This document shows, in pieces, positions 1 to 64,000 of a DNA stretch of 64,000 nt; position 1 is the stretch's first letter, and each line of letters starts with the position of its first letter. The stretch comes from Mesorhizobium sp. SARCC-RB16n (GTDB taxonomy: Bacteria > Pseudomonadota > Alphaproteobacteria > Rhizobiales > Rhizobiaceae). The notes below the pieces were generated by a model. That model was not told the DNA's origin and made no database searches. It saw only the letters and a program-made list of their open reading frames with translations. Made by a program: the position numbers and the translations under genes. The stretch spans positions 1-64,000 of the forward strand of contig NZ_ML703262.1 of the NCBI RefSeq assembly GCF_008520305.1, read 5' to 3'.

Positions 1-159
1 GTCAACACCGTTCTCCGATGTTTTTGAACTTTTTGCGACAGAAATTTCGGGCGGGCCTTGTGGATAGCCGGCTGCCCCAGGGGAACAGCGGATTACAGCA
101 GGAGGAGGCCACGAAGGAGCCCTATTGCCGCCGCATTGCCGTTCGACACCAGGGCCAAC

Positions 160-196
160 AAAGAGGGTGCAAGCACAGCCGTGCAATGCCCTCTTT
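160..196. terminator. Hairpin in the leading intergenic region
   Basis: An 8-bp perfect stem (AAAGAGGG at 160-167 with CCCTCTTT at 189-196) encloses a second small stem (GCAC/GTGC) and ends in TTT. This fits a terminator for a transcript entering from the left, or part of a small RNA. The rest of 1-328 shows no convincing gene; the short frames there have no recognisable product. Confidence 0.4.
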
Positions 197-328
197 ATGA
201 GCCTCGTAAGGGAGCGCGCGAGAGCCTTATAGATGGAGGCACGCCCGCCCGCTTTTCACAGCGCTCTATAAGAGAAGTGCACAAGGGGAATTCGACCGGG
301 GCCTGAGGCTTCGTTGACTTAACCTGCC

Positions 329-2371
329 GTGACAGGCAAATGTCATGGCCACAACAAAAGCGACAAGCCGTTCCGCCCGGGGAAGAAGCAGCCTTTCTGG
401 ATGCCAGACACGGAAGATGTCATAGCCGAACTCGGCAACGAGCCGCCGCTTATCGCGGATGGCCGCAGCGGCCCGCCCGATCGGCGTGAGGTTTCTGCGC
501 GCTGGCTGTCGGGAACATTTCTGACAGGCGTGACCTCGAGCGTTCTGATGGGCGTCGCGTTGTTTGCCGCGCTTGACGGGCGGCAGCAACTGGCGACTCC
601 ACCCGAGATCGCGGAACTGATTGGCCTCGCCAGCAATGGCGATTCCGGCGAAGTGGCAAAGACGACCAGACTGGTGGCGCCGCGTCAGATCGCCAAGGCG
701 AAGGACCGCCGACGCATGGAAGTGTCGATGGTCACCAAGGTCGGCGATCGCGACGTCATCCACACCATGCCTTTCGTGCAGATCAAGATGGCACTCGCCG
801 CCGGCCACACCACCAGCCGGCCTTACCCGCCCTTCGACCCCATGCAGGTTTTCGGCGACGACAGCGACGATACATCCGCGCAGCCGGCGACGGCCTCGGC
901 CGCCTCCGGCCAGATTTACGGCGCCAAGGTCGAAAGCGAGATGAGCCTGAAGACCCTCGATTTTCCGATCGAGACGGCTTCCTTCGACGAAAAGAGCGAC
1001 CTGTCCGCCGACGAGGTGGAAAAGGTGGTGCGCGAAGCCGGCACCGACCTCAGCGATGGCGCCGTGCAAGTGGCTTCGCTCCACTATGTCGATCCGCAGC
1101 GATTCGGCGAGGCCTTTGCCGAGAGCATGGCCGGGTCCTACGACGTGAAGATCGTGCCGGAAAACGTCTCCGTGTCGCCACGAGCCAACGCAGACGACAA
1201 GGCGCCGGCTTTCGCCGAGGAAATCATCCCCTTCTCCAAGGACACAGACCTCACCGAGGCTTTTGCCGATTCGGGCTACACGGGCGAAGATGCCACCGGC
1301 ATGGCCGAAGCGATCGCCAAGCTGCTCAACGCGCCGGCGCTCAAGGCAGGAACGGTACTGCGTGTTGGTCTCGAGGTTCATGGCGACGCCGCCAAGGTCG
1401 TGCGCACCAGCGTCTACGACAAGACCACGCATATCGTCACCATCGCGCTCGACGATCGTGGCCAGTACGTGCCGGCGCAGGAGCCGGAGCCGAATCCCGA
1501 ATTGCTGACGGCGTTCGACGATTCGTCGGCGCCGGTGGTGGTGCGCGGCAATCTACCCAACGTCTATGACGGCATCTACCGCGCCGCCTACTCCTACGGC
1601 ATGTCCAAGGCGATGACCGAGCGGCTGATCAAGCTCCTGGCATCCGATGTCGATTTCCAGTCCCGCCTCAACCCATCCGACCGCCTTGAAGTGCTGTTCT
1701 CGCAGCCTGATGGCGATGACCAGACTTCGGACAGTTCGGAACTTCTCTATGTCTCGGCGACGTTCGGCGGCATGACGCGCAACTTCTACCGCTTCCAGAT
1801 GCAGGACGGCAGCACGGACTATTTCGATGAGGACGGGTCGAGCGCCAAGCAGTTCCTGCTGCGCAATCCGTTGCCCGCCGGAAAATTCCGCTCCGGCTTC
1901 GGCGCCCGCAAGCACCCGATCCTTGGCTATGTCCGCATGCACACTGGCGTTGACTGGGCAGCCCCGATCGGTACGCCGATCATTGCCGCCGGCAACGGCG
2001 TCATCGAGAAGGTCGGCTGGGCCGGCGGTTACGGCAAGCAGATCATCATCCGCCACGCCAACGGCTATGAGACGTCGTACAATCACCAGAGCGCCTTTGC
2101 CAAAGGTATGGAGCCGGGCATGCATGTCCGCCAGGGTCAGACCATCGGTTATCTCGGCCAGACCGGCCTCGCCACTGGCCCGCACCTCCACTACGAACTG
2201 ATCGTCAATGGCACCAAGGTCGATCCGATGCGTGTGCGCCTGCCGGTCGGCAAGGTGCTGAAGGGCGACGATCTCGTCGCCTTCAAACGCGAGCGCGAGC
2301 GCATCGACGATCTGCTGAAGCAAGAAGACGGCAATTCCCTGAAGGTCGCCAGCGCCAAGATCGAAGGCTGA
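329..2371 (+). CDS. M23-family (LytM/peptidase-like) murein endopeptidase, membrane anchored
   Basis: This is a 680-residue protein predicted to cut peptidoglycan peptide cross-links in the periplasm. A basic N-terminus is followed by one membrane segment near residues 70-92, then a long periplasmic part. The M23/LytM domain lies at about residues 510-620. It keeps the zinc ligands HTGVD and HLHYE, so it should be an active enzyme rather than a degenerate EnvC-like activator. The start is uncertain: GTG at 329 keeps the basic leader, while an in-frame ATG at 401 has no well-placed ribosome site. It is convergent with the MFS gene, only 3 bp away, and both stop codons lie inside one hairpin. 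Confidence 0.85.
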   Translation: MTGKCHGHNKSDKPFRPGKKQPFWMPDTEDVIAELGNEPPLIADGRSGPPDRREVSARWLSGTFLTGVTSSVLMGVALFAALDGRQQLATPPEIAELIGLASNGDSGEVAKTTRLVAPRQIAKAKDRRRMEVSMVTKVGDRDVIHTMPFVQIKMALAAGHTTSRPYPPFDPMQVFGDDSDDTSAQPATASAASGQIYGAKVESEMSLKTLDFPIETASFDEKSDLSADEVEKVVREAGTDLSDGAVQVASLHYVDPQRFGEAFAESMAGSYDVKIVPENVSVSPRANADDKAPAFAEEIIPFSKDTDLTEAFADSGYTGEDATGMAEAIAKLLNAPALKAGTVLRVGLEVHGDAAKVVRTSVYDKTTHIVTIALDDRGQYVPAQEPEPNPELLTAFDDSSAPVVVRGNLPNVYDGIYRAAYSYGMSKAMTERLIKLLASDVDFQSRLNPSDRLEVLFSQPDGDDQTSDSSELLYVSATFGGMTRNFYRFQMQDGSTDYFDEDGSSAKQFLLRNPLPAGKFRSGFGARKHPILGYVRMHTGVDWAAPIGTPIIAAGNGVIEKVGWAGGYGKQIIIRHANGYETSYNHQSAFAKGMEPGMHVRQGQTIGYLGQTGLATGPHLHYELIVNGTKVDPMRVRLPVGKVLKGDDLVAFKRERERIDDLLKQEDGNSLKVASAKIEG

Positions 2372-2383
2372 GACTCAGCCTTC
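2363..2383. terminator. Bidirectional terminator-like hairpin overlapping two stop codons
   Basis: GAAGGCTGA (2363-2371) and TCAGCCTTC (2375-2383) form a perfect 9-bp stem around a 3-nt loop. The last three bases of the left arm are the stop codon of the M23 gene, and the first three of the right arm are the reverse complement of the MFS stop codon. It probably serves both converging transcripts. Confidence 0.6.
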
Positions 2384-3940
2384 GTCCTGCCGAGGTTCGG
2401 CGCGCCGCGACCACGGCAGCGCTTCGCCGGAAATGGTCGTCCACGCAATGACAGCGGAAAGCAGGCATAGCAGCGTAGTCACCGAGGCGACGGCGGAAAA
2501 GGCGGCGTCGCTGGCGGCGATCCTCGCCGCATCGAGCGCCGGCGCAAGGCCGACCGGCGCCGGTTCACCGAACCCAGGCACGCCGGGCGCGGCCTTTCCC
2601 TCCAGGCCATTGGCGTAGATCCAGGCGGCAAGCGACCCCATCGCCGCCACCGCGATCAGGCCGCCGATGCGTGAGACGGCGTTGTTGATGCCGGAAGCCG
2701 CCCCGGTATCCTTGTCTTCCACCGCCGTCATGATTGCGGTCGACAATGGCGACACGACCAACGCCATGCCGAACCCCATCAGCGCCATCAGGGGGAAGAT
2801 GCCAGTCCAGAAATGGTGAAAGCCGGCATGGGCGAGCAAGGCAAGCCCGGCGAAGGCAATCGCCACGATCAAGCTGCCGCAGGCAATGGGAAAACGTGGC
2901 CCGATACGGTCCGACAGCTTGCCGACGGGTCCTGACAAAAGCGCGATCGCTGCAGACACCGGCAGGAAGATGAAGCCGACCTCGGCTGTGCTCAGCCCCC
3001 AGCCGGCGATCAGTAGCATCGGCAGGTAAAAAAGGTTGGCCGACAGCGCGAAATAGAGGAAGAAAGTCGCGACATTGGCGCCTGCGAAAGCGCCGATGCG
3101 AAACAGGCTGAGGTCGATCATCGGCTCGCGCTGCCGCTGCTCGAACAAGATGAAGAAGACAAGCAGCACGGCGCCGGCGACAATGCTTGGACCGGCCATG
3201 TGGCTCTCGCCGCTGGCGCTCATCGAAGTCAGCCCATAGGCGAGCGCGCCGAATGCAAGCGTCGCAAGCGCCCCACCGGCAAGGTCGAGGCTGCGTTTCT
3301 CCGTCGGCGCATCGGCCGGAATCTTGGCGAGCAGCAGATAGATCGAGATCAGGCCGAGCGGCAGGTTGACGGCAAAGATCGCCCGCCAGATGCCATCGCC
3401 GAAAGCCGACAGCACCAGGCCGCCGAGCACGGGGCCGAGAGCAGTGGTCAGCGCCGAGGCCGCCGCCCAGATGCCGATCGCGCGGCCGCGCTCTTTTTTC
3501 GGATAGGCTTTGGCGATGATGGCAAGACTGCCTGGCACCATGATCGCGGCCCCGATGCCCTGGAGTGCGCGAAACGCGATCAGCACGACAGCATTCGGCG
3601 CCAGCGCACAGGCAAGCGAGGTGACGACGAACAGAGCAATGCCGGCCACGAACGCACGGCGCAGCCCGAACCGGTCGCCTGCGGCACCGCCGGCGAGGAT
3701 CAGCGCCGACAGCGTCAGCGCGTAGGCATTGGAAATCCACTGAGCCTCGGCAAGGCTGGCGCCGAGGTCGACGCGGATCGCCGGCATGGCAATCGCCAGG
3801 ATCGATCCGTCGATGAAGCCGAGCGCCGAGGCCAGGATCGCCGCGATCAACACATAACGCCGCTGCGCTTGCGGGCAGAACGTGCCGTTCGTGAGCGGAG
3901 CGGTCAGCGGAATGGCGGCGGCTTCATTGGGTGAATGCAT
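2375..3940 (-). CDS. MFS drug-efflux transporter, DHA2 (EmrB/QacA) type
   Basis: This 521-residue inner-membrane protein has about 14 hydrophobic segments, typical of the 14-TM DHA2 family of proton-driven exporters. Visible family features are the loop-2 motif GDRFGLRR (about residue 85) and the motif-C-like AAASALTTALGPVLGG in the fifth segment. Full length is normal for the family. The ATG at 3940 is preceded on its strand by an AGGTGG-like site. No adaptor protein or regulator lies beside it, so the substrate cannot be inferred. Confidence 0.85.
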   Translation of the reverse strand: MHSPNEAAAIPLTAPLTNGTFCPQAQRRYVLIAAILASALGFIDGSILAIAMPAIRVDLGASLAEAQWISNAYALTLSALILAGGAAGDRFGLRRAFVAGIALFVVTSLACALAPNAVVLIAFRALQGIGAAIMVPGSLAIIAKAYPKKERGRAIGIWAAASALTTALGPVLGGLVLSAFGDGIWRAIFAVNLPLGLISIYLLLAKIPADAPTEKRSLDLAGGALATLAFGALAYGLTSMSASGESHMAGPSIVAGAVLLVFFILFEQRQREPMIDLSLFRIGAFAGANVATFFLYFALSANLFYLPMLLIAGWGLSTAEVGFIFLPVSAAIALLSGPVGKLSDRIGPRFPIACGSLIVAIAFAGLALLAHAGFHHFWTGIFPLMALMGFGMALVVSPLSTAIMTAVEDKDTGAASGINNAVSRIGGLIAVAAMGSLAAWIYANGLEGKAAPGVPGFGEPAPVGLAPALDAARIAASDAAFSAVASVTTLLCLLSAVIAWTTISGEALPWSRRAEPRQDEG

Positions 3941-4092
3941 GCCACCTAATTAGGCCGCCGGCGTGCCGGCAACAACCAGCCAGAGGCTTGTTGTCCTTGA
4001 ACCCAGCCATATTGCCAGGGACCGTATCTGCCCCGATGCAAACCGCGGCAGTCATGCTAGATTTCCCAAGAGCCGCGGGCGGGGGGAAATCG

Positions 4093-4725
4093 ATGAAGCA
4101 TCCACTCGAAGCATCGGTTGAGGGGCGCGGCCGTATTGTCGGTATTACCGATGGCGTGTTCGCCATCGCACTCACCCTGATCGTGCTCGAGATCAGGGTG
4201 CCGGTCCATGAGGCGATCCATTCCGAACACGATCTGCTTGTCGCAGTCGCGGCACTGGCGCCCCGCTTCCTCACCTATGCCCTGAGCTTCCTGACCCTGA
4301 CCATCTTCTGGTTCGGCCAGCAGGCGCAGCATGGTTTGATCGCCAGATCCGACAGACGGCTGGCCACGCTGAACCTGTGCTTTCTCGCCTTCATCGCGCT
4401 CTTGCCGTTCTCGACCGACCTTCTGGCCGACTTCCTCGAGTTCAGGACCGCGGTGCTGGTTTACTGGCTGAACCTGCTGATGCTCGGCGTCACGCTGTTC
4501 GCCAGCTGGCGCTACGCGGATAAGAACGGCTTTGTCGCGGAAGATGTCGACGCGCAAACGAGGCGCACGGTCTATCTGCGCATCGTCAAGGCGCAGATCC
4601 TGTGGGCGGTCGGCGCCGCACTCTGCCTGATCAACCCGTTGCTCAGCGTCGGCTTCATTCTGGTCGTGCAGTTGATCTATGCCGCGGCGCTACGCAGCTC
4701 ATTGCTGCGCAACGTCATCGGCTGA
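4093..4725 (+). CDS. TMEM175-type (DUF1211) membrane channel family protein
   Basis: The product from ATG 4093 is 210 residues, the usual length of bacterial TMEM175/DUF1211 proteins, which are reported as potassium-permeable channels. The hallmark segment is ITDGVFAIALTLIVLEI near the N-terminus, a variant of the family's (F)SDGVFAIA motif. At least five further hydrophobic segments follow. An open frame extends upstream to 3931, but its sequence is not hydrophobic and does not resemble the family, so the later ATG was chosen. It stands alone between a convergent transposition-free L,D-transpeptidase gene and a divergent MFS gene. Ion selectivity is inferred from the family only. Confidence 0.75.
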   Translation: MKHPLEASVEGRGRIVGITDGVFAIALTLIVLEIRVPVHEAIHSEHDLLVAVAALAPRFLTYALSFLTLTIFWFGQQAQHGLIARSDRRLATLNLCFLAFIALLPFSTDLLADFLEFRTAVLVYWLNLLMLGVTLFASWRYADKNGFVAEDVDAQTRRTVYLRIVKAQILWAVGAALCLINPLLSVGFILVVQLIYAAALRSSLLRNVIG

Positions 4726-6213
4726 AGGTCCGCCAACGAATTCCACGGTAACGCCTGGCGACACCAGCTTGGCGAGCTCGCGCGCGTCCCAGTTCGTCAG
4801 GCGCACGCAGCCATGGCTTTCGGTCTTGCCGATCTTCGACGGCTCGGGCGTTCCGTGGATGCCGTAGGTCGGTTTGTCCAAGGCGATCCAGACCGACCCG
4901 ACAGGTCCGTTGGGGCCTGGTGGAACGGTAAGAATCTTGTCGTTCTCGCCCTGCTTGAAATTGATGTTCGGATTGTAGGTGTAGTTCGGGTCGAGCGCGA
5001 TGCGCGACACGGCGTGGATGCCGGTGGGCGACGGCGTGTCCGCCGAGCCGATGGTGGCGGGATAGGCCGCTACCAGCTTGCCGCCCGCATCGTAGGCGTA
5101 CACCTCTTTCTTGGTCTTGTCGGCGACGATGCGCACGACCGGCGTCGACACCAGCTTGCCGAAATTGGCGACCTTGATGATCGTGCCGGGGCGGTTGAAG
5201 TCGAGGCCCTTGTTGATCGACTTCAGATAGTTCTCGTCCATGTGGAAGCGCTCCGCCAGCGCCTCGGTGACAGAGGTGTAGCACATGCAGTTGAGCTGCG
5301 CCTTCTGGCTGTAGTCTTCCGGGATCGACGCGACGTAGGGCCCGGCTACGTCCTCCGCCGTGATGGTGTAATTGGCGAACGCGTCGCCGCCGGATTGCGA
5401 GAGTGCAGTCTGGATGCCGACCGCATCGGTCGATTTGAGGCTGCTGCCGTTAATCTGGTTGTAGGCTGCCAGCGCCTTGTCGACGTTCGAACCGAAGCGC
5501 CCGTCGATAACACCAGGCGAAGCACCACCTCGGTCGAGCAGCACCTGGAGCGCTGCCACATCCTGGCGTGCGCCCAGCGAAAGCGACGGATCGACTGATG
5601 TCTTGCCGCCAGCTGTTGGCGGCAATGCCTGGTCGGAGGGCGCCGCCTGTTCCGTCGGAGCTGCCGGCTGGAGGGGGTCTATCGACGCCTCGTTCAGCGG
5701 CTGGCGCTTGATGGTGCCCGGCTTTGCCGGCTGCGGCGCATCGGGATAATTGTTGTCGTAGTTGCCTTCGTCCTGCGGTGCCGGCGGATAAGCATCGACG
5801 GAATTGTTGCTGTCAGGATCGTATTCGTCGGCTGGCGGCGGAATGACCCGGCCTTCCTCTTCCAGCTGTCTGCGGCGGAAGCGCGCCATGTCCTGGGGAT
5901 CGTCGAGATAGTAACGGTCATCGTCGGGGGCGCGGCCAAGTTCACGCATCCGGCTCTCGCGGCCCAGCGCCCGCCGGTCGAGCCGTGTCTGTGGCGGCTG
6001 GATGGCGATCACCTTGCCGGTATCCGCATCGACGATGACGCGATTGCCCCTGGCATCGTAGTAGATATCGAGATTGCCGTCCTGGGCGAGCAGAATGCCG
6101 CCGCTCTCGGCGCGGACAGGCTCGGCTGCGCCGTCATGCGACGGCGCCGCGAACGCGTTGGACAACCCCAGTCCCGCAACAAGCGCCGAAAGGGTGAAGA
6201 TAGTGCGCAGCAT
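4699..6213 (-). CDS. L,D-transpeptidase (YkuD) with peptidoglycan-binding domain
   Basis: This 504-residue exported enzyme should form 3-3 peptidoglycan cross-links or attach proteins to the wall. A signal peptide (LSALVAGLGLSNAFA) begins at the ATG at 6213; 38 residues of extra open frame upstream are not secretion-like and were discarded. A low-complexity Asp/Pro/Ala-rich linker follows to about residue 215, then a PG_binding_1-like segment (residues ~215-260) and a C-terminal YkuD domain. The catalytic signature HGTPEP...SHGCVRL is complete, with its Cys nucleophile in SHGC. The 3' end overlaps the TMEM175 gene by 27 bp on the opposite strand. Confidence 0.9.
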   Translation of the reverse strand: MLRTIFTLSALVAGLGLSNAFAAPSHDGAAEPVRAESGGILLAQDGNLDIYYDARGNRVIVDADTGKVIAIQPPQTRLDRRALGRESRMRELGRAPDDDRYYLDDPQDMARFRRRQLEEEGRVIPPPADEYDPDSNNSVDAYPPAPQDEGNYDNNYPDAPQPAKPGTIKRQPLNEASIDPLQPAAPTEQAAPSDQALPPTAGGKTSVDPSLSLGARQDVAALQVLLDRGGASPGVIDGRFGSNVDKALAAYNQINGSSLKSTDAVGIQTALSQSGGDAFANYTITAEDVAGPYVASIPEDYSQKAQLNCMCYTSVTEALAERFHMDENYLKSINKGLDFNRPGTIIKVANFGKLVSTPVVRIVADKTKKEVYAYDAGGKLVAAYPATIGSADTPSPTGIHAVSRIALDPNYTYNPNINFKQGENDKILTVPPGPNGPVGSVWIALDKPTYGIHGTPEPSKIGKTESHGCVRLTNWDARELAKLVSPGVTVEFVGGPSADDVAQQ

Positions 6214-6364
6214 GGTGGCGAAACTCTCCCGGTCCGTATGTGCCGCCGCCCGGCATTGTCCAGTTCGGCGAACCCCTTCGCCAGCAAACCAGTTACCCAC
6301 CATATGGTTCCAACATGAACCGGGCATGAAGATGGCGGTTTTCCGGCGCCTCGACGAATATTAG

Positions 6365-6730
6365 CTAGCCTGTGCCGAGCCCAAATTCCTTGGGCGCCTG
6401 CTTCGTCAGCTTCAGGGCGACCAGGCGATGGCTCTCGCGCAAATAGTCCTTCAGCGCATCATCATCCATGCTCTGGCTTGTCTGACGCTGGATCCACTTC
6501 ATGCCGCGGGAGGCAAGATAAGGCGCCGGCCGCAACCCTGGCTGATCCTTGAGCACATCATAGGCGATGTCGGAACATTTGAAGGTCACGAACAGCTGCT
6601 GCCCATGATCCCAGCCACCGATCGCAAACACCTTGGTCCCGACCTTCCAGACATGGGCGCCGCCCCACTGCACCACGTGGTTCGTTGCAGGCAGCGAGGC
6701 ACAGAAGCCGTTGTAGTCGTCCAGCGTCAT
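6365..6730 (-). CDS. MmcQ/YjbR family protein
   Basis: This is a 121-residue cytosolic protein of the YjbR/MmcQ (DUF419) family, which adopts a CyaY-like or double-wing DNA-binding fold. Family signs are the N-terminal NGFCASLPAT segment, HVWKVGTKVFAIGG in the sheet, and the LRESHRLVALKL C-terminal helix. The length is normal. The molecular role of the family is not established. It is followed on the left by the L,D-transpeptidase gene, but the 150-bp gap argues against tight co-transcription. Confidence 0.8.
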   Translation of the reverse strand: MTLDDYNGFCASLPATNHVVQWGGAHVWKVGTKVFAIGGWDHGQQLFVTFKCSDIAYDVLKDQPGLRPAPYLASRGMKWIQRQTSQSMDDDALKDYLRESHRLVALKLTKQAPKEFGLGTG

Positions 6731-6780
6731 CCGCGCCCCCTGATATGAAAACGCCGCGCGCCCAACTGGGCCCGCGGCAC

Positions 6781-6803
6781 TCTAAAGCGCGGCGCGCTTT
6801 AGA
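6781..6803. repeat. Perfect 23-nt palindrome downstream of clpB
   Basis: Two 11-nt arms (TCTAAAGCGCG and its exact reverse complement) surround a single central base. It lies between the clpB stop and the yjbR start and could fold in the clpB transcript as a terminator or mRNA-stabilising stem. Confidence 0.5.
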
Positions 6804-6815
6804 TCTTTGGTTTAA

Positions 6816-6860
6816 TGCATGTCGTTGTCCCAAACCGAGGTCAGTTTGGGGCGATATGCA
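6816..6860. repeat. Rhizobial palindromic intergenic repeat (hairpin)
   Basis: A 45-nt imperfect palindrome: TGCATGTCG pairs with CGATATGCA and TCCCAAAC with GTTTGGGG around an 8-nt loop. This type of stem is, from memory, a common dispersed intergenic repeat in Rhizobium and Mesorhizobium. It sits 4 bp beyond the clpB stop codon and probably forms the end of its mRNA. Confidence 0.6.
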
Positions 6861-6864
6861 TCGA

Positions 6865-9471
<2,607 letters not shown>

Positions 9472-9564
9472 ACCTGTCTCCTTCCGTCACCGGCCCGCTT
9501 AGCGGCACCGGATCAGATTGCGGTGACGGACCCGCCCATTCGAGCCGGATCCTGTTCCGCCCAG

Positions 9565-9593
9565 ATATGGTGCATGGACCTCGGTCCCTCAAG
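9565..9593 (-). promoter_or_regulatory. Candidate RpoH (sigma-32) promoter of clpB
   Basis: Read on the minus strand, CTTGAG (9588-9593) is followed after exactly 17 bases by CCATAT (9565-9570). This agrees with the alphaproteobacterial RpoH consensus of CTTG, about 17-18 bases, then CYTATNT-like. It implies a 5' leader of roughly 85-90 nt before the ATG at 9471. Confidence 0.7.
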
Positions 9594-9642
9594 ACGTCCC
9601 GATATCGGCAAACGCATAATATTCCACCGCTACCCAAACGAA

Positions 9643-9668
9643 AACGGCGGAGATTTCTCCCCGCCGTT
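9643..9668 (-). terminator. Rho-independent terminator of the DUF4167 gene
   Basis: On the minus strand an 8-bp GC-rich stem (AACGGCGG/CCGCCGTT) closes a 10-nt loop and runs into TTTTCGTTT. It starts 24 bp after the DUF4167 stop codon. Confidence 0.65.
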
Positions 9669-9691
9669 CAATGTCTTGCAGTGCCGTTCGA

Positions 9692-10666
9692 TCAATTATC
9701 GATGTCGACGATCACGGGTTCGGCGCTGCCGCTGTCGACCGGAGCCGCGGCCGTCTCGCCCGCATTGCCGCTGCCGCTCTCGACCTGGTCGGCATTGGTG
9801 CGCGGACGGCGGGGACGGCGCGGGCGCCGGGCGGCACTGCTTTCGGCGGCCGCCTCATTGAGTTCGGCCTGGGCTGCAAGACCTGCTGGCGAAAAATTCT
9901 CGAATCGTGGAGCCGGCTCGGCTGCCGCGACCGTCTCGGACGGCGAAGCGGGCTCTGCCTGAGCTTCCGTCTGCGCCGAGGCCTCGTTGCGCTGCTGCTG
10001 ACCGCCTTGCTCGGCGGAAGCATAGTCGCGCTGGCCATTCTGGCCGTAGCCGCCGTTAGGACGACGATCGCGATGGCGCCCGCCATTGTTGTCGCGGCCG
10101 CTGCTGTTGCGCCCGCCATTGTCACGGTTGTCGCGACCGCTTTCCCGGTTCAGCGCAACCTCCGCCGGCATGCCCTCGATCACCGGCTGCGGGCCGGCAC
10201 CATGGTTGACCACCGGAATTTGCGGATCGGAAGCGGCGCTGCCGCTGTTGCCGGCGCCACTGTTGCCAGCCCCGCTGTTGCCAGCCCCACTGTTGCCAGC
10301 ATTGTCGAACTCGTCGCGATCATCGTCGCCGTCGTCGTCGAACTCGTCGCGCGACTGCTGGACGTTCTGGATCGGCATCTGCGCCTGCGCGGCGGCAATG
10401 ATGCGGTTGTAGTGTTCGGCATGCTGGAGATAGTTTTCCGCCATCACCCGGTCGCCGGAGCTTTGCGCGTCACGGGCCAGGGTGGCGTATTTTTCGGCGA
10501 TCTGCTGAGCCGATCCACGGATCTTCACGTCCGGGCCGTTGCTCTCGTAATTACGCGTTAGCGGATTCGGGCCCTTGCGGTTGTTGTTATTGTTATTGTT
10601 GTTTCCACCGCCGCCGCCATTGTTGTTGCGACCGCGCATGCGCCTGTTCTGCTGTTGTGGCCTCAT
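9692..10666 (-). CDS. DUF4167 domain-containing protein
   Basis: This 324-residue protein is a standard member of the prmC/prfA neighbourhood in Rhizobiales. The conserved DUF4167 region covers about residues 30-105 (RKGPNPLTRNYESNGPDVKI, then a helical stretch ending HAEHYNRIIAAAQAQ). The remainder is low complexity. The N-terminus has runs of Asn and Gly, about residue 125-145 holds four tandem GNSGA-type repeats encoded by a 15-bp repeat, and the C-terminus is Arg/Pro/Ala rich. Basic, disordered composition suggests nucleic-acid or ribosome association, but no function is established. Confidence 0.85.
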   Translation of the reverse strand: MRPQQQNRRMRGRNNNGGGGGNNNNNNNNRKGPNPLTRNYESNGPDVKIRGSAQQIAEKYATLARDAQSSGDRVMAENYLQHAEHYNRIIAAAQAQMPIQNVQQSRDEFDDDGDDDRDEFDNAGNSGAGNSGAGNSGAGNSGSAASDPQIPVVNHGAGPQPVIEGMPAEVALNRESGRDNRDNGGRNSSGRDNNGGRHRDRRPNGGYGQNGQRDYASAEQGGQQQRNEASAQTEAQAEPASPSETVAAAEPAPRFENFSPAGLAAQAELNEAAAESSAARRPRRPRRPRTNADQVESGSGNAGETAAAPVDSGSAEPVIVDIDN

Positions 10667-10966
10667 TCGACTCTCTTCATCTTGAAATTTTCGAAAACTC
10701 GTTACGAACGGAGGCGCTCATGCAGCCAGCCGTTTCGTTTCTTCACCGGCGTTCGCCCGCATCAATTGCGTTGGCGCCACGTGCCATCCTGTTCCGGTTA
10801 CATCACTTGCCGGACGATTCCCGCACGAAGCTTGGGCGTCGTTTGCGCAAGAAGGCAGCTATATCCAAGGAAACCGAATCGCTAAGAGCACTGCCTGCTT
10901 CGTCTCATCCGGTAAGGCGACCCTAGCTGCATTCCCCGGCATTGCCAAGCGCTTTTTTGCACTGCG

Positions 10967-11845
10967 TCAAGACGTTCCCCGTTGAAAAACAAGAACCCTG
11001 TCGTTTCCGCCGAGATCGCCAAACACCTCACCGCCCGCGTAACCGGCTGCGCGAAATATATCATTGACGTCGTTGCTTTGCGTGTGGCCGATCTCGACCG
11101 CAATCCTGCCTTCGGCTTCCAGAAACCTTGCCGCCTCGGCGGCGATGATCCTGTAGGGGTTCAGCCCATCCACGCCGCCATCCAGGGCCAGGCGCGGGTC
11201 GAAATCGCGGACTTCGTCCTGCAGATTTCCAATGTCTCGGGAAGGTATATAGGGAGGGTTTGCGGCAATTACATGGTATCGGCCGGAAACTTTTTCGAAC
11301 CAGTCCGACTGGGCCGTCGTGAATCGGTCGCCGAGCCCGAACTGCCCGGCATTGCGGGCCGCCATTGCCAGCGCGCCGGCGGAGATGTCGACACCGGTGG
11401 CGGTCGCGGCCGGCACGACGCTCAGCAGCGCCAGGGCGATGGCGCCCGTGCCGGTGCCGAGATCGAGGATACGGCATACACCCTCCCGCGCGACCATTGC
11501 CTTGACGAAGGGCAGCACCGCCTCGACCAGCGCTTCGGTGTCCGGCCGCGGCTCCAGCGTCTCCGGCGACAGCGACAGGCGCAAACCGTAGAATTCGCGA
11601 TAGCCGAGGATGCGATGCACCGGCTCGCCACCGGCTCGCCGTCTCAGGGCGCCGTCGATCGCGGCGATGGCGTCCCCATCGATCTTGCGCTCGGGGTCGG
11701 CAATGGCCTGCGTGCGCGTCGTGCCTGAATAATGCTCGACGATGAGCCGCGCATCGAGCGCGGGATCATCGATACCGGCCGCGGCAAGCCTGGCTCGCGC
11801 TTTCCGCAGCAGCGGCCCCAGCGCCTCGGGCGGATGGTCAGCCAT
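10967..11845 (-). CDS. prmC: Release-factor glutamine methyltransferase PrmC
   Basis: This 292-residue SAM-dependent enzyme methylates the Gln of the GGQ motif in release factors. An N-terminal helical domain (1-85) is followed by a Rossmann methyltransferase fold with the SAM-binding motif [15 protein letters not shown]. The diagnostic NPPYIP substrate motif lies near residue 190. Its start codon overlaps the 3' end of prfA by 8 bp, so enzyme and substrate are translationally coupled. About 300 bp downstream, before DUF4167, hold no convincing gene. Confidence 0.97.
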
Positions 11846-12917
11846 CGAGGCCGATATCGGCCAGCAGCTTCGACTGGTGATCGGCGATCAGCGCGTCGAC
11901 GATTTCGTCGAGTTCACCCATCATCACCCGGTCGAGCTTGTAGAGCGTCAGGTTGATGCGATGGTCGGTGACCCGGCCTTGCGGAAAATTATAGGTGCGG
12001 ATGCGCTCCGAGCGATCGCCGGAGCCGACCTGCGACTTGCGCGATTCGGAACGCTCCTCGTCCGCCTTGCTGCGTTCCATGTCATAGAGCCGCGCGCGCA
12101 GGATCTGCATGGCCTTGGCCCGGTTCTGATGCTGCGACTTCTCCGCCTGCACCACCATGATGCCGGTCGGCAAATGGGTGATGCGGACCGCGGAATCGGT
12201 GGTGTTGACGTGCTGGCCGCCCGAGCCCGAGGCGCGCATCGTGTCGATGCGGATGTCCTCGGCCCTGATGTCGATGTCGACCTCTTCCGCTTCCGGCAGC
12301 ACGGCGACGGTGGCGGCGGAAGTGTGGATGCGCCCGCTGGCCTCGGTTGCCGGCACACGCTGGACCCGATGCGCCCCGGACTCGAATTTCAGATGGGCAA
12401 ACACACCCTTGCCTGAGATCGTGGCGATGATTTCCTTGAAGCCGCCGGCATCGCCGTCGCTGGCCGATACCGTTTCGAACCGCCAGCCGCGTTCGGCGGC
12501 GTAGCGCTCATACATGCGAAACAGGTCGCCGGCGAAAAGTGCTGCCTCATCGCCACCCGTGCCGGCGCGGATTTCGAGGATGGCGTTCTTGTCGTCGGCG
12601 GCATCCCTGGGCATGAGCAGGATCTGGATGTCCTTCTGCAGCGCCTCGATCCGCTCCTCGACACCGGGCAGGTCGGCTTCGGCGAGCGCCCGCATCTCGG
12701 CGTCGGTGCCCTTGTCAGCGAGCATCGCTTCGAGGTCGGCCTGCTCATGCTCGGCAGAGCGCAATTCCCTGACCTTGGCCACCATCTCCTGCAACTCGGC
12801 ATATTCGGATGCCATCTTCACATAGGCATCCGGCGCCGGTCCGGCCGACATCTGCGCTTCGAGCATCTCGAAACGCTTGACGACTTGATCCATACGATCG
12901 CGAGGCAAATTGACCAT
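11838..12917 (-). CDS. prfA: Peptide chain release factor 1
   Basis: This 359-residue factor terminates translation at UAA and UAG. It shows the N-terminal helical PCRF domain and the catalytic segment [10 protein letters not shown] with the GGQ loop near residue 230. C-terminal Arg/Lys-rich ribosome contacts include [17 protein letters not shown]. An alternative ATG eight codons downstream ([10 protein letters not shown]) is possible, but the longer leader resembles other Rhizobiales RF1 proteins. It lies 9 bp after ptsP and overlaps prmC. Confidence 0.97.
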
Positions 12918-12926
12918 GATGAGGTG

Positions 12927-15197
12927 CTACAACGGGATCGAGCGGTCGTCGGCGAAAGCCTGCAGCAACGCCCGCATCGGCAGCCCTTGCGCCGGCGCCA
13001 TAAGATTGTCGTCGAAGAAAGCCTTCAGTTCCTCCAGGGGCAGCTCCGTCAGCATCGCCTTGACCGGACCGATCGAGGCTGGCGACATCGAGATCGAGCG
13101 GAAACCGAGGCCGATCAGCGCCATCGCCGAGATAGGCTTGCCGGCGAGCTCACCGCACAGGGTGACGGGCGTATGATTGCGGGCGCCGGCGTCGGCGATC
13201 TGCTTGAGCACGCGCAGGAACGGCGCCGACAGCGTATCGAAGCGGTTGGCCAATTGCGTGTTGCCTCGGTCGACCGCCATGACGAACTGGAACAGATCGT
13301 TCGACCCGACCGAGACGAAGTCGACCGCCTTCATCAGCTCGTCGAGTTGGAACAGAAGCGACGGCACTTCCAGCATGGCGCCCAGCTTGAGACTGGTCGG
13401 CAGGTGGTGGGCGAAGCGTGAGAGGTGCCGCACCTCGCGGTCGATGATTTCGCGCGCCTGGGCGATTTCGCCGAGCTCGGTCACCATCGGCAGCATCAGC
13501 TTGAGTTCACGCCCGCCGCTGGCCTTGAGCAAGGCGCGGATCTGTGTGCGCAGCAAGCCCGGCCGGTCGAGCGTCAGGCGGATCGCCCGCCAACCGAGCG
13601 CAGGATTCTCTTCCTGGATCGCGCCCTTGAAATAGGGGAGCACCTTGTCGCCACCGATGTCGATGGTGCGGAAGGTGACCGGCTTGCCGCGCGCGGCCTC
13701 GAGCACGTCGCGATAGAGTTTTTCCTGGGCCTCGGCGCGTGGAAAGGTCGAGGCGACCATGAACTGCAGTTCCGTGCGGAACAGTCCGATGCCGGCCGCA
13801 CCTGCCTCCGCCAACTGCGGCAGGTCGACGGCAAGCCCGGCATTCATCAGCAGGTCGACCTGGACACCGTCCCTGGTCGTCGACGGCTTCTTGCGCAGCT
13901 CGCGGTAGACCTCTTGCCGGCGCGCCCGGAACCGCACTTTTTCGGCATAGGCGGCTTCGAGATCGGACTGCGGCCGCAGATGGATCGCGCCCTCCTCGCC
14001 GTCGACGATGATGGCATCGCCGTTTTCCGCCATGGAAACGGCGCCCTTCATCTGGCCGGCGACGGGTATTCCCATGGCCCGGGCGACGATGACAACATGG
14101 CTGGTCGCCGCGCCATCCTCGAGCACCAAGCCACGCAGCTTGTCGCGGGGATAGTCGAGCAGTTCGGCCGCACCCATCGAGCGGGCGACGATGATGGCGT
14201 CCTTCGGCAGCGAGGCCGCGACATCCTCGGGTCCACGCCCCATCAGCTGGCGCAACAGCCGGTTGGCGAGGTCGTCGAAATCGCTCATCCGCTCGCGCAG
14301 ATAGGGATCGGTCATGTGCAACATGCGGGCGCGCATGTCGCTCTGCACCTTTTCCACCGCCGCTTCCGCTGTCAGACCGTTGCGGATCGCTTCTTCCAGG
14401 CGCCGTACCCAGCCGCGATCGTTGGCGAACATGCGGTAGGCTTCCAGCACCTGGCGATGCTCGCCCTCGAAAGCGACATCGCGGCGCTCCAGCATGTCGT
14501 CGATCGAGAGCCTGAGCGAACCGAGCGAGGTTTCGAGCCGCCGGACCTCTTCCTCGCTATCCTCGTTGAACAAATTGGTGACGACGATGCGCGGCTCGTG
14601 CAGCACGACATGGCCAAGTCCGACGCCGTCGTTGAAAGACAGGCCGGTGAAGCTGACGGGCCGGCGCAGGTCGAGTTCGAGGCCGGGCCGGGTCAGCCGC
14701 GCCAGATCGCCGGTGGCGATCATCTCGGCGATGACCATGGCGGTGGTTTCCAGCGCCTCGACCTCGTCGTCGCGGTAGTGGCGCATGGTCTTGTTCTGGA
14801 CGACCAGGACGCCCAGCGTGCGCCCTGCCCGCAGCACCGGGACGCCGAGGAAGGAATTGTAGATCTCCTCCCCGGTCTCCGGCAGATAGGCGAAGGCCGG
14901 GTGTTCCTGCGCGTTGGACAGGTTGAGCGGCCTGGCACTCGCCGCGATCGTGCCGACCAGGCCTTGCCCCAGCCGCAGCTGCGCCAGGTGGACGGCGTTC
15001 GGGTTCAGACCCTCGGTGGCGTAGAGTTCGAGCACCGAATCGGCGCGCAGGACATAGAGCGAGCACACTTCGGCGACCATGTTGGAGGCGATGTCGCGCA
15101 CGATCCGGTCAAGCCGCTCCTGCGGCTCCAGCGGCTCCTGCATGAGCTCGCGGAGCCGTTTCAGCAGAACGCGCGGGCCAACGGCCGTGTCACGCAT
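12927..15197 (-). CDS. ptsP: PTS-Ntr enzyme I (phosphoenolpyruvate-protein phosphotransferase)
   Basis: This 756-residue enzyme starts the nitrogen-related phosphotransferase relay (PtsP to PtsO to PtsN) from PEP. An N-terminal GAF domain (about 20-155) is present, which distinguishes it from sugar PTS enzyme I and is linked to glutamine sensing in other bacteria. The HPr-binding/phospho-His domain follows, with the active His in GAATSHVVIVARAMG near residue 360. The C-terminal TIM barrel has GIGLFRTELQFM and the active Cys in PVTLCGELAG. It lies between lysC and prfA in a minus-strand run. Confidence 0.96.
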   Translation of the reverse strand: MRDTAVGPRVLLKRLRELMQEPLEPQERLDRIVRDIASNMVAEVCSLYVLRADSVLELYATEGLNPNAVHLAQLRLGQGLVGTIAASARPLNLSNAQEHPAFAYLPETGEEIYNSFLGVPVLRAGRTLGVLVVQNKTMRHYRDDEVEALETTAMVIAEMIATGDLARLTRPGLELDLRRPVSFTGLSFNDGVGLGHVVLHEPRIVVTNLFNEDSEEEVRRLETSLGSLRLSIDDMLERRDVAFEGEHRQVLEAYRMFANDRGWVRRLEEAIRNGLTAEAAVEKVQSDMRARMLHMTDPYLRERMSDFDDLANRLLRQLMGRGPEDVAASLPKDAIIVARSMGAAELLDYPRDKLRGLVLEDGAATSHVVIVARAMGIPVAGQMKGAVSMAENGDAIIVDGEEGAIHLRPQSDLEAAYAEKVRFRARRQEVYRELRKKPSTTRDGVQVDLLMNAGLAVDLPQLAEAGAAGIGLFRTELQFMVASTFPRAEAQEKLYRDVLEAARGKPVTFRTIDIGGDKVLPYFKGAIQEENPALGWRAIRLTLDRPGLLRTQIRALLKASGGRELKLMLPMVTELGEIAQAREIIDREVRHLSRFAHHLPTSLKLGAMLEVPSLLFQLDELMKAVDFVSVGSNDLFQFVMAVDRGNTQLANRFDTLSAPFLRVLKQIADAGARNHTPVTLCGELAGKPISAMALIGLGFRSISMSPASIGPVKAMLTELPLEELKAFFDDNLMAPAQGLPMRALLQAFADDRSIPL

Positions 15198-15221
15198 CGC
15201 GGCTTCTTCTCCAATAAACGT

Positions 15222-15254
15222 CTTGCCGGCGCAGTTTCCGCCGCGCCCGGCAAG
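15222..15254 (-). other. Inverted repeat between lysC and ptsP
   Basis: CTTGCCGG (15222-15229) pairs with CCGGCAAG (15247-15254) around a 17-nt loop in the 81-bp gap. There is no T-run on the transcribed strand, so this could be an mRNA processing or attenuation stem rather than a full terminator. Confidence 0.3.
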
Positions 15255-15278
15255 TGCGCAACAGCTGATTCAGTCCTG

Positions 15279-16532
15279 CTACTGCTTATCCAGACCGTAG
15301 ACGGAATGCAAAGTGCGAACCGCAAGTTCCGTATACGGACCGTCGATCAGTATCGAAATCTTGATCTCGGAGGTGGTGATGGCGCGGATGTTGATCGCCT
15401 TGTCGGCCAGCGCCTTGAAGGCGGTGGCAGCAACACCCGCATGGCTCCTCATGCCGATGCCGATGACCGAAACCTTCGACATGCCGGCTTCCGACTGCAC
15501 GACATCGTAGCCGATCTCGGCTTTCAGCCGATCGAGCACGGCCAGCGCCTTGTCGACATCGCCAGACGGCACGGTGAAGGTCATGTCGGTTAGCTTGCCG
15601 TCCTCGGAGATGTTCTGGACGATCATGTCGACATTGATGTTGGCCTCGGCTAGCGGGCCGAAGATTCCGGCGGCGACGCCTGGCCGGTCGCCGACACGGC
15701 GCAGCGAAATCTGCGCCTCGTCCTTGGCGTAGGCAATTCCGGTGACGACCTGCTGTTCCACGATCTCTTCCTCGTCGCAAATGAGCGTTCCCGGAGGATT
15801 GAGCAAATCCCCCATTCCGGGCGCATCGGGATCGTCGAAGGACGACCGCACGAAGGTACGCACCCTGTGCACCATGGCAAGCTCGACCGAACGCACCTGC
15901 AGAACCTTGGCGCCGAGCGAGGCCATTTCAAGCATTTCCTCGAACGATATCTTGGCCAGCCGCCGCGCCTTGGGCTCGATGCGCGGATCGGTGGTGTAGA
16001 CCCCGTCGACGTCGGTGTAGATGTCGCAGCGGTCGGCCTTGACCGCGGCGGCGATCGCCACGGCGCTGGTGTCGGAACCGCCGCGACCGAGCGTTGCGAT
16101 GCGGTTGTCCGGCCCGATGCCCTGGAAACCGGCGATGACCGCTACCTGGCCTTCGCCGAAGCGCTTGACCAGGAAGGCGCCGTCGATGTCGAGGATGCGC
16201 GCCGCGCCATGCGCATTGTCGGTCTTGATCGGGATCTGCCAGCCCTGCCAGGAGCGCGCATGCACGCCCATGTTCTGCAAGGTGATGGCGAGAAGGCCAG
16301 CCGTGACCTGTTCGCCGGAAGCGACGACTGCGTCATATTCGCGTGCGTCGTGCATCGGCGAGGCCTCGCGCGTCCAACCGACCAGTTCATTGGTCTTGCC
16401 GGCCATCGCCGAGACCACCACCGCCACCTCGTGGCCGGCGTCGACCTCGCGTTTGACGTGACGCGCCACATTGCGGATGCGGGCGATGTCGGCGACGGAT
16501 GTCCCGCCGAATTTCATCACGATACGCGCCAT
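15279..16532 (-). CDS. lysC: Aspartate kinase
   Basis: This 417-residue enzyme phosphorylates aspartate, the first step to lysine, threonine, methionine and diaminopimelate. The kinase domain starts with MKFGGTSVAD and includes the GRGGSDTSAVA loop near residue 160. Two C-terminal ACT domains (about 265-410) are the usual sites of lysine/threonine feedback. Length and motifs match a monofunctional kinase. It is the first gene of the lysC-ptsP-prfA-prmC run and diverges from the hybrid kinase gene across about 218 bp. Confidence 0.97.
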   Translation of the reverse strand: MARIVMKFGGTSVADIARIRNVARHVKREVDAGHEVAVVVSAMAGKTNELVGWTREASPMHDAREYDAVVASGEQVTAGLLAITLQNMGVHARSWQGWQIPIKTDNAHGAARILDIDGAFLVKRFGEGQVAVIAGFQGIGPDNRIATLGRGGSDTSAVAIAAAVKADRCDIYTDVDGVYTTDPRIEPKARRLAKISFEEMLEMASLGAKVLQVRSVELAMVHRVRTFVRSSFDDPDAPGMGDLLNPPGTLICDEEEIVEQQVVTGIAYAKDEAQISLRRVGDRPGVAAGIFGPLAEANINVDMIVQNISEDGKLTDMTFTVPSGDVDKALAVLDRLKAEIGYDVVQSEAGMSKVSVIGIGMRSHAGVAATAFKALADKAINIRAITTSEIKISILIDGPYTELAVRTLHSVYGLDKQ

Positions 16533-16750
16533 GGAAGCGAAACGCCTTTGACTGGAGCCGGCCCGGGCCGAAAACGGAAGAAAAGCGCCCGGCTGGCGCC
16601 GGCCGCTGAATGCGCGGCCTCCTTAGCCAAATGGGGAAGGTTTCGCAAGGCTGACGGCGGATTGCGTAACAACACGACATATTGCCTTCCGGGCCGGCGC
16701 CGCTTACCAAATGCTGCCCGCGGGGAATTCCTTTTGGTTCGGCACAACAG

Positions 16751-18616
16751 ATGATTGCTCGTCTTCGGCGCGCCATGCGATTGCAATCGCTCCCGCTTGT
16801 CGTGGGCTTCGCGGTGCTCGCGCTTATCGTCGGCACCCGTGCCCTGCTCGTCGAGGGCCAAAGGGCCAATCGTGCCGCCGCGCGCGAGACAATCGAGTAC
16901 CAGGAACAGCTTTCCGGGCTGCTTTCATTGGTGCAAGACACCCAGAGTGGTCAGCGCGGCTACCTGCTGACCGGTGAACAATCCTATCTGGAGCCCTACC
17001 GGAAGGCTGTCGAGGCAATTCCGGGACAACTGGCGCGGATCGACAGCGCGACGACGGCTCCCGACGATCAGATCGCCCAGCAGATCGGACACATCAAGGA
17101 CGCGCTTTCAAAACAGCAGGCCGAACTGGCCGAGACCATAGCTCTCTACGATCATGGCGATGCGGCAAAGGCCCTGCAACTGGTCCGCAGCGGCCAGGGC
17201 AAGGCCGCCATGGACGAAATCCGAGCCAGCATGGACACGATCCGGCGTGTCGGCGCAGCCGCCGTGGCCGCGCGCGACGAGCATACCGACCGGGTCGAGG
17301 CCTGGTTGCGCATCGGCTCGCTGGCTGCGTTGCTGGCGATTTTCCTGCTTGGCGCCTACACCGTCCGTCAATCGCGCCGCCGCTTCCGCGAGGTGGTCGT
17401 CGCCCAGGAAGAGCTGATGCGCAAGAACATCGAGCTCGGTAACGAGATCCAGACGCGTGAAAAGGCCGAATCCCAGATACGCCAGATGCAGAAGATGGAA
17501 GCCGTCGGGCAATTGACCGGCGGCATCGCCCACGATTTCAACAACATGCTGGCGGTCATCCTCAGCGCCATGAACCTTGCCCGGCGCAAGCTGAAGCGGG
17601 GCGAACATGACATTGAAAAGCTCGTCGAGGCCGCGACAGACGCAGCCAGCCGTGCCGCCGATCTGACCTCCCGCCTGCTTGCCTTCTCCCGCCTGCAACC
17701 TCTGGCGCCGCAGGTTGTCGACACTAACCGGCTGTTGACCGGCATGTCCGATCTTCTGCGCCGTGCCCTGGGTGAAGGCATCCGCATCGAAACGGTGTTG
17801 GCGGGCGGGCTGTGGAAAACCCACGCCGATCCCAGCCAGATCGAGAACGCGATCCTCAATCTGGCTGTCAATGCCCGCGATGCCATGGAGAACGAGGGCA
17901 AGCTGACCATCGAGACCGTCAACAGCCACCTCGACGAGGCCTATGCATCGACGCACGCCGAAGTCACGCCTGGCCAATACGTGATGATCGCGGTAACCGA
18001 CACCGGTGCGGGCATGTCGCCCGAAATCATCGCCAGGGCATTCGAGCCCTTCTTCACCACCAAACCGGTCAACAAGGGCACGGGACTTGGGCTGAGCCAG
18101 GTGTTCGGCTTCGTCAAACAGTCGGGCGGCCACGTCAAGATCTACTCCGAACCCGGCGAAGGCACGACGATCAAGATCTATCTGCCCCGGTTTTTTGGAC
18201 CGGAGGAGCCGGCCGCGCTCGCCGAGCGCGGCAAGAGCGCCGCCAAGGCCACCGAGACGATCCTCGTCGTCGAGGACGACCCCCGCGTGCGGGCCTCCAC
18301 GACGGACGTCATGCGCGAACTCGGCTACACCGTCATTCAGGCCGGAAGCGGCCAGGAAGCCCTCGAGAAGCTCGCCGCGACACCGGGCATCGCCCTGCTT
18401 TTCACCGACATCGTCATGCCGGTGATGAATGGCCGCAAGCTCGCCGAAGAAGCGCTCGCGCGCCAGCCCGGGCTGAAAGTGGTCTTCACCACCGGCTTCA
18501 CCAGGAACGCCGTGGTCCACAACGGCGTGCTCGACCATGACGTGCACTTCCTGGCCAAGCCGTTCACCATCGAGCAGCTGGCAGCGAAGCTGCGCGATGT
18601 TCTGGACTCGAAATAG
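16751..18616 (+). CDS. Hybrid histidine kinase with CHASE3-like sensor and receiver domain
   Basis: This 621-residue membrane sensor starts at ATG 16751. Two TM segments (about 12-32 and 180-203) enclose a helical periplasmic domain with the CHASE3 signature DTQSGQRGYLLTG. A coiled segment leads to a HisKA domain whose phospho-acceptor is His261 in GGIAHDFNNML. The HATPase N, G1 and G2 boxes are visible (NLAVNARDAM, DTGAGM, GTGLGLS). A C-terminal receiver has the acceptor Asp553 in FTDIVMP. No separate response regulator or Hpt gene is adjacent. It sits between lysC and ubiG, which are neighbours in related genomes as far as I recall. Confidence 0.9.
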   Translation: MIARLRRAMRLQSLPLVVGFAVLALIVGTRALLVEGQRANRAAARETIEYQEQLSGLLSLVQDTQSGQRGYLLTGEQSYLEPYRKAVEAIPGQLARIDSATTAPDDQIAQQIGHIKDALSKQQAELAETIALYDHGDAAKALQLVRSGQGKAAMDEIRASMDTIRRVGAAAVAARDEHTDRVEAWLRIGSLAALLAIFLLGAYTVRQSRRRFREVVVAQEELMRKNIELGNEIQTREKAESQIRQMQKMEAVGQLTGGIAHDFNNMLAVILSAMNLARRKLKRGEHDIEKLVEAATDAASRAADLTSRLLAFSRLQPLAPQVVDTNRLLTGMSDLLRRALGEGIRIETVLAGGLWKTHADPSQIENAILNLAVNARDAMENEGKLTIETVNSHLDEAYASTHAEVTPGQYVMIAVTDTGAGMSPEIIARAFEPFFTTKPVNKGTGLGLSQVFGFVKQSGGHVKIYSEPGEGTTIKIYLPRFFGPEEPAALAERGKSAAKATETILVVEDDPRVRASTTDVMRELGYTVIQAGSGQEALEKLAATPGIALLFTDIVMPVMNGRKLAEEALARQPGLKVVFTTGFTRNAVVHNGVLDHDVHFLAKPFTIEQLAAKLRDVLDSK

Positions 18617-18718
18617 GCTGGCCTTTGGTCGGCCCAGTCGCTTTGTCAGCATTGAAAATTGTTGGCTTGACATTCGATGCCTCACGCCCGACTTCCTAGC
18701 GTCCGAGGAGACCAACCG

Positions 18719-19468
18719 ATGCCCGAGCCCCGACGATCGACGATCGATGCCGGAGAAGTGGAACGCTTTTCCGCCCTTGCCGCCGAATGGTGGAACCCGA
18801 ACGGCAAGTTTCGTCCACTGCACAAATTCAATCCGATCCGGCTTTCCTATATCCGCGACCAGATCGCGGCGCGCTTCGGCCGCGACCCGCGCGCGGCGCG
18901 GCCGTTCGAGGGCCTGCGTATCCTCGACATCGGCTGCGGCGGTGGCCTTTTGTGCGAGCCGATGGCGCGGCTCGGCGCCGAGGTGGTCGGAGCGGACGCC
19001 TCCGAAACAAACATAGAAGTGGCGAAACTGCATGCCGCCGAAGGCAATGTGAGCATCGACTATCGCGCCACGACGGCGGAAGATCTCGCCGAGGCCGGCG
19101 AAAAATTCGATGTCGTCCTCAACATGGAAGTGGTCGAACATGTCGCCGACATAGACTTGTTCGTCGCCAAATGCGGCGAGATGGTCAAGCCCGGCGGCAT
19201 CATGTTCGTGGCCACCATCAACCGCACGCTGAAGGCGCTCGGCCTGGCCATCATCGGCGCCGAATATGTGTTGCGCTGGCTGCCGCGCGGCACCCATCAG
19301 TTCGGCAAGCTGGTGCGCCCGGAAGAGCTGGAAAAGGCGCTTGGCGCAGCCGGCCTGACCATCATCGACCGCACCGGCGTCACCTACAATCCGCTTGCCG
19401 ACCGCTGGGCGCGGTCGAAGGACATGGACGTCAACTACATGGTGCTGGCGGAAAAGAGATCGGTCTGA
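18719..19468 (+). CDS. ubiG: Ubiquinone biosynthesis O-methyltransferase
   Basis: This 249-residue SAM-dependent enzyme performs both O-methylations of ubiquinone synthesis. Evidence includes SAM motif [22 protein letters not shown], the acidic loop GADASE, and the UbiG-type segments [19 protein letters not shown] at the N-terminus and [11 protein letters not shown] 18719 is preceded by GAGGAG at proper spacing, so an in-frame ATG 42 bp earlier was rejected. A TTGACA at 18667 could be the -35 of its own promoter, but no clear -10 follows. Confidence 0.96.
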
Positions 19469-19513
19469 ACGGCCAATCTTCAGCCGTCGGCGACAGAAGT
19501 AAGCCCGAACCGG

Positions 19514-20404
19514 TCAGGCGGTCTGGCTCTGCGCCTTGGTGGTGATGAACACGCCGGCGGTGATGATGACGGCGCCGACCCAAGTCAGCAGCTGATAGTG
19601 TTCGCCAAGGAAGATCGTACCGGCAAACAGCCCGACGGCCGCCGCGACATAGCCGATCTGGCTGAGATAGACCGGACCGCCCACCGACTGCAGCCTGAAG
19701 AAGAAAGCAAACATCGCCGATGCCGAGGCCATCTGCGCCACCACGGTGAACGGCACGGTGCCGAGCTGGACGAAGGCCTTGCCTCCAAGCAAGGTCAGGA
19801 TGCCGACGAGCAGCATCGTCCCGGACGCCAGATGGCTGCCGACGGCTAGCTCGATCGGGCCGGTGCCTTCCGGCCAGTCGACCGTACGGTAGATGTTTCC
19901 GGTGGCAAGGCTGACCGGGATCAGCAGCCCCATCACCACCCAGAACACGTCGGCCGGCTGGCCGGCCTCGCCGCGTGTCACCGCCACCATGACCGCGCCG
20001 ACGAAGCCCACGGCGATGCCGGCAATGCCCAGCATGTTGGGGCGCCTGACACCGAGCAGGATCGAAAACACCAGCGTGATGACAGGCGAGAGCGTGAACA
20101 TGATGCCGGTGTAGCCGGCGCCCAGATGTGGAATGGCCGAAAACATCAAGAGATTGGGGACGGCATAGGACACCGCGGCGGTGACGAAGAAATAGCGCAG
20201 TTTGTGCGCGGTGAGCCGGATGCGCTGGCCGCGCAGCAGCAATACGATAAGAAGCACGCCGCCGGCGCCGAGCGAGATGACGAAGGCCCAGACCATGGCT
20301 GGCACGCCGGCCGCCGTGGCGAGCTTGCCGAAAGGCAGCGTCAGGCCGAGCAGGCCGCCGGTGACGACCAGCAGGCCGAGCGCCGAATCCCAGAGAAGTT
20401 TCAT
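19514..20404 (-). CDS. DMT-superfamily transporter (EamA)
   Basis: This is a 296-residue inner-membrane protein with ten hydrophobic segments in two EamA repeats (about 5-140 and 150-290). The second repeat ends in the typical PVYLSQIGYVAAAVG and GAVIITAGVFI helices. Members export small metabolites; the substrate is unknown. It is divergent from a MarR regulator with two palindromic sites between them, so it is probably that regulator's target. Confidence 0.85.
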   Translation of the reverse strand: MKLLWDSALGLLVVTGGLLGLTLPFGKLATAAGVPAMVWAFVISLGAGGVLLIVLLLRGQRIRLTAHKLRYFFVTAAVSYAVPNLLMFSAIPHLGAGYTGIMFTLSPVITLVFSILLGVRRPNMLGIAGIAVGFVGAVMVAVTRGEAGQPADVFWVVMGLLIPVSLATGNIYRTVDWPEGTGPIELAVGSHLASGTMLLVGILTLLGGKAFVQLGTVPFTVVAQMASASAMFAFFFRLQSVGGPVYLSQIGYVAAAVGLFAGTIFLGEHYQLLTWVGAVIITAGVFITTKAQSQTA

Positions 20405-20449
20405 CGAATGATCCTGTCGCTGCGAGGTCGCGCTTGGCGATCACTCAAA

Positions 20450-20487
20450 CTTAAAGTAAGATAGCGTAAAGATTCTTAACGTCAAGA
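20450..20487. promoter_or_regulatory. Two candidate MarR operators between the DMT gene and marR
   Basis: CTTAAAGTAAG (20450-20460; CTTA/TAAG arms) and TCTTAACGTCAAGA (20474-20487; 12 of 14 positions self-complementary) have centres about 25 bp apart. They lie in the 90-bp divergent intergenic region, the usual place and size for MarR dimer sites. Confidence 0.55.
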
Positions 20488-20505
20488 TACTTTTCGGTGA
20501 GGCAT

Positions 20506-20991
20506 ATGGACCGTGCGGCGAGAGCGATAGAGCAATGGCGGAAGGAGCGGCCGGACCTTGACGTCACGCCGATGGGAGTGATCGGCCGCCTGAATGAAGC
20601 GTCCTCGCTGATCGCGCGCGACCGTCTCGCGCCCCTCTTTGCCCGTTTCGGACTGCAGGCGGGAGAGTTCGATGTGCTGGCGACGCTGCGCCGCTCAGGC
20701 TCGCCTTACGCGCTGACGCCGACAGGGCTTTACGAGGCGACGATGGTGACCTCCGGCGCCATGACCAACAGGCTGGACCGGCTCGAAGCATCCGGATTGA
20801 TCCAGCGCGCGCCGCATCCCAACGATCGGCGTGGCATCGTCGTGCGGCTGAGCGACAAGGGCCTCGCCTTGATCGACGAGGCTGTTGCCGCCCATGTGGC
20901 GAATGAGCACCAGATCCTTTCCGGCCTGACGCAGACCGAACGAGAAACACTTTCGCGTCTGCTTGAAAAACTGATTGGCAGCGTGAGCTGA
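20506..20991 (+). CDS. MarR-family transcriptional regulator
   Basis: This 161-residue winged-helix repressor type starts at ATG 20506; a GTG nine bases upstream is the alternative. The DNA-binding helices and wing are visible in YALTPTGLYEATMVTSGAMTN, RLEASGLIQRAPHPNDRRG and IVVRLSDKG. The N-terminus has an extra helical segment found in MarR proteins linked to exporters. It is divergent from the DMT transporter and convergent with the DUF1178 gene, leaving 4 bp between stop codons. Ligand unknown. Confidence 0.88.
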   Translation: MDRAARAIEQWRKERPDLDVTPMGVIGRLNEASSLIARDRLAPLFARFGLQAGEFDVLATLRRSGSPYALTPTGLYEATMVTSGAMTNRLDRLEASGLIQRAPHPNDRRGIVVRLSDKGLALIDEAVAAHVANEHQILSGLTQTERETLSRLLEKLIGSVS

Positions 20992-20995
20992 TCGC

Positions 20996-21421
20996 TCAGT
21001 GCCGGTCGTCCGGAAACACCGGGATCGGCATGAAATCGACGCCGTCCTCGGCTAGGCCCTTGGCCTCTTCCAGCGTCGCCTCGCCATAGATGCCGCGCGC
21101 ATCGGTTTCGCCGAAATGGATTTTGCGCGCCTCTTCAGCGAACTTGTCGCCGACATAGTCGGCATTCTCGCGCACCTTCTCGGCCATCGCCTTCAGTTGC
21201 GCCATGGCCTGCTTCTGCGCCTCGCCCATGGCAAGCGCTATGGTTTCCTGCTTGCGTGCCGTGGACACGGCCGGCGCCATCAGGGCCTTCTGCACTTGGT
21301 GCGAACCACAGCTGGGGCAATCGACAAAGCCGCGCTTCTTCTGCGTGTCGAAATCGTCATTGCTGCGAAACCAGCCCTCGAACTCGTGCTCGTTTTCGCA
21401 GATCAGGGAAAAGCGGATCAA
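20996..21421 (-). CDS. DUF1178 family protein
   Basis: This 141-residue protein has the DUF1178 pattern: MIRFSLICENEHEFEGWFRS at the N-terminus, then a CPSCGSHQVQKALMAP segment. With the N-terminal Cys this suggests a zinc-ribbon-like site. The C-terminal acidic segment GEATLEEAKGLAEDGVDFMP is conserved in the family. Its TTG start overlaps the nitrilase stop codon by 3 bp, which matches the coupled order seen in other Rhizobiales. Function unknown. Confidence 0.85.
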   Translation of the reverse strand: MIRFSLICENEHEFEGWFRSNDDFDTQKKRGFVDCPSCGSHQVQKALMAPAVSTARKQETIALAMGEAQKQAMAQLKAMAEKVRENADYVGDKFAEEARKIHFGETDARGIYGEATLEEAKGLAEDGVDFMPIPVFPDDRH

Positions 21422-22284
21422 GACGCCGCACCCCTGAGACGCGGCGCCTCGCCGGCATTGATGGTGAAATCCCGCGCGTTCTTCAAATTAGGGATCTTCT
21501 TGCGCGCCGCAAGCGACTGCGCCGGGTCGATCTCGGCGACAATCACACCAGGCTCGTCATGGGCGGCTTCCGCAATGATGCGGCCCCACGGATCTACGAT
21601 CAGCGAATGCCCATAGGTCTCGCGGCCGTCCTCATGCAGGCCGCCCTGCGCGGCGGCGACGACAAAGGCCCCGTTCTCGATGGCGCGTGCCCTGAGCAAT
21701 ACGTGCCAATGCGCCTCGCCGGTCTGGCGGGTGAAGGCCGCGGGCACGGAAAGCAGGTCGGCCCCGGCCATCGCCTCGGTGCGGAACAGTTGCGGAAAAC
21801 GCAGATCGTAGCAAACGGCAAAGCCGAGCGTCGCGTCCCCGATCCCGGTGACGACGGCCTCTGTGCCGGGCTCGTAGGCGGCCGATTCACGCCAGCTCTC
21901 GCCATTGTCGAGATCGACGTCGAACATGTGGATCTTGTCGTATGTGGCGAGCGTCGCACCGTCCGGCCCGAACAGGAGCGCGCGGTTGGCGAGCTTGCCG
22001 TCGGCGCGCAAGATAGCGGTCGAGCCGATATGCAGGAACACGCCGAGTTCGCGCGCCAGCCTGCGCGCGGTCGAGACGACGATGTCCTTGTCCTCGGAGG
22101 TGAAGGACGCGGCACGCGCTTCCTTGTCGCGTATCAGCGCACCGGTCATTTCAGGCGTCTGGATGTACGTCGCGCCCTGCCCGGCTGCTTCACGCACCAT
22201 CCGTTCGAGGTCGACCGCATTGCGCTCGGGGCTCTCTCCTGAACGCATCTGGATCGCAGCGGCCTTGAAAACACCCATTGTCAT
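21418..22284 (-). CDS. Nitrilase-superfamily carbon-nitrogen hydrolase (Nit1-like)
   Basis: This 288-residue cytosolic amidase of the C-N hydrolase superfamily most resembles the Nit branch (deaminated-glutathione amidase-like); the substrate is inferred. The catalytic triad is visible: Glu in YIQTPEMTG, Lys in TYDKIHMFDVD and Cys in AVCYDLRFP. The start at 22284 (with a second ATG at 22278) lies 5 bp after the glutaredoxin gene; 29 extra upstream codons were rejected because they overlap grxC in another frame. Adjacency to a glutaredoxin gene is consistent with a glutathione-related role. Confidence 0.88.
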   Translation of the reverse strand: MTMGVFKAAAIQMRSGESPERNAVDLERMVREAAGQGATYIQTPEMTGALIRDKEARAASFTSEDKDIVVSTARRLARELGVFLHIGSTAILRADGKLANRALLFGPDGATLATYDKIHMFDVDLDNGESWRESAAYEPGTEAVVTGIGDATLGFAVCYDLRFPQLFRTEAMAGADLLSVPAAFTRQTGEAHWHVLLRARAIENGAFVVAAAQGGLHEDGRETYGHSLIVDPWGRIIAEAAHDEPGVIVAEIDPAQSLAARKKIPNLKNARDFTINAGEAPRLRGAAS

Positions 22285-22288
22285 ACCC

Positions 22289-22558
22289 TCAAATCGACGA
22301 GCCGTTGGCGAGCAGTTTGTCCAGCCGGCCTTCTGCCTCCAGATCATGGAGGTCGTCGCAGCCGCCGACATGCGTGTCGCCGATGAAAATCTGCGGAAAC
22401 GTCATGCGCCCGTGGGCTCGCGACATCATCTCCTGGCGCAGTTCCGGTGAGAAGGAAGCGTCGTGTTCGGTATAGGCGACGCCCTTGCGCTCCAGCAGCC
22501 GCTTGGCCGCCGTGCAATAGCCGCACATCATGCGCGTATAGATCGTGACATCGACCAT
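22289..22558 (-). CDS. grxC: Glutaredoxin 3
   Basis: This 89-residue dithiol glutaredoxin reduces disulfides and ribonucleotide reductase with glutathione. The active site is CGYC rather than the more usual CPYC, at residues ~12-15. The cis-proline segment TFPQIFIG and the glutathione-contacting GGCDDL are intact. ATG 22558 gives the normal family length; an upstream extension of 26 residues was rejected. It is followed at 5 bp by the nitrilase-like gene. Confidence 0.94.
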   Translation of the reverse strand: MVDVTIYTRMMCGYCTAAKRLLERKGVAYTEHDASFSPELRQEMMSRAHGRMTFPQIFIGDTHVGGCDDLHDLEAEGRLDKLLANGSSI

Positions 22559-22583
22559 GACGAATTCCGCTTCCGTTGCCGAC

Positions 22584-23384
22584 TTATATAGTCGCGGACT
22601 CGTCCGCCCGGAAGTCCCCCGGCAACACGCGGGCAAAGGTCAGCACGTCGACGGCGGCAGCGCCTCCCTTTTTCAGCGCCTTGGTGGCGGCACGTACGGT
22701 GGCACCGGTGGTGTAGACATCGTCGATCAGAAGCACCCTGCGGCCGGCAATTTCGATCTCGGTCTCGGCGGGTACGCGAAACGCGGCGCGCACGTTCTCC
22801 TCACGCTCCTGCCGCTCCAGCCCGACCTGCTGGCGCGTGAGTTTCACGCGATGCATAGCGGAAGGCGCGAAAGAGAGCCCGCTGAGCTCGCAAACCGCGC
22901 GCGCCAGTTCCGCCGATTGGTTGAACCGCCGCCTGAAGAAACGGCGCCAATGCAGCGGCACGGGCACCACCACATCCGCGTCGGCGATCAGGTCGGCGCC
23001 CACGCGGACCATCCAGCGCGCCATCCAGGGAGCGAGATCGGTGCGGTCCTGGTATTTCAGCCCTTGCACCATCTGGCGGGCAACGCCGGAATAGGCGACC
23101 GCGGCCCGCGCCCGTTCGAAGGGCGGCGGATCGGCGATCGCCTCCGCCGACAGAAAACCCTCGCCCATATGATGGGTGAACGGCGTGCCCATTACCGGGC
23201 ACCACGGCCGCTCCAGCAGCCGCAGCTTCGGCCAGCAGGCGCCGCACAGCACGCCGGGCTGCGAGACCTGCCGGCGGCAGCCGGCGCAGACCGGCGGAAA
23301 CAGGATGCGCGCTGGCCAGCCCAGAACCGAGCGGGCTGCCGACCCGGCCAGCTTCCTGATCTCGTCGGACTTGATCTCTGGCAT
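22584..23384 (-). CDS. ComF-family phosphoribosyltransferase-like protein
   Basis: This 266-residue protein of the ComF/GntX family is linked to DNA uptake or use in other bacteria. The N-terminal zinc-ribbon-like region has two Cys pairs (CAGC, CGAC) at about 33-55. The phosphoribosyltransferase-type loop is VLLIDDVYTTGATVRAA near residue 220. ATG 23384 was preferred over a frame running much further up into the divergent methyltransferase. It lies 25 bp before grxC and is probably co-transcribed. Confidence 0.9.
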   Translation of the reverse strand: MPEIKSDEIRKLAGSAARSVLGWPARILFPPVCAGCRRQVSQPGVLCGACWPKLRLLERPWCPVMGTPFTHHMGEGFLSAEAIADPPPFERARAAVAYSGVARQMVQGLKYQDRTDLAPWMARWMVRVGADLIADADVVVPVPLHWRRFFRRRFNQSAELARAVCELSGLSFAPSAMHRVKLTRQQVGLERQEREENVRAAFRVPAETEIEIAGRRVLLIDDVYTTGATVRAATKALKKGGAAAVDVLTFARVLPGDFRADESATI

Positions 23385-23472
23385 CGGATCGGCCACGTGG
23401 TAGGTTCCTCGGCGCCACCATACCAACATATCAGGGCGCGGACATACAAGGACCCATCCCTTGCAGCCTATA

Positions 23473-24333
23473 ATGGATACCTCTCTGTGGCTGGCACATA
23501 AGCGGCGCGCGCTCATCCATCCGGTCGACGGTGCCGACTTCCTGATGCACCGCGCCGCCGAGGACCTTGCCGACCGGCTGGGTGCCGTCGAGCGCAGGTT
23601 CGCCAAGGCGGCGGCGCTGTTTTGCCAGACCCCGGCCGCGGCCGATGTCCTTGCGCGGAGCGGCAAGGTAGCCGATATCGCGCGTGTGGAGACGGACGCG
23701 GCCTTCCTGCATGGTGCCGCCGGCCTGATCGCGCCGCTGGAGACCGTGCCGTTCGAGCCACAGGGTCTCGATCTGGTGGTGTCGCTTTTGTCGCTGCAGA
23801 CGATGAACGACATCCCGGGCATGCTGATCCAGATCCGCCGCGCGCTGCGGCCGGACGGGCTTTTCCTCGGCGCCTTCGCGGGCGCCGGCACGCTTTCGGA
23901 ACTGCGCGAAAGCCTGCTTGCCGCCGAGACCGAGCTCTACGGTGGCGCCAGCCCGCGCGTCATCCCGTTCACCGATGTGCGTGACGCCGGGGCACTGCTG
24001 CAGCGCGCCGGTTTCGCGCTGCCGGTCGCCGACGTCGAGACGGTGACGGTGCGCTATGCCAACCTGTTTGCCCTGATGGCCGATCTGCGTGCCATGGGCG
24101 AAACCAGCGCGCTTGCCGACCGCAGCCGGCGGCCGGGCTCACGCAAGTTGTTTGCCCGCGCCGCGGAAATCTACGCCGAGCGCTTTTCCGATCCCGATGG
24201 TCGCATCAGGGCAAGTTTCTCGATTGTCTGGATGTCCGGCTGGGCGCCCGACGCGTCGCAGCAAAAGCCGCTGAAGCCCGGTTCGGCCAAGGTTTCGCTA
24301 AAGACTATATTGGAGGGTCCTGAAGGACATTGA
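23473..24333 (+). CDS. BioC/NDUFAF5-like SAM-dependent methyltransferase
   Basis: This 286-residue protein belongs to the class I methyltransferase-like group that includes BioC and mitochondrial NDUFAF5. Typical features are the N-terminal DFLMHRAAEDLADRLGAVER, the core LVVSLLSLQTMNDIPGMLIQ, and the C-terminal RFSDPDGRIRASFSIVWMSGW. In mitochondria NDUFAF5 hydroxylates an Arg in complex I, so a respiratory assembly role is possible but inferred. ATG 23473 was preferred to a TTG four codons upstream. It diverges from comF. Confidence 0.85.
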   Translation: MDTSLWLAHKRRALIHPVDGADFLMHRAAEDLADRLGAVERRFAKAAALFCQTPAAADVLARSGKVADIARVETDAAFLHGAAGLIAPLETVPFEPQGLDLVVSLLSLQTMNDIPGMLIQIRRALRPDGLFLGAFAGAGTLSELRESLLAAETELYGGASPRVIPFTDVRDAGALLQRAGFALPVADVETVTVRYANLFALMADLRAMGETSALADRSRRPGSRKLFARAAEIYAERFSDPDGRIRASFSIVWMSGWAPDASQQKPLKPGSAKVSLKTILEGPEGH

Positions 24334-24353
24334 TCCGTTCGCGGGCACTAGTG

Positions 24354-24533
24354 CTAGGGGGCGAAGGCGTTGGCAAGCCTGCTGGAATCGTCGCTGAACA
24401 ACCAGGTAATCGAATTGAAGACCTGGCTGATACCGCCGATGATCGTCAGCGACAGCACGCAGACAATCAGGCCGTATTCGACGGCCGTGGCGCCGTTTTC
24501 GTCCTTCAGAAAGCGCAGCAGCACTGTTTTCAT
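24354..24533 (-). CDS. Flp-family type IVb pilin
   Basis: This 59-residue pilin precursor has a short leader (MKTVLLRFLKDENG) ending in the prepilin peptidase site, then ATAVEYGLIVCVLSLTI. The Glu five residues after the Gly and the following Tyr match the Flp motif. ATG 24533 gives the normal size. No tad/cpa assembly genes are in the window, so its secretion machinery must lie elsewhere. Confidence 0.9.
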   Translation of the reverse strand: MKTVLLRFLKDENGATAVEYGLIVCVLSLTIIGGISQVFNSITWLFSDDSSRLANAFAP

Positions 24534-24644
24534 CACCTCATTTCCCCCTTGCCGCGACCCTACCGCCGATCTGTTAAGAAAGGTTAACGGCAAAGGCTTA
24601 ACAGCCGATGAAGTCGCCGCCATTCGGAAATGTCTTAACTTTTG

Positions 24645-24959
24645 TCAGCAATCGCCACTGCTTTTGCCATCGGAGCGGATAATGCAGACCCCGCCTGGCT
24701 CGGCCTGCAGCACGCTGCGGCGCACCGTATAGGTGCTGCGATGACCGATCGAAGCGGTGGCCGTCATGTCGAGGCCGGGGAAATCATCGCGAGCCATTTG
24801 CGAACGCGTCTGGCTGTCGAGGAAGGGTGTCGCGATCAGCGCCAGCGCCACCGCGGCCGATCCGAACAGTAGCGTGACCCGCAGGACGCCCATGCCGGCA
24901 TCGGCGGCACGAAAACCGCGGTCGGGCCGGATCGAATCCCAATCCCTGTCCAGGCTCAT
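24645..24959 (-). CDS. Conserved single-pass membrane protein, function unknown
   Basis: This 104-residue protein has a cytoplasmic acidic N-terminus (MSLDRDWDSIRPDRGFR), one TM helix at about 23-45 (GVLRVTLLFGSAAVALALIA), and a periplasmic tail of about 60 residues with two Cys (CIIRSDGKSSGDC). It sits upstream of the Flp pilin gene on the same strand. I recall similar proteins next to pilin genes in Rhizobiales but do not know a function. Confidence 0.6.
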   Translation of the reverse strand: MSLDRDWDSIRPDRGFRAADAGMGVLRVTLLFGSAAVALALIATPFLDSQTRSQMARDDFPGLDMTATASIGHRSTYTVRRSVLQAEPGGVCIIRSDGKSSGDC

Positions 24960-25076
24960 TCTATCGCTCCCCGGTGAATGGCGACGGCCGCACGAAAACG
25001 GCCATGCATCAATTTTTCATGATGAGATAAATCTTCCATTAACGCTGGCTGATAGGACCGTGGTCCAGTCATATCC

Positions 25077-25499
25077 TCAGAGAAGATCGATCAGGAACGG
25101 GATCAACGGCGCATCGGCAGGCGGCATCGGATAGTCGCGCATCTGTTTCGGCCGCACCCATTTCAGCGCCTGCCCTTCCCTCGGCTGGGCGATGCCGCGG
25201 AAACGGCGGCAGACAAACAGCGGCATCAGCAGATGGAAGTCGTCATAGGAATGGCTGGCGAAGGTCAGCGGCGCCAGGCATGGGATCTCGGTTTCGATGC
25301 CGATCTCCTCATGCAGTTCACGGACGAGGCATTGTTCCGGCGTCTCGCCGGCTTCGACCTTGCCGCCGGGAAACTCCCACAGGCCGGCAAGTTGCTTGCC
25401 TTGCGGCCGCTGTGCCAGCAGCACGCGACCGTCGGCATCGACCAGCGCGCAAGCGGCGACCAGGAGCAGGCGCTTGCCGCTGGATGTCAGATCATTCAT
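25077..25499 (-). CDS. mutT: (Deoxy)nucleoside triphosphate pyrophosphohydrolase, MutT type
   Basis: This 140-residue Nudix hydrolase is expected to remove oxidised 8-oxo-dGTP from the nucleotide pool. The Nudix box GKVEAGETPEQCLVRELHEE is complete at about residues 45-65, preceded by LLAQRPQGKQLAGLWEFPGG as in MutT. Its first codons overlap the end of the GNAT gene by 8 bp, so the two are translationally coupled with argJ upstream. Confidence 0.93.
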   Translation of the reverse strand: MNDLTSSGKRLLLVAACALVDADGRVLLAQRPQGKQLAGLWEFPGGKVEAGETPEQCLVRELHEEIGIETEIPCLAPLTFASHSYDDFHLLMPLFVCRRFRGIAQPREGQALKWVRPKQMRDYPMPPADAPLIPFLIDLL

Positions 25500-26244
25500 G
25501 TCCGGGCGGCCGGCGGTAGTGATAGCGATAGACTTCCTCGAAGCCGAGCGCGCGGTAGAGCGCCAGCGCCGGCGCGTTTCCCGCCTCCACCTGCAGCCAG
25601 GCTTCCCGCGCGCCGCGCAGTCTCGCCCATTTCAGTGCCGACAGGATCAGGTTGCGGCCGTGCCCCTTGTTGCGCGCCGCCTTGTCGGTGGCGACCTCGA
25701 ACAGGCCGGCGAGATCGCCGTCATGCACGCAGATCAGCGTCGCCAGCGGCTCCGCGCCATCCTCGAGCGCGAACAGCCCGGCTTCGGGCTGGATGGCGCC
25801 AATGATCTCCGACAGGCCGGGCCGCAACGATACGTTGGAGCCGCTGACCTTGAGCAATGCGCCGATGAAGCGGCTGATGTCTTTGAGTGGAATCTGGTCC
25901 ATGGCGGCGTCGAGCTGCGCGTCGGCCAACGGCAGCCGCATGACGAGCGATTCGTCGAAGCGGCTCCAGCCCTCCTTGTCGAGATGGCTGGCAAGATCGG
26001 GGCCTGACAGTGGCGACATGCGGAACGTCAATGGCCGGCCATAGGCGTCGAAGCGGCGGCTCGCGCGACCAATGCGGTCGGCGATATGCTGGACGTCGCC
26101 GGGATCGAGCGGGTTGACCGAGTTCAGCCGCTTGGCCGGATGGCCGGCGGTCAGTCGCACCACCCAGGTGCCGTCATAGTGGACGGCGGCCGCGGGCCAG
26201 GCGCGAAAGCCGGCCGCCTCGTAGCGGCGCACGGTCGCGAGCAT
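25492..26244 (-). CDS. GNAT-family N-acetyltransferase
   Basis: This 250-residue protein has the GNAT acetyl-CoA-binding motif ATDKAARNKGHGRNLILSAL at about 190-210, then GAREAWLQVEAGNAPALALY and the C-terminal LGFEEVYRYHYRRP. The N-terminal half is not recognised and may bind the acceptor. ATG 26244 was chosen, 29 bp after argJ; the open frame continues up into argJ. Its place between argJ and mutT is conserved in Rhizobiales. Substrate unknown. Confidence 0.82.
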   Translation of the reverse strand: MLATVRRYEAAGFRAWPAAAVHYDGTWVVRLTAGHPAKRLNSVNPLDPGDVQHIADRIGRASRRFDAYGRPLTFRMSPLSGPDLASHLDKEGWSRFDESLVMRLPLADAQLDAAMDQIPLKDISRFIGALLKVSGSNVSLRPGLSEIIGAIQPEAGLFALEDGAEPLATLICVHDGDLAGLFEVATDKAARNKGHGRNLILSALKWARLRGAREAWLQVEAGNAPALALYRALGFEEVYRYHYRRPPGHE

Positions 26245-26273
26245 GCTTGCCGGATGGCGCGAAACCAAGGCGA

Positions 26274-27515
26274 TCAGCTCCGGTAATCGCCATTGATGGC
26301 GACATATTCCTTGGTGAGATCGCAGGTCCACACCGTCGCCTTGCCGCGGCCGATGCCGATATCGGCGCGGATGCGGATGTCGTCGCGCTTCATGTAGGCC
26401 GAGGTCGCGGCCTCCGAATAGGCGGGATCGCGCTCGCCCTCATGCGCCAGCCTGTTGTCTCCAAACCAGATCGACAGAAGGTCGCGGTCGGCGGGTTCGC
26501 CGGCCTTGCCGACGGCCATGACGACGCGGCCCCAATTGGCGTCCTCGCCGGCGACCGCCGTCTTGACCAGCGGCGAATTGGCGATCGACAGCGCGATGCG
26601 CTTGGCCGAGCGGGCCGACTTGGCCCCGGTGACGGTGACTTCGACCTGCTTGCGGGCGCCCTCGCCGTCGCGCACCACCTGCAGCGCCAGCGACTTCAGC
26701 ACCTTGCCGAGCGCCCGGCGGAACTGACCGAGGCGGGCATCTCTGGGATCGGTGATTTCAGGCGCGCCACGCTTTGCCGCCTTGCCGGTGGCGAACAACA
26801 ACAGCGTGTCGCTGGTCGAGGTGTCGCTGTCGACGGTCACCGCATTGAACGTCTTGGCCGTGCCCCGCGACAGCAGGTCCTGAAGGACCGGTGCCGCGAT
26901 CGGCGCGTCGGTGGCGATGAAGGACAGCATCGTCGCCATGTCGGGCGCGATCATGCCGGCACCCTTGGAAATGCCGTTGATGGTGACATCGGTGTCGCCG
27001 AGCCTGACCGTCTGCGTCGCCACTTTCGGATAGGTATCGGTGGTCATGATGGCCTTTGCAGCCTCGGTCCACAGGTCCGGCTTGCCGTCGCTGACCAGAC
27101 CGGAAAGCAGGTGGCTGAACTTGGTTGCGTCGAGCGGCTCGCCGATGACGCCGGTCGAGGCCAGAAAAACTTCGTTTGCCGTGCAGCCCGCGGCCTTTGC
27201 CGCCGCCTCGCCCGTCAGCGCGGTCGACTCGCGGCCCTTCTTGCCGGTGAAGGCGTTGGCGTTGCCGGAATTGACGACCAGCACCCGCGCCTTGCCGGCG
27301 CCGAGGTTCTGCCGGCAGAAATCGACCGGCGCCGAGGGGCATTTCGACTTGGTGAACACGCCGGCGACCGCGGTACCGGCATCGAACACCATGGCGAGCA
27401 GGTCCGTGCGGTTCTTGTACTTTATTCCCGCTTCTGCGGTGGCAATGCGCACCCCCTCGATTTCAGGCATCTTGGGGTATTTCTTCGGCGCGAGCGGCGA
27501 AATCGTCGTGGACAT
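26274..27515 (-). CDS. argJ: Bifunctional ornithine acetyltransferase / N-acetylglutamate synthase
   Basis: This 413-residue enzyme transfers acetyl from N-acetylornithine to glutamate, closing the acetyl cycle of arginine synthesis. It self-cleaves within [20 protein letters not shown]: the bond is between Ala and Thr in the ATML segment, and the Thr becomes the nucleophile. Other conserved segments are [12 protein letters not shown] and [14 protein letters not shown]. Length and motifs are normal. It heads the argJ-GNAT-mutT run. Confidence 0.97.
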
Positions 27516-27754
27516 AGGGACCTCGGGCGGGAAAATCGCAAGGGAAGGCCGGTTTGCCCGATACGGCGCGCCGGCGCAAGCGCGTTTTCGTCGCTCCCGC
27601 CAGGGGGCAAACCCGTTCAGGATTAGGCTTGCATTTCAAATCTGTTGGCGTCGCCGGCGGCGTTATGATCCTCCGCATGGATGGCGCATCGTGTCCGAGA
27701 CGTCGCAGGCGATGCGACGACCCTCGCCTGATGATGGCGGCGCTCCTGCGTCAA

Positions 27755-27812
27755 GAAACGGAGCGTTTCGTTTCATCGCCGGATCACTTATCATTGCAAG
27801 CGAATTGAAACG
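27755..27812. promoter_or_regulatory. Candidate TetR operator upstream of the tetR gene
   Basis: A perfect inverted repeat GAAACG-GAG-CGTTTC lies at 27755-27769, and a third half-site GAAACG at 27807-27812 is just before the start codon. The remaining 27516-27754 between argJ and tetR shows no gene. Confidence 0.45.
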
Positions 27813-27824
27813 AGGGCGACAGGC

Positions 27825-28424
27825 ATGGCCGACGAGGCGGATACGGCGCGCAAATCGATCGGTGCGCGGCGCAATCCCGACAGTGCGGATGCCATTCTGG
27901 AGGCCGCCGAGGCCGTACTCGTCGAGGCCGGTTATGCCGGCTTCTCGATCGAAGCGGTGGCGCGCCGCGCCCGCGCCGGCAAACCGACGATCTATCGCTG
28001 GTGGCCGAGCAAGGCGGCACTGCTGCTGGAGGTCTACCAGCGCCAGAAGCGCGTCGACGTTCCCGATACGGGAAAACTGGAAGAAGATCTCGTCGGCTTC
28101 CTGATGAACCTGTTCTTCCACTGGCGCGAGACGTCGTCGGGCAGCGTGTTCAGGTCGCTAATCGCCGAGGCGCAGTCGGATCAAACCGCGGCCGCCGCCC
28201 TTGCCGGCTATGCCGGCGGGCGACGCTCCCACACCGGCCAGATCGTCGAACGCGCCAAGGCTAGGGGCGAGATCGCGAGCGATATCGATCCGGCCGTGGT
28301 CGCCGACCTCCTGGCGTCCTACGCCTGGCGGCATCTCCTGACCAACCGGCTCGACGAGCCCGAAGCGACGATCCGCAAGGTGGTCCATTATCTCCTGCAA
28401 GGCATAGCGGCACCCGGCAGGTAG
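27825..28424 (+). CDS. TetR/AcrR-family transcriptional regulator
   Basis: This 199-residue repressor type has an N-terminal helix-turn-helix at about 35-60 (YAGFSIEAVARRARAGKPTI, then YRWWPSKAALL), matching the TetR signature. The C-terminal ligand/dimer domain resembles the TetR_C_11/33 group. GAGGG precedes the ATG. It sits between argJ and ppiC, which I recall as neighbours in related genomes, so it may be an insertion into that order. No obvious target exporter is adjacent. Confidence 0.88.
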   Translation: MADEADTARKSIGARRNPDSADAILEAAEAVLVEAGYAGFSIEAVARRARAGKPTIYRWWPSKAALLLEVYQRQKRVDVPDTGKLEEDLVGFLMNLFFHWRETSSGSVFRSLIAEAQSDQTAAAALAGYAGGRRSHTGQIVERAKARGEIASDIDPAVVADLLASYAWRHLLTNRLDEPEATIRKVVHYLLQGIAAPGR

Positions 28425-28447
28425 GCATCGCCGGCTCGTGCCAACAG

Positions 28448-28483
28448 AAAGGGCGCGGCGCCTTCCGGCTGCCGCGCCCTTTT
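28448..28483. terminator. Bidirectional rho-independent terminator
   Basis: A 12-bp stem (AAAGGGCGCGGC/GCCGCGCCCTTT) closes an 11-nt loop. It has T-tracts on both strands and lies in the 75-bp gap between the converging tetR and parvulin genes. Confidence 0.8.
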
Positions 28484-28499
28484 CCGAAGCTGTTCGGGC

Positions 28500-29426
28500 T
28501 TACTTGGCGCTTTCCAGCGTGTCGACGGCCTTCTTCAGGTTGGCGTCGGGGATCTCGACCTTGGCGTCGGCGCGCAGCGACTTGACCAGGGCGAAATACT
28601 TGTCGCGGATGACGGCCTGCTTGGCCTGGTCCTTGACGTCGTCGAACGCCGGCGGCTGCTTGGCGCGCTTGTCCTCGAGCTTGATGACATGCCAGCCGAA
28701 CTGCGACTGGACCGGCTGCTCGGTGTACTTGCCGACATCGAGCGCGAAGGCCGCCTTGTCGAACTCAGGCACCATCTGGCCAGGTCCGAACCAGCCGAGG
28801 TCGCCGCCATTGGACTTGCCTGAGGGATCGCTGGTGTGTTCGTTGGCGAGCTTCTGGAAGTCGGCGCCGCCGTCGAGCTGCTTGATGATCGCCTCGGCCT
28901 CTTCCTTCGTCTTCACGAGGATGTGACGGGCATGCACCTCGTTGACCGGCGGGGTGTTGGCGATTTCCTGGTCGTAGCGGGCGCGAACCTCGGCATCGGT
29001 GACCTTGTCGACGACACCCTTCTCGACCATCTCGCCATGCAGCGCGCGCTGCTGCAGGAAGGCCATCCGGCGCTGGAAGTCGGGATCCTTGTCAAGACCG
29101 TCGGTAACGGCTTTGGCGGCCATGACCCGGATTTCGATGGCCGCCGAAAGCGCAGCGGCGCGGCGCTGTTCGGGCGGCAACTGCGCGAACTGCTGCGACA
29201 GCTCGCCCTCGGCGAGCACCAGATCGGCTTCGGTCAAGGGCTGGTCGTTGACGGTGGCGATCACGGTATTCGGGTCGACCGGCGCCGCGGCAGGTGCCGC
29301 CGCATCCGCGGGGGCGGCCGGTGCTGGAGCGGTCTCCTGCGCCATCGATGGCGACAGGCAAAGAGCCGACAGGCCGAGAGCCAGGCCAAGGCTGGCAAGC
29401 GACGCGCGGCTGAACAACAAGGACAT
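28500..29426 (-). CDS. Periplasmic parvulin-type peptidyl-prolyl isomerase
   Basis: This 308-residue exported PPIase has a signal peptide (LASLGLALGLSALCLSPSMA) then an Ala/Pro-rich linker. A SurA/PrsA-like helical domain covers ~55-150, and the parvulin domain ~155-265 includes ARHILVKTKEEAEAI and GGDLGWFGPGQMVPEF. The C-terminus may close the helical lobe. Its divergence from secA, the translocase gene, fits a role in folding newly exported proteins. Confidence 0.92.
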   Translation of the reverse strand: MSLLFSRASLASLGLALGLSALCLSPSMAQETAPAPAAPADAAAPAAAPVDPNTVIATVNDQPLTEADLVLAEGELSQQFAQLPPEQRRAAALSAAIEIRVMAAKAVTDGLDKDPDFQRRMAFLQQRALHGEMVEKGVVDKVTDAEVRARYDQEIANTPPVNEVHARHILVKTKEEAEAIIKQLDGGADFQKLANEHTSDPSGKSNGGDLGWFGPGQMVPEFDKAAFALDVGKYTEQPVQSQFGWHVIKLEDKRAKQPPAFDDVKDQAKQAVIRDKYFALVKSLRADAKVEIPDANLKKAVDTLESAK

Positions 29427-29520
29427 AAGGATGACTCCGGTGAGGGATTGTAAGGAGGGCGGCTTCCAGATCAGCCAGATTGTGGCGGAATTTGGCGCGA
29501 CCGGCAGGGCCAGCGCGGCG

Positions 29521-29549
29521 TTGACATCAGTTGAGCCCCCTCTTATCTG
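29521..29549 (+). promoter_or_regulatory. Candidate sigma-70 promoter of secA
   Basis: TTGACA (29521-29526) is followed after 16-17 bases by TTATCT/TATCTG (29543-29549). It points toward secA with a leader of about 130 nt. The remainder of the 261-bp divergent gap shows no gene. Confidence 0.5.
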
Positions 29550-29687
29550 TCCATCGACTTGGCGTCCAGAACCGTTTTCCGGGCGCTTTTTGTGTTTGCC
29601 CGTATTCAGGCGGTGCGTTCACGTGGATGTGATGGGGCCGGCCGGCGCCTGTCTCAAGATTGAGAATTCTATCGAAAGGACCATTGG

Positions 29688-32420
29688 ATGGTCAGTCTCG
29701 GCGGTCTCGCCCGTAAGGTTTTCGGTTCCTCCAACGACCGTCGGGTCAAATCGACCCGTCCCCGCGTCGAGGCGATCAACGCCATGGAAAACGAGATGCG
29801 GGCGCTCTCCGACGCCGAGCTTGCCGGCCGCACGGAAAAATTCCGCCAGGACATCGCCAATGGCGCCAGCCTTGACGACCTGCTGATCCCCGCCTTCGCG
29901 ACCGCCCGCGAGGCGGCGCGCCGCGTGCTTGGCATGCGCCCCTTCGACGTCCAGCTGATTGGCGGCATGGTGCTGCACAATGGCGGCATCGCCGAGATGC
30001 GCACCGGCGAGGGCAAGACCCTGGTCGCGACGCTGCCGGTCTATCTCAACGCGCTTGCCGGCAACGGCGTCCATGTCGTGACCGTCAACGATTACCTCGC
30101 CACCCGTGACTCCGAGTGGATGGGCCGCGTCTACAAGTTCCTCGGCCTGTCGGTCGGCGTCATCGTCCATGGCCTATCGGACGAGGAGCGTCGCGTCGCC
30201 TACGCTTCCGACGTCACCTACGCCACCAACAACGAGCTCGGCTTCGACTATCTGCGCGACAACATGAAGTACGAGCGCGCCCAGATGGTGCAGCGCGGTC
30301 ACAATTACGCGATCGTCGACGAGGTCGATTCCATCCTGGTCGACGAGGCGCGCACGCCGCTCATCATTTCCGGTCCGCTCGAGGATCGTTCGGAAATGTA
30401 CAACACCATCGACACCTTCATCATCCAGCTGCAGCCGCAGGATTATGAGATCGATGAGAAGCAGAAGACCTCGATCTTCACCGAGGAAGGCACCGAGAAG
30501 CTGGAGAACATGCTGCGCGATGCCGACCTGCTCAAGGGCGAGTCGCTTTACGACGTCGAGAACGTCGCCATCGTCCATCACGTCAACAACGCGCTGAAGG
30601 CGCACCGGCTGTTCCAGCGCGACAAGGACTATATCGTGCGCAACGGCGAGATCGTCATCATCGACGAGTTCACCGGCCGCATGATGCCCGGCCGCCGCTA
30701 TTCGGAAGGCCTGCACCAGGCGCTCGAAGCCAAGGAGCACGTGGCGATCCAGCCGGAGAACCAGACGCTCGCCTCCGTCACCTTCCAGAACTATTTCCGT
30801 CTCTACAAGAAGCTTTCCGGCATGACCGGCACGGCGCTGACCGAAGCCGAGGAATTCGGCAACATCTACGGTCTCGAAGTCACCGAGATCCCGACCAACC
30901 TGCCCGTTATCCGCAAGGACGAGGACGACGAGGTCTACCGGACGGTCGAGGAGAAGTACAAGGCGATCGTCAGGGAGATCCGCGAAGCCAGCGCCAAGGG
31001 TCAGCCGACACTGGTCGGCACGACCTCGATCGAGAAGTCCGAGCAGCTGGCCGAGCGCCTGCGCAAGGAAGGCTTCACCGATTTCGAAGTGCTGAACGCC
31101 CGCCACCACGAGCGCGAGGCGGCGATCGTTGCCCAGGCCGGCAAGCCCGGCGCCATCACCATCGCCACCAACATGGCCGGACGCGGCACCGACATCAAGC
31201 TCGGCGGCAATGCCGAGATGCGCATTGCCGAGGAACTGGGCGACATGCCCGAAGGGCCCGAGCGCGAGGCGCGCGAAAGGGAAATCAATGCGGACGTCGA
31301 GCGCCTGAAGGAAAAGGCGCTGGCCGCCGGCGGCCTCTACGTGCTCGCCACCGAGCGCCATGAATCGCGCCGCATCGACAATCAGCTCAGAGGTCGTTCC
31401 GGCCGCCAGGGCGACCCCGGCCGCTCGAAATTCTTCCTGTCGCTGCAGGACGACCTGATGCGCATCTTCGGCTCCGAGCGCATGGACGGCATGCTGCAGA
31501 AGCTCGGCCTCAAGGAAGACGAGGCCATCATCCATCCCTGGATCAACAAGGCGCTGGAAAAGGCGCAGAAGAAGGTCGAGGCGCGCAACTTCGACATCCG
31601 CAAGAACCTGTTGAAATATGACGACGTTTCCAACGACCAGCGCAAGGTGGTGTTCGAGCAGCGCATCGAGCTGATGGACGGCGAAGGCCTGTCGGAAACC
31701 ATCGGCGAGATGCGCGAAGGCGTCATCGACGAGATCGTCGCCAAGGCCATTCCCGAAAACGCCTATGCCGAGCAGTGGGATGTCGCGGGCCTGAAGGCCG
31801 AGGTCGCCGAATTCCTCAATCTCGACCTGCCCGTCGAGGACTGGGTGAAGGAAGAAGGCATCGCCGAGGACGACATCCGCGAACGCATCTCTGCCGCCGC
31901 CGACGCCGCCGCCAAGGAACGCGCCGACCGTTTCGGCCCCGAGGTGATGACCTATGTCGAGCGCTCCGTGGTGCTGCAGACGCTCGACCATCTGTGGCGA
32001 GAGCATATCGTCAATCTCGATCATCTGCGCTCGGTCGTCGGCTTCCGCGGCTACGCCCAGCGCGATCCGCTGCAGGAATACAAGAGCGAGGCGTTCGAGC
32101 TGTTCCAGGCGATGCTCGGCAATCTGCGCCAGGCCGTCACCGCGCAGTTGATGCGCGTCGAACTGGTCCGCCAGGCCGCCGAAGCCCCGCCACCGGAAGC
32201 GCCCGACATGTTCGGCACCCATATCGACGGCACCACCGGCGAGAATGATTTTGACGGCGGCGAGATGGCCCTGCTGGTCCGCCCCGAGACAACCGCCATC
32301 GTCGCCCCCGAAGATCGCGACCCGAACAACCCCGCCACCTGGGGCAAGGTCGGCCGCAACGAGGCCTGCCCCTGCGGCTCCGGCAAGAAATACAAGCACT
32401 GCCACGGCGCGTTCGCGTAA
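29688..32420 (+). CDS. secA: Protein translocase ATPase SecA
   Basis: This 910-residue motor drives preproteins through SecYEG. NBD1 has the Walker [15 protein letters not shown] near residue 105 and the DEAD-type box [20 protein letters not shown] near 210. The preprotein-binding insert, NBD2 ([20 protein letters not shown]) and the helical scaffold follow. The C-terminus ends in the SecB/zinc motif [16 protein letters not shown]. Full length, with a ribosome site AAAGGA. A strong stem-loop follows its stop codon. Confidence 0.98.
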
Positions 32421-32433
32421 AGGCACCGCTTCC

Positions 32434-32461
32434 CTTCTCCCCGTCACTATACGGGGAGAAG
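32434..32461. terminator. Strong hairpin after secA
   Basis: CTTCTCCCCGT (32434-32444) pairs perfectly with ACGGGGAGAAG (32451-32461), an 11-bp stem with a 6-nt loop, 14 bp after the secA stop. It is the terminal stem of the RIME-like repeat and probably ends the secA transcript. Confidence 0.55.
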
Positions 32462-32468
32462 GTGGCCC

Positions 32469-33795
32469 TGTCCGAACCGGATAGATAGGTAACAGAATGG
32501 ACCGATAGCATGGGTGACAGTTTTCTTGTCCGCCGGAGGACCGGCGATGGTTTGGCGAGAAACTGGCATCATGGACGAGCGGCTACGGTTTGTTGTGGAT
32601 TGCCTTTCGGATGAAGAGCCGATGATCGAGCTCTGTGCGGCTTACGGCATCTCGCGCAAGACCGGCTACAAATGGCTTGGGCGCTATCGCGCGTTCGGCC
32701 CGGAAGGTTTGCACGATCTGCCTCGCGCGCCGCTCACTCATGGCCGGGCGACGGCGCTGGATCTGGTGGAGCGGATCGTTGCCGCCAAGGAGGCGCATCC
32801 GCTGTGGGGGCCAAAGAAAATCGTGGCGCGGCTCAAGCGCACGGCTCCCGAACTGGTCTGGCCATCAGCCTCGACGGTCGGCGCCATCCTTGCGCGGCAT
32901 GGGCTTGTTGGCGCCCGCAAGCGGCCACGTCTGCGGGCCTGCGGCAATGGACCATGGCCGGAGCCGCAAGCGCCGAACGCGGTGTGGACCGGCGATCACA
33001 AGGGCTGGTTCCGGACTGCTGATGGATGGCGCTGCGAACCGTTGACGGTGATGGATGCCTCGAGCCGCTACCTTCTGGCGCTCGAAGCCGTGGGCTCGAC
33101 GGCCGATGCCGAGGCCTGGCCAGTGTTCGAGCGGCTGTTTGAGGAGCATGGCTTGCCGGATCGGTTCAGAAGCGACAATGGCTCGCCCTTCGCGTCGGCC
33201 GGCGTCACCGGGCTGACGCCGCTTGCGGTACGCTTCATCAAGCTCGGCATCACGCTGGAGCGGATCACGCCCGGCAAGCCGCAGCAGAACGGTCGCCACG
33301 AGCGCTTCCATCTGACCATGCTGCCACTGGCCAAGGAACCGGAAGCCGACAAAACGGCTCAGGGCCAGGCCTTCGAGGCCTTCCGGCGCAGCTACAATGA
33401 GGAGCGTCCGCATGAGGCGCTCGCCATGGACACTCCAGCACAGCATTACCGCCCGTCACAACGAGCCATGCCAGGAATGCCACCCGAGCCCGATTATCCG
33501 GCCGAGGCCGCGGTGCGCCGTGTGCGCCACAATGGCGAGATCAGGTGGAATGGCGGCTTCGTCTATGTCTCGCAATCACTGGCCGGCGAAGCCGTCGCGG
33601 CCACCGAAGCCGAGGATGGCCAATGGGCACTTACCTTCCATGACTATTCGCTCGGCATCATCGATACCAGACATATGAAGCTTGTCCGCCGCAGCGCCGC
33701 GCAAACCAAACCGCTTGCCGCTGCGGCTGACGCATAGGGGGAGAACTGTTACCTATGTATCCGGTCCATTCTGTTACCCATCTATCGGCTGGACA
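32469..33795 (+). mobile_element. IS481-family insertion sequence, complete, 1327 bp
   Basis: The element runs from TGTCC to GGACA with imperfect terminal inverted repeats of about 50 bp (32469-32521 against 33746-33795). It is flanked by a 4-bp direct duplication, GCCC (32465-32468 and 33796-33799). Each end holds two spaced copies of a GGTAACAG-like box (GATAGATAGGTAACAG and a second, diverged copy), which look like transposase-binding sites. One intact transposase gene fills it. The ends and 4-bp duplication fit the IS481 group; the exact IS name cannot be given without ISfinder. Confidence 0.85.
32547..33737 (+). CDS. IS481-family DDE transposase
   Basis: This 396-residue transposase has N-terminal helix-turn-helix domains (CAAYGISRKTGYKWLGRYRA at about 25-45, then a second HTH). 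The rve-type catalytic core carries D150 (WTGDHKG), D210 (RSDNGSPF) and E252 (NGRHERF). All catalytic residues are present and the frame is open, so the element may still be active. ATG 32547 follows GGAGGACCGGCG; an upstream in-frame start at 32514 overlaps the terminal repeat. Confidence 0.92.
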   Translation: MVWRETGIMDERLRFVVDCLSDEEPMIELCAAYGISRKTGYKWLGRYRAFGPEGLHDLPRAPLTHGRATALDLVERIVAAKEAHPLWGPKKIVARLKRTAPELVWPSASTVGAILARHGLVGARKRPRLRACGNGPWPEPQAPNAVWTGDHKGWFRTADGWRCEPLTVMDASSRYLLALEAVGSTADAEAWPVFERLFEEHGLPDRFRSDNGSPFASAGVTGLTPLAVRFIKLGITLERITPGKPQQNGRHERFHLTMLPLAKEPEADKTAQGQAFEAFRRSYNEERPHEALAMDTPAQHYRPSQRAMPGMPPEPDYPAEAAVRRVRHNGEIRWNGGFVYVSQSLAGEAVAATEAEDGQWALTFHDYSLGIIDTRHMKLVRRSAAQTKPLAAAADA

Positions 33796-34053
33796 GCCCG
33801 AAGGGCCGGATGAGGGGCGGCGCCGACTCTTCTCCACCTGGGAGATGACTTCGCAAGCGCCGCTTGCCCTGTAGGCGGACTCCTCCAATCTCCCCGACGC
33901 AAATCTCCGAAACCCTGCGCCGCCCCTCATCCGCCCACCGGCACGTTCTCCTCGTATAGTGACGGGTAGAAGGAAGCCCCCGCCCACGCTTTCTTAAGGT
34001 GTCTTCGCTACACCAAAGCCTGAAAAAGAGGCGGAAAACGGAGAGAAATCGGG

Positions 34054-35454
34054 GTGCGCTTTTCCGCGGCCACGACTGCCGGGCGGTTCTTGCCGCAGCG
34101 TTTGGCGCTGCGCGTGGGGCCGCTGCTTGACCGCATCGACGCCGTGCTGTTCACCGCCGACGAGCGCGGCGAGGCCGGCCGCATGTCGGTCATCGCCTTC
34201 TCCATCCGCATCGTCAGCGCCGTCATCGCCTTTGTCAGCCAGGTGTTGATGGCGCGCTGGATGGGCTCCTTCGAATACGGCATCTTCGTGCTGGTCTGGG
34301 TGACGATGGTCATCGTCGGCAACCTTGCCTGCCTCGGCTTCCACACATCGGTCATCCGCTTCATTCCCGAATACCGCGAGCGCGGCCTGATGGACGAATT
34401 GCGCGGTATCGTCGTGGCCAGCCGACTGTTCGTATTGATCGCCTCGACACTGATCGCCGGCCTTGGCGCCCTCGGCGTCTGGCTGGCCGCACCCTGGATC
34501 GAAAACTACTACGTGATACCGTTCATCCTCGGCGTCATCTGCCTGCCGATGATCGCGCTGTCGGATTTGCTGCAAGGGCTGGCGCGCGCCAATTCATGGG
34601 CATTGTTCGCGCTGTCGCCGACCTACCTGATACGGCCGGTGCTGATCCTGCTGTTCATGGCGCTGATGCTTTGGGCGGGATACGCCCCCGACGCGCGGAC
34701 GGCGATCTTCGCCTCGATCGCCGCCACCTACGTCACCACGCTGACCCAGCTCATTGGCGTCACCCAGCGCATGGAAAGGCAGATCCCGGCCGGCCCGATG
34801 AAAGTGCATTTCGCGCAATGGTTCATCGTCTCGCTTCCGATCTTCCTGGTCGAAAGCTTCTTCTTCCTGCTCACCAACGCCGATGTGCTGATGGTCGGCG
34901 CCTATATGGATCCCAACGACGTCGCCGTCTATTTCGCCACGGTCAAGACGCTGGCGCTGGTCCATTTCGTCTATTTCGCGGTCAAGGCCGGCGTCGCCCA
35001 GCGCTACGCGCAGTTCACCCATGGCGAGCCGGAAAAGCTTGCCGCCTTCGCCCGCGAGACGGTGTCGTGGACCTTCTGGCCCTCGCTGCTGATGGCGTTC
35101 CTGGTTCTGGCGCTGGGCGAACCGATGCTGGTGCTGTTCGGCCCGGAATTCACGTCTGGCTATCCGCTTCTGTTCCTGCTCGTCTTCGGCGTCGTGGCGC
35201 GCGCCGCCGTCGGTCCCTGCGAAAGCCTGCTCACTATGAGCGGCAACCAGAATGTCTGCGCGGCCGTCTATGCCATGACATTGGCCTTCAACATCGGGCT
35301 CAACGTCGTCCTGATCCCGCTTTTCGGCCTTTGGGGCGCGGCGATGGCCACTGCCTTTGCCATGATCTTCGAGGCCGGCGCTCTGTCCTTCACGGTCTGG
35401 CGCAAGCTCGGCATCGTCATGGCGATCTTCGTGTCAGCCAAAGGAACCGCCTGA
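34054..35454 (+). CDS. Polysaccharide flippase (Wzx/MATE-like oligosaccharide translocase)
   Basis: This 466-residue protein has about 12-14 membrane segments. It has the polysaccharide-exporter family signature near the N-terminus (RIVSAVIAFVSQVLMARWMG, then FEYGIFVLVWV). It is expected to flip lipid-linked sugar units across the inner membrane. The GTG start at 34054 is supported by GGAGAG 8-9 bases upstream. Its stop overlaps the start of the next GNAT gene (TGATG). The 50-residue N-terminal cytoplasmic leader is longer than usual. Confidence 0.85.
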   Translation: MRFSAATTAGRFLPQRLALRVGPLLDRIDAVLFTADERGEAGRMSVIAFSIRIVSAVIAFVSQVLMARWMGSFEYGIFVLVWVTMVIVGNLACLGFHTSVIRFIPEYRERGLMDELRGIVVASRLFVLIASTLIAGLGALGVWLAAPWIENYYVIPFILGVICLPMIALSDLLQGLARANSWALFALSPTYLIRPVLILLFMALMLWAGYAPDARTAIFASIAATYVTTLTQLIGVTQRMERQIPAGPMKVHFAQWFIVSLPIFLVESFFFLLTNADVLMVGAYMDPNDVAVYFATVKTLALVHFVYFAVKAGVAQRYAQFTHGEPEKLAAFARETVSWTFWPSLLMAFLVLALGEPMLVLFGPEFTSGYPLLFLLVFGVVARAAVGPCESLLTMSGNQNVCAAVYAMTLAFNIGLNVVLIPLFGLWGAAMATAFAMIFEAGALSFTVWRKLGIVMAIFVSAKGTA

Positions 35455-36734
35455 TGGCCGCCATCCCCTTGCTCGAGGAAACCAGCGGCGGCCCCGCCGG
35501 CGCCATGGTGTCCGGCCTTGCGGGGCTGGCGCGCGACGCCGATCCCGCCCATATCGAGATCCTCGCCAACAACCGGCCCGAACGCAAACTCGCCATCTAC
35601 CCGGCATCGGCCGGCTTCGACCTGGTCGAGGAACTGGATTACCTCTGCGCCCGCACAATCGAGCCGAACGTCTTCTTCAACCCGCGCTTCCTGGCCCCGG
35701 CCATGCCTCGGCTGGAAGACCGCGAGGTGCGTCTTGCCGTGATCCGCGACGGCGATGAATACCGCAACCGGTTGCGCCTGCTGGTGCCCATCTCGGTGGA
35801 ACGGCCGATGGTGCCGCTGGGCGTGCCGGTCATGCGCACATGGTCGAGCCCGTTCGGCCCGCTCGGCACGCCGCTGATCGACCGCGACGATCCGGTTGGC
35901 GTGGTCGAGGATTTCTTCTCGATGCTGTCGCGCCCGCATCTCAAGCTGCCGAAAGTCCTGGTCCTGCCCGACATCAGGCTTGACGGTCCGGTGACGAGCC
36001 TGATCGGCACCGTGGCCGAGACGCGCGGCCTGATGCTGGTCACCACGGGCCAGACCTCACGCCCCGTGCTGGAGAGCGAACTCGACGGCGACGATTATCT
36101 GAAGGCTTCGTTGCGCGCGCATCATTATCGCGAGTTCCGCCGCCTGAAGCGGCGCCTTGGCGATCTCGGCAAGCTCGAGCATGTCGTAGCACGCGGCCCG
36201 GAGGAGATCCGCCACGCCATCGAACACTTCCTGACGCTGGAGGCGTCCGGCTGGAAAGGCCGCGAGCGCACAGCCATGGCGATCGACCGCTTCCGCGCCG
36301 CCTTTGCCCGCGAGGCGGTGCACCGGCTGGCCGAGCAGGACATGTGCCGCATCCATTCGCTGAGGCTGGACGGGCGCACCATCGCTTGCCTGATCGTCTT
36401 CGTCGAGGCCGGCGTCGCCTATACCTGGAAGACGGCCTATGACGAGACGTTGGCCGTTTATTCGCCAGGCACGCTGTTGATGATCGAAGTCACCAGGCAG
36501 CATCTCGACGACCCCAACATCATGATGACCGATTCCTGCGCCGTGCCCGACCACCCGGTGATGAGCCGGCTATGGAGCGAGCGCAAGCCTGTCGGCACGC
36601 TTGTAATCGGGTTGACTCGCGACGCCGACCGTCTCGCCCGCCAGGCTGCCTCCCAGTTGCATCTCTACCGCGAGACCCGCAACATGGCGCGCCTGCTGCG
36701 CAACCGGATGAAGAGTTTGCTGCGGCGACGGTGA
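35454..36734 (+). CDS. GNAT/FemAB-like acyltransferase of a polysaccharide locus
   Basis: This 426-residue protein belongs to the BioF2-like acetyltransferase (Acetyltransf_6, CelD-type) group often found in exopolysaccharide and cellulose loci. The C-terminal acyltransferase lobe (about 200-370) shows HHYREFRRLKRRLGDLG, FLTLEASGWKGRERTA and VAYTWKTAYDETLAVYSPGT. It begins at ATG 35454, overlapping the flippase stop by one base, so the two are coupled. It likely acylates a surface sugar; substrate unknown. A diverged fragment of its 3' end recurs at 40309. Confidence 0.82.
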   Translation: MAAIPLLEETSGGPAGAMVSGLAGLARDADPAHIEILANNRPERKLAIYPASAGFDLVEELDYLCARTIEPNVFFNPRFLAPAMPRLEDREVRLAVIRDGDEYRNRLRLLVPISVERPMVPLGVPVMRTWSSPFGPLGTPLIDRDDPVGVVEDFFSMLSRPHLKLPKVLVLPDIRLDGPVTSLIGTVAETRGLMLVTTGQTSRPVLESELDGDDYLKASLRAHHYREFRRLKRRLGDLGKLEHVVARGPEEIRHAIEHFLTLEASGWKGRERTAMAIDRFRAAFAREAVHRLAEQDMCRIHSLRLDGRTIACLIVFVEAGVAYTWKTAYDETLAVYSPGTLLMIEVTRQHLDDPNIMMTDSCAVPDHPVMSRLWSERKPVGTLVIGLTRDADRLARQAASQLHLYRETRNMARLLRNRMKSLLRRR

Positions 36735-36907
36735 GGAGGCCTCCGAGACGAGCCTGCCCGCGGTCAATCAGCCTGTCGCGCAGCCGGCGTATCGCGTTCT
36801 GCAATGGCGGTCGCGGTTTCTCGGCAGCGGCATTAATTCAGCTTGCCAAGAGTTGTGTCCAGCGACCACTCTCGAAGTGAAAAACAGATTCAGCCATTGA
36901 GTCGCCG

Positions 36908-38038
36908 ATGACGAAACAAGATTCCGTCCCGATGAACGACCTCAAGCGGCTGTATCAACGATACCAGGTCGAAATTGAACGTGAAGTAACAAGCACATTG
37001 CGCTCCGGATGGTGGCTCAACGGCGCGATGGGCAAGAAATTTGCCGCCAACTTTGCAGGCTTCATCGGCGTCTCGGATTGCGTTCTCGTGGCCAACGGAA
37101 CGGACGCTCTCGAACTGGCCTTGGCTGCGGCTGTCGGGCGCAATGGCGCTCGTGGACATGAAGTCATCACGGCTGCGAATGCCGGCGGCTACGCAAGTTG
37201 CGCCTGCTGGCACAACGACCTTGTCCCCCACTATGTCGACGTCGAGCCAGCCAGCCAGTTGATCAGCGTTCCATCGGTGCTGGCCGCGGCCAGCACCGAT
37301 ACCGCTGCCATCGTCGTCACGCATCTTTATGGCGGCGGCGTCGATGTCGGCGCCCTCAAAAGCGCACTTGCCGAGGCCGGTCTCTCACATATTCCGATCG
37401 TGGAGGATTGTGCGCAGGCCCATGGCGCACGTATCGGCGGACGCGTGGCGGGTTCGCTCGCGGACGTGTCTACTTTCAGCTTCTACCCTACCAAGAATCT
37501 TGGCGCGGCGGGTGACGGAGGCGCCATTCTGACGTCGGACCCGGGGATCGCCGAACATGTGCGGCGGCTGCAGCAATATGGCTGGATCTCAAAATATCAT
37601 GTCGGCGTGCCCTACGGCCGGAACTCCCGCATGGATGAGATCCAGGCAGCCGTTCTTGATGTCTTTCTGCGCGATCTGGGCGATAGAAACGAGCGGCGCC
37701 GTGCTGTTCTGGGCCGCTACAAGTCGGTCGCCAGGCGGCGGCTGCAATTCGTGGAAGGAGGCGACGGCGCGGTCGCGCACCTTGCCGTCGCCCTGTGCGA
37801 CGAGCGCGATGCGTTCAGGGTTTTCATGAAGGAACGTGGCGTCGATACCGAGATCCACTACCCCGTCCTTGACTGCGATCAGGTCGGCTGGGCGGGACTG
37901 CCCATGAAAGGAACCGAAAATCTGGCGGTCTCACGGGCCAGCGTCAACCGTCTCTGCACCGTGCCATGCTATCCCGACATGACGGATGACGAGGTCGGCC
38001 AAGTCTGTCTGGCGCTCGCCCAATGGGAGGCAATGTGA
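36908..38038 (+). CDS. DegT/DnrJ/EryC1 aminotransferase (FdtB/QdtB-like)
   Basis: This 376-residue PLP enzyme should aminate a keto-sugar nucleotide, probably dTDP-3-keto-6-deoxyhexose, given the neighbours. The PLP-binding Lys is K196 in SFYPTKNLGAAGDGG. VEDCAQAHGA carries the cofactor-ring Asp, and GRNSRMDEIQAA is the family's C-terminal signature. The FdtB/QdtB assignment rests on the ketoisomerase domain encoded two genes downstream. Start ATG 36908; the 172-bp gap before it shows no gene. The next gene overlaps it. Confidence 0.85.
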   Translation: MTKQDSVPMNDLKRLYQRYQVEIEREVTSTLRSGWWLNGAMGKKFAANFAGFIGVSDCVLVANGTDALELALAAAVGRNGARGHEVITAANAGGYASCACWHNDLVPHYVDVEPASQLISVPSVLAAASTDTAAIVVTHLYGGGVDVGALKSALAEAGLSHIPIVEDCAQAHGARIGGRVAGSLADVSTFSFYPTKNLGAAGDGGAILTSDPGIAEHVRRLQQYGWISKYHVGVPYGRNSRMDEIQAAVLDVFLRDLGDRNERRRAVLGRYKSVARRRLQFVEGGDGAVAHLAVALCDERDAFRVFMKERGVDTEIHYPVLDCDQVGWAGLPMKGTENLAVSRASVNRLCTVPCYPDMTDDEVGQVCLALAQWEAM

Positions 38039-38973
38039 CGACACGCTCGATCGTTTTTCCGATCTACCGCAACCAGGCGAATATCCCGTCCCTGATGCAG
38101 GCGGTCGCCAATTTTCACGCCGGATATGAGGGCGATATCGAGTTCGTCTTTGTCATCGATGGGTCGCCGGATGAATCGGGGCCCTTGCTTCTCAATGCGC
38201 TGAAGACCTCTGGTTACGACTACAAGATCATCTTTCACAGCCGGAATTTCGGCTCTTTCACCGCCATTCGAACCGGTCTCGAACATGCTTCCGGCGATCA
38301 TATCGCCGCCATGGCCGCCGACCTGCAGGAGCCGCCGGAACTGATCGTGGAGTTCTTCTCGATCCTGGAGAAGGATGGCGCCGACGTCGTATTTGGGCGC
38401 AGGACGGGCCGCAATGATCCGCCGATAACGCGGTTTTTGTCGAAAGCATTCTGGGCGGCCTACCGCAGGCTCGTCCTGCCCAGCATGCCGAGCGGCGGGG
38501 TCGATATTTTTGCTTGCAACCGCCAGGTGCTGGAAGCGATCCTGTCCATCGAGGAACCCAACTCCTCGCTTGTCGTGCAATTGTTCTGGGTCGGCTTCAG
38601 GCGGGAATTCGTGCCCTATCGCCGCCGCGAGCGAGAGCACGGGACGAGTGCCTGGAGCATGGCCCGTCGGTTCAGATACATGATGGACAGCATCTTTTCG
38701 TTCTCCGATTTTCCGATCATTCTCACTCTTTGGGTGGGCTTTGCGGGCTGCCTGCTCAGCCTGCTGTTTGCAGCCGTTACCGTCGCGGCGCGGTTGCTCG
38801 GCGACATTGACGCGGCCGGTTACACAACGCTGGTGCTGCTGATCGTGGGCTTCGGGTCGGCCAGTCTGATGGTCCAGGGCATTCTGGGCTGCTATCTCTG
38901 GCGGGCGGTTGAAAACACGAAGTCACGGCCCCTCCGAGTGATCAGCCGCGTCGTCGAGGGGACTTCGAAATGA
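38035..38973 (+). CDS. Family 2 glycosyltransferase, GtrB/DPM1-like with two C-terminal TM helices
   Basis: This 312-residue enzyme is expected to move a sugar onto polyprenyl phosphate at the cytoplasmic face. The GT2 domain has SIVFPIYRNQANIP at the N-terminus, the DGSPDES metal-binding region, and the MAADLQEPPELIVEFF motif typical of the DPM1/GtrB group. Two TM segments follow at about 230-290. GTG 38035 has GGGAGG at 5-base spacing and overlaps the degT stop; an ATG four codons earlier is less well placed. Together with the GtrA gene it resembles a GtrA-GtrB pair. Confidence 0.85.
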   Translation: MTTRSIVFPIYRNQANIPSLMQAVANFHAGYEGDIEFVFVIDGSPDESGPLLLNALKTSGYDYKIIFHSRNFGSFTAIRTGLEHASGDHIAAMAADLQEPPELIVEFFSILEKDGADVVFGRRTGRNDPPITRFLSKAFWAAYRRLVLPSMPSGGVDIFACNRQVLEAILSIEEPNSSLVVQLFWVGFRREFVPYRRREREHGTSAWSMARRFRYMMDSIFSFSDFPIILTLWVGFAGCLLSLLFAAVTVAARLLGDIDAAGYTTLVLLIVGFGSASLMVQGILGCYLWRAVENTKSRPLRVISRVVEGTSK

Positions 38974-39920
38974 CCGACATGGCATTTTTCGTTCATGAGC
39001 ACGGCATCTGTGAGAGTCCGCATATCGGCCGGGGAACACGCGTCTGGGCGTTTGCCCACGTTCTGCCGGGCGCCGTGATCGGTGCGGACTGCAACATTTG
39101 TGATCATGTTTTCATCGAGAACGACGTGGTGATCGGTGATGACGTGACCATAAAAAGTGGCGTTCAACTGTGGGACGGCCTCCGCCTTGGGAACCGCGTG
39201 TTCGTCGGTCCAAACGCGACATTCACCAACGATCGTTTCCCGCGCTCGAAAGAGTATCCCGAGGCGTTTCTTCTGACGACGGTGGAGGACGGCGCATCAA
39301 TAGGCGCCAATGCGACCATCCTGCCGGGCATAGTCATCGGACGTCAGGCGATGATCGGCGCTGGCGCGGTGGTGACCAAAAATGTCCCCCCCAATGCCGT
39401 GGTGGTCGGAAATCCAGCCATCATCATCGGCTACCAGACCGGTCCGCAAATCCAGCCGACAGTGACGCAGACATTTCCCGATACGCCCGGCGAAAGAATG
39501 CCGCTTGGGATCGGCGGCAGCGAACTCTGGAGGCTGCCGCATTTTGGCGACCTGCGCGGCGAGATCGCACCGCTGGAGTTCGGTTCGAACCTGCCCTTCA
39601 AACCGGCACGCTCGTTTCTGGTCTACGGTGTGCCTTCCGATAAGGTCAGGGGCGAGCACGCGCATCGCGAGTGCCATCAATTCCTTATCGCGGCCCACGG
39701 CCGGCTTTCGGTTGTCCTCGACAACGGCCATGACAGAAAAGAGGTTTCACTGGCCGAACCGTCGATCGGGCTCTACATGCCGCCAGGCATCTGGGGAATC
39801 CAGTACAAATTCCAGCCGGACACAGTCCTGCTGGTCATGGCTTCGCATCACTATGATGCGAGTGACTACATCAGGGATTATACGGATTTCCTCAGCGTAG
39901 TCAGACAGGACGGCCGCTGA
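38970..39920 (+). CDS. Fused sugar acetyltransferase / 3,4-ketoisomerase (FdtD/WxcM-like)
   Basis: This 316-residue bifunctional protein has an N-terminal left-handed beta-helix acetyltransferase (about 1-155) with hexapeptide repeats such as IGADCNICDHVFIENDVVIG and the end signature IGAGAVVTKNVPPNAVVVGN. A C-terminal cupin of the FdtA/QdtA ketoisomerase family (about 180-316) has RGEHAHRECHQFLIAAHG, including the HxH-type active site. Known relatives act on dTDP-4-keto-6-deoxyglucose and on the derived 3-amino sugar. With the aminotransferase this gives two of the steps to a 3-acetamido-3,6-dideoxyhexose. Its ATG overlaps the GT2 stop. Confidence 0.88.
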   Translation: MTDMAFFVHEHGICESPHIGRGTRVWAFAHVLPGAVIGADCNICDHVFIENDVVIGDDVTIKSGVQLWDGLRLGNRVFVGPNATFTNDRFPRSKEYPEAFLLTTVEDGASIGANATILPGIVIGRQAMIGAGAVVTKNVPPNAVVVGNPAIIIGYQTGPQIQPTVTQTFPDTPGERMPLGIGGSELWRLPHFGDLRGEIAPLEFGSNLPFKPARSFLVYGVPSDKVRGEHAHRECHQFLIAAHGRLSVVLDNGHDRKEVSLAEPSIGLYMPPGIWGIQYKFQPDTVLLVMASHHYDASDYIRDYTDFLSVVRQDGR

Positions 39921-39924
39921 CCGA

Positions 39925-40290
39925 ATGCGCGAAGACGCTGTCCGCTTCCTCGTCGCCGGTGGTCTCAACACAGCTTTGACCAGCCTCATCTATTTTGCCG
40001 GCCTCGCTGTCCTGCCTTCAGGTCTTTCCTATACCATTGCCTGGCTGGCCGGCCTCCTATTCGTCATGGTATTCTATCCCGGCCGCGTTTTCCCAGGCGG
40101 CCGCACCGCTCTTGCGGACCGACTGGCGATGGGGGGCTCGGTGGTCGTCGTGTTCCTGATCGGGTTGGCAAGCCTTCATTTTCTGCGAGACATCCTGAAA
40201 AACACGCCTGCCGCATTCGTCGCCACCCTCGCCGTCACGACCACTCTCAATTTCCTGGCCTCTCGATGGATACTTCGCAGGGGACTCTGA
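39925..40290 (+). CDS. GtrA-family membrane protein
   Basis: This 121-residue protein has four hydrophobic segments (about 5-27, 33-52, 68-90, 95-115). It matches the GtrA family of putative flippases for polyprenyl-phosphate sugars: an N-terminal FLVAGGLNTALTSLIYF and a C-terminal VTTTLNFLASRWILRR. It begins 4 bp after the fused enzyme gene and ends the four-gene cassette. Confidence 0.87.
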   Translation: MREDAVRFLVAGGLNTALTSLIYFAGLAVLPSGLSYTIAWLAGLLFVMVFYPGRVFPGGRTALADRLAMGGSVVVVFLIGLASLHFLRDILKNTPAAFVATLAVTTTLNFLASRWILRRGL

Positions 40291-40308
40291 TCGAAGTTGT
40301 CGCTACAG

Positions 40309-40400
40309 CATCTCGAGCGCAAGCCGACCGGCAGGCTGGCGATCGGGCTGACGCCGGATGCCAACCGCCTCGCCCGCCGCACTTCGTTACGGGATCGCTG
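40309..40400 (+). pseudogene. Decayed fragment of the 3' end of the polysaccharide-locus GNAT gene
   Basis: The conceptual translation ERKPTGRLAIGLTPDANRLA matches the C-terminal ERKPVGTLVIGLTRDADRLA of the gene at 35454-36734 (about 14-15 of 20 residues). The DNA match is roughly three quarters over 65 bp. The frame then decays. It lies 18 bp after gtrA. No other gene is visible between here and the tRNA. Confidence 0.7.
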
Positions 40401-40559
40401 CCCGGCGAAACCGGGAGCGCCGTGAGGCACCTTACGACGAGCTTACCGGCAACAAAATGGAGCATCGCGATCGGCTACAAGCATTCGCTCTGACCGCACT
40501 GGCGAGGGAACAGGCCGGGACGGCAGCGCCAGCCTGTGCACTCCGCGAGACCAGAAAAA

Positions 40560-40644
40560 TGGTGCCCCTAGCCGGGATCGAACCAGCACTCCTTGCGGAA
40601 CTCGATTTTGAGTCGAGCGCGTCTACCAATTCCGCCATAGGGGC
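40560..40644 (-). tRNA. tRNA-Leu (anticodon CAA)
   Basis: Read on the minus strand, the 85-nt sequence has a 7-bp acceptor stem (GCCCCTA/TAGGGGC). It also has a D arm with TGGTAGAC, the anticodon loop CTCAAAA (anticodon CAA), a long class II variable arm, the TpsiC arm GGTTCGATCCC, and an encoded CCA end. It decodes UUG. Confidence 0.97.
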
Positions 40645-40873
40645 TCAGGCCGGGCGGCCTGGATGGGCGCGGACTATACGGTCGGAGGCCTGTTCGTCAA
40701 CTGGCCAATTCTCGGTATCGCACAGGATGCGACCAATCTTCACCTTTCGATTTCATGGCGCTGCTGCCATTGTGCAGCGCGGAAAATCTTTCTAGACAAG
40801 CGGCGCATCAAAGCGCGGCGTGTCCGGAGACATGGGTGCGACGCAGTTTGGGCCACATGCACTAGGAGAGCCG

Positions 40874-41467
40874 ATGCTTCGCGGACTGTACGACTGGACC
40901 CTGTCGCTGGCGGCCCGCAAATCCGCCGAATGGTGGCTGGCCTTCATCGCCTTCGTCGAGAGCTCGGTATTCCTTGTGCCGGCCGACGTGCTCTATCTGC
41001 CGATGGCATTGTCGCGGCCGGACCGGGCCTATCGCTATGCCTTCATTGCCACCGTCGCATCGGTGCTGGGCGGCATTGCCGGCTGGTTCATCGGTCACTA
41101 CGCCTATGACGCGGTGGCGCGGCCCATCCTCGAATTCTACGGCAAGTATGACGAGTTCGAGCAGTTGCGCTCCTCGGCGGGCATGAGCATCGAGTTCATC
41201 GCCCTGATGCTGGTCACCTCGGGTGCGGCGCATCTGCCACCCATCAAGGTGGTGACGATCCTGTCCGGCGCCCTGGGCGTCAACCTGGCGCTGTTCATCG
41301 TGCTGGCCATCATCGCGCGCGGCGGTCGCTTCCTGCTCCTGGCGTGGCTTTTGCGCCGTTATGGCGAGCCAATCCGCGAGTTCATCGAAAAGCGCCTGGG
41401 CTTACTCGCCGGCGCCGCCGCGGTTGCCCTGATTTTGCTCTATATCCTGATCAAATACGCCCTCTGA
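40874..41467 (+). CDS. YqaA/DedA-like (SNARE-associated) membrane protein
   Basis: This 197-residue inner-membrane protein has about five hydrophobic segments. It is of the YqaA group within the DedA/VTT superfamily: FIAFVESSVFLVPADVLYLP at the N-terminus and GGIAGWFIGHYAYDAV in the second helix pair. ATG 40874 follows AGGAGAG at ideal spacing, so an upstream in-frame start at 40820 was rejected. It may take part in lipid or membrane homeostasis; no function is established. It is followed by dsbB. Confidence 0.85.
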   Translation: MLRGLYDWTLSLAARKSAEWWLAFIAFVESSVFLVPADVLYLPMALSRPDRAYRYAFIATVASVLGGIAGWFIGHYAYDAVARPILEFYGKYDEFEQLRSSAGMSIEFIALMLVTSGAAHLPPIKVVTILSGALGVNLALFIVLAIIARGGRFLLLAWLLRRYGEPIREFIEKRLGLLAGAAAVALILLYILIKYAL

Positions 41468-41530
41468 GGCTCTCCCAGAACCGGGTGACGGTTTTGAGAG
41501 GCCAAGCTGGCTTGGCGGAGGGCGAACACA

Positions 41531-42061
41531 ATGAACGAGAGACCCATGACAGCGACCATGAATGCCGACGGACGCCAGCGAACACGCACCGCCTTGTTTC
41601 TCGCGGTCGCGATGGCCGCGACCGTTGGCTCGGCGCTCGGCTTCCAGCACATTGGCGGCTACATCCCCTGCCATCTCTGTCTGGAACAGCGCACGCCGTA
41701 TTACATCGGCGTGCCGTTGATGGTGCTGGCGGCGATCGCATCGACGCTGAGTGCACCCGCATGGCTGACGCGCGGCCTGCTGGTCATTGGCGGCCTCTTG
41801 ATGCTCTACGGCCTCTATCTCGGCGTCTACCACTCCGGCGTCGAATGGGGCTGGTGGCAGGGTCCGGCCGATTGCACGGCGGGCGCCGGCCCAGTCGACA
41901 CCGGCGGCAAGGGCGTGCTCGACGCGCTCGACAAATTCGTGCCGCCCTCCTGCGACAAGGCCGCTTTGCGCATCCTCGGCCTGTCACTGGCCGGCTGGAA
42001 CGCCATCGCCAGCCTGATCCTGGCCGCCGTAGCCTTCCGCGGCGCATTTTCGCGCGATTAA
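41531..42061 (+). CDS. Disulfide bond formation protein B (DsbB-like)
   Basis: This 176-residue four-TM protein re-oxidises periplasmic thiol oxidases with quinone. The first periplasmic CxxC is CHLC near residue 48. The second Cys pair is split between the DCTAGAG and PPSCDKAALR segments (about 117 and 141). WWQGPADC and the ring of aromatic residues are typical. GGAGGG precedes the ATG. It follows the YqaA-like gene by 63 bp and ends at a large palindromic repeat. Confidence 0.9.
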   Translation: MNERPMTATMNADGRQRTRTALFLAVAMAATVGSALGFQHIGGYIPCHLCLEQRTPYYIGVPLMVLAAIASTLSAPAWLTRGLLVIGGLLMLYGLYLGVYHSGVEWGWWQGPADCTAGAGPVDTGGKGVLDALDKFVPPSCDKAALRILGLSLAGWNAIASLILAAVAFRGAFSRD

Positions 42062-42074
42062 CCAGCGCGACGCA

Positions 42075-42213
42075 GAGTTCGTCCAGAAATTCGGCAGGCT
42101 GAGTCGGATGGCGCGGGTTTCGAGAACCGGAGCGGAGCGTACTTAAGTACGTGAGCACCGGAAGCGCAGAAAGCTGCGTCAGGCGGCCGGCATGGCGGAT
42201 TTCTGCCGAACTC
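42075..42213. repeat. 139-bp palindromic repeat between dsbB and the HNH gene
   Basis: An imperfect palindrome is centred on the perfect CGTACTTAAGTACG (42138-42151), with nested matching arms such as GGAGCG/GTGAGC and outer GAGTTCG...CGAACTC. It fills the convergent gap and reaches the HNH stop codon. Similar TACTTTAGTACGTGAGC elements are, from memory, dispersed in Mesorhizobium intergenic regions. Confidence 0.65.
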
Positions 42214-42794
42214 TATGGCTCCAGTTCGACATCCCAGTAGAGATAGTCCATCCAGCTTTCATGCAGATGGTTGGGCGGGAACAGCCGGCCGTTGTTGTGC
42301 AAATCATGCACAGTCGGCTGATACGGCTTTTGCAGCGGCCACATCTTGGCTTGCGACGGCATCATGCCGCCCTTCCTGAGATTACAAGGCGAACAGGCGG
42401 CGACGACGTTCTCCCATGTCGTGGCACCGCCACGATGGCGAGGAATGACATGGTCGAAGGTCAGGTCGTCGGGCGTGCTGCAATACTGGCACTGGAAACG
42501 ATCGCGCAGGAAGACGTTGAAGCGGGTAAAGGCGGGATGCCTCGACGGCTTCACATAGGCCTTCAGGCTGACCACGCTCGGCAGCTTCATCGAGAAGGTC
42601 GGCGAGGACACTGCGTGTTCGTATTCGGCGACAATGTTCACGCGATCGAGGAACACCGCCTTGATGGCATCCTGCCAGGACCAGAGCGACAAGGGGTAAT
42701 AGCTGAGCGGACGGTAATCCGCATTCAGCACCAGCGCTGGAAGCCCATCCGGAGATACGGCAACCGTCACCTTGTTGACCTCCTTGGTTCGCAC
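42213..42794 (-). CDS. HNH endonuclease family protein
   Basis: This 193-residue protein has an HNH/beta-beta-alpha-metal domain at about 105-150. It carries zinc-binding pairs CQYC and CSPC around LTFDHVIPRHRGGATTWENV, whose DH..H and N are the catalytic signature. The N-terminal LVLNADYRPLSYYPLSLWSW is typical of the conserved alphaproteobacterial HNH family. Full length. Role unknown; it is a chromosomal housekeeping-type HNH protein rather than an obvious phage or homing enzyme. Confidence 0.88.
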   Translation of the reverse strand: MRTKEVNKVTVAVSPDGLPALVLNADYRPLSYYPLSLWSWQDAIKAVFLDRVNIVAEYEHAVSSPTFSMKLPSVVSLKAYVKPSRHPAFTRFNVFLRDRFQCQYCSTPDDLTFDHVIPRHRGGATTWENVVAACSPCNLRKGGMMPSQAKMWPLQKPYQPTVHDLHNNGRLFPPNHLHESWMDYLYWDVELEP

Positions 42795-42958
42795 ATGGTC
42801 CCGAAAATCGAATTCGACTTTCGGAAAGGATCACGCGCTGCTTCAAAAGCCCGACCGTTCGGCGCGGATACTGTAAGCCTGACATGACAGGGATGTGAAG
42901 CGGATTGTCGCTTGCGCGACGTGCCAAAAACGCATGTTTTTTATGCTTTTTTGCGGAT

Positions 42959-43600
42959 TCAGGCCGGCGGCGCGGCGTCCCGGCCCCGGGTTTCGCGATA
43001 GTAGGACCAGAAAAGCCGCGATGCGACACCTCGCCACGGGCTCCATGATTCGGCCAGTGCGATCAGTGTTTTCTCCGGCGGACGTGGGTCGATGCCGAGC
43101 GCGTGGCCGACAGCGCTCTGCAAAGCAACGTCGCGCGCCGGGAAAATATCGGGGTGCCCGGCGGCAAACAACAGATACACTTCCGCCGTCCAGGGACCGA
43201 TACCGGGCACGGCCGTCATCCTGGTGATTGCCTCTCCGGCGTCGAGCGAACAAAGGTGATGGAGGTCGAGCCCGTTGGCCACCGCCTGTGCAACCGCGAT
43301 CAGGCCGCGCTGCTTGGGCCGCGACAGGCCGGCCTCGCGAAACATGTCCTCGCCGGCGGCAAGGATCGCCTGCGGCGTCAGCGGATCGACCAGTTTTGTC
43401 AGCCGGCCGAAGATTGCATCGGCGCTGGCCCGCGACACCTGCTGCGAGACAATGATCGAGGCCAGGCTCCTGAAGCCGGGCTCCGAAAGCCTGAGCGGCA
43501 CCTCGCCGGCCATGCCGCGCACTTTTTCCAGGCGCGGGTCGAGCGCGCAAAGCGCATCGAGCCCCCGCTCAACGTCGTCCAGTGTCGCGATGCGCTGCAT
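42959..43600 (-). CDS. DNA-3-methyladenine glycosylase II (AlkA type)
   Basis: This 213-residue helix-hairpin-helix GPD glycosylase excises alkylated bases. The HhH motif is MTAVPGIGPWTAEVYLLFA with the catalytic Asp in FPARDVALQ, at about 120-150. SIIVSQQVSRASADAIFGRL is the conserved early helix. ATG 43600 was chosen; the frame continues 45 codons upstream into gluQ sequence on the other strand. It is divergent from gluQ, 75 bp apart. The leftward gap to the HNH gene (42795-42958) shows nothing. Confidence 0.92.
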   Translation of the reverse strand: MQRIATLDDVERGLDALCALDPRLEKVRGMAGEVPLRLSEPGFRSLASIIVSQQVSRASADAIFGRLTKLVDPLTPQAILAAGEDMFREAGLSRPKQRGLIAVAQAVANGLDLHHLCSLDAGEAITRMTAVPGIGPWTAEVYLLFAAGHPDIFPARDVALQSAVGHALGIDPRPPEKTLIALAESWSPWRGVASRLFWSYYRETRGRDAAPPA

Positions 43601-43675
43601 GGTATCCTTGTCCACGAATGTGCAGCAAAGTAGCAACGGCCAAAACCGCAGCACAACCCGATTGCCGCCTGAGAC

Positions 43676-44551
43676 ATGACGCTCCTGACATTCCGCTTCG
43701 CGCCCAGCCCCAACGGCGAACTGCATCTGGGCCATGCCTATTCGGCGCTGCTCAACCAGAGGCTCGCAAATACCAGTGGTGGCCGCCTGCTGCTGCGTGT
43801 CGAAGACATCGACACCACGCGCTGCACGCCGGAGTTCGAGGAGGGCATGCTTGCCGACCTGAAATGGCTAGGCGTGGGCTGGGAAGAGCCGGTGCGCCGC
43901 CAGTCCGAGCATTTTGCCGAATACGAGGCGGCGCTGGAACGGCTGATCCGCGAGGAACTGGTCTATCCCGCCTTCATGAGCCGTGGCGAGATTAGGGCCT
44001 TCATCACCGACACCGAAAGGCGCGGGCGCGCCTGGCCGCGCGATCCCGACGGGATACCGCTCTATCCCCCGTCCGACAAGGCATTGCCGATCAAGGAACG
44101 CAAACGGCGCATCGCCGAGAATGCGCCCTTCGCCTGGCGGCTGGACGTCGGCGCCGCCATGGCGCGTGCCGGCAAGAACCTCTCATGGGCCGAATTCACC
44201 GATGAGACGCTGTCCGCGACGCGGTCGGTCGAGGCCCGTCCGCAGGACTGGGGCGACGTGGTCGTGGCGCGCCGCGACATCCCGACAAGCTACCACCTCG
44301 CCGTCGTCGTGGACGATGCGCTGCAAGGCGTCAGCCATGTCGTACGCGGACAGGACCTGTTTTCCGCGACCGGGGTGCAGCGCCTGCTCCAGGAAATTCT
44401 GGGGTTGCCGCGGCCCGCTTATTTCCATCACCGACTGGTCCTCGGGCCGGACGGGCGAAAACTGTCGAAGAGCCTCAGGGATACCGGCCTTGCCGCCTTG
44501 CGCGACGCAGGCGCTTCGCCGGACGATGTCAGAAGGGTGGTCGGGCTTTGA
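43676..44551 (+). CDS. gluQ: Glutamyl-Q tRNA(Asp) synthetase
   Basis: This 291-residue paralogue of the glutamyl-tRNA synthetase catalytic core loads Glu onto queuosine of tRNA-Asp. The HIGH-type motif is SPNGELHLGHAYSALLN and the KMSKS-type is GPDGRKLSKSL; the anticodon-binding domain is missing, as expected. The Cys residues that bind zinc in E. coli YadB are not visible: the corresponding stretch reads VYPAFMSRGEIR. It is divergent from alkA. Confidence 0.92.
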   Translation: MTLLTFRFAPSPNGELHLGHAYSALLNQRLANTSGGRLLLRVEDIDTTRCTPEFEEGMLADLKWLGVGWEEPVRRQSEHFAEYEAALERLIREELVYPAFMSRGEIRAFITDTERRGRAWPRDPDGIPLYPPSDKALPIKERKRRIAENAPFAWRLDVGAAMARAGKNLSWAEFTDETLSATRSVEARPQDWGDVVVARRDIPTSYHLAVVVDDALQGVSHVVRGQDLFSATGVQRLLQEILGLPRPAYFHHRLVLGPDGRKLSKSLRDTGLAALRDAGASPDDVRRVVGL

Positions 44552-44700
44552 CCAGTACTATGTCAGGAGAACGCTCTCTGGACGCGTCACCCGTTGAATT
44601 CCCATGACGCATGGATCAATCGTTTCGTTTTGCGTGCGGGGTTGAACAGGATTAGAGCATCGCGACGATCAATCCCTACCAACGTGGCGGTCCCCGGAAC

Positions 44701-45603
44701 ATGCACAGCATCAAGCGGTTCATTCCCGCCACCTTCGTCGTCCTTTGGGCGACCGGCTTCATCGGCGCGCGCTACGCCATGCCGTGGGCGGAGCCATTCA
44801 CCTTCCTCGCCGCGCGTTTCGTGCTGGCCGCGGTGCTGCTGGCCGTCCTGATGCTTGTGCTGGGCTCGAAACCAGCCACCCGCACCGAGGCGCTGCATGC
44901 CACCGGCGCCGGCGTGCTGATGCATGGCGTCTATCTCGGCGCCGTCTTCTGGGCCATCCATAGGGGCATGCCGGCCGGTTTTTCGGCCCTGATCGTCGGG
45001 CTGCAGCCGCTGATCACCGCGGTGCTTGCCGGGAAGTTTCTGGGCGAGGCCATCCTGCCGCGCCACTGGCTTGGCCTCGGCATCGGCCTGATCGGCATCG
45101 TCATCGTGCTGTGGCCAAAACTCGGGGCGCTCGGCGGCGGCGTCACGGCGGCGACGCTGACCGCGTCGTTTGTCTCGGTGCTCGGCATGAGTGCCGGCAC
45201 CATCTGGCAGAAGCGTTTTGCGTCCGGCGGCGACCTCGTGGCGGCAACCATGTGGCAATATGTCGGCGGCGCTTCGTTGATGATCCTGGCTTCGCTTGCC
45301 TTCGAAACGCAAGCCGTCGTCATCAATGGCGAATTGATCTTCGCCATGGCCTGGCTGCTGCTGGTGCTGTCGCTCGGCGCCATCTTCCTTCTGATGGTGA
45401 TGATCCGCGACGGCGAGATGTCGAAAGTGGCGTCGTTGTTCTACCTGGTGCCGGCGGTGACGGCCATCATCGCCTGGGCTCTGTTCAACGAACAGCTCAA
45501 CGCACTTCAGATCGTCGGCATGGCGATCACCACGTTCGGTGTCGGGCTGGCGACCGCCCGATCGGGCAAACTTCAACCGACGCGGGCACGCGCCTCCAGA
45601 TAA
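44701..45603 (+). CDS. EamA-family DMT transporter
   Basis: This 300-residue protein has ten hydrophobic segments in two EamA repeats. Typical parts are FVVLWATGFIGARYAMPWAE at the N-terminus and LFYLVPAVTAIIAWALFNEQ in the second repeat. Likely a metabolite exporter; substrate unknown. ATG 44701 has no strong ribosome site. Its last 31 bp overlap the yihY-like gene on the opposite strand. The 149 bp after gluQ hold no gene. Confidence 0.87.
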   Translation: MHSIKRFIPATFVVLWATGFIGARYAMPWAEPFTFLAARFVLAAVLLAVLMLVLGSKPATRTEALHATGAGVLMHGVYLGAVFWAIHRGMPAGFSALIVGLQPLITAVLAGKFLGEAILPRHWLGLGIGLIGIVIVLWPKLGALGGGVTAATLTASFVSVLGMSAGTIWQKRFASGGDLVAATMWQYVGGASLMILASLAFETQAVVINGELIFAMAWLLLVLSLGAIFLLMVMIRDGEMSKVASLFYLVPAVTAIIAWALFNEQLNALQIVGMAITTFGVGLATARSGKLQPTRARASR

Positions 45604-46424
45604 CGACTGATCGCGGCGTTGAGCTCGCCGCCGAGGATGAAGATCGCCGAGACGATGTAAAGGAAAACCACCGCGATCATGATCGAGGCGAGACCCGCAT
45701 AGGTCGTCACATAAGACGAGAAATGGTCGAGATAGGTGGCGAACATCGTCGAACCGATGAGCCATGCGACCAGTGTGAAGATGATGCCCGGCACCAGCGA
45801 GACGAAACGGCGCTTGCCGGCCGGCAGCCAGTAGTGGACGGCAAAAAGTCCGCCGATGATGACCGTTGAGGCAATGACGTAACGCCACAACGTGATCGTG
45901 CCCGTATAGGGTTTGATCCACTCGAAATGGGCTTCCGCCAGCCGCGCTAGCAACGGCGCGAACACAAGCAGCACGCTGATCGCCAGGAACCCGGCGGTCG
46001 CGATCAGCACGAAGAAGATGCTCTGCACGCGGCGATAGATGATGCCGCGCGTTTCCGTGACCCGGTAGGCGCGGTTGAGCGACGTGCGCAACGCCTCGAT
46101 GCCGTTCGACGCAAAATAGGCGGCAAGCAGCACGCCATAAGTCAACAGGTCGCTGCGCCTGACGGTCAGCACGTTCAGCACCTCACGCGCGATCGGCTTG
46201 GCGATCTGGTCGGGCCAAGTGTCGAAGACCAGATGCACGGCTGTGTCGGCAAAGGCCTGGGCGCCGAGGAAGCTGCCCAGCGTCGTGGCGAAGATCAGGA
46301 ACGGAAACAGCGCCATCAATGAGGTGATCGCCAGATGGCTGGCCATCGCCCAGCCGTCATCGGTGTTGAAATGACCGAGAGCGTCGTAAAGCACGCGGCG
46401 CAGGGCGACAATATTCCGCAGCAA
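45573..46424 (-). CDS. YihY/BrkB-family inner-membrane protein
   Basis: This 283-residue protein has six TM segments and family signatures: GWAMASHLAITSLMALFPFL at the start, YFASNGIEALRTSLNRAYRV in the middle, and GLASIMIAVVFLYIVSAIFI before the C-terminus. The family was once misnamed RNase BN; its function is not settled. The TTG start at 46424 is supported by AAGGGAG nine bases upstream. Converges on and overlaps the EamA gene. Confidence 0.87.
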   Translation of the reverse strand: MLRNIVALRRVLYDALGHFNTDDGWAMASHLAITSLMALFPFLIFATTLGSFLGAQAFADTAVHLVFDTWPDQIAKPIAREVLNVLTVRRSDLLTYGVLLAAYFASNGIEALRTSLNRAYRVTETRGIIYRRVQSIFFVLIATAGFLAISVLLVFAPLLARLAEAHFEWIKPYTGTITLWRYVIASTVIIGGLFAVHYWLPAGKRRFVSLVPGIIFTLVAWLIGSTMFATYLDHFSSYVTTYAGLASIMIAVVFLYIVSAIFILGGELNAAISRYLEARARVG

Positions 46425-46473
46425 GAACGCGCGCTCCCTTCGATTGTCTCGACGCCGCGAATATGGGAAGTGA

Positions 46474-47349
46474 ATGCGGCAAATGGCAACCCTTCGTCAA
46501 ACCCCGAATTCTCCAGCGGCAGAGTTGCGCACCATCATCGTCACCGGTGCGTCTTCCGGCATAGGCGCCTATTGCGCCCGTGCCTTGAAGGCCGAGGGCT
46601 GGCGAGTGTTCGCGACGGCGCGCAAACCGGATGACATCGCCGCACTCGAAGCGGACGGAATCGAGGCTTTCTATCTCGATTACACCGAACCGGCATCGAT
46701 TGCCGCCCTAGTGACGGCGGTGCTCGACCGCACCGGCGGCAGGCTCGACGCTCTGTTCAACAACGGCGCCTACGCGCAGGCCGGCGCCGTCGAGGATCTG
46801 CCCGTTGCGGCGCTCAAAGAGCAGTTCGAGGCCAATTTCTTCGGCTGGCACGACCTGACCCGCCGTCTGGTTTCGGTGATGCGCCGCCAGGGCCACGGCC
46901 GCCTCATCCATTGCTCATCGATCCTGGGTCTCGTACCTGTGCGCTTCCGCGGCGCCTATTCGGCCTCCAAGCATGCCTTGGAGGCCTTGATGCTCTGCCA
47001 GCGCCAGGAACTGGCCGGCAGCGATATCCATGTCTCGCTGATCGAGCCGGGGCCGGTAAAATCGAAGATCGCCAGCAATGGCCTGCCCTGGTTCCTCAAG
47101 AATATCAACCATGAGAATTCCGTGCATCGCGCCGACTATGCCGCGCAGCTGGAGCGCATGCGCGCCGGCGGCAGCCAATCGGCGCTGAAGCCCGGGCCGG
47201 AAGTGGTCCACAAGGCGCTTCGCCATGCACTTCTGTCGCGGCGCCCGCGCCCGCACTATGTGGTAACAATCTCGGCTAAGATCGGTGCCACGCTCAAACG
47301 CATCCTGCCGGCATCGATGCTCCACCGCCTGCTCGCCAAGCGCGCCTGA
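46474..47349 (+). CDS. Short-chain dehydrogenase/reductase
   Basis: This 291-residue NAD(P)-dependent oxidoreductase has a Rossmann motif TGASSGIGAYCARALK near residue 25 and a catalytic Ser in HCSSILGLVPV with YSASK as the Tyr-Lys pair. The NNGAYAQAGAVEDLP segment replaces the usual NNAG. A C-terminal extension of about 50 residues is basic (SRRPRPHYVVTISAKIG). Substrate unknown. An ATG three codons later (46483) is an alternative start. The twin-TM gene follows at 26 bp. Confidence 0.9.
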   Translation: MRQMATLRQTPNSPAAELRTIIVTGASSGIGAYCARALKAEGWRVFATARKPDDIAALEADGIEAFYLDYTEPASIAALVTAVLDRTGGRLDALFNNGAYAQAGAVEDLPVAALKEQFEANFFGWHDLTRRLVSVMRRQGHGRLIHCSSILGLVPVRFRGAYSASKHALEALMLCQRQELAGSDIHVSLIEPGPVKSKIASNGLPWFLKNINHENSVHRADYAAQLERMRAGGSQSALKPGPEVVHKALRHALLSRRPRPHYVVTISAKIGATLKRILPASMLHRLLAKRA

Positions 47350-47375
47350 ACAAGCAAAGAACTGGAAACGAAAAA

Positions 47376-47567
47376 ATGGCCACTGCCTTCAATATCCTTG
47401 CCATTCTGGTCATGGCCGCAGTAGTGGTCGTGCTGATCAGGGGCCTCATCAACATGATGCGCGGCGGCTCCGGTGTGACCTCCAACAAGCTGATGCAAGC
47501 CCGCGTTCTGCTGCAGGCCGTGGCGCTGGCGCTGATCCTGCTGGCCGTGTATTTCACCCGCAAGTGA
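47376..47567 (+). CDS. Twin-transmembrane (HIG1-domain-like) small protein
   Basis: This 63-residue inner-membrane protein has two helices (about 4-27 and 43-60) separated by the polar loop MMRGGSGVTSNKLMQARV. That matches the HIG1 domain core (RG...N..M..RV..Q), known from respiratory supercomplex factors. It is found in this position, before the cobalamin adenosyltransferase gene, in Rhizobiales. A respiratory role is inferred. Confidence 0.8.
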   Translation: MATAFNILAILVMAAVVVVLIRGLINMMRGGSGVTSNKLMQARVLLQAVALALILLAVYFTRK

Positions 47568-47586
47568 GGGCCTTTCGGGAGGCGAT

Positions 47587-48168
47587 GTGGTCAAGCTCAA
47601 CAAGATTTACACCCGCACCGGCGATGACGGCACCACCGGGCTCGGCACTGGTGAGCGGCGACTGAAATCCGATCTCAGGGTGGACGCCTATGGCACGGTC
47701 GACGAAGCCAATGCCTGTATCGGCGTGGCTCGCGTGCACACCGCACAGAGCCATCCGGCGATCGACGCCATGCTCGCCCGCATCCAGAACGATCTTTTCG
47801 ACCTCGGCGCCGATCTCGCCGTGCCTGATGATGGCAAGCCGCTTGGCTACGAGCCGCTGCGCATCGTTGCCGCCCAGACAGACCGTGTCGAGCACGACAT
47901 CGACCTCCTCAACAAGGACCTCCAGCCGCTCAAATCCTTCGTGCTGAACGGCGGCACGCCGGCGGCGGCCGCCCTCCATGTCGCCCGCACAGTGGCTAGG
48001 CGAGCCGAGCGGCTAATGGTCGCCCTGGCGCAGGATCCAGCCGAACACGTTAGCCGCGACGGGCTGAAATACATCAACCGCGTCTCGGATTTGCTGTTTG
48101 TCGCCGCCCGAGCGGTCAATGACAATGGAAATGCCGACGTGCTATGGGTTCCCGGCAAGAACCGCTGA
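47587..48168 (+). CDS. Cob(I)yrinic acid a,c-diamide adenosyltransferase (PduO type)
   Basis: This 193-residue ATP:corrinoid adenosyltransferase makes adenosylcobalamin. The ATP-binding N-terminus is KIYTRTGDDGTTGLGTGERR and the second signature is FVLNGGTPAAAALHVARTVARRAER. GTG 47587 has GGGAGG just upstream; an ATG two bases earlier is out of frame. It is followed 31 bp later by the rhomboid gene. Confidence 0.94.
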   Translation: MVKLNKIYTRTGDDGTTGLGTGERRLKSDLRVDAYGTVDEANACIGVARVHTAQSHPAIDAMLARIQNDLFDLGADLAVPDDGKPLGYEPLRIVAAQTDRVEHDIDLLNKDLQPLKSFVLNGGTPAAAALHVARTVARRAERLMVALAQDPAEHVSRDGLKYINRVSDLLFVAARAVNDNGNADVLWVPGKNR

Positions 48169-48199
48169 ACGGACCGAAAGGCGGGAGGGCCGACGACCG

Positions 48200-49000
48200 A
48201 TGTTCATCCCGCTTTACGACACCAACAGGCTGCGCCATATCAGGCTGCAATATGTGACGATCGGGCTGATCGTTGCCAACGCCGTGGTCTATTGCGCCAC
48301 CGCACTCGGCGGCGAAAACTTCACCAATGCCGCCGTGCTTGGCCTCGGCTTCATCCCCTCCGTCGTTCACGACACGGCCGAGCTCGACCCTCGCTTTGTC
48401 ATCATCCCCGAGAGCCTGAGCTACCTCACCTACTCCTTCCTGCATGCCGACATTTTTCATCTCGGCGGCAACATGCTGTTCCTTTGGGTGTTCGGCGACA
48501 ATGTCGAGGACGCGCTCGGCCACATCCGCTACCTGATCTTCTATCTCCTGTGCGCCGTCGCCGGAGCCGCCTTCCAGGGGCTCGTCGCCTGGGACTCGCA
48601 GGTGCCGCTGATCGGCGCCTCGGGGGCCATTGCCGGCGTGGTCGTCGCCTACCTGATCCTCTATCCCAGGGTGAAGGTCTGGGTACTTGCCTTTGCCCGC
48701 ATCCCTTTGCGTATTCCAGCCTTCATCCCGCTCATTCTGTGGGTGGCGTTTCAGGTGGTGATGTTCGCGGCCGGCGGTGAAGATCAGATCTCCTGGGCCT
48801 GCCATATCGGCGGCATCATTGCCGGCGCCGTGCTGGTGCTTGTTTTGCGCAGTCGCGGCGTGCCGCTGTTTGCCGCCGCTGACGAGGATACCGTGGTTCC
48901 CACTCCCGACCAGCCGCCTGCCGCCGCTGAACCAGCGGCGCCCGAAGCGCCGGCCACCACGGCACGCTGGGGCCGCGGAAATACTTCTGGCCCAAACTGA
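48200..49000 (+). CDS. Rhomboid-family intramembrane serine protease
   Basis: This 266-residue six-TM protease has HLGGNMLFLWVFGDNVEDAL (TM2 region with the conserved His/Asn), the catalytic Ser in GASGAIAGVVVAYL, and the catalytic His in ACHIGGIIAGAVL. ATG 48200 follows GGGAGGG; an in-frame start 34 codons upstream overlaps the previous gene and was rejected. The C-terminus is a Pro/Ala-rich tail of about 45 residues. Substrates unknown. Confidence 0.93.
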   Translation: MFIPLYDTNRLRHIRLQYVTIGLIVANAVVYCATALGGENFTNAAVLGLGFIPSVVHDTAELDPRFVIIPESLSYLTYSFLHADIFHLGGNMLFLWVFGDNVEDALGHIRYLIFYLLCAVAGAAFQGLVAWDSQVPLIGASGAIAGVVVAYLILYPRVKVWVLAFARIPLRIPAFIPLILWVAFQVVMFAAGGEDQISWACHIGGIIAGAVLVLVLRSRGVPLFAAADEDTVVPTPDQPPAAAEPAAPEAPATTARWGRGNTSGPN

Positions 49001-49121
49001 ACCGATTTGAGCCGCTTTCAGCGTATTGACGTCAAGGGTTGCCACAATTACGGAAACGTCTCCGTCGCAGCCCAAGGCGGTTAAGGAACAGCCCAAGGCG
49101 GGCAAAGACCAGAATTTCCAT

Positions 49122-49145
49122 CCGGCCAGAATTCCGTCTGGCCGG
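49122..49145. promoter_or_regulatory. Inverted repeat in the etfB upstream region
   Basis: CCGGCCAGA and TCTGGCCGG form a perfect 9-bp stem with a 6-nt spacer, about 90 bp before etfB. The same 234-bp gap has a direct repeat of CAGCCCAAGGCGG (about 49068 and 49089) and a possible -35 TTGACG at 49026. It could be an operator or a leader stem. No gene is seen in the gap. Confidence 0.4.
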
Positions 49146-49234
49146 AATTCAGTCAGGAATGTCGGCTTTCGACAACTCATAAAGGGCGCAGGCTGCTATA
49201 GCGCGCCCAACTAGCGTGAAGAGGTGACAGGCAA

Positions 49235-49984
49235 ATGAAGATCCTTGTGCCCGTGAAGCGGGTTGTGGACGCGAATGTGAAGGTTCGCGTGAAGACCGAT
49301 GGTTCGGCGGTGGAACTCGCCAACGTCAAGATGGCGATGAACCCGTTCGACGAGATCGCGGTCGAGGAAGCGATCCGGATCAAGGAAGCCGGCAAGGCCG
49401 AAGAAATCATCGTCGTGTCGATCGGCCCGCAGCAGGCGCAGGAAACACTGCGCACCGCGCTCGCCATGGGCGCCGACCGCGCCATCCTGGTCAAGACCGA
49501 CGAACAGACCGAGCCGCTCGGTGTCGCCAAGGTGTTGAAGGGCGTGGTCGAGGCGGAGAAGCCGGGCCTTGTCATCCTCGGCAAGCAGGCGATCGACGAC
49601 GATTCCAACCAGACCGGCCAGATGCTGGCGGCCCTGCTTGGCTGGGCGCAGGGCACCTTCGCGTCCAAGGTCGTGCTCGAGGGCGACCATGCCAAGGTAA
49701 CGCGCGAAGTCGACGGCGGCTTGCAGACGGTGGATCTGAAGATGCCGGTGATCGTCACCGCCGACCTTCGCCTCAACCAGCCGCGCTATGCTTCGTTGCC
49801 CAACATCATGAAGGCCAAGAAGAAGCCGCTGGACGAGAAGAGCCCGGCCGACTACGGCGCCGACGTCAAGCCGCGTCTGAAAGTCATCAAGACCGAGGAG
49901 CCGAGCGGCCGCAAGGCGGGCGTCAAGGTCAAGAGCGTCACCGAACTGGTCGACAAGCTCAAGAACGAAGCCGGCGTTTTGTAA
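49235..49984 (+). CDS. etfB: Electron transfer flavoprotein subunit beta
   Basis: This 249-residue AMP-binding subunit of the ETF heterodimer passes electrons from acyl-CoA dehydrogenases to ETF:quinone oxidoreductase. Family features are [54 protein letters not shown] and the ETF beta signature around [20 protein letters not shown]. Its start follows GAAGAGGTGA. It is 24 bp before etfA. Confidence 0.97.
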
Positions 49985-50008
49985 GCGATCGGGAAAGGAA
50001 CAGATAAA

Positions 50009-50938
50009 ATGGCAATTCTCCTCATCGCCGAACACGACAACGCCACCCTTTCCGACCAGACCGCCAAGGCGCTTTCGGCCGCCCTGCAGATCGGTTCGGA
50101 CGTTCATGTGCTGGTGGCCGGCAAGGGCGCCAAGGCTGCTGCCGATGCGGCCGCGAAACTGAAGGGCGTCGGCAAGGTGCTGCTCGCCGAAGCCGACGAA
50201 CTCGCCGAGCGCCTGGCCGAGCCGACGGCGGCACTGGTCGTCTCGCTGGCTGGCGGTTACGACACGATCATCGCGCCGGCGACGTCCGCGGGCAAGAACA
50301 TCGCGCCGCGCGTCGCGGCCCTGCTCGATGTGGCGCAGGTCTCCGAGATCATCGAAGTGGTCTCGCCGGATACCTTCAAGCGGCCGATCTATGCCGGCAA
50401 CGCCATCCAGACGGTCCAGTCGACCGACGCCAAGAAGGTGATCACCGTGCGCACCGCTTCCTTCCAGGCGGCACCGGAGGGTGGTTCGGCTTCGGTCGAG
50501 ACGGTTCACGCGGCGGCCAATCCCGGCCTCTCCACCTTCGTCGAGAACAAGCTGTCGGAGACCGATCGTCCGGAGCTGACCTCGGCCAAGATCATCATCT
50601 CGGGCGGCCGCGCGCTCGGTTCCTCGGAAAAATTCCAGGAAGTCATTCTGCCGGTCGCCGACAAGCTCGGCGCCGCCGTCGGCGCATCCCGCGCCGCCGT
50701 CGATGCCGGCTACGCTCCGAACGACTGGCAGGTTGGCCAGACCGGCAAGGTCGTCGCCCCCGACCTCTACATCGCGGTCGGCATCTCCGGCGCCATCCAG
50801 CACCTTGCCGGCATGAAGGATAGCAAGGTCATCGTTGCCATCAACAAGGACGAGGAGGCACCGATCTTCCAGGTTGCCGACTATGGCCTCGTCGGCGACC
50901 TCTTCGTCATCCTGCCGGAGTTGCAGAAGGTGCTTTGA
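50009..50938 (+). CDS. etfA: Electron transfer flavoprotein subunit alpha
   Basis: This 309-residue FAD-binding subunit of ETF has the C-terminal FAD signature [20 protein letters not shown], then [20 protein letters not shown] near residues 245-285. The N-terminal domain forms the dimer with EtfB. Pairing with etfB and a 3-hydroxybutyryl-CoA dehydrogenase gene points to fatty-acid or butyrate-type oxidation. Confidence 0.97.
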
Positions 50939-50967
50939 CGCTTCCGCGCAAACCGTATTAAATTGCT

Positions 50968-51002
50968 AGGGGTGGGGTAGACGAAGTCGCCCCGCCCTTT
51001 TA
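50968..51002 (+). terminator. Rho-independent terminator of etfBA
   Basis: AGGGGTGGGG (50968-50977) pairs with CCCCGCCCTT (50990-50999), allowing G-U pairs, and is followed by TTT. It begins 29 bp after the etfA stop. Confidence 0.7.
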
Positions 51003-51034
51003 GTTTGCACCGCACAACAAGCGGCCACAAAGGC

Positions 51035-51133
51035 TTAGAGCAATTCCAGCGGCAGTGCGCAGGGGTTTTTGCGCCGGGAATTGCTGGAAAACAAAGAGTT
51101 GGGGCGGTTCGCGATTCTGGCGAAAAACGCTCC
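51035..51133. repeat. Dispersed intergenic palindromic repeat in the hbd leader
   Basis: Two stems are visible: GCAATTCC...GGAATTGC in the first half and GAGCGGTTCGC...GCGAAAAACGCTC-like pairing in the second. The pattern TAGAGCAATTCC followed by AACAAAGAGTTGGGGCGGTTC matches, from memory, a common Rhizobiales intergenic element. It ends 16 bp before the start codon of the next gene. Confidence 0.6.
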
Positions 51134-51148
51134 GGACGGGATTGGGTA

Positions 51149-52027
51149 ATGAGCAAGATCGAGACGATCGGCATCATTGGTGCGGGCCAGATGGGCGGCG
51201 GCATCGCCCACGTCTCCGCGCTTTCGGGCTACAAGGTGCTGATCTATGATATATCGCCCGATCGTATCGAGAAGGGCATCGCCACCATCAGCGGCAACAT
51301 GGCCCGTCAGGTGGGGTCCGGCAAGCTCGACGAGAAACTCCGTAACCAGGCCATGGGGCGCATCGCGTCGGCACCGGCGATGGCCGATCTTGCCGGCGCC
51401 GATCTGGTGATCGAGGCGGCGACGGAGGACGAAACCGTCAAGCGCAAGATTTATGCGCAGCTCTGCCCGCAGCTCAACCCAGAAGCGATCCTGGCGACCA
51501 ACACCTCGTCGATTTCGATCACACGGCTAGCCGCGCAGACCGACCGGCCGGAACGGTTCATCGGCATACACTTCATGAACCCGGTTCCGCTGATGAAGCT
51601 AGTCGAGCTGGTGCGTGGCATTGCCACCGAGGATCAGACCTTCGAGGCGGCGAAGACCTATGTGAAGCAACTCGACAAGACGATCACGGTGTCGGAGGAT
51701 TTCCCGGCCTTCATCGTCAACCGCATCCTTTTGCCGATGATCAACGAGGCGATCTACACCCTCTATGAGGGCGTCGGCTCGGTCGACGCCATCGACACCG
51801 CCATGCGGCTCGGCGCCAACCATCCGATGGGACCGCTGCAGCTTGCCGATTTCATCGGCCTCGACACCTGCCTGTCGATCATGCAGGTCCTGCATGACGG
51901 CCTGTCGGACTCGAAATACCGCCCCTGCCCGCTGCTGGTCAAATATGTCGAGGCCGGCTGGCTCGGCCGCAAGACTGGACGCGGCTTCTACGACTATCGC
52001 GGCGAGCATCCCGTTCCGACGCGCTGA
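51149..52027 (+). CDS. hbd: 3-hydroxybutyryl-CoA dehydrogenase
   Basis: This 292-residue NAD(P)-dependent enzyme interconverts acetoacetyl-CoA and 3-hydroxybutyryl-CoA. The Rossmann motif is [20 protein letters not shown]. The catalytic region has [20 protein letters not shown] with the active His, and [20 protein letters not shown] follows. The size fits the monofunctional form. It follows etfA after 210 bp containing a terminator and a repeat, so it probably has its own promoter or read-through control. Confidence 0.96.
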
Positions 52028-52036
52028 CGCGTCCGC

Positions 52037-54010
52037 TCACGATGCCGCGGCGAGCGGCTCGGCTGGTTCTGACCTGTCGTCGCTGATCTTGCCGTCCGGC
52101 GCCACCGAAACGCATCCGCGGCCGGCCGCCTTGGCCGCATAGCAGGCGGCGTCTGCCCTTGCGATAATCTCGTCGACTTCGCCGCAATTGGCACAGATCG
52201 CCGTCAGCCCGATGCTGGCGCCGATCGCGTGCGACCGCCCATCCCAGCTGAAGTTCAGTCCCGCTATCGCATCGATGATGGAGCGCGCCGCGATCCTCGC
52301 GCCTGATGTGGAACCCGACTTCAGGATAACAGCGAATTCGTCGCCACCCAGGCGCGCGACGATGTCTTTAGGACCAAGAACGCCGCGCACGGCCTCAGCA
52401 ACCCGCTTCAGTAGGGCGTCTCCGGCAGCGTGACCGCCCGTGTCGTTGACCAGCTTGAAATGGTCAAGGTCGATGTACATGAACTGATGGCGGCCTCCAA
52501 CGGCCGCGTCGTCCTTGCGCGCCTGATCGACCAATCCCTCCATGGCGCGGATGAAGCTCGAGCGGTTGGCAAGGCCGGTTAGCGCATCATGCGCCGCCGC
52601 ATGGGCAAGCTGGCGCTGCAGCGCGCGCGCATCGGTGAAATCCTGGAAGACGATCACCAGTCCGCCGAATTCGTTGCGCTCGTTGATGATCGGCGACACG
52701 ATCTGGCGGATGCTGCAGCGTGTGTCGTCGTGCCGGATGAGGACCGCGCGGCTGTTCTGGTCGGAGCGCGCCTCCTCGCCTGTCACGAGGCGCGTCATGC
52801 CGATCCTGTGGCCCGTCTCCTCGTCGACCGCCCAGTAGACGTGGCTCAGCGTCTTGCCCAGCGCCTCGTCGCTGGAAACGCTGGTCAGCTTTTCGGCCAC
52901 CGGGTTCATGAAGGTGACGCGGTTCGCGGCATCGGTGCAGATGACCGCATCGCCGATCGATTGCAGCGTCACCCTCAGCCGCTCCTTCTCGTCGGCCAGC
53001 ATCGCCGCCGAGACGATGAGCCGTTCTTCAGCCTGCTTGCGCCGGGTGATATCGGTCAAGCTGCCGATCGCCCTGATCAACTGTCCGTCCGCATCGCGCT
53101 CGATGGCCTTGCCGCGGTCCAGGATCCAGATCCAGCGGCCATCCTTGTGGCGCATCCTGAACTCGGCCTCGAAGAATTCCGTCTTGCCGTCGAGATGGGC
53201 GCGATCGGCCTCCGCGACCGCGGCGCGGTCGTCCGGATGGATCATCGTCAGCCAGCGATCGGGGTCGCCATCGAGCTCGCCATCCCCGTAGCCCAGCATC
53301 TTCACCCAGGTGGAGGAATAGGTGGTGCCGCCCTTGCGCATGTCGAAATCCCAGACACCTTGCCCGGCGCCTGCGAGCGCGAAATTCCAGCGCGTTTCCG
53401 CCTCGGCGATGCGCGCTTCGGCCTGCTTGCGCGCGTCGATGTCCTCGATTTGCGAGACGAGATAGAGCGGCCGGTCGCTTTTCTCGTCCCGGATGACCGA
53501 TCCGGCGAGGTGGGCCCAAATCGGTGTGCCATCCTTCTTCAGGTAACGCTTCTCGAATTGGAAGGCGTTGACGGTGCCGGCTCTCATGCTTTCCATGGTT
53601 TCCCGGCCGATCTGCAGATCGTCGGGATGCGTCAGCTGGAAGAAGGTCAGCGCCTCGATTTCCTCGCGGCTGTAGCCAAGCATGGCGGCGAAGGCTGGGT
53701 TGGCCTGGAGAATACGCCCGTCGAGGCTGACGATGGCGATGCCGATGGCCGAGTCCTCCATGGCTCGGCGGAACCGCTGCTCGCTTTCCGCGATCTGCCG
53801 CCGGTCGTCAGAGATGCGCGTAATGAACAGGGCGGCGAGCAGGAGCGCGCCGGCGGCCAATGCGAACGACACCCGAAGGCAGAGCCCGAGCGCCTCGGCG
53901 CCAAGGTCCAGCCTCGGCAGCACGATAGAGGCCGCCGCCGCAGCAAGGCCGGCCACAGTCAAGGCCAGCGCCGCGTGTCCGTGAGGCCTGATGAGTCCTC
54001 GTAATCTCAC
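52037..54010 (-). CDS. Membrane-bound diguanylate cyclase with three PAS domains
   Basis: This 657-residue protein has two TM helices (about 13-33 and 47-63), then three PAS/PAC units (about 75-205, 210-330, 345-465) and a GGDEF domain (about 475-635). The active site is RLGGDEFAVI, so cyclic di-GMP synthesis is likely. The inhibitory I-site RxxD five residues before GGDEF is replaced by GPKD, so product feedback may be lost. No EAL domain. The GTG start at 54010 gives a basic N-terminus. It converges on hbd. Confidence 0.9.
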   Translation of the reverse strand: MRLRGLIRPHGHAALALTVAGLAAAAASIVLPRLDLGAEALGLCLRVSFALAAGALLLAALFITRISDDRRQIAESEQRFRRAMEDSAIGIAIVSLDGRILQANPAFAAMLGYSREEIEALTFFQLTHPDDLQIGRETMESMRAGTVNAFQFEKRYLKKDGTPIWAHLAGSVIRDEKSDRPLYLVSQIEDIDARKQAEARIAEAETRWNFALAGAGQGVWDFDMRKGGTTYSSTWVKMLGYGDGELDGDPDRWLTMIHPDDRAAVAEADRAHLDGKTEFFEAEFRMRHKDGRWIWILDRGKAIERDADGQLIRAIGSLTDITRRKQAEERLIVSAAMLADEKERLRVTLQSIGDAVICTDAANRVTFMNPVAEKLTSVSSDEALGKTLSHVYWAVDEETGHRIGMTRLVTGEEARSDQNSRAVLIRHDDTRCSIRQIVSPIINERNEFGGLVIVFQDFTDARALQRQLAHAAAHDALTGLANRSSFIRAMEGLVDQARKDDAAVGGRHQFMYIDLDHFKLVNDTGGHAAGDALLKRVAEAVRGVLGPKDIVARLGGDEFAVILKSGSTSGARIAARSIIDAIAGLNFSWDGRSHAIGASIGLTAICANCGEVDEIIARADAACYAAKAAGRGCVSVAPDGKISDDRSEPAEPLAAAS

Positions 54011-54110
54011 GATTTATGCCACCCCCGTGGGCAATCGCTTTTCCCCGTTAAAACCTTGAAGGATCGATTTTAAGGAAAGGTTGCGCCCGGAGCATCGGCG
54101 ACATGGGAAA

Positions 54111-54128
54111 CCGGCAAACAATTGCCGG
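54111..54128 (-). terminator. Short hairpin after the nrsF-like gene
   Basis: CCGGCAA and TTGCCGG form a 7-bp stem with a 4-nt loop, and on the minus strand the stem is followed by TTTCCC. It may end the sigma/anti-sigma transcript. Confidence 0.4.
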
Positions 54129-54173
54129 CATGATTAAGGATCGGTATTCACGGGGTGTGGCGCAGGTATCCTG

Positions 54174-54812
54174 CTACCAACGCACGAAAAACCGCCCGCC
54201 GAGCGCACCGAGCAAGGCAAGAGCGGCGATGGCGATCGTGTACCAGGTTGCAACGAAAAGCGGCGAGTCGTCGAAGCAGTGCGCGGCATAAAAGGTCGCC
54301 GCCAGCCCGCCAGCAAGCAGCCCGGCGACCGCGCCGGCAAGAACCGGCCGTGTCGGCGCGCCATAGCGTAGCATCCACAGGAAGATGGCCAGCGGGCCGA
54401 TGCCGATCAGCGGGATGAAGCTCATGCAGATCATCATGTTCGAGCCGATCATGCGCGTGCTCCACAGCGCCTGCGGCACCATGAAGAGTTCCAGCACCAC
54501 GGCAACCGCGACCAGCAGCGGCGCGATGATCATCGCCACCATTGCCCGGCCTGTCGTCGCACCCGGCGTCGACAGGGCTCTGATCAGGGCAAAGGCGCTG
54601 ATGGCGAGCACGATGGTGAAAACGAACTTGGACAGGAAGCGTATCGTGTGTGCGGCCGCCATGAAGTCGGGGCGTGGCCCGATAGTCATCATGAAAACAA
54701 CCGCCGCGACGACGACGGCTACACCGGCCGCCAGCCACCAGGCGGAGCGCAATGGCATCGCCTTGCTGCGGGCATCGGCGTCGAGCGCCTTGATGAGATC
54801 GTCGGTCTTCAT
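54174..54812 (-). CDS. NrsF-type (DUF1109) membrane anti-sigma factor
   Basis: This 212-residue protein has six hydrophobic segments after a short cytoplasmic N-terminus (MKTDDLIKALDADA), matching the NrsF/DUF1109 family that holds an ECF sigma factor at the membrane. Two Cys residues, C129 (NMMICMSF) and C179 (YAAHCFDD), are at the places of the conserved pair shown in Caulobacter NrsF to matter for heavy-metal or oxidative signalling. It starts 1 bp after the sigma gene's stop, so the two are coupled. Confidence 0.88.
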   Translation of the reverse strand: MKTDDLIKALDADARSKAMPLRSAWWLAAGVAVVVAAVVFMMTIGPRPDFMAAAHTIRFLSKFVFTIVLAISAFALIRALSTPGATTGRAMVAMIIAPLLVAVAVVLELFMVPQALWSTRMIGSNMMICMSFIPLIGIGPLAIFLWMLRYGAPTRPVLAGAVAGLLAGGLAATFYAAHCFDDSPLFVATWYTIAIAALALLGALGGRFFVRW

Positions 54813-54813
54813 G

Positions 54814-55365
54814 TCATTCCCGTCCGAACCGCCCTTGTCCGAATCGCTTGGCTATAGCGGTAAGCCCCCGGTGCAGCGACACACGCACCGCCGTCTCGCT
54901 GATGCCGAACTTCGCCGCCGTCTCGCCGATCGAGCGTCCTTCCACGGACACGGCCGAAACCACGGAACGCTGCGCCGGCGGCAGTCCGTCGAGCGCCCGG
55001 TTGATGTCGCGTTCGCTGACCGTGTCGGTCTCCGGCTCGGCAAAAGTCTCGGCGATGTCGTCGACATCGATCTCGATGCGCCGCCCACGCCGCCGGAACG
55101 CGTCGATCAACTTGAAACGGGCAATCGCGTAGACCCAGGGCAACACCGGCGCGTCCTGACGCCAAGTGTGTCGTTTCACATGAATGGCCAGCAAGGTTTC
55201 CTGCACGACATCCTCGGGATCGACCCCGCCGTGCACGATCTTGCGCCTGACAAAGCCGCGGATCAGCGCGGCAATCCGGTGAAGAAAGTCGGCATAGGCC
55301 TTTTCATCTCCCGCGATCGCGGCCCGCATCAGCCGGGAAAGCTCGGCCTCGTCCTTGCCGCTCAC
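54814..55365 (-). CDS. ECF sigma factor, Caulobacter SigF-like
   Basis: This 183-residue extracytoplasmic-function sigma factor has region 2 at about 20-95 (VDPEDVVQETLLAIHVKRHT and PWVYAIARFKLIDAFRRRGR) and region 4 at 125-175 (LPPAQRSVVSAVSVEGRSIG, then a helix-turn-helix). Pairing with an NrsF-type protein and the promoter match place it near the SigF group. GTG start. Its first 16 codons and promoter recur as the right-hand direct repeat at 58590-58738. Confidence 0.9.
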   Translation of the reverse strand: MSGKDEAELSRLMRAAIAGDEKAYADFLHRIAALIRGFVRRKIVHGGVDPEDVVQETLLAIHVKRHTWRQDAPVLPWVYAIARFKLIDAFRRRGRRIEIDVDDIAETFAEPETDTVSERDINRALDGLPPAQRSVVSAVSVEGRSIGETAAKFGISETAVRVSLHRGLTAIAKRFGQGRFGRE

Positions 55366-55466
55366 AAGAGTTCACTCCCCGATCTTCGCGCCTCGGCACT
55401 GATTTGTTACGTGGCCGGCGAAATAATGTCCAAGGCAAAGTACCGGCAAATCACGAAAGTTTGCGG
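55318..55466. repeat. Direct repeat copy 1 (149 bp) at the sigma gene 5' end
   Basis: The copy covers the first 16 codons of the sigma gene, its leader and promoter. It matches 58590-58738 with 6 differences in 149 positions (about 96%), in the same orientation and with no gaps. Confidence 0.95.
55385..55410 (-). promoter_or_regulatory. Candidate ECF autoregulatory promoter
   Basis: On the minus strand GTAACA (55405-55410), 16 bases, then CGAA (55385-55388) agrees with the GTAAC(C)-N16-CGAA pattern reported for Caulobacter SigF. It lies 20 bp before the sigma start codon, consistent with autoregulation. In the second repeat copy the first G is changed (TTAAC). Confidence 0.65.
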
Positions 55467-55487
55467 CGGTTGCCTGCCGCCAGCGCT

Positions 55488-56534
55488 TTAGCTCCTGCGT
55501 TTTCCCACATCGGTCGATGCCTTTGCGGCCAGCACGACATCCTTGAAAAAGCTCAAGCCCTTGCGAACCGTCAGCTTCACGCGTCTTCGGCGATATTTGA
55601 TTCGCAGGCGGCCCAGAATATCCAGATGTGCCCTGTCGATGTCCGGATCAGAAACGGGATCATGCGCATATGGTAGCCGCGCCAAGGCATCTGCATGCAT
55701 GTTGGCGTAGGGCACCGAATCGTAAGTGTCGAAAACTGTGGGCGGATAATTCAACACGGTAGGGTTGGTGTTGATCTCGAACACCTGGATGCGACCGTCG
55801 ACAACGGTGTAATCAATTCGGCCGTATGAAATCCTGGCCTTCTCGAAAATCGGCACCAGCTCGGCCGCGTGCGGGTTGTCGCGAACGTAGGCTGCGTGCT
55901 CGGACAGATGCTCTCCCGTCATCGCCCTGCCTGGATCCTTTATGAACCAATCGTGACTGGCAAAACAGTGCTGTGCATAGCCGTGGTCACCTATGCGATA
56001 TGCCGCGTATTTGCGGTAACAACCGTCGCGATACGGCTTTGATCCAAATTCCACCACCATGGGACGGACAAAGCTCAAGGCGCTTAAATTGGAAAGTTCG
56101 TTGCGGAGTTCGGCAGGCGAGCGCAACAGCCGCGGAGTCTTGTAGGTAGCGCCAGCCTCATCGCGCAGGAAGACAGGAAAACGTATCTCCCCCGGTAGGC
56201 CCTCGGGTCGGTACACGTTGAAATCATTGGTGCCGTCGGCGTACAGCGTACGCAGCAGATCGAACCGCTGCAGTGTCTCTCCCGGGTGATTGAGTTGGAG
56301 CAGACCGGGTTGCCGCAATTTCATTTGCTCGCTGAGACCGGCGCTCGATTCTATCTCGAATTTACTCAGGCGATCCAAATCGGTCCAGATGGCTGTGCCG
56401 TTCGGTATTGCGAGCAGATGGACCCTATTTTCATAGGGGACAAAGCGGACAAAGTCCTGCAGGTCAGCCCGGAAATAGAGGAGCAGGCTTGCCAGGGTAT
56501 TGGCATGTGAACGATGGCAAATGTAAAAAATCAC
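55488..56534 (-). CDS. ATP-grasp-like protein, function unknown
   Basis: This is a 348-residue cytosolic protein. The ATP-grasp assignment rests on the C-terminal lobe: RISYGRIDYTVVDGRIQVFE followed by INTNPTVLNYPP near residues 240-270 has the E-x-N metal-binding arrangement, and FPVFLRDEAGATYK at about 120 resembles the ATP-clamping strand. Such enzymes join a carboxylate to an amine or thiol. The GTG start is preceded by AGGGGG. It is divergent from the GNAT-P450 pair and lies inside the direct repeats. The usual Lys/Gly loop was not clearly located, so the family call is moderate and the substrate unknown. Confidence 0.6.
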   Translation of the reverse strand: MIFYICHRSHANTLASLLLYFRADLQDFVRFVPYENRVHLLAIPNGTAIWTDLDRLSKFEIESSAGLSEQMKLRQPGLLQLNHPGETLQRFDLLRTLYADGTNDFNVYRPEGLPGEIRFPVFLRDEAGATYKTPRLLRSPAELRNELSNLSALSFVRPMVVEFGSKPYRDGCYRKYAAYRIGDHGYAQHCFASHDWFIKDPGRAMTGEHLSEHAAYVRDNPHAAELVPIFEKARISYGRIDYTVVDGRIQVFEINTNPTVLNYPPTVFDTYDSVPYANMHADALARLPYAHDPVSDPDIDRAHLDILGRLRIKYRRRRVKLTVRKGLSFFKDVVLAAKASTDVGKRRS

Positions 56535-56612
56535 GAGACACGCCCCCTATGTGCTCACTAACAGATAATGTAAAAATTCAGTTCATGGCAGACTGGTGAG
56601 CAGCACTCCACG

Positions 56613-57266
56613 ATGACAACGGTCGCATTTCGTCAACCCGTCGAACACAACATTCCAGACATGGTTGCGATGGAGACCGCAACTTGGGGGAGCCTTGGCG
56701 CCAGCGAAGAAACGATCCGGCGTCGGCTTTCAGTTGGACATACAATGATCCTGGCCATGGTTGGGAACCTTGTTGCCGGTGCTATCTGCTTCGTGGAGAC
56801 CAGCCAGGATCCTCACGATACGGAGAAGTTCCCGAAGACCTTCTCGGCCTATTCTTCGCTTGCCCGCACCGGACCGGCGCGGTCGCTCTACGTTTACAAC
56901 CTCGGTTTGCGGCCCGATTTTCGCGGCACCGACATGGCACGCCGTCTCTTGTCGCAACTGATAGGCTACGGCCATCGGGTTGGCGCCCGCTGGCTGGTCG
57001 GCGATGGACGCTGCCCGTCCTACGCCGGATCCCAAGACGATTTTCCCAACAAGGTTCGGCCGGATCTGGCGTTTCGCCAGACCATCGACGACTGGCATCG
57101 GACCGGCGTGATGCCTTCGGTCACGTCGATAACAAGGGATCCGCTATTGCGATTCTACAGGCGTGTTCTGCAATGCGAATTCCTGCATCTGGCGCCCAGT
57201 TTTCTACCGCAGGACATAAGTTCCGGCGGGTTTCGCGTCATCTTTGCCGTTGATCTCGCCCGATGA
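56613..57266 (+). CDS. GNAT-family acyltransferase, function unknown
   Basis: This is a 217-residue protein. The acetyl-CoA-binding motif A is NLGLRPDFRGTDMARRLLSQ at about 97-116, preceded by beta strands with ILAMVGNLVAGAICFVE. The stretch after motif A (DGRCPSYAGSQ, then a helical insert and RDPLLRFYRRVLQCEFLHL) is longer than in small GNATs, leaving room for a larger acceptor or acyl chain. Its stop overlaps the P450 start (ATGA), so the two are translationally coupled. Substrate unknown. Confidence 0.75.
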   Translation: MTTVAFRQPVEHNIPDMVAMETATWGSLGASEETIRRRLSVGHTMILAMVGNLVAGAICFVETSQDPHDTEKFPKTFSAYSSLARTGPARSLYVYNLGLRPDFRGTDMARRLLSQLIGYGHRVGARWLVGDGRCPSYAGSQDDFPNKVRPDLAFRQTIDDWHRTGVMPSVTSITRDPLLRFYRRVLQCEFLHLAPSFLPQDISSGGFRVIFAVDLAR

Positions 57267-58489
57267 CGGTCCAGACCGATCTTTTCGACCCTTTCGCCCT
57301 TGGCAGCGATCCCTTTCCGGAATTCGCTCACCGTCGGAAAGAGGGAGGGGGCAGTTGGGGCAAGCCTCCTTATCCGGAGGTCGGCGTCGCCTTCTACGTG
57401 TTCAGCCACGCACTCGTATCGGAAGCCTTGAAGCACCCGTTGTTGTTGCAGGCACCGCCCGGCACCTACCAAGAAGTCAGGCAGAAGATCAGCGCCAGTC
57501 CGGCATTGGATCTGTTGACCCATTCCATGCTTCTGTCCGACCCGCCGCAACACATGCGCCTGCGCCGCCCACTTGCTGGTTCCCTGACGTTTTCAGCGGG
57601 CAGAGGACTGTTCGACGGACTTATGGCAAAAGCAACGGAACTGACGTTGGCGGCTTCACGAAAGCCAAGGTTCGACGCTATTCGTGACATAGGTCTGCCG
57701 CTGTCGTTTTCAGGCCTTGAGCAACTCCTTGGCATGGATATCGATGATCCCTGGCGGATCGGAAGCGACGCCCAGCGTATGGCGAAGGCCTTGGAGATAC
57801 GGGCTGGTGGTATCGACAACGATGCCAATGAGGCCTGCCGCCGGCTGGAGGCATGGGTATCGCAAGCGATAGAACAGGGTTGCGTCCGCCCAAACGGCAT
57901 TTCGGCTCAGATGCTCGCCGAGGTCGAGGCCGGTCGCTGGCAGAGAGACGACGCCATAGCAAACATCGTTTTTCTGCTCTTTGCCGGGCAGGCGACGGTG
58001 GTCGACACGTTTGGCAACGCGCTGGTAGCGCTTGCAAGCTCGCCGGAGCAGCTGTCGTTGCTCGAAGACGGGAATGTCGACTGGTCATCTGCAACAGAAG
58101 AACTGCTCCGTTTTTGTGCGCCGGTGCACTATGCCGGAGCCCGTATTGCCTCGGGAGATCTGCGGATCGGCGGCGCGACCATACGAGCCGGACAGGCAGT
58201 CGTGCCTGTTTTGGCGAGCGCCAACCGCGATGTTTCGGTCTTTCCGGGTGGCGACCGCCTGGATCTGCGCTCCGGTGTTTCGTCGGCTCTTGCTTTCGGC
58301 ACCGGGCTTCATGCCTGTCTTGGTCAGCATGTTGCACGGGTAGAACTGGCAGTGCTGCTGGAAGCCCTTTTTACGCAGGCAAAAGGCTGGCGCCTGGATA
58401 TCCCCAAGGTCGCCAGGCGGCACTCGGTGCTCTTTTACGGTTTGGAAACAGCACCAATGATCCTGTCCGTGGACCGGCCATCAGCTTGA
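57263..58489 (+). CDS. Cytochrome P450
   Basis: This 408-residue soluble bacterial P450 has no membrane anchor. The I-helix oxygen-activation motif is FAGQATVVDTFGNAL (AGxxT), the K-helix ExxR is EELLRF, and the haem-binding loop is FGTGLHACLGQHVARVE with the Cys ligand. All are intact and the length is typical. No ferredoxin or reductase gene lies beside it, so it must use partners encoded elsewhere. Coupled to the GNAT gene; probably oxidises the product of that enzyme or of the ATP-grasp protein (inference). Confidence 0.93.
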   Translation: MTVQTDLFDPFALGSDPFPEFAHRRKEGGGSWGKPPYPEVGVAFYVFSHALVSEALKHPLLLQAPPGTYQEVRQKISASPALDLLTHSMLLSDPPQHMRLRRPLAGSLTFSAGRGLFDGLMAKATELTLAASRKPRFDAIRDIGLPLSFSGLEQLLGMDIDDPWRIGSDAQRMAKALEIRAGGIDNDANEACRRLEAWVSQAIEQGCVRPNGISAQMLAEVEAGRWQRDDAIANIVFLLFAGQATVVDTFGNALVALASSPEQLSLLEDGNVDWSSATEELLRFCAPVHYAGARIASGDLRIGGATIRAGQAVVPVLASANRDVSVFPGGDRLDLRSGVSSALAFGTGLHACLGQHVARVELAVLLEALFTQAKGWRLDIPKVARRHSVLFYGLETAPMILSVDRPSA

Positions 58490-58589
58490 GCGGCGCCCGT
58501 TCGTGCGCTTGTATCACGAGGAATTGTTGGCCCGCCGCAAGAGTTCATGCCTTAGCGACTGATTGAAGCAGGTTATAAATGTCGACTGA

Positions 58590-58738
58590 CGCGGCCCGCA
58601 TCAGCCGGGAAAGTTCGGCCTCGTCCTTGCCGCTCACAAGAGTTCACTCCCCGATCTTCGCGCCTCGGCACTGATTTGTTAAGTGGCCGGCGAAATAATG
58701 TCCAAGCCAATCTACGGGCAAATCACGAAAGTTTGCGG
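58590..58738. repeat. Direct repeat copy 2 (149 bp) with truncated sigma-factor start
   Basis: The second copy of 55318-55466 contains codons 1-16 of the sigma gene (minus strand, 58590-58637) and then breaks off, so it is a 5' remnant. Its promoter -35 is altered from GTAAC to TTAAC. The flanking 58490-58589 and 58739-58866 show no gene. Confidence 0.95.
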
Positions 58739-58866
58739 AATGGCCCGCGAAATTCCCTGACGGGTTTTCTGGTTCCGAGCCCGGACATGAGGAACAGCGC
58801 GGACCAAGCATTCATTGACGTAAGGTAAGCCCTTCTGTAGCGTCAAATGATCGGAGGGACGCCGAA

Positions 58867-59004
58867 ATGGATTTCGTTGAACGCATTTTTGGATTTTCTC
58901 CCGACAATGGCTCGGGAACTTTCGAGGGCAGCCTTGTCAGTGCAGCCATAGTCCTTGTCGCTTTCGTCTACTTCTACAGAAGACAGAGATCACTGAAGAA
59001 ATAG
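58867..59004 (+). CDS. Small single-pass membrane protein, 45 residues
   Basis: A 45-codon frame begins with ATG preceded by GGAGGG at about 8 bases. The N-terminus MDFVERIFGFSPDNGSGTFE is amphipathic, one TM helix follows (LVSAAIVLVAFVYFY), and the C-terminus is basic (RRQRSLKK). The strong ribosome site and the codon use support a real gene. I vaguely recall short Rhizobiales proteins with a similar beginning, but know no function. Confidence 0.65.
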   Translation: MDFVERIFGFSPDNGSGTFEGSLVSAAIVLVAFVYFYRRQRSLKK

Positions 59005-59079
59005 CCTCTGGAAAATCGGCGGGGACACGTCCGCCAGGAAAACATTACCGTTGCGTCCTCTCAGCGTGGGAAACACGAC

Positions 59080-60129
59080 ATGGCAGGATCTCTGGTCAAC
59101 CACGTCAGAACCGCGGCCCTGCTGTTGTTCGCCTCCGAATTCTGGAAGCGTCTTGCCGCCGGGCTGAAGGTACTATTTGCAACGATTTGCATGCTGCTGT
59201 GCCGGCTGGCCAAGCGCCGGCGGCTGCCAAGCCCGGCGCAGAACGATTGCTGTATTCAACTGCCGCCCGACATCTACAAGCGCGCCGATCCTCTTCTCTA
59301 CGCCCAGTACTATCTGATGGCGCAGGGACTCGCGGTCACCTGGGACAATCCCGACATCGACATTTTCGACGGCGCCGCACCAGTCACCGGTGCGCTCCAG
59401 CCAGCACATACCTATCGCGTGCGTGTGCGCGTCTGGAACGGGTCCTATGATGCCCCGGCCGTCGGCGTCGGGGTGGCGCTGTCCTACCTGTCCTTCGGCG
59501 CACAGACCGTTTCCCGTCCGATCGCCAACACCGCCGTCAATCTCGGGGCCAAGGGTACGATCGATTGCCCTGCCTATGCCGAGTTCAGTTGGACCACGCC
59601 CGCCACCGGCGGCCACTACTGCCTCCAGGCACAGCTTTCCTGGGGCGATGACGCCAACCCCAGCAACAACCTTGGCCAGAAGAACGTCAACATTGCCGAG
59701 ATGCGCTCACCGGCAAGGTTCGTCTTCAGCGTCCGCAACGAGGCCTCGGTCGTCCGGCGTTTCCAGATCGAGGCGGACTGCTACGGCCTGCCGAAGCTGC
59801 GGCCATGTGCCCCGCTACGCGGCCAAGGTCGAGACGAGCGCACGGACAACCCGCAGCCGCGGCTGGCCGAGAGCAAGGCGCGCTGGGCCAGGGCCCTCGA
59901 GGAACAGGCCTATGGCCGGTTTCCCGTCCCGGACGATTGGTCGGTCAGGATCGTTCCAAGAACGCTTTCACTCCAGCCACGCCAGATCACCGAGATCACC
60001 GTCGAGATCGAACCGAGGGACGCCGCCTTCCGCGGCTCGAAGACCTTCAACGTCCATGTCTTCACGATCGGCGAAAGCGGATCACGCACCATGACCGGCG
60101 GTGTGACGCTCACCGCCACGAAAGGCTGA
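59080..60129 (+). CDS. Unrecognised membrane-anchored protein with CARDB-like beta domain
   Basis: This is a 349-residue protein. A hydrophobic N-terminal region (about 10-42, interrupted by Lys/Arg) is followed by RRRLPSPAQNDCC. A domain at about 85-200 resembles CARDB/adhesion beta-sandwiches: HTYRVRVRVWNGSYDAPAVG, then GGHYCLQAQLSWGDDANPSN. A second beta-rich part (280-349, LSLQPRQITEITVEIEPRDA) looks like another Ig-like fold. It is followed 10 bp later by the glycine-zipper protein, so they are probably one operon. No function recognised. Confidence 0.65.
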   Translation: MAGSLVNHVRTAALLLFASEFWKRLAAGLKVLFATICMLLCRLAKRRRLPSPAQNDCCIQLPPDIYKRADPLLYAQYYLMAQGLAVTWDNPDIDIFDGAAPVTGALQPAHTYRVRVRVWNGSYDAPAVGVGVALSYLSFGAQTVSRPIANTAVNLGAKGTIDCPAYAEFSWTTPATGGHYCLQAQLSWGDDANPSNNLGQKNVNIAEMRSPARFVFSVRNEASVVRRFQIEADCYGLPKLRPCAPLRGQGRDERTDNPQPRLAESKARWARALEEQAYGRFPVPDDWSVRIVPRTLSLQPRQITEITVEIEPRDAAFRGSKTFNVHVFTIGESGSRTMTGGVTLTATKG

Positions 60130-60139
60130 GGGCGCTCCG

Positions 60140-61492
60140 ATGGCCTACAAGCACTATACGAGCTGCTTTCTCTATCCGGCCGGTGGCAAGCCCTACAATG
60201 AGGACGACCGGCTGGCTTTCCTCGCCGGCCAGGCGCTGCAGATCATCGTCATCACCGGGCTGGCAGCCGTTTTCGGCTTGCTGCTGGGCCCGGTCGGTGC
60301 AGCACTTGCCGCGGCAATCGCATTTCTGGCGTCCGCCACCGCGACGATCGACAAGGCCGCCGGGGAATGGCTCAACCATCGCCTGGTCTGCCTCGACAAG
60401 GACAATCCGAAATGCGCCGTCGGCATCGTCTCCTACAATCCGTTCCGCAGCGATCTCGGTGCCTTCGACAACGACCAGTATTTCGACGTCATACTGATGC
60501 CGCATCCGACGACTGAAATCCTCAACGCCGAGACCAACGAGGCGGCTTTGGCGGCCGCCAATCGCTACAATGCCGACGGCACCGTCGTCGCCGAATACGC
60601 CGCCAACATCGCGGCCCATCCGGCGAACGACATTCTCAACGACGGCTTTCAGGGCCATGAGTTGCTGTTGCCGCGCGATGACCTGAAGACGGACCTGGGC
60701 TACGCAACCGCCGACGATCATGCCCGCTGGGGCCTGCACTGCGAGGCCGAGGGCGACTTCTGGATCAAGATGCGGCAATGGGCGCCGGCCATCGTCATCT
60801 TGCTGACGGCGGCCCTGGTCGTCACGGCGGCCGCGGCGGCCGCCGGCGCCAGTATCGGGGCGGCTGTCGGCTGCGCCATAGGTTCGTTCTTCCTGGGCGC
60901 GCTGGGCTGCGCCATCGGCTCGTTCCTGGGAGGATTGCTCGGAGCGGCTATTGGCGGCGCCATCGGCGGAGCGGCGTCCTACTTCGGCGGAGTCAAGCCG
61001 GTACTACAAGGGTTGTTCAACTGGAACCCCGGCAATGTCGAGGACGCCAATGTCGGCGACAAGGCGCTCGGCCCCATCAGGATGGGCGATCATGTGGCAG
61101 TCCTCGGCGAACATGTCTATGACGGCTATCACAAGGGCTGGCACGAGTTTCATCCGCTGATGGCGGTGGTCAAATTCGATGCAGCCGCCGGTGTCGACGC
61201 AAAACACTATCTTCTGTGGAGTCCGGACTTTTCCGACACGGGCACGATCCCGCCCAAACCGCCGGGCGAGGCCACCGACCTCACCGCGCAGGATATGCGT
61301 GACGGGCTCGGCAGCGCCGCGTTCAGGACACGCTGCGAAAATCTGCGCAGAACCTGGTGCGCCATGCTGAACGAAGCATTCGATCCGGAGACCAAACGAA
61401 CACAACAGGGGCTGGATCAGCGCTGGACCATTCATCCGATGATCGATGGTTGCATCCCGCAGGAGCAGCCACCAGCACCGCATATCGGGTGA
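60140..61492 (+). CDS. Unrecognised protein with glycine-zipper membrane repeats
   Basis: This is a 450-residue protein. A first hydrophobic stretch lies at about 31-70 (ALQIIVITGLAAVFGLLLGP). A soluble segment (75-210) follows, then a long hydrophobic region at about 212-285. That region contains three consecutive 12-residue units beginning at residue 244: GCAIGSFFLGAL, GCAIGSFLGGLL and GAAIGGAIGGAA. Such GxxxG zippers pack helices in membranes and occur in pore-forming or channel-like proteins. The C-terminal 160 residues are soluble with several Cys and Trp. No family recognised. Confidence 0.65.
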   Translation: MAYKHYTSCFLYPAGGKPYNEDDRLAFLAGQALQIIVITGLAAVFGLLLGPVGAALAAAIAFLASATATIDKAAGEWLNHRLVCLDKDNPKCAVGIVSYNPFRSDLGAFDNDQYFDVILMPHPTTEILNAETNEAALAAANRYNADGTVVAEYAANIAAHPANDILNDGFQGHELLLPRDDLKTDLGYATADDHARWGLHCEAEGDFWIKMRQWAPAIVILLTAALVVTAAAAAAGASIGAAVGCAIGSFFLGALGCAIGSFLGGLLGAAIGGAIGGAASYFGGVKPVLQGLFNWNPGNVEDANVGDKALGPIRMGDHVAVLGEHVYDGYHKGWHEFHPLMAVVKFDAAAGVDAKHYLLWSPDFSDTGTIPPKPPGEATDLTAQDMRDGLGSAAFRTRCENLRRTWCAMLNEAFDPETKRTQQGLDQRWTIHPMIDGCIPQEQPPAPHIG

Positions 61493-61545
61493 TGCCATCG
61501 GCAACGGACATGCGAAACCGTGATCATGCCGATTGCCTTTCAATC

Positions 61546-61573
61546 TTGACTAACCCATTCATGAATTGCTACT
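61546..61573 (+). promoter_or_regulatory. Candidate promoter of the iron-transport operon
   Basis: TTGACT (61546-61551) and GCTACT (61568-61573) are 16 bases apart. The spacer contains the perfect palindrome ATTCATGAAT (61557-61566), well placed for a repressor. Whether an iron regulator binds there is unknown. Confidence 0.4.
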
Positions 61574-61612
61574 CGGACGCACCCGCAGTGCGGGCAACCC
61601 GAGGAGTACCTG

Positions 61613-62620
61613 ATGAAATCCCCCTTTCTTGCCCTGGCCAGCGTAGCGGCGCTCGCAATCAGTCTGGCCGCCGGTCCGGCGACGGCCGAGGATGCCGGCA
61701 TCATCGTCTATAACGCCCAGCATGAAAGCCTGGCCAAGGAATGGGCCGAAGGGTTCACCAGGGACACCGGCATCAAGGTCACCTTGCGCAATGGTGGCGA
61801 CAGCGACTTCTCCAACCAGATCGTCGCCGAAGGCGCCTCCTCACCCGCCGACGTGTTTCTGACGGAAAATTCGCCGGCCATGGTGCTGGTCGAGAATGCC
61901 GGCCTGTTCGCGCCGGTCGACGCAGACACGCTGGCGCAGGTCCCGCGGGATTATCAGGCAGCCAGCGCCAAATGGGTGGGCGTGGCCGCGCGCAGCACCG
62001 TTTTTGCCTACAACACGACCAAGCTCAAGGCCGACCAGTTGCCCAAGTCGATGCTTGATCTCGCCGACCCCAGCTGGAAGGGCCGCTGGGCGGCTTCGCC
62101 TTCCGGCGCCGATTTCCAGGCCATCGTCAGCGCGCTGCTGCAGCTCAAGGGCGAGGCCGCCACGGCCGATTGGCTGAAGGCAATGAAGGAGAACTTCACC
62201 GCCTACAAGGGCAACAGCACGGTGATGAAGGCGGTCAATGCCGGCGAGATCGAAGGCGGCTTGATCTACCACTATTACTACTTTGGCGATCAGGCCAAGA
62301 CCGGCGAAAACTCCAAGAACGTTGCTCTGCACTATTTCAAGAACCAAGACCCGGGCGCTTTCGTATCGGTCTCCGGTGGCGGCGTGCTGGCCTCGAGCAA
62401 GCATCCCAAGGAAGCTCAGGCCTTCCTGAAGTGGGTGACCGGCAAGGGCGGCCAGGAAATCTTGAAGAACGGAACCTCCTTCGAATACGCGGTCGGCAAG
62501 GGCGCGGACTCCAATCCGAAGCTGGTGCCGCTGGCCGACCTGCAGGCGCCGAAGGTTGACGCCACGACGCTGAACTCCAAGAAGGTCACCGACCTGATGA
62601 CGGCAGCCGGCTTGCTTTAG
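61613..62620 (+). CDS. Iron(III) ABC transporter periplasmic binding protein (FbpA/AfuA type)
   Basis: This 335-residue exported protein has a signal peptide (LALASVAALAISLAAGPATA) ending near residue 25. The mature part starts GIIVYNAQHESLAKEWAEGF, the typical opening of FbpA-like proteins. IYHYYYFGDQAKTGENSKNV carries the tandem tyrosines that bind ferric iron. GAFVSVSGGGVLASSKHPKE closes the family pattern. GAGGAG precedes the ATG. Its permease gene follows the terminator. Confidence 0.92.
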   Translation: MKSPFLALASVAALAISLAAGPATAEDAGIIVYNAQHESLAKEWAEGFTRDTGIKVTLRNGGDSDFSNQIVAEGASSPADVFLTENSPAMVLVENAGLFAPVDADTLAQVPRDYQAASAKWVGVAARSTVFAYNTTKLKADQLPKSMLDLADPSWKGRWAASPSGADFQAIVSALLQLKGEAATADWLKAMKENFTAYKGNSTVMKAVNAGEIEGGLIYHYYYFGDQAKTGENSKNVALHYFKNQDPGAFVSVSGGGVLASSKHPKEAQAFLKWVTGKGGQEILKNGTSFEYAVGKGADSNPKLVPLADLQAPKVDATTLNSKKVTDLMTAAGLL

Positions 62621-62654
62621 TTGCCGTTCGTCCTAATAAGAGCGTCAGACCGTG

Positions 62655-62692
62655 CTCCCGCGGACTCCTTTCCGCGGGAGCGTTTTGTTTTT
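62655..62692 (+). terminator. Rho-independent terminator/attenuator between binding protein and permease
   Basis: CTCCCGCGG and CCGCGGGAG form a 9-bp stem with an 8-nt loop followed by CGTTTTGTTTTT. It would make the binding-protein mRNA more abundant than the permease mRNA, as is common for ABC operons. Confidence 0.85.
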
Positions 62693-62791
62693 CGAGATTG
62701 CATTCGTCTATGACGACACGCTGTTTATCCGACCGCGACCGTGGTCCTTCAATTGCCGCCACCGGGCGGCAATTGCGCGGCGTGTGAGCTG

Positions 62792-64000
62792 ATGCAGTCC
62801 GCGGTCGATCTCGCACGCTCGGGCCTGCCGCCCAGGATGCGCCGGCGGGCGCAGCGGCGAGCGGCGCCCTGGCTTGTCGCCGCCGCCATATTTGTCTCCC
62901 TGCTGGCGCTGCTGCCGCTCGCTTTCATAATATGGATCGCGGTGCAGACCGGCTGGGAGACCGTCTCGGCACTGGTCTTCCGGCCACGGGTCGGCGAACT
63001 GGTGGTCAACACCGGCCTGCTGGTGCTGCTTGCCGTGCCGATCGCCATCACCTTGTCGGTGACGTTGGCCTGGCTGACCGAACGCAGCAACCTGCCCGGT
63101 GCCCGGCTCTGGTCCTGGCTCTGCGTGGCGCCGCTCGCCATCCCCGCTTTCGTGCACTCCTATGCCTGGATCACCATGGTGCCCGGGCTGCACGGCCTAT
63201 GGGCCGGCGTGCTGGTCTCCGTGATCGCCTATTTCCCCTTCCTCTATCTGCCGGTGTCGGCGGCGCTGCGCCGCCTCGATCCTGCCCTGGAAGACGCGGC
63301 GGCGGCACTTGGCCTCGGACCCTGGCGCGTGTTCTGGCGTGTCGTGTTGCCGCAGCTCAGGCTCGCCATCTGCGGGGGGTCGCTGCTCGTCGGCCTGCAT
63401 TTGCTGGCTGAATATGGCCTCTACGTCTTCATCCGCTTCGACACCTTCACCACAGCGATCGTCGACCAGTTCCAGTCGACCTTCAACGGTCCGGCCGCCA
63501 ACATGCTGGCCGGCGTGCTGGTGACCTGCTGCTTCGTGCTGCTCGGCCTCGAAGTGCTGGTGCGCGGCGAGGAGCGTTATGCCCGTGTCGGCTCGGGCGC
63601 CGCGCGGTATCAGCAGCGGATGAACCTCAGCCGCGCCACCCTGCCCAGCTTGCTGCTGCTCGTCGTCACCACATTGCTGGCGCTTGGCGTTCCGTTCGTG
63701 ACCATCGGCCGCTGGCTCATCGCGGGCGGCGCCGATGTCTGGCGTCTCGACGAAATCGGCCTGGCCCTCGGCCAGACACTGTTCCTGTCGCTCGCCGGGG
63801 CGCTGCTTGCCACTGTCGCGGCGATGCCGATGGCTTGGATCTCGATCCGCGCGCCGGGACCGTTGCAGCGCCTTCTGGAGGGATGCAATTACATTGTCGG
63901 CTCGCTGCCGGGCGTGGTCATTGCGCTGGCGCTGGTCACCATTACGGTGCGCATCGCAATGCCGCTCTACCAAACCCTGTTCACCATCCTGGTCGCCTAC
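62792..64000 (+). CDS. Iron(III) ABC transporter permease (FbpB type), cut by the window end
   Basis: The open frame runs from ATG 62792 to the window edge (403 codons, no stop). A basic N-terminus ([13 protein letters not shown]) leads into the first TM helix. At least eight more hydrophobic segments follow. The first EAA-type loop is [20 protein letters not shown] near residue 168. A second permease half begins after about residue 280, as in fused FbpB/SfuB proteins with two BPD_transp_1 domains. A GTG at 62741 in the same frame is a possible earlier start. The ATPase gene should lie to the right. Confidence 0.9.

Follow-up and report, generated by a model that had tools for sequence, protein, structure and literature searches.

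A second gene cassette stacked on a resident one in the sigF-fbpA slot of Mesorhizobium, probably by a homology-anchored insertion without an integrase

The gap between the sigma-factor gene sigF and a solute-binding-protein gene, for which we use the label fbpA, is a multi-allele slot in Mesorhizobium: depending on the lineage, it is empty or holds one of three cassettes, A, B or C. In the 64-kb stretch of DNA analysed here (the window) it holds two of them, cassette A, the three genes enclosed by a pair of 149-bp direct repeats, followed by cassette B (58867-61492), a combination seen only in the window when set against 80 fetched relative loci, nearly all of them named Mesorhizobium. The simplest account, which we consider likely, is that A was inserted next to resident B in one homology-anchored, integrase-free event.

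The slot is bounded on the left by the anti-sigma gene nrsF (54174-54812, minus strand; Pfam NrsF, 1.5e-54) and by sigF (54814-55365, minus strand), which encodes an ECF sigma factor, and on the right by fbpA (61613-62620, plus strand; Pfam SBP_bac_1 and SBP_bac_6), which lies beyond the slot in 78/80 loci. Cassette B consists of a 45-codon ORF (58867-59004) and the genes for a 349-amino-acid protein (59080-60129) and a 450-amino-acid protein (60140-61492), all on the plus strand. The slot content of the 80 loci is a short gap in 59, A in 7, B in 6 and C in 6, with fbpA not found in the remaining 2; remnants of B persist in two of the 59 short-gap loci (L007 and L027). A screen of 146 genus genomes likewise returned no tandem of A and B. 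The three genes of A, originally described as found nowhere else nearby, are no unique import, since other species have this cassette, without a second one, in the same slot. Scans of the slot proteins (those of A and B in the window, and five from cassette C of L041) revealed no integrase or transposase, nor did those of the scanned subset of window ORFs, in agreement with the reported absence of such genes.

Turnover of the slot goes beyond vertical descent. The distribution of A requires 6 changes for 7 rows on a quick tree of nrsF-sigF and 7 on a quick tree of fbpA, and cassette distances disagree with flank distances in both directions. Nineteen short-gap loci are longer than the rest (259-341 bp; 18 identified by script and L003 by eye). 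One of them, L017, matches the tail of A over 75 bp, and the others listed match only the fbpA-proximal 33-40 bp; we do not claim these gaps as scars of lost A, since the A-tail matches may equally be ancestral sequence.

The two repeat copies (55318-55466 and 58590-58738) are real 149-nt sequences on the same strand, 96% identical with 6 differences, and they bound the three genes as described. Copy 1 comprises codons 1-16 of sigF and its promoter, and copy 2 is a stub that lacks the sigF body, as had been proposed; sigF itself, with Pfam Sigma70_r2/r4 matches and 98% identity to L001, is intact and was left unbroken by the insertion. In the rest of the 64-kb window there is no third copy, the next best match being 24 nt long (E 0.09). 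The repeat is a duplicated piece of the neighbouring sigF gene and not an attachment site, and therefore nothing suggests a dedicated circular element. A mobile element with 149-bp ends, whose integrase or transposase gene lies at another place, would account for direct repeats around the cassette and for the finding that all nine A cassettes (at least 58% identity) sit at one site. This reading is largely refuted by the seven fetched A-only loci, which carry a single copy of the 149 bp, at sigF, and no end repeats of the attachment type; moreover, loci of every slot type (A, B, C and short-gap) contain the repeat as an ordinary part of sigF, the acyltransferase-like protein of A is without a match on plasmids, and we regard such an element as extremely improbable.

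Comparison with relatives revealed the site as it would have looked before the insertion. The original prediction called for an empty site in which one copy of the repeat joins the sigma-factor promoter to the 45-codon ORF, and 6/80 loci (L001, L002, L011, L024, L049 and L053) have exactly this B-only arrangement. The outcomes named as contradicting an insertion, both repeats in all relatives or dispersal of the repeat, did not materialise: the 149-bp sequence occurs once in each of the 80 loci, two of these being weak partial matches, and among the 146 genus genomes there is one match in 134, none in 12 and two in none. On the nrsF-sigF tree the window groups with L001, L002 and L011, all B loci (SH-aLRT 100), and on the fbpA tree it falls within a six-member set that includes four B loci and one B remnant (support 95). 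With three sister loci carrying B, parsimony suggests that the window lineage gained A; an older resident A followed by re-entry of B would produce the same picture at the cost of one more event. The opposite direction, in which the A-B tandem is old and recombination between its repeats removed A from the B-only relatives, would yield precisely the B arrangement, and the B remnants in L007 and L027 show that losses do occur at the site. This scenario is nevertheless unlikely, as it demands several independent losses and no tandem was found in the 146 genus genomes; in addition, the G at repeat position 118 and the G at 123 of copy 1 occur in none of the six B loci, although a crossover further to the left would have removed both as well.

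The far end of the insertion is a non-homologous joint at 58588-58590, located by alignment to A and B loci, between A-type DNA and codon 16 of sigF from the B background. In 4/7 A loci homology to the window is unbroken up to 58587, ending earlier in the other three, and in all six B loci homology restarts exactly at 58590. Position 58587 falls inside the fbpA promoter region, so that the right end of cassette A (58490-58589) stops within a relic of that region. In the relic the box before the joint reads TCGACT, compared with TTGACT, which we take to be a sigma-70 -35 element, in 7/7 A loci. Copy 2 in turn carries a changed SigF-type promoter (GTAAC to TTAAC) and is alone among 82 sequences in missing GTAACA-N15/16-CGAA; the SigF motif is described in the available portion of PMC3511200 and SigF promoter sequences are listed in that of PMC6180224. 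When 394 drawn family genomes were searched for the joint, 9 of them had a match; in each it covered repeat sequence alone, and none crossed the joint. An assembly artefact that fused two strains would explain a joint for which there is no second record. We judge it very unlikely: the joint lies at non-homologous sequence and not at a shared repeat, both flanks group with B loci of one clade, and both relic promoters bear changes absent from the sources compared.

Both copies have TCCCA at repeat sites 12/44/67/74/81, a combination found elsewhere among the 80 loci only in three B loci and one B remnant and in 0/7 A loci. At sites 118/122/123/127, copy 2 is matched exactly only by L027, a B remnant, and copy 1, with GAGC, only by L022, a locus without a cassette; at 118 and 123 copy 1 differs from every one of the six B loci, and its G at 118 is found in 0/7 A loci, the best of which, L019, shares three of its four sites. 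Somewhere between positions 81 and 118, copy 1 changes over from alleles of the B lineage to others, and its right part is present in no sampled A locus. The site comparison with A loci does not bear out a reading of this right part as A-like; an unsampled donor may be its source, or it may be partly new mutation, and for this reason the crossover cannot be placed firmly. At most diagnostic sites copy 2 resembles the resident type, the exception being position 25, where its T occurs in 15/80 loci, including three A loci, but in 0/6 B loci. This T is a hint of donor DNA.

From these observations we infer the following course. An ancestor of the window would have carried cassette B in the slot and received, from an A-carrying relative, a fragment that started in the sigF promoter region, spanned cassette A and reached into the fbpA promoter region. 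The fragment would have paired with the resident sigF 5' region and crossed over by homology, most likely between repeat positions 81 and 118, while its far end was joined, with no useful homology, to codon 16 of the resident sigF. This leaves A stacked on B, with an intact sigF before A and, separating the two cassettes, the 149-bp stub of sigF. Were the two copies to recombine with each other, A would be expected to drop out again, giving back the B arrangement of the relatives. Entry could have been as a circle that closed first and then underwent one crossover, or as linear DNA joined illegitimately at one end; the original prediction of a single-crossover circle or an unequal recombination is borne out as far as integrase-free recombination is concerned, but circle and linear entry are hard to separate.

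On the linear route, homology-facilitated illegitimate recombination would have placed the crossover in copy 1 and attached the other end to codon 16 of resident sigF. We hold this course to be plausible, if somewhat less likely than not. In its favour, the site combinations of copy 2 are those of the B lineage at either side of the repeat, copy 1 departs from the B loci on its cassette side only, and the joint has at most about 1 bp of sequence in common with the sources compared. The T at position 25 of copy 2 speaks against it, as does the tendency of this route to give a deletion and not a duplication, according to the sections of PMC3240628 at hand. On the circle route, a fragment trimmed at both ends would have been circularised by joining the tail of A to a shortened 5' end of sigF, and would then have integrated by one crossover within the 149 bp. 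Here the direct repeat of common sequence on both sides of the insert is what such an integration leaves, the 149-bp duplication lies within the 109-950 bp range of the duplications after E. coli conjugation in the same sections of PMC3240628, the T at position 25 fits donor DNA, and Ku genes, whose products could join ends, are present in 5/5 relatives tested. Of the reciprocal mosaic expected of a circle, copy 1 fits. In copy 2, to which a simple single crossover should give a left part of donor type, 12/44/67/74/81 are resident-like, with an allele combination absent from the seven A loci, and 25 is not. A circle would consequently need mismatches to have been corrected, or a donor that shared this five-site combination, and we hold this route to be about as probable as the linear one or marginally less so.

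Cassette A encodes a putative ATP-grasp-like ligase (55488-56534, minus strand), a putative GNAT-like acyltransferase (56613-57266, plus strand) and a cytochrome P450 (57263-58489, plus strand). The P450 was identified by Pfam (p450, 8.2e-13) and by its solved relatives. Neither of the other two proteins reaches the curated cut-off of any Pfam or NCBIfam family; the first, whose orthologues occupy the same slot, may have a D-Ala-D-Ala ligase-type fold according to an AlphaFold model of moderate confidence, and the second, modelled with similar confidence, resembles the CurA GNAT loading domain and other GNATs. The GC content of A (0.578) is lower than the average, 0.632, of 305 overlapping segments that match it in length, only 5/305 of which are as low, so that the AT-richness noted by eye is upheld by measurement. 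Because the seven other A slots are likewise low (0.565-0.603, in surroundings of 0.635-0.651), low GC is a trait of cassette A itself. None of the six A and B proteins belongs to a PADLOC defence family. A related trio, with the ATP-grasp protein at 48-51% identity, occurs in 6/146 genus genomes, where its neighbours gave no pathway and where neither sigF nor nrsF was detected beside it on the short stretches fetched from the six genomes. Among 397 drawn order genomes, a set without a genome known to carry A, none matched the GNAT at E 1e-20, and a collection of plasmids contained no match to the GNAT protein or to a 601-bp junction region. In a limited look at the literature, the trio was not described in the part of PMC2922099 at hand, and looking for a Mesorhizobium variable region already on record led to work on Xer/dif; the slot may have been published elsewhere.

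Many accessory genes of bacteria reside in hotspots, for which the filling mechanism is inferred from statistics. At the window locus one event is legible near base level, including the resident allele, the type of source, the joint, the likely crossover region and the changed leftovers, and it illustrates that exchange at a slot can bring in a further cassette while the earlier one stays in place, and that bacteria may gain genes without any integrase. More speculatively, the slot could be a standing integrase-free site of Mesorhizobium that undergoes repeated exchange and one-step stacking by end-joined fragments anchored on the sigma-factor promoter, an integron-like growth of arrays by general recombination and end-joining.

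The window locus is a well-resolved case of a known kind of event. Integrase-free hotspots that are exchanged by recombination in flanking core genes are reported in the accessible text of PMC5635113, and the slot resembles them in having alternative contents between two conserved genes, no recognised mobility gene and a scattered distribution on the tree; there, however, double recombination takes place at the flanking genes, whereas here a cassette was added beside the old one and a flank was duplicated. In the E. coli conjugation experiments in PMC3240628, as far as its excerpts go, a PCR product diagnostic of duplication of the homologous piece was obtained in 56/60 clones, and the duplications in 14 sequenced clones measured 109-950 bp, which the authors credit to circles missing part of the homology. 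Those single-crossover integrants share with the window a duplicated piece of homology beside the insert and the lack of an integrase, but they were formed from a laboratory plasmid substrate, and the second copy is mostly resident-like here. Homology-facilitated illegitimate recombination, as treated in the excerpts of PMC3240628 and PMC2884548, also combines one homologous end with one non-homologous joint, but it generally couples insertion with deletion; the window shows a 149-bp duplication and a complete B, and we therefore do not count the locus as a member of this class. For the effector-immunity arrays of Vibrio cholerae, growth by one-sided insertion has been proposed (PMC5361080, in the portion available). 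There, as in the window, a new module arrives at a conserved upstream anchor, older genes are pushed downstream and stacks result; in Vibrio cholerae, a different organism with other genes, the old effector is displaced and the immunity genes stay, whereas here cassette B remained complete.

Two direct repeats of 149 nt lie in the window DNA at 55318-55466 (copy 1) and 58590-58738 (copy 2), differ from each other at six positions and enclose three genes, as the original prediction had claimed; no third copy was found within the 64-kb window. Codons 1-16 and the upstream region of an ECF sigma gene on the minus strand (54814-55365; Pfam Sigma70) fall within copy 1, and because the gene downstream of this sigma gene (54174-54812) matches NrsF, the negative regulator of sigma F (Pfam, E 1.5e-54), we named the pair sigF-nrsF. 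The enclosed genes, cassette A, encode an ATP-grasp-like protein (55488-56534, minus strand), a GNAT-like protein (56613-57266, plus strand) and a P450 (57263-58489, plus strand), and the predicted AT-richness of the cassette is real (GC 0.578 versus a mean of 0.632). The P450 was confirmed by Pfam, while the names predicted for the first two genes, which matched no curated family, are reasonable by model fold matches and stay unproven. For each of the two, eight orthologues went into a model: that of the first gene (mean pLDDT 62) resembles D-Ala-D-Ala ligase-type ATP-grasp ligases, with a top match at E 7.6e-08 but a TM-score of only 0.36 across the query, and that of the second (mean pLDDT 75) resembles GNAT proteins, most closely the CurA loading domain (E 2.4e-09, TM-score 0.62). 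The types of the three genes (ligase, acyltransferase and P450) suggest a small amide-type metabolite as the product. P450 I-helix motifs usually carry an acidic residue before the conserved Thr; here, residues 241-245 read AGQAT in all eight aligned orthologues, with Ala at that position, and the heme-Cys motif FGTGLHxCLGQ is intact.

Relatives were collected by a sigma-factor scan of one genome per species, from which the best 80 of 170 loci were kept. The repeat sequence occurs once per locus, at sigF, in all 80 (the matches in L077 and L080 being partial, at about 72%), and a solute-binding-protein gene, fbpA (61613-62620 in the window; SBP_bac_1 and SBP_bac_6), bounds the other side of the slot in 78, having not been found in L077 and L080. 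Cassette A fills the slot in seven loci (L014, L019, L020, L051, L052, L055, L075), cassette B, consisting of a 45-codon ORF and proteins of 349 and 450 aa, in six (L001, L002, L011, L024, L049, L053), and cassette C, of about 6 kb, in six others (L035, L039, L040, L041, L043, L061), each with all five genes searched for: a three-gene NMT1-like ABC transporter, an arginase-family enzyme and a HupE/UreJ-like protein. The remaining 59 loci have a short gap; in two of these, L007 and L027, the right end of B still adjoins fbpA although the B genes are gone, and L027 also has the left end, so we read both as remnants of B. No second cassette among A, B and C was seen within one slot in 78 loci. 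By eye, the 450-aa B protein (60140-61492) contains a long membrane-like stretch rich in Gly and Ala; it matched no Pfam family above the cut-off.

In the window, DNA comparison follows homology to four of the seven A loci (L014, L019, L020, L075) from the sigF side to 58587, within a conserved box upstream of fbpA (the alignment stops sooner in the three more distant A loci, at 58489, 58461 and 58398), and homology to all six B loci restarts exactly at 58590 and continues into fbpA. Since A homology ends in the fbpA box and B homology begins at 58590, the window reads, by sequence comparison, nrsF and sigF, then cassette A followed by a relic of the fbpA promoter region, and finally a sigF stub, cassette B and fbpA. 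The empty site proposed earlier as a test of insertion is represented by the six B loci. The joint (58588-58590) has at most about 1 bp in common with the compared sources, and none of 394 drawn family genomes showed it. Both leftovers beside it are changed. The relic box reads AATGTCGACT, compared to AATGTTGACT in all seven A loci. A SigF-type promoter, GTAACA-N15/16-CGAA, is present in 80/80 loci and in copy 1; it agrees with the Caulobacter SigF site GTAACC-N16-CGAA reported in PMC3511200 and with the promoters that PMC6180224 gives for RpoE7, a related factor in Sinorhizobium. Copy 2 alone lacks it and has TTAAC instead; were the copy 2 promoter active, it would be directed back towards the P450 gene, into its 3' end. 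These changes are consistent with loss of function, and both speak against a recent assembly error as the source of the A + B arrangement.

Among 146 genus genomes, nine encode an ATP-grasp of the cassette A subfamily (58-78% identity), all adjoining sigF-nrsF, and nine other genomes encode the 349-aa B protein at 85-94%, each less than 500 bp from a repeat match; none has both at such identities. A 43-45% relative of the B protein occurs in a further 11, including one A genome (G004). With at most five candidates per genome scored, the repeat matched once in 134 genomes, not at all in 12 and twice in none. A related ATP-grasp/GNAT/P450 trio of about 50% identity (L090-L095) occurs in 6/146 genomes, none with sigF-nrsF beside it on the stretches fetched; at L131, the gene that follows the P450 gave a glycosyltransferase match short of the Pfam cut-off, and at L133 a protein in that position starts alike by eye.

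In a quick nrsF-sigF tree the window groups with the B loci L001, L002 and L011 (SH-aLRT 100), and in that of fbpA its group of six (support 95) also contains four B loci and one B remnant; the flanks agree, and therefore cassette A is, by parsimony, the newcomer. Repeat sites 12, 44, 67, 74 and 81 read TCCCA in both copies and, among the 80 loci, elsewhere only in L001, L002, L011 and the remnant L027. At sites 118, 122, 123 and 127, copy 2 reads CTCG, matched exactly only by L027, and copy 1 reads GAGC, matched exactly only by L022, a short-gap locus without cassette A. By this pattern copy 1 is resident-like towards sigF, and towards the cassette its bases at 118 and 123 occur in none of the six B loci. 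G at 118 occurs in none of the seven A loci, the best of which (L019) agrees at three of these four sites, and the cassette-side alleles may stem from an unsampled donor or, in part, from new mutation. If the pattern marks a crossover, the sequences would place it between 82 and 117, where the copies differ only at 93.

Two routes, neither needing an integrase, fit these data. In the first, a piece of A DNA whose sigF start was truncated may have circularised and then integrated through a single crossover. The 149-bp duplication favours this route, and so does position 25 of copy 2, a T that also occurs in 15/80 loci, three of type A among them but none of the six with B, which mildly disfavours a wholly resident copy 2. 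The resident-like left part of copy 2 favours instead a linear fragment with one homologous and one illegitimate end, which predicts a fully resident copy 2 and is in turn opposed by the duplication and position 25; mismatch correction could bring the circle route into line with the copy 2 alleles. Ku genes, present in 5/5 relatives tested and 1/14 control genomes, could serve end joining. For E. coli conjugation, PMC3240628 reports circle-type entry for most integrants, with a diagnostic PCR product in 56/60 clones and duplications of 109-950 bp in 14 sequenced clones.

Cassette A also appears to turn over between loci, requiring six changes for seven rows on the nrsF-sigF tree and seven on the fbpA tree. 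Fourfold-site differences between cassette and flanks disagree in both directions: 199/306 versus 85/387 for L051-L055, and 21/508 versus 43/407 for L020-L075, with the cassette more different in the remaining pairs compared. Because genes differ in rate, weight attaches only to the extreme pairs, which suggest that A has repeatedly been replaced at this one site.

PMC5635113 describes hotspots that lack recognisable mobility genes, and the slot resembles these in its behaviour; the stacking is similar to that of Vibrio effector-immunity arrays, for which one-sided insertions were proposed (PMC5361080). In homology-facilitated illegitimate recombination, as described in PMC3240628, insertion is generally coupled to deletion, but this is not what is found at the A + B locus. 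We count that locus as a new member of the known hotspot kind, one that is unusually easy to read, and its outcome as additive: a cassette was probably gained and the old one kept.
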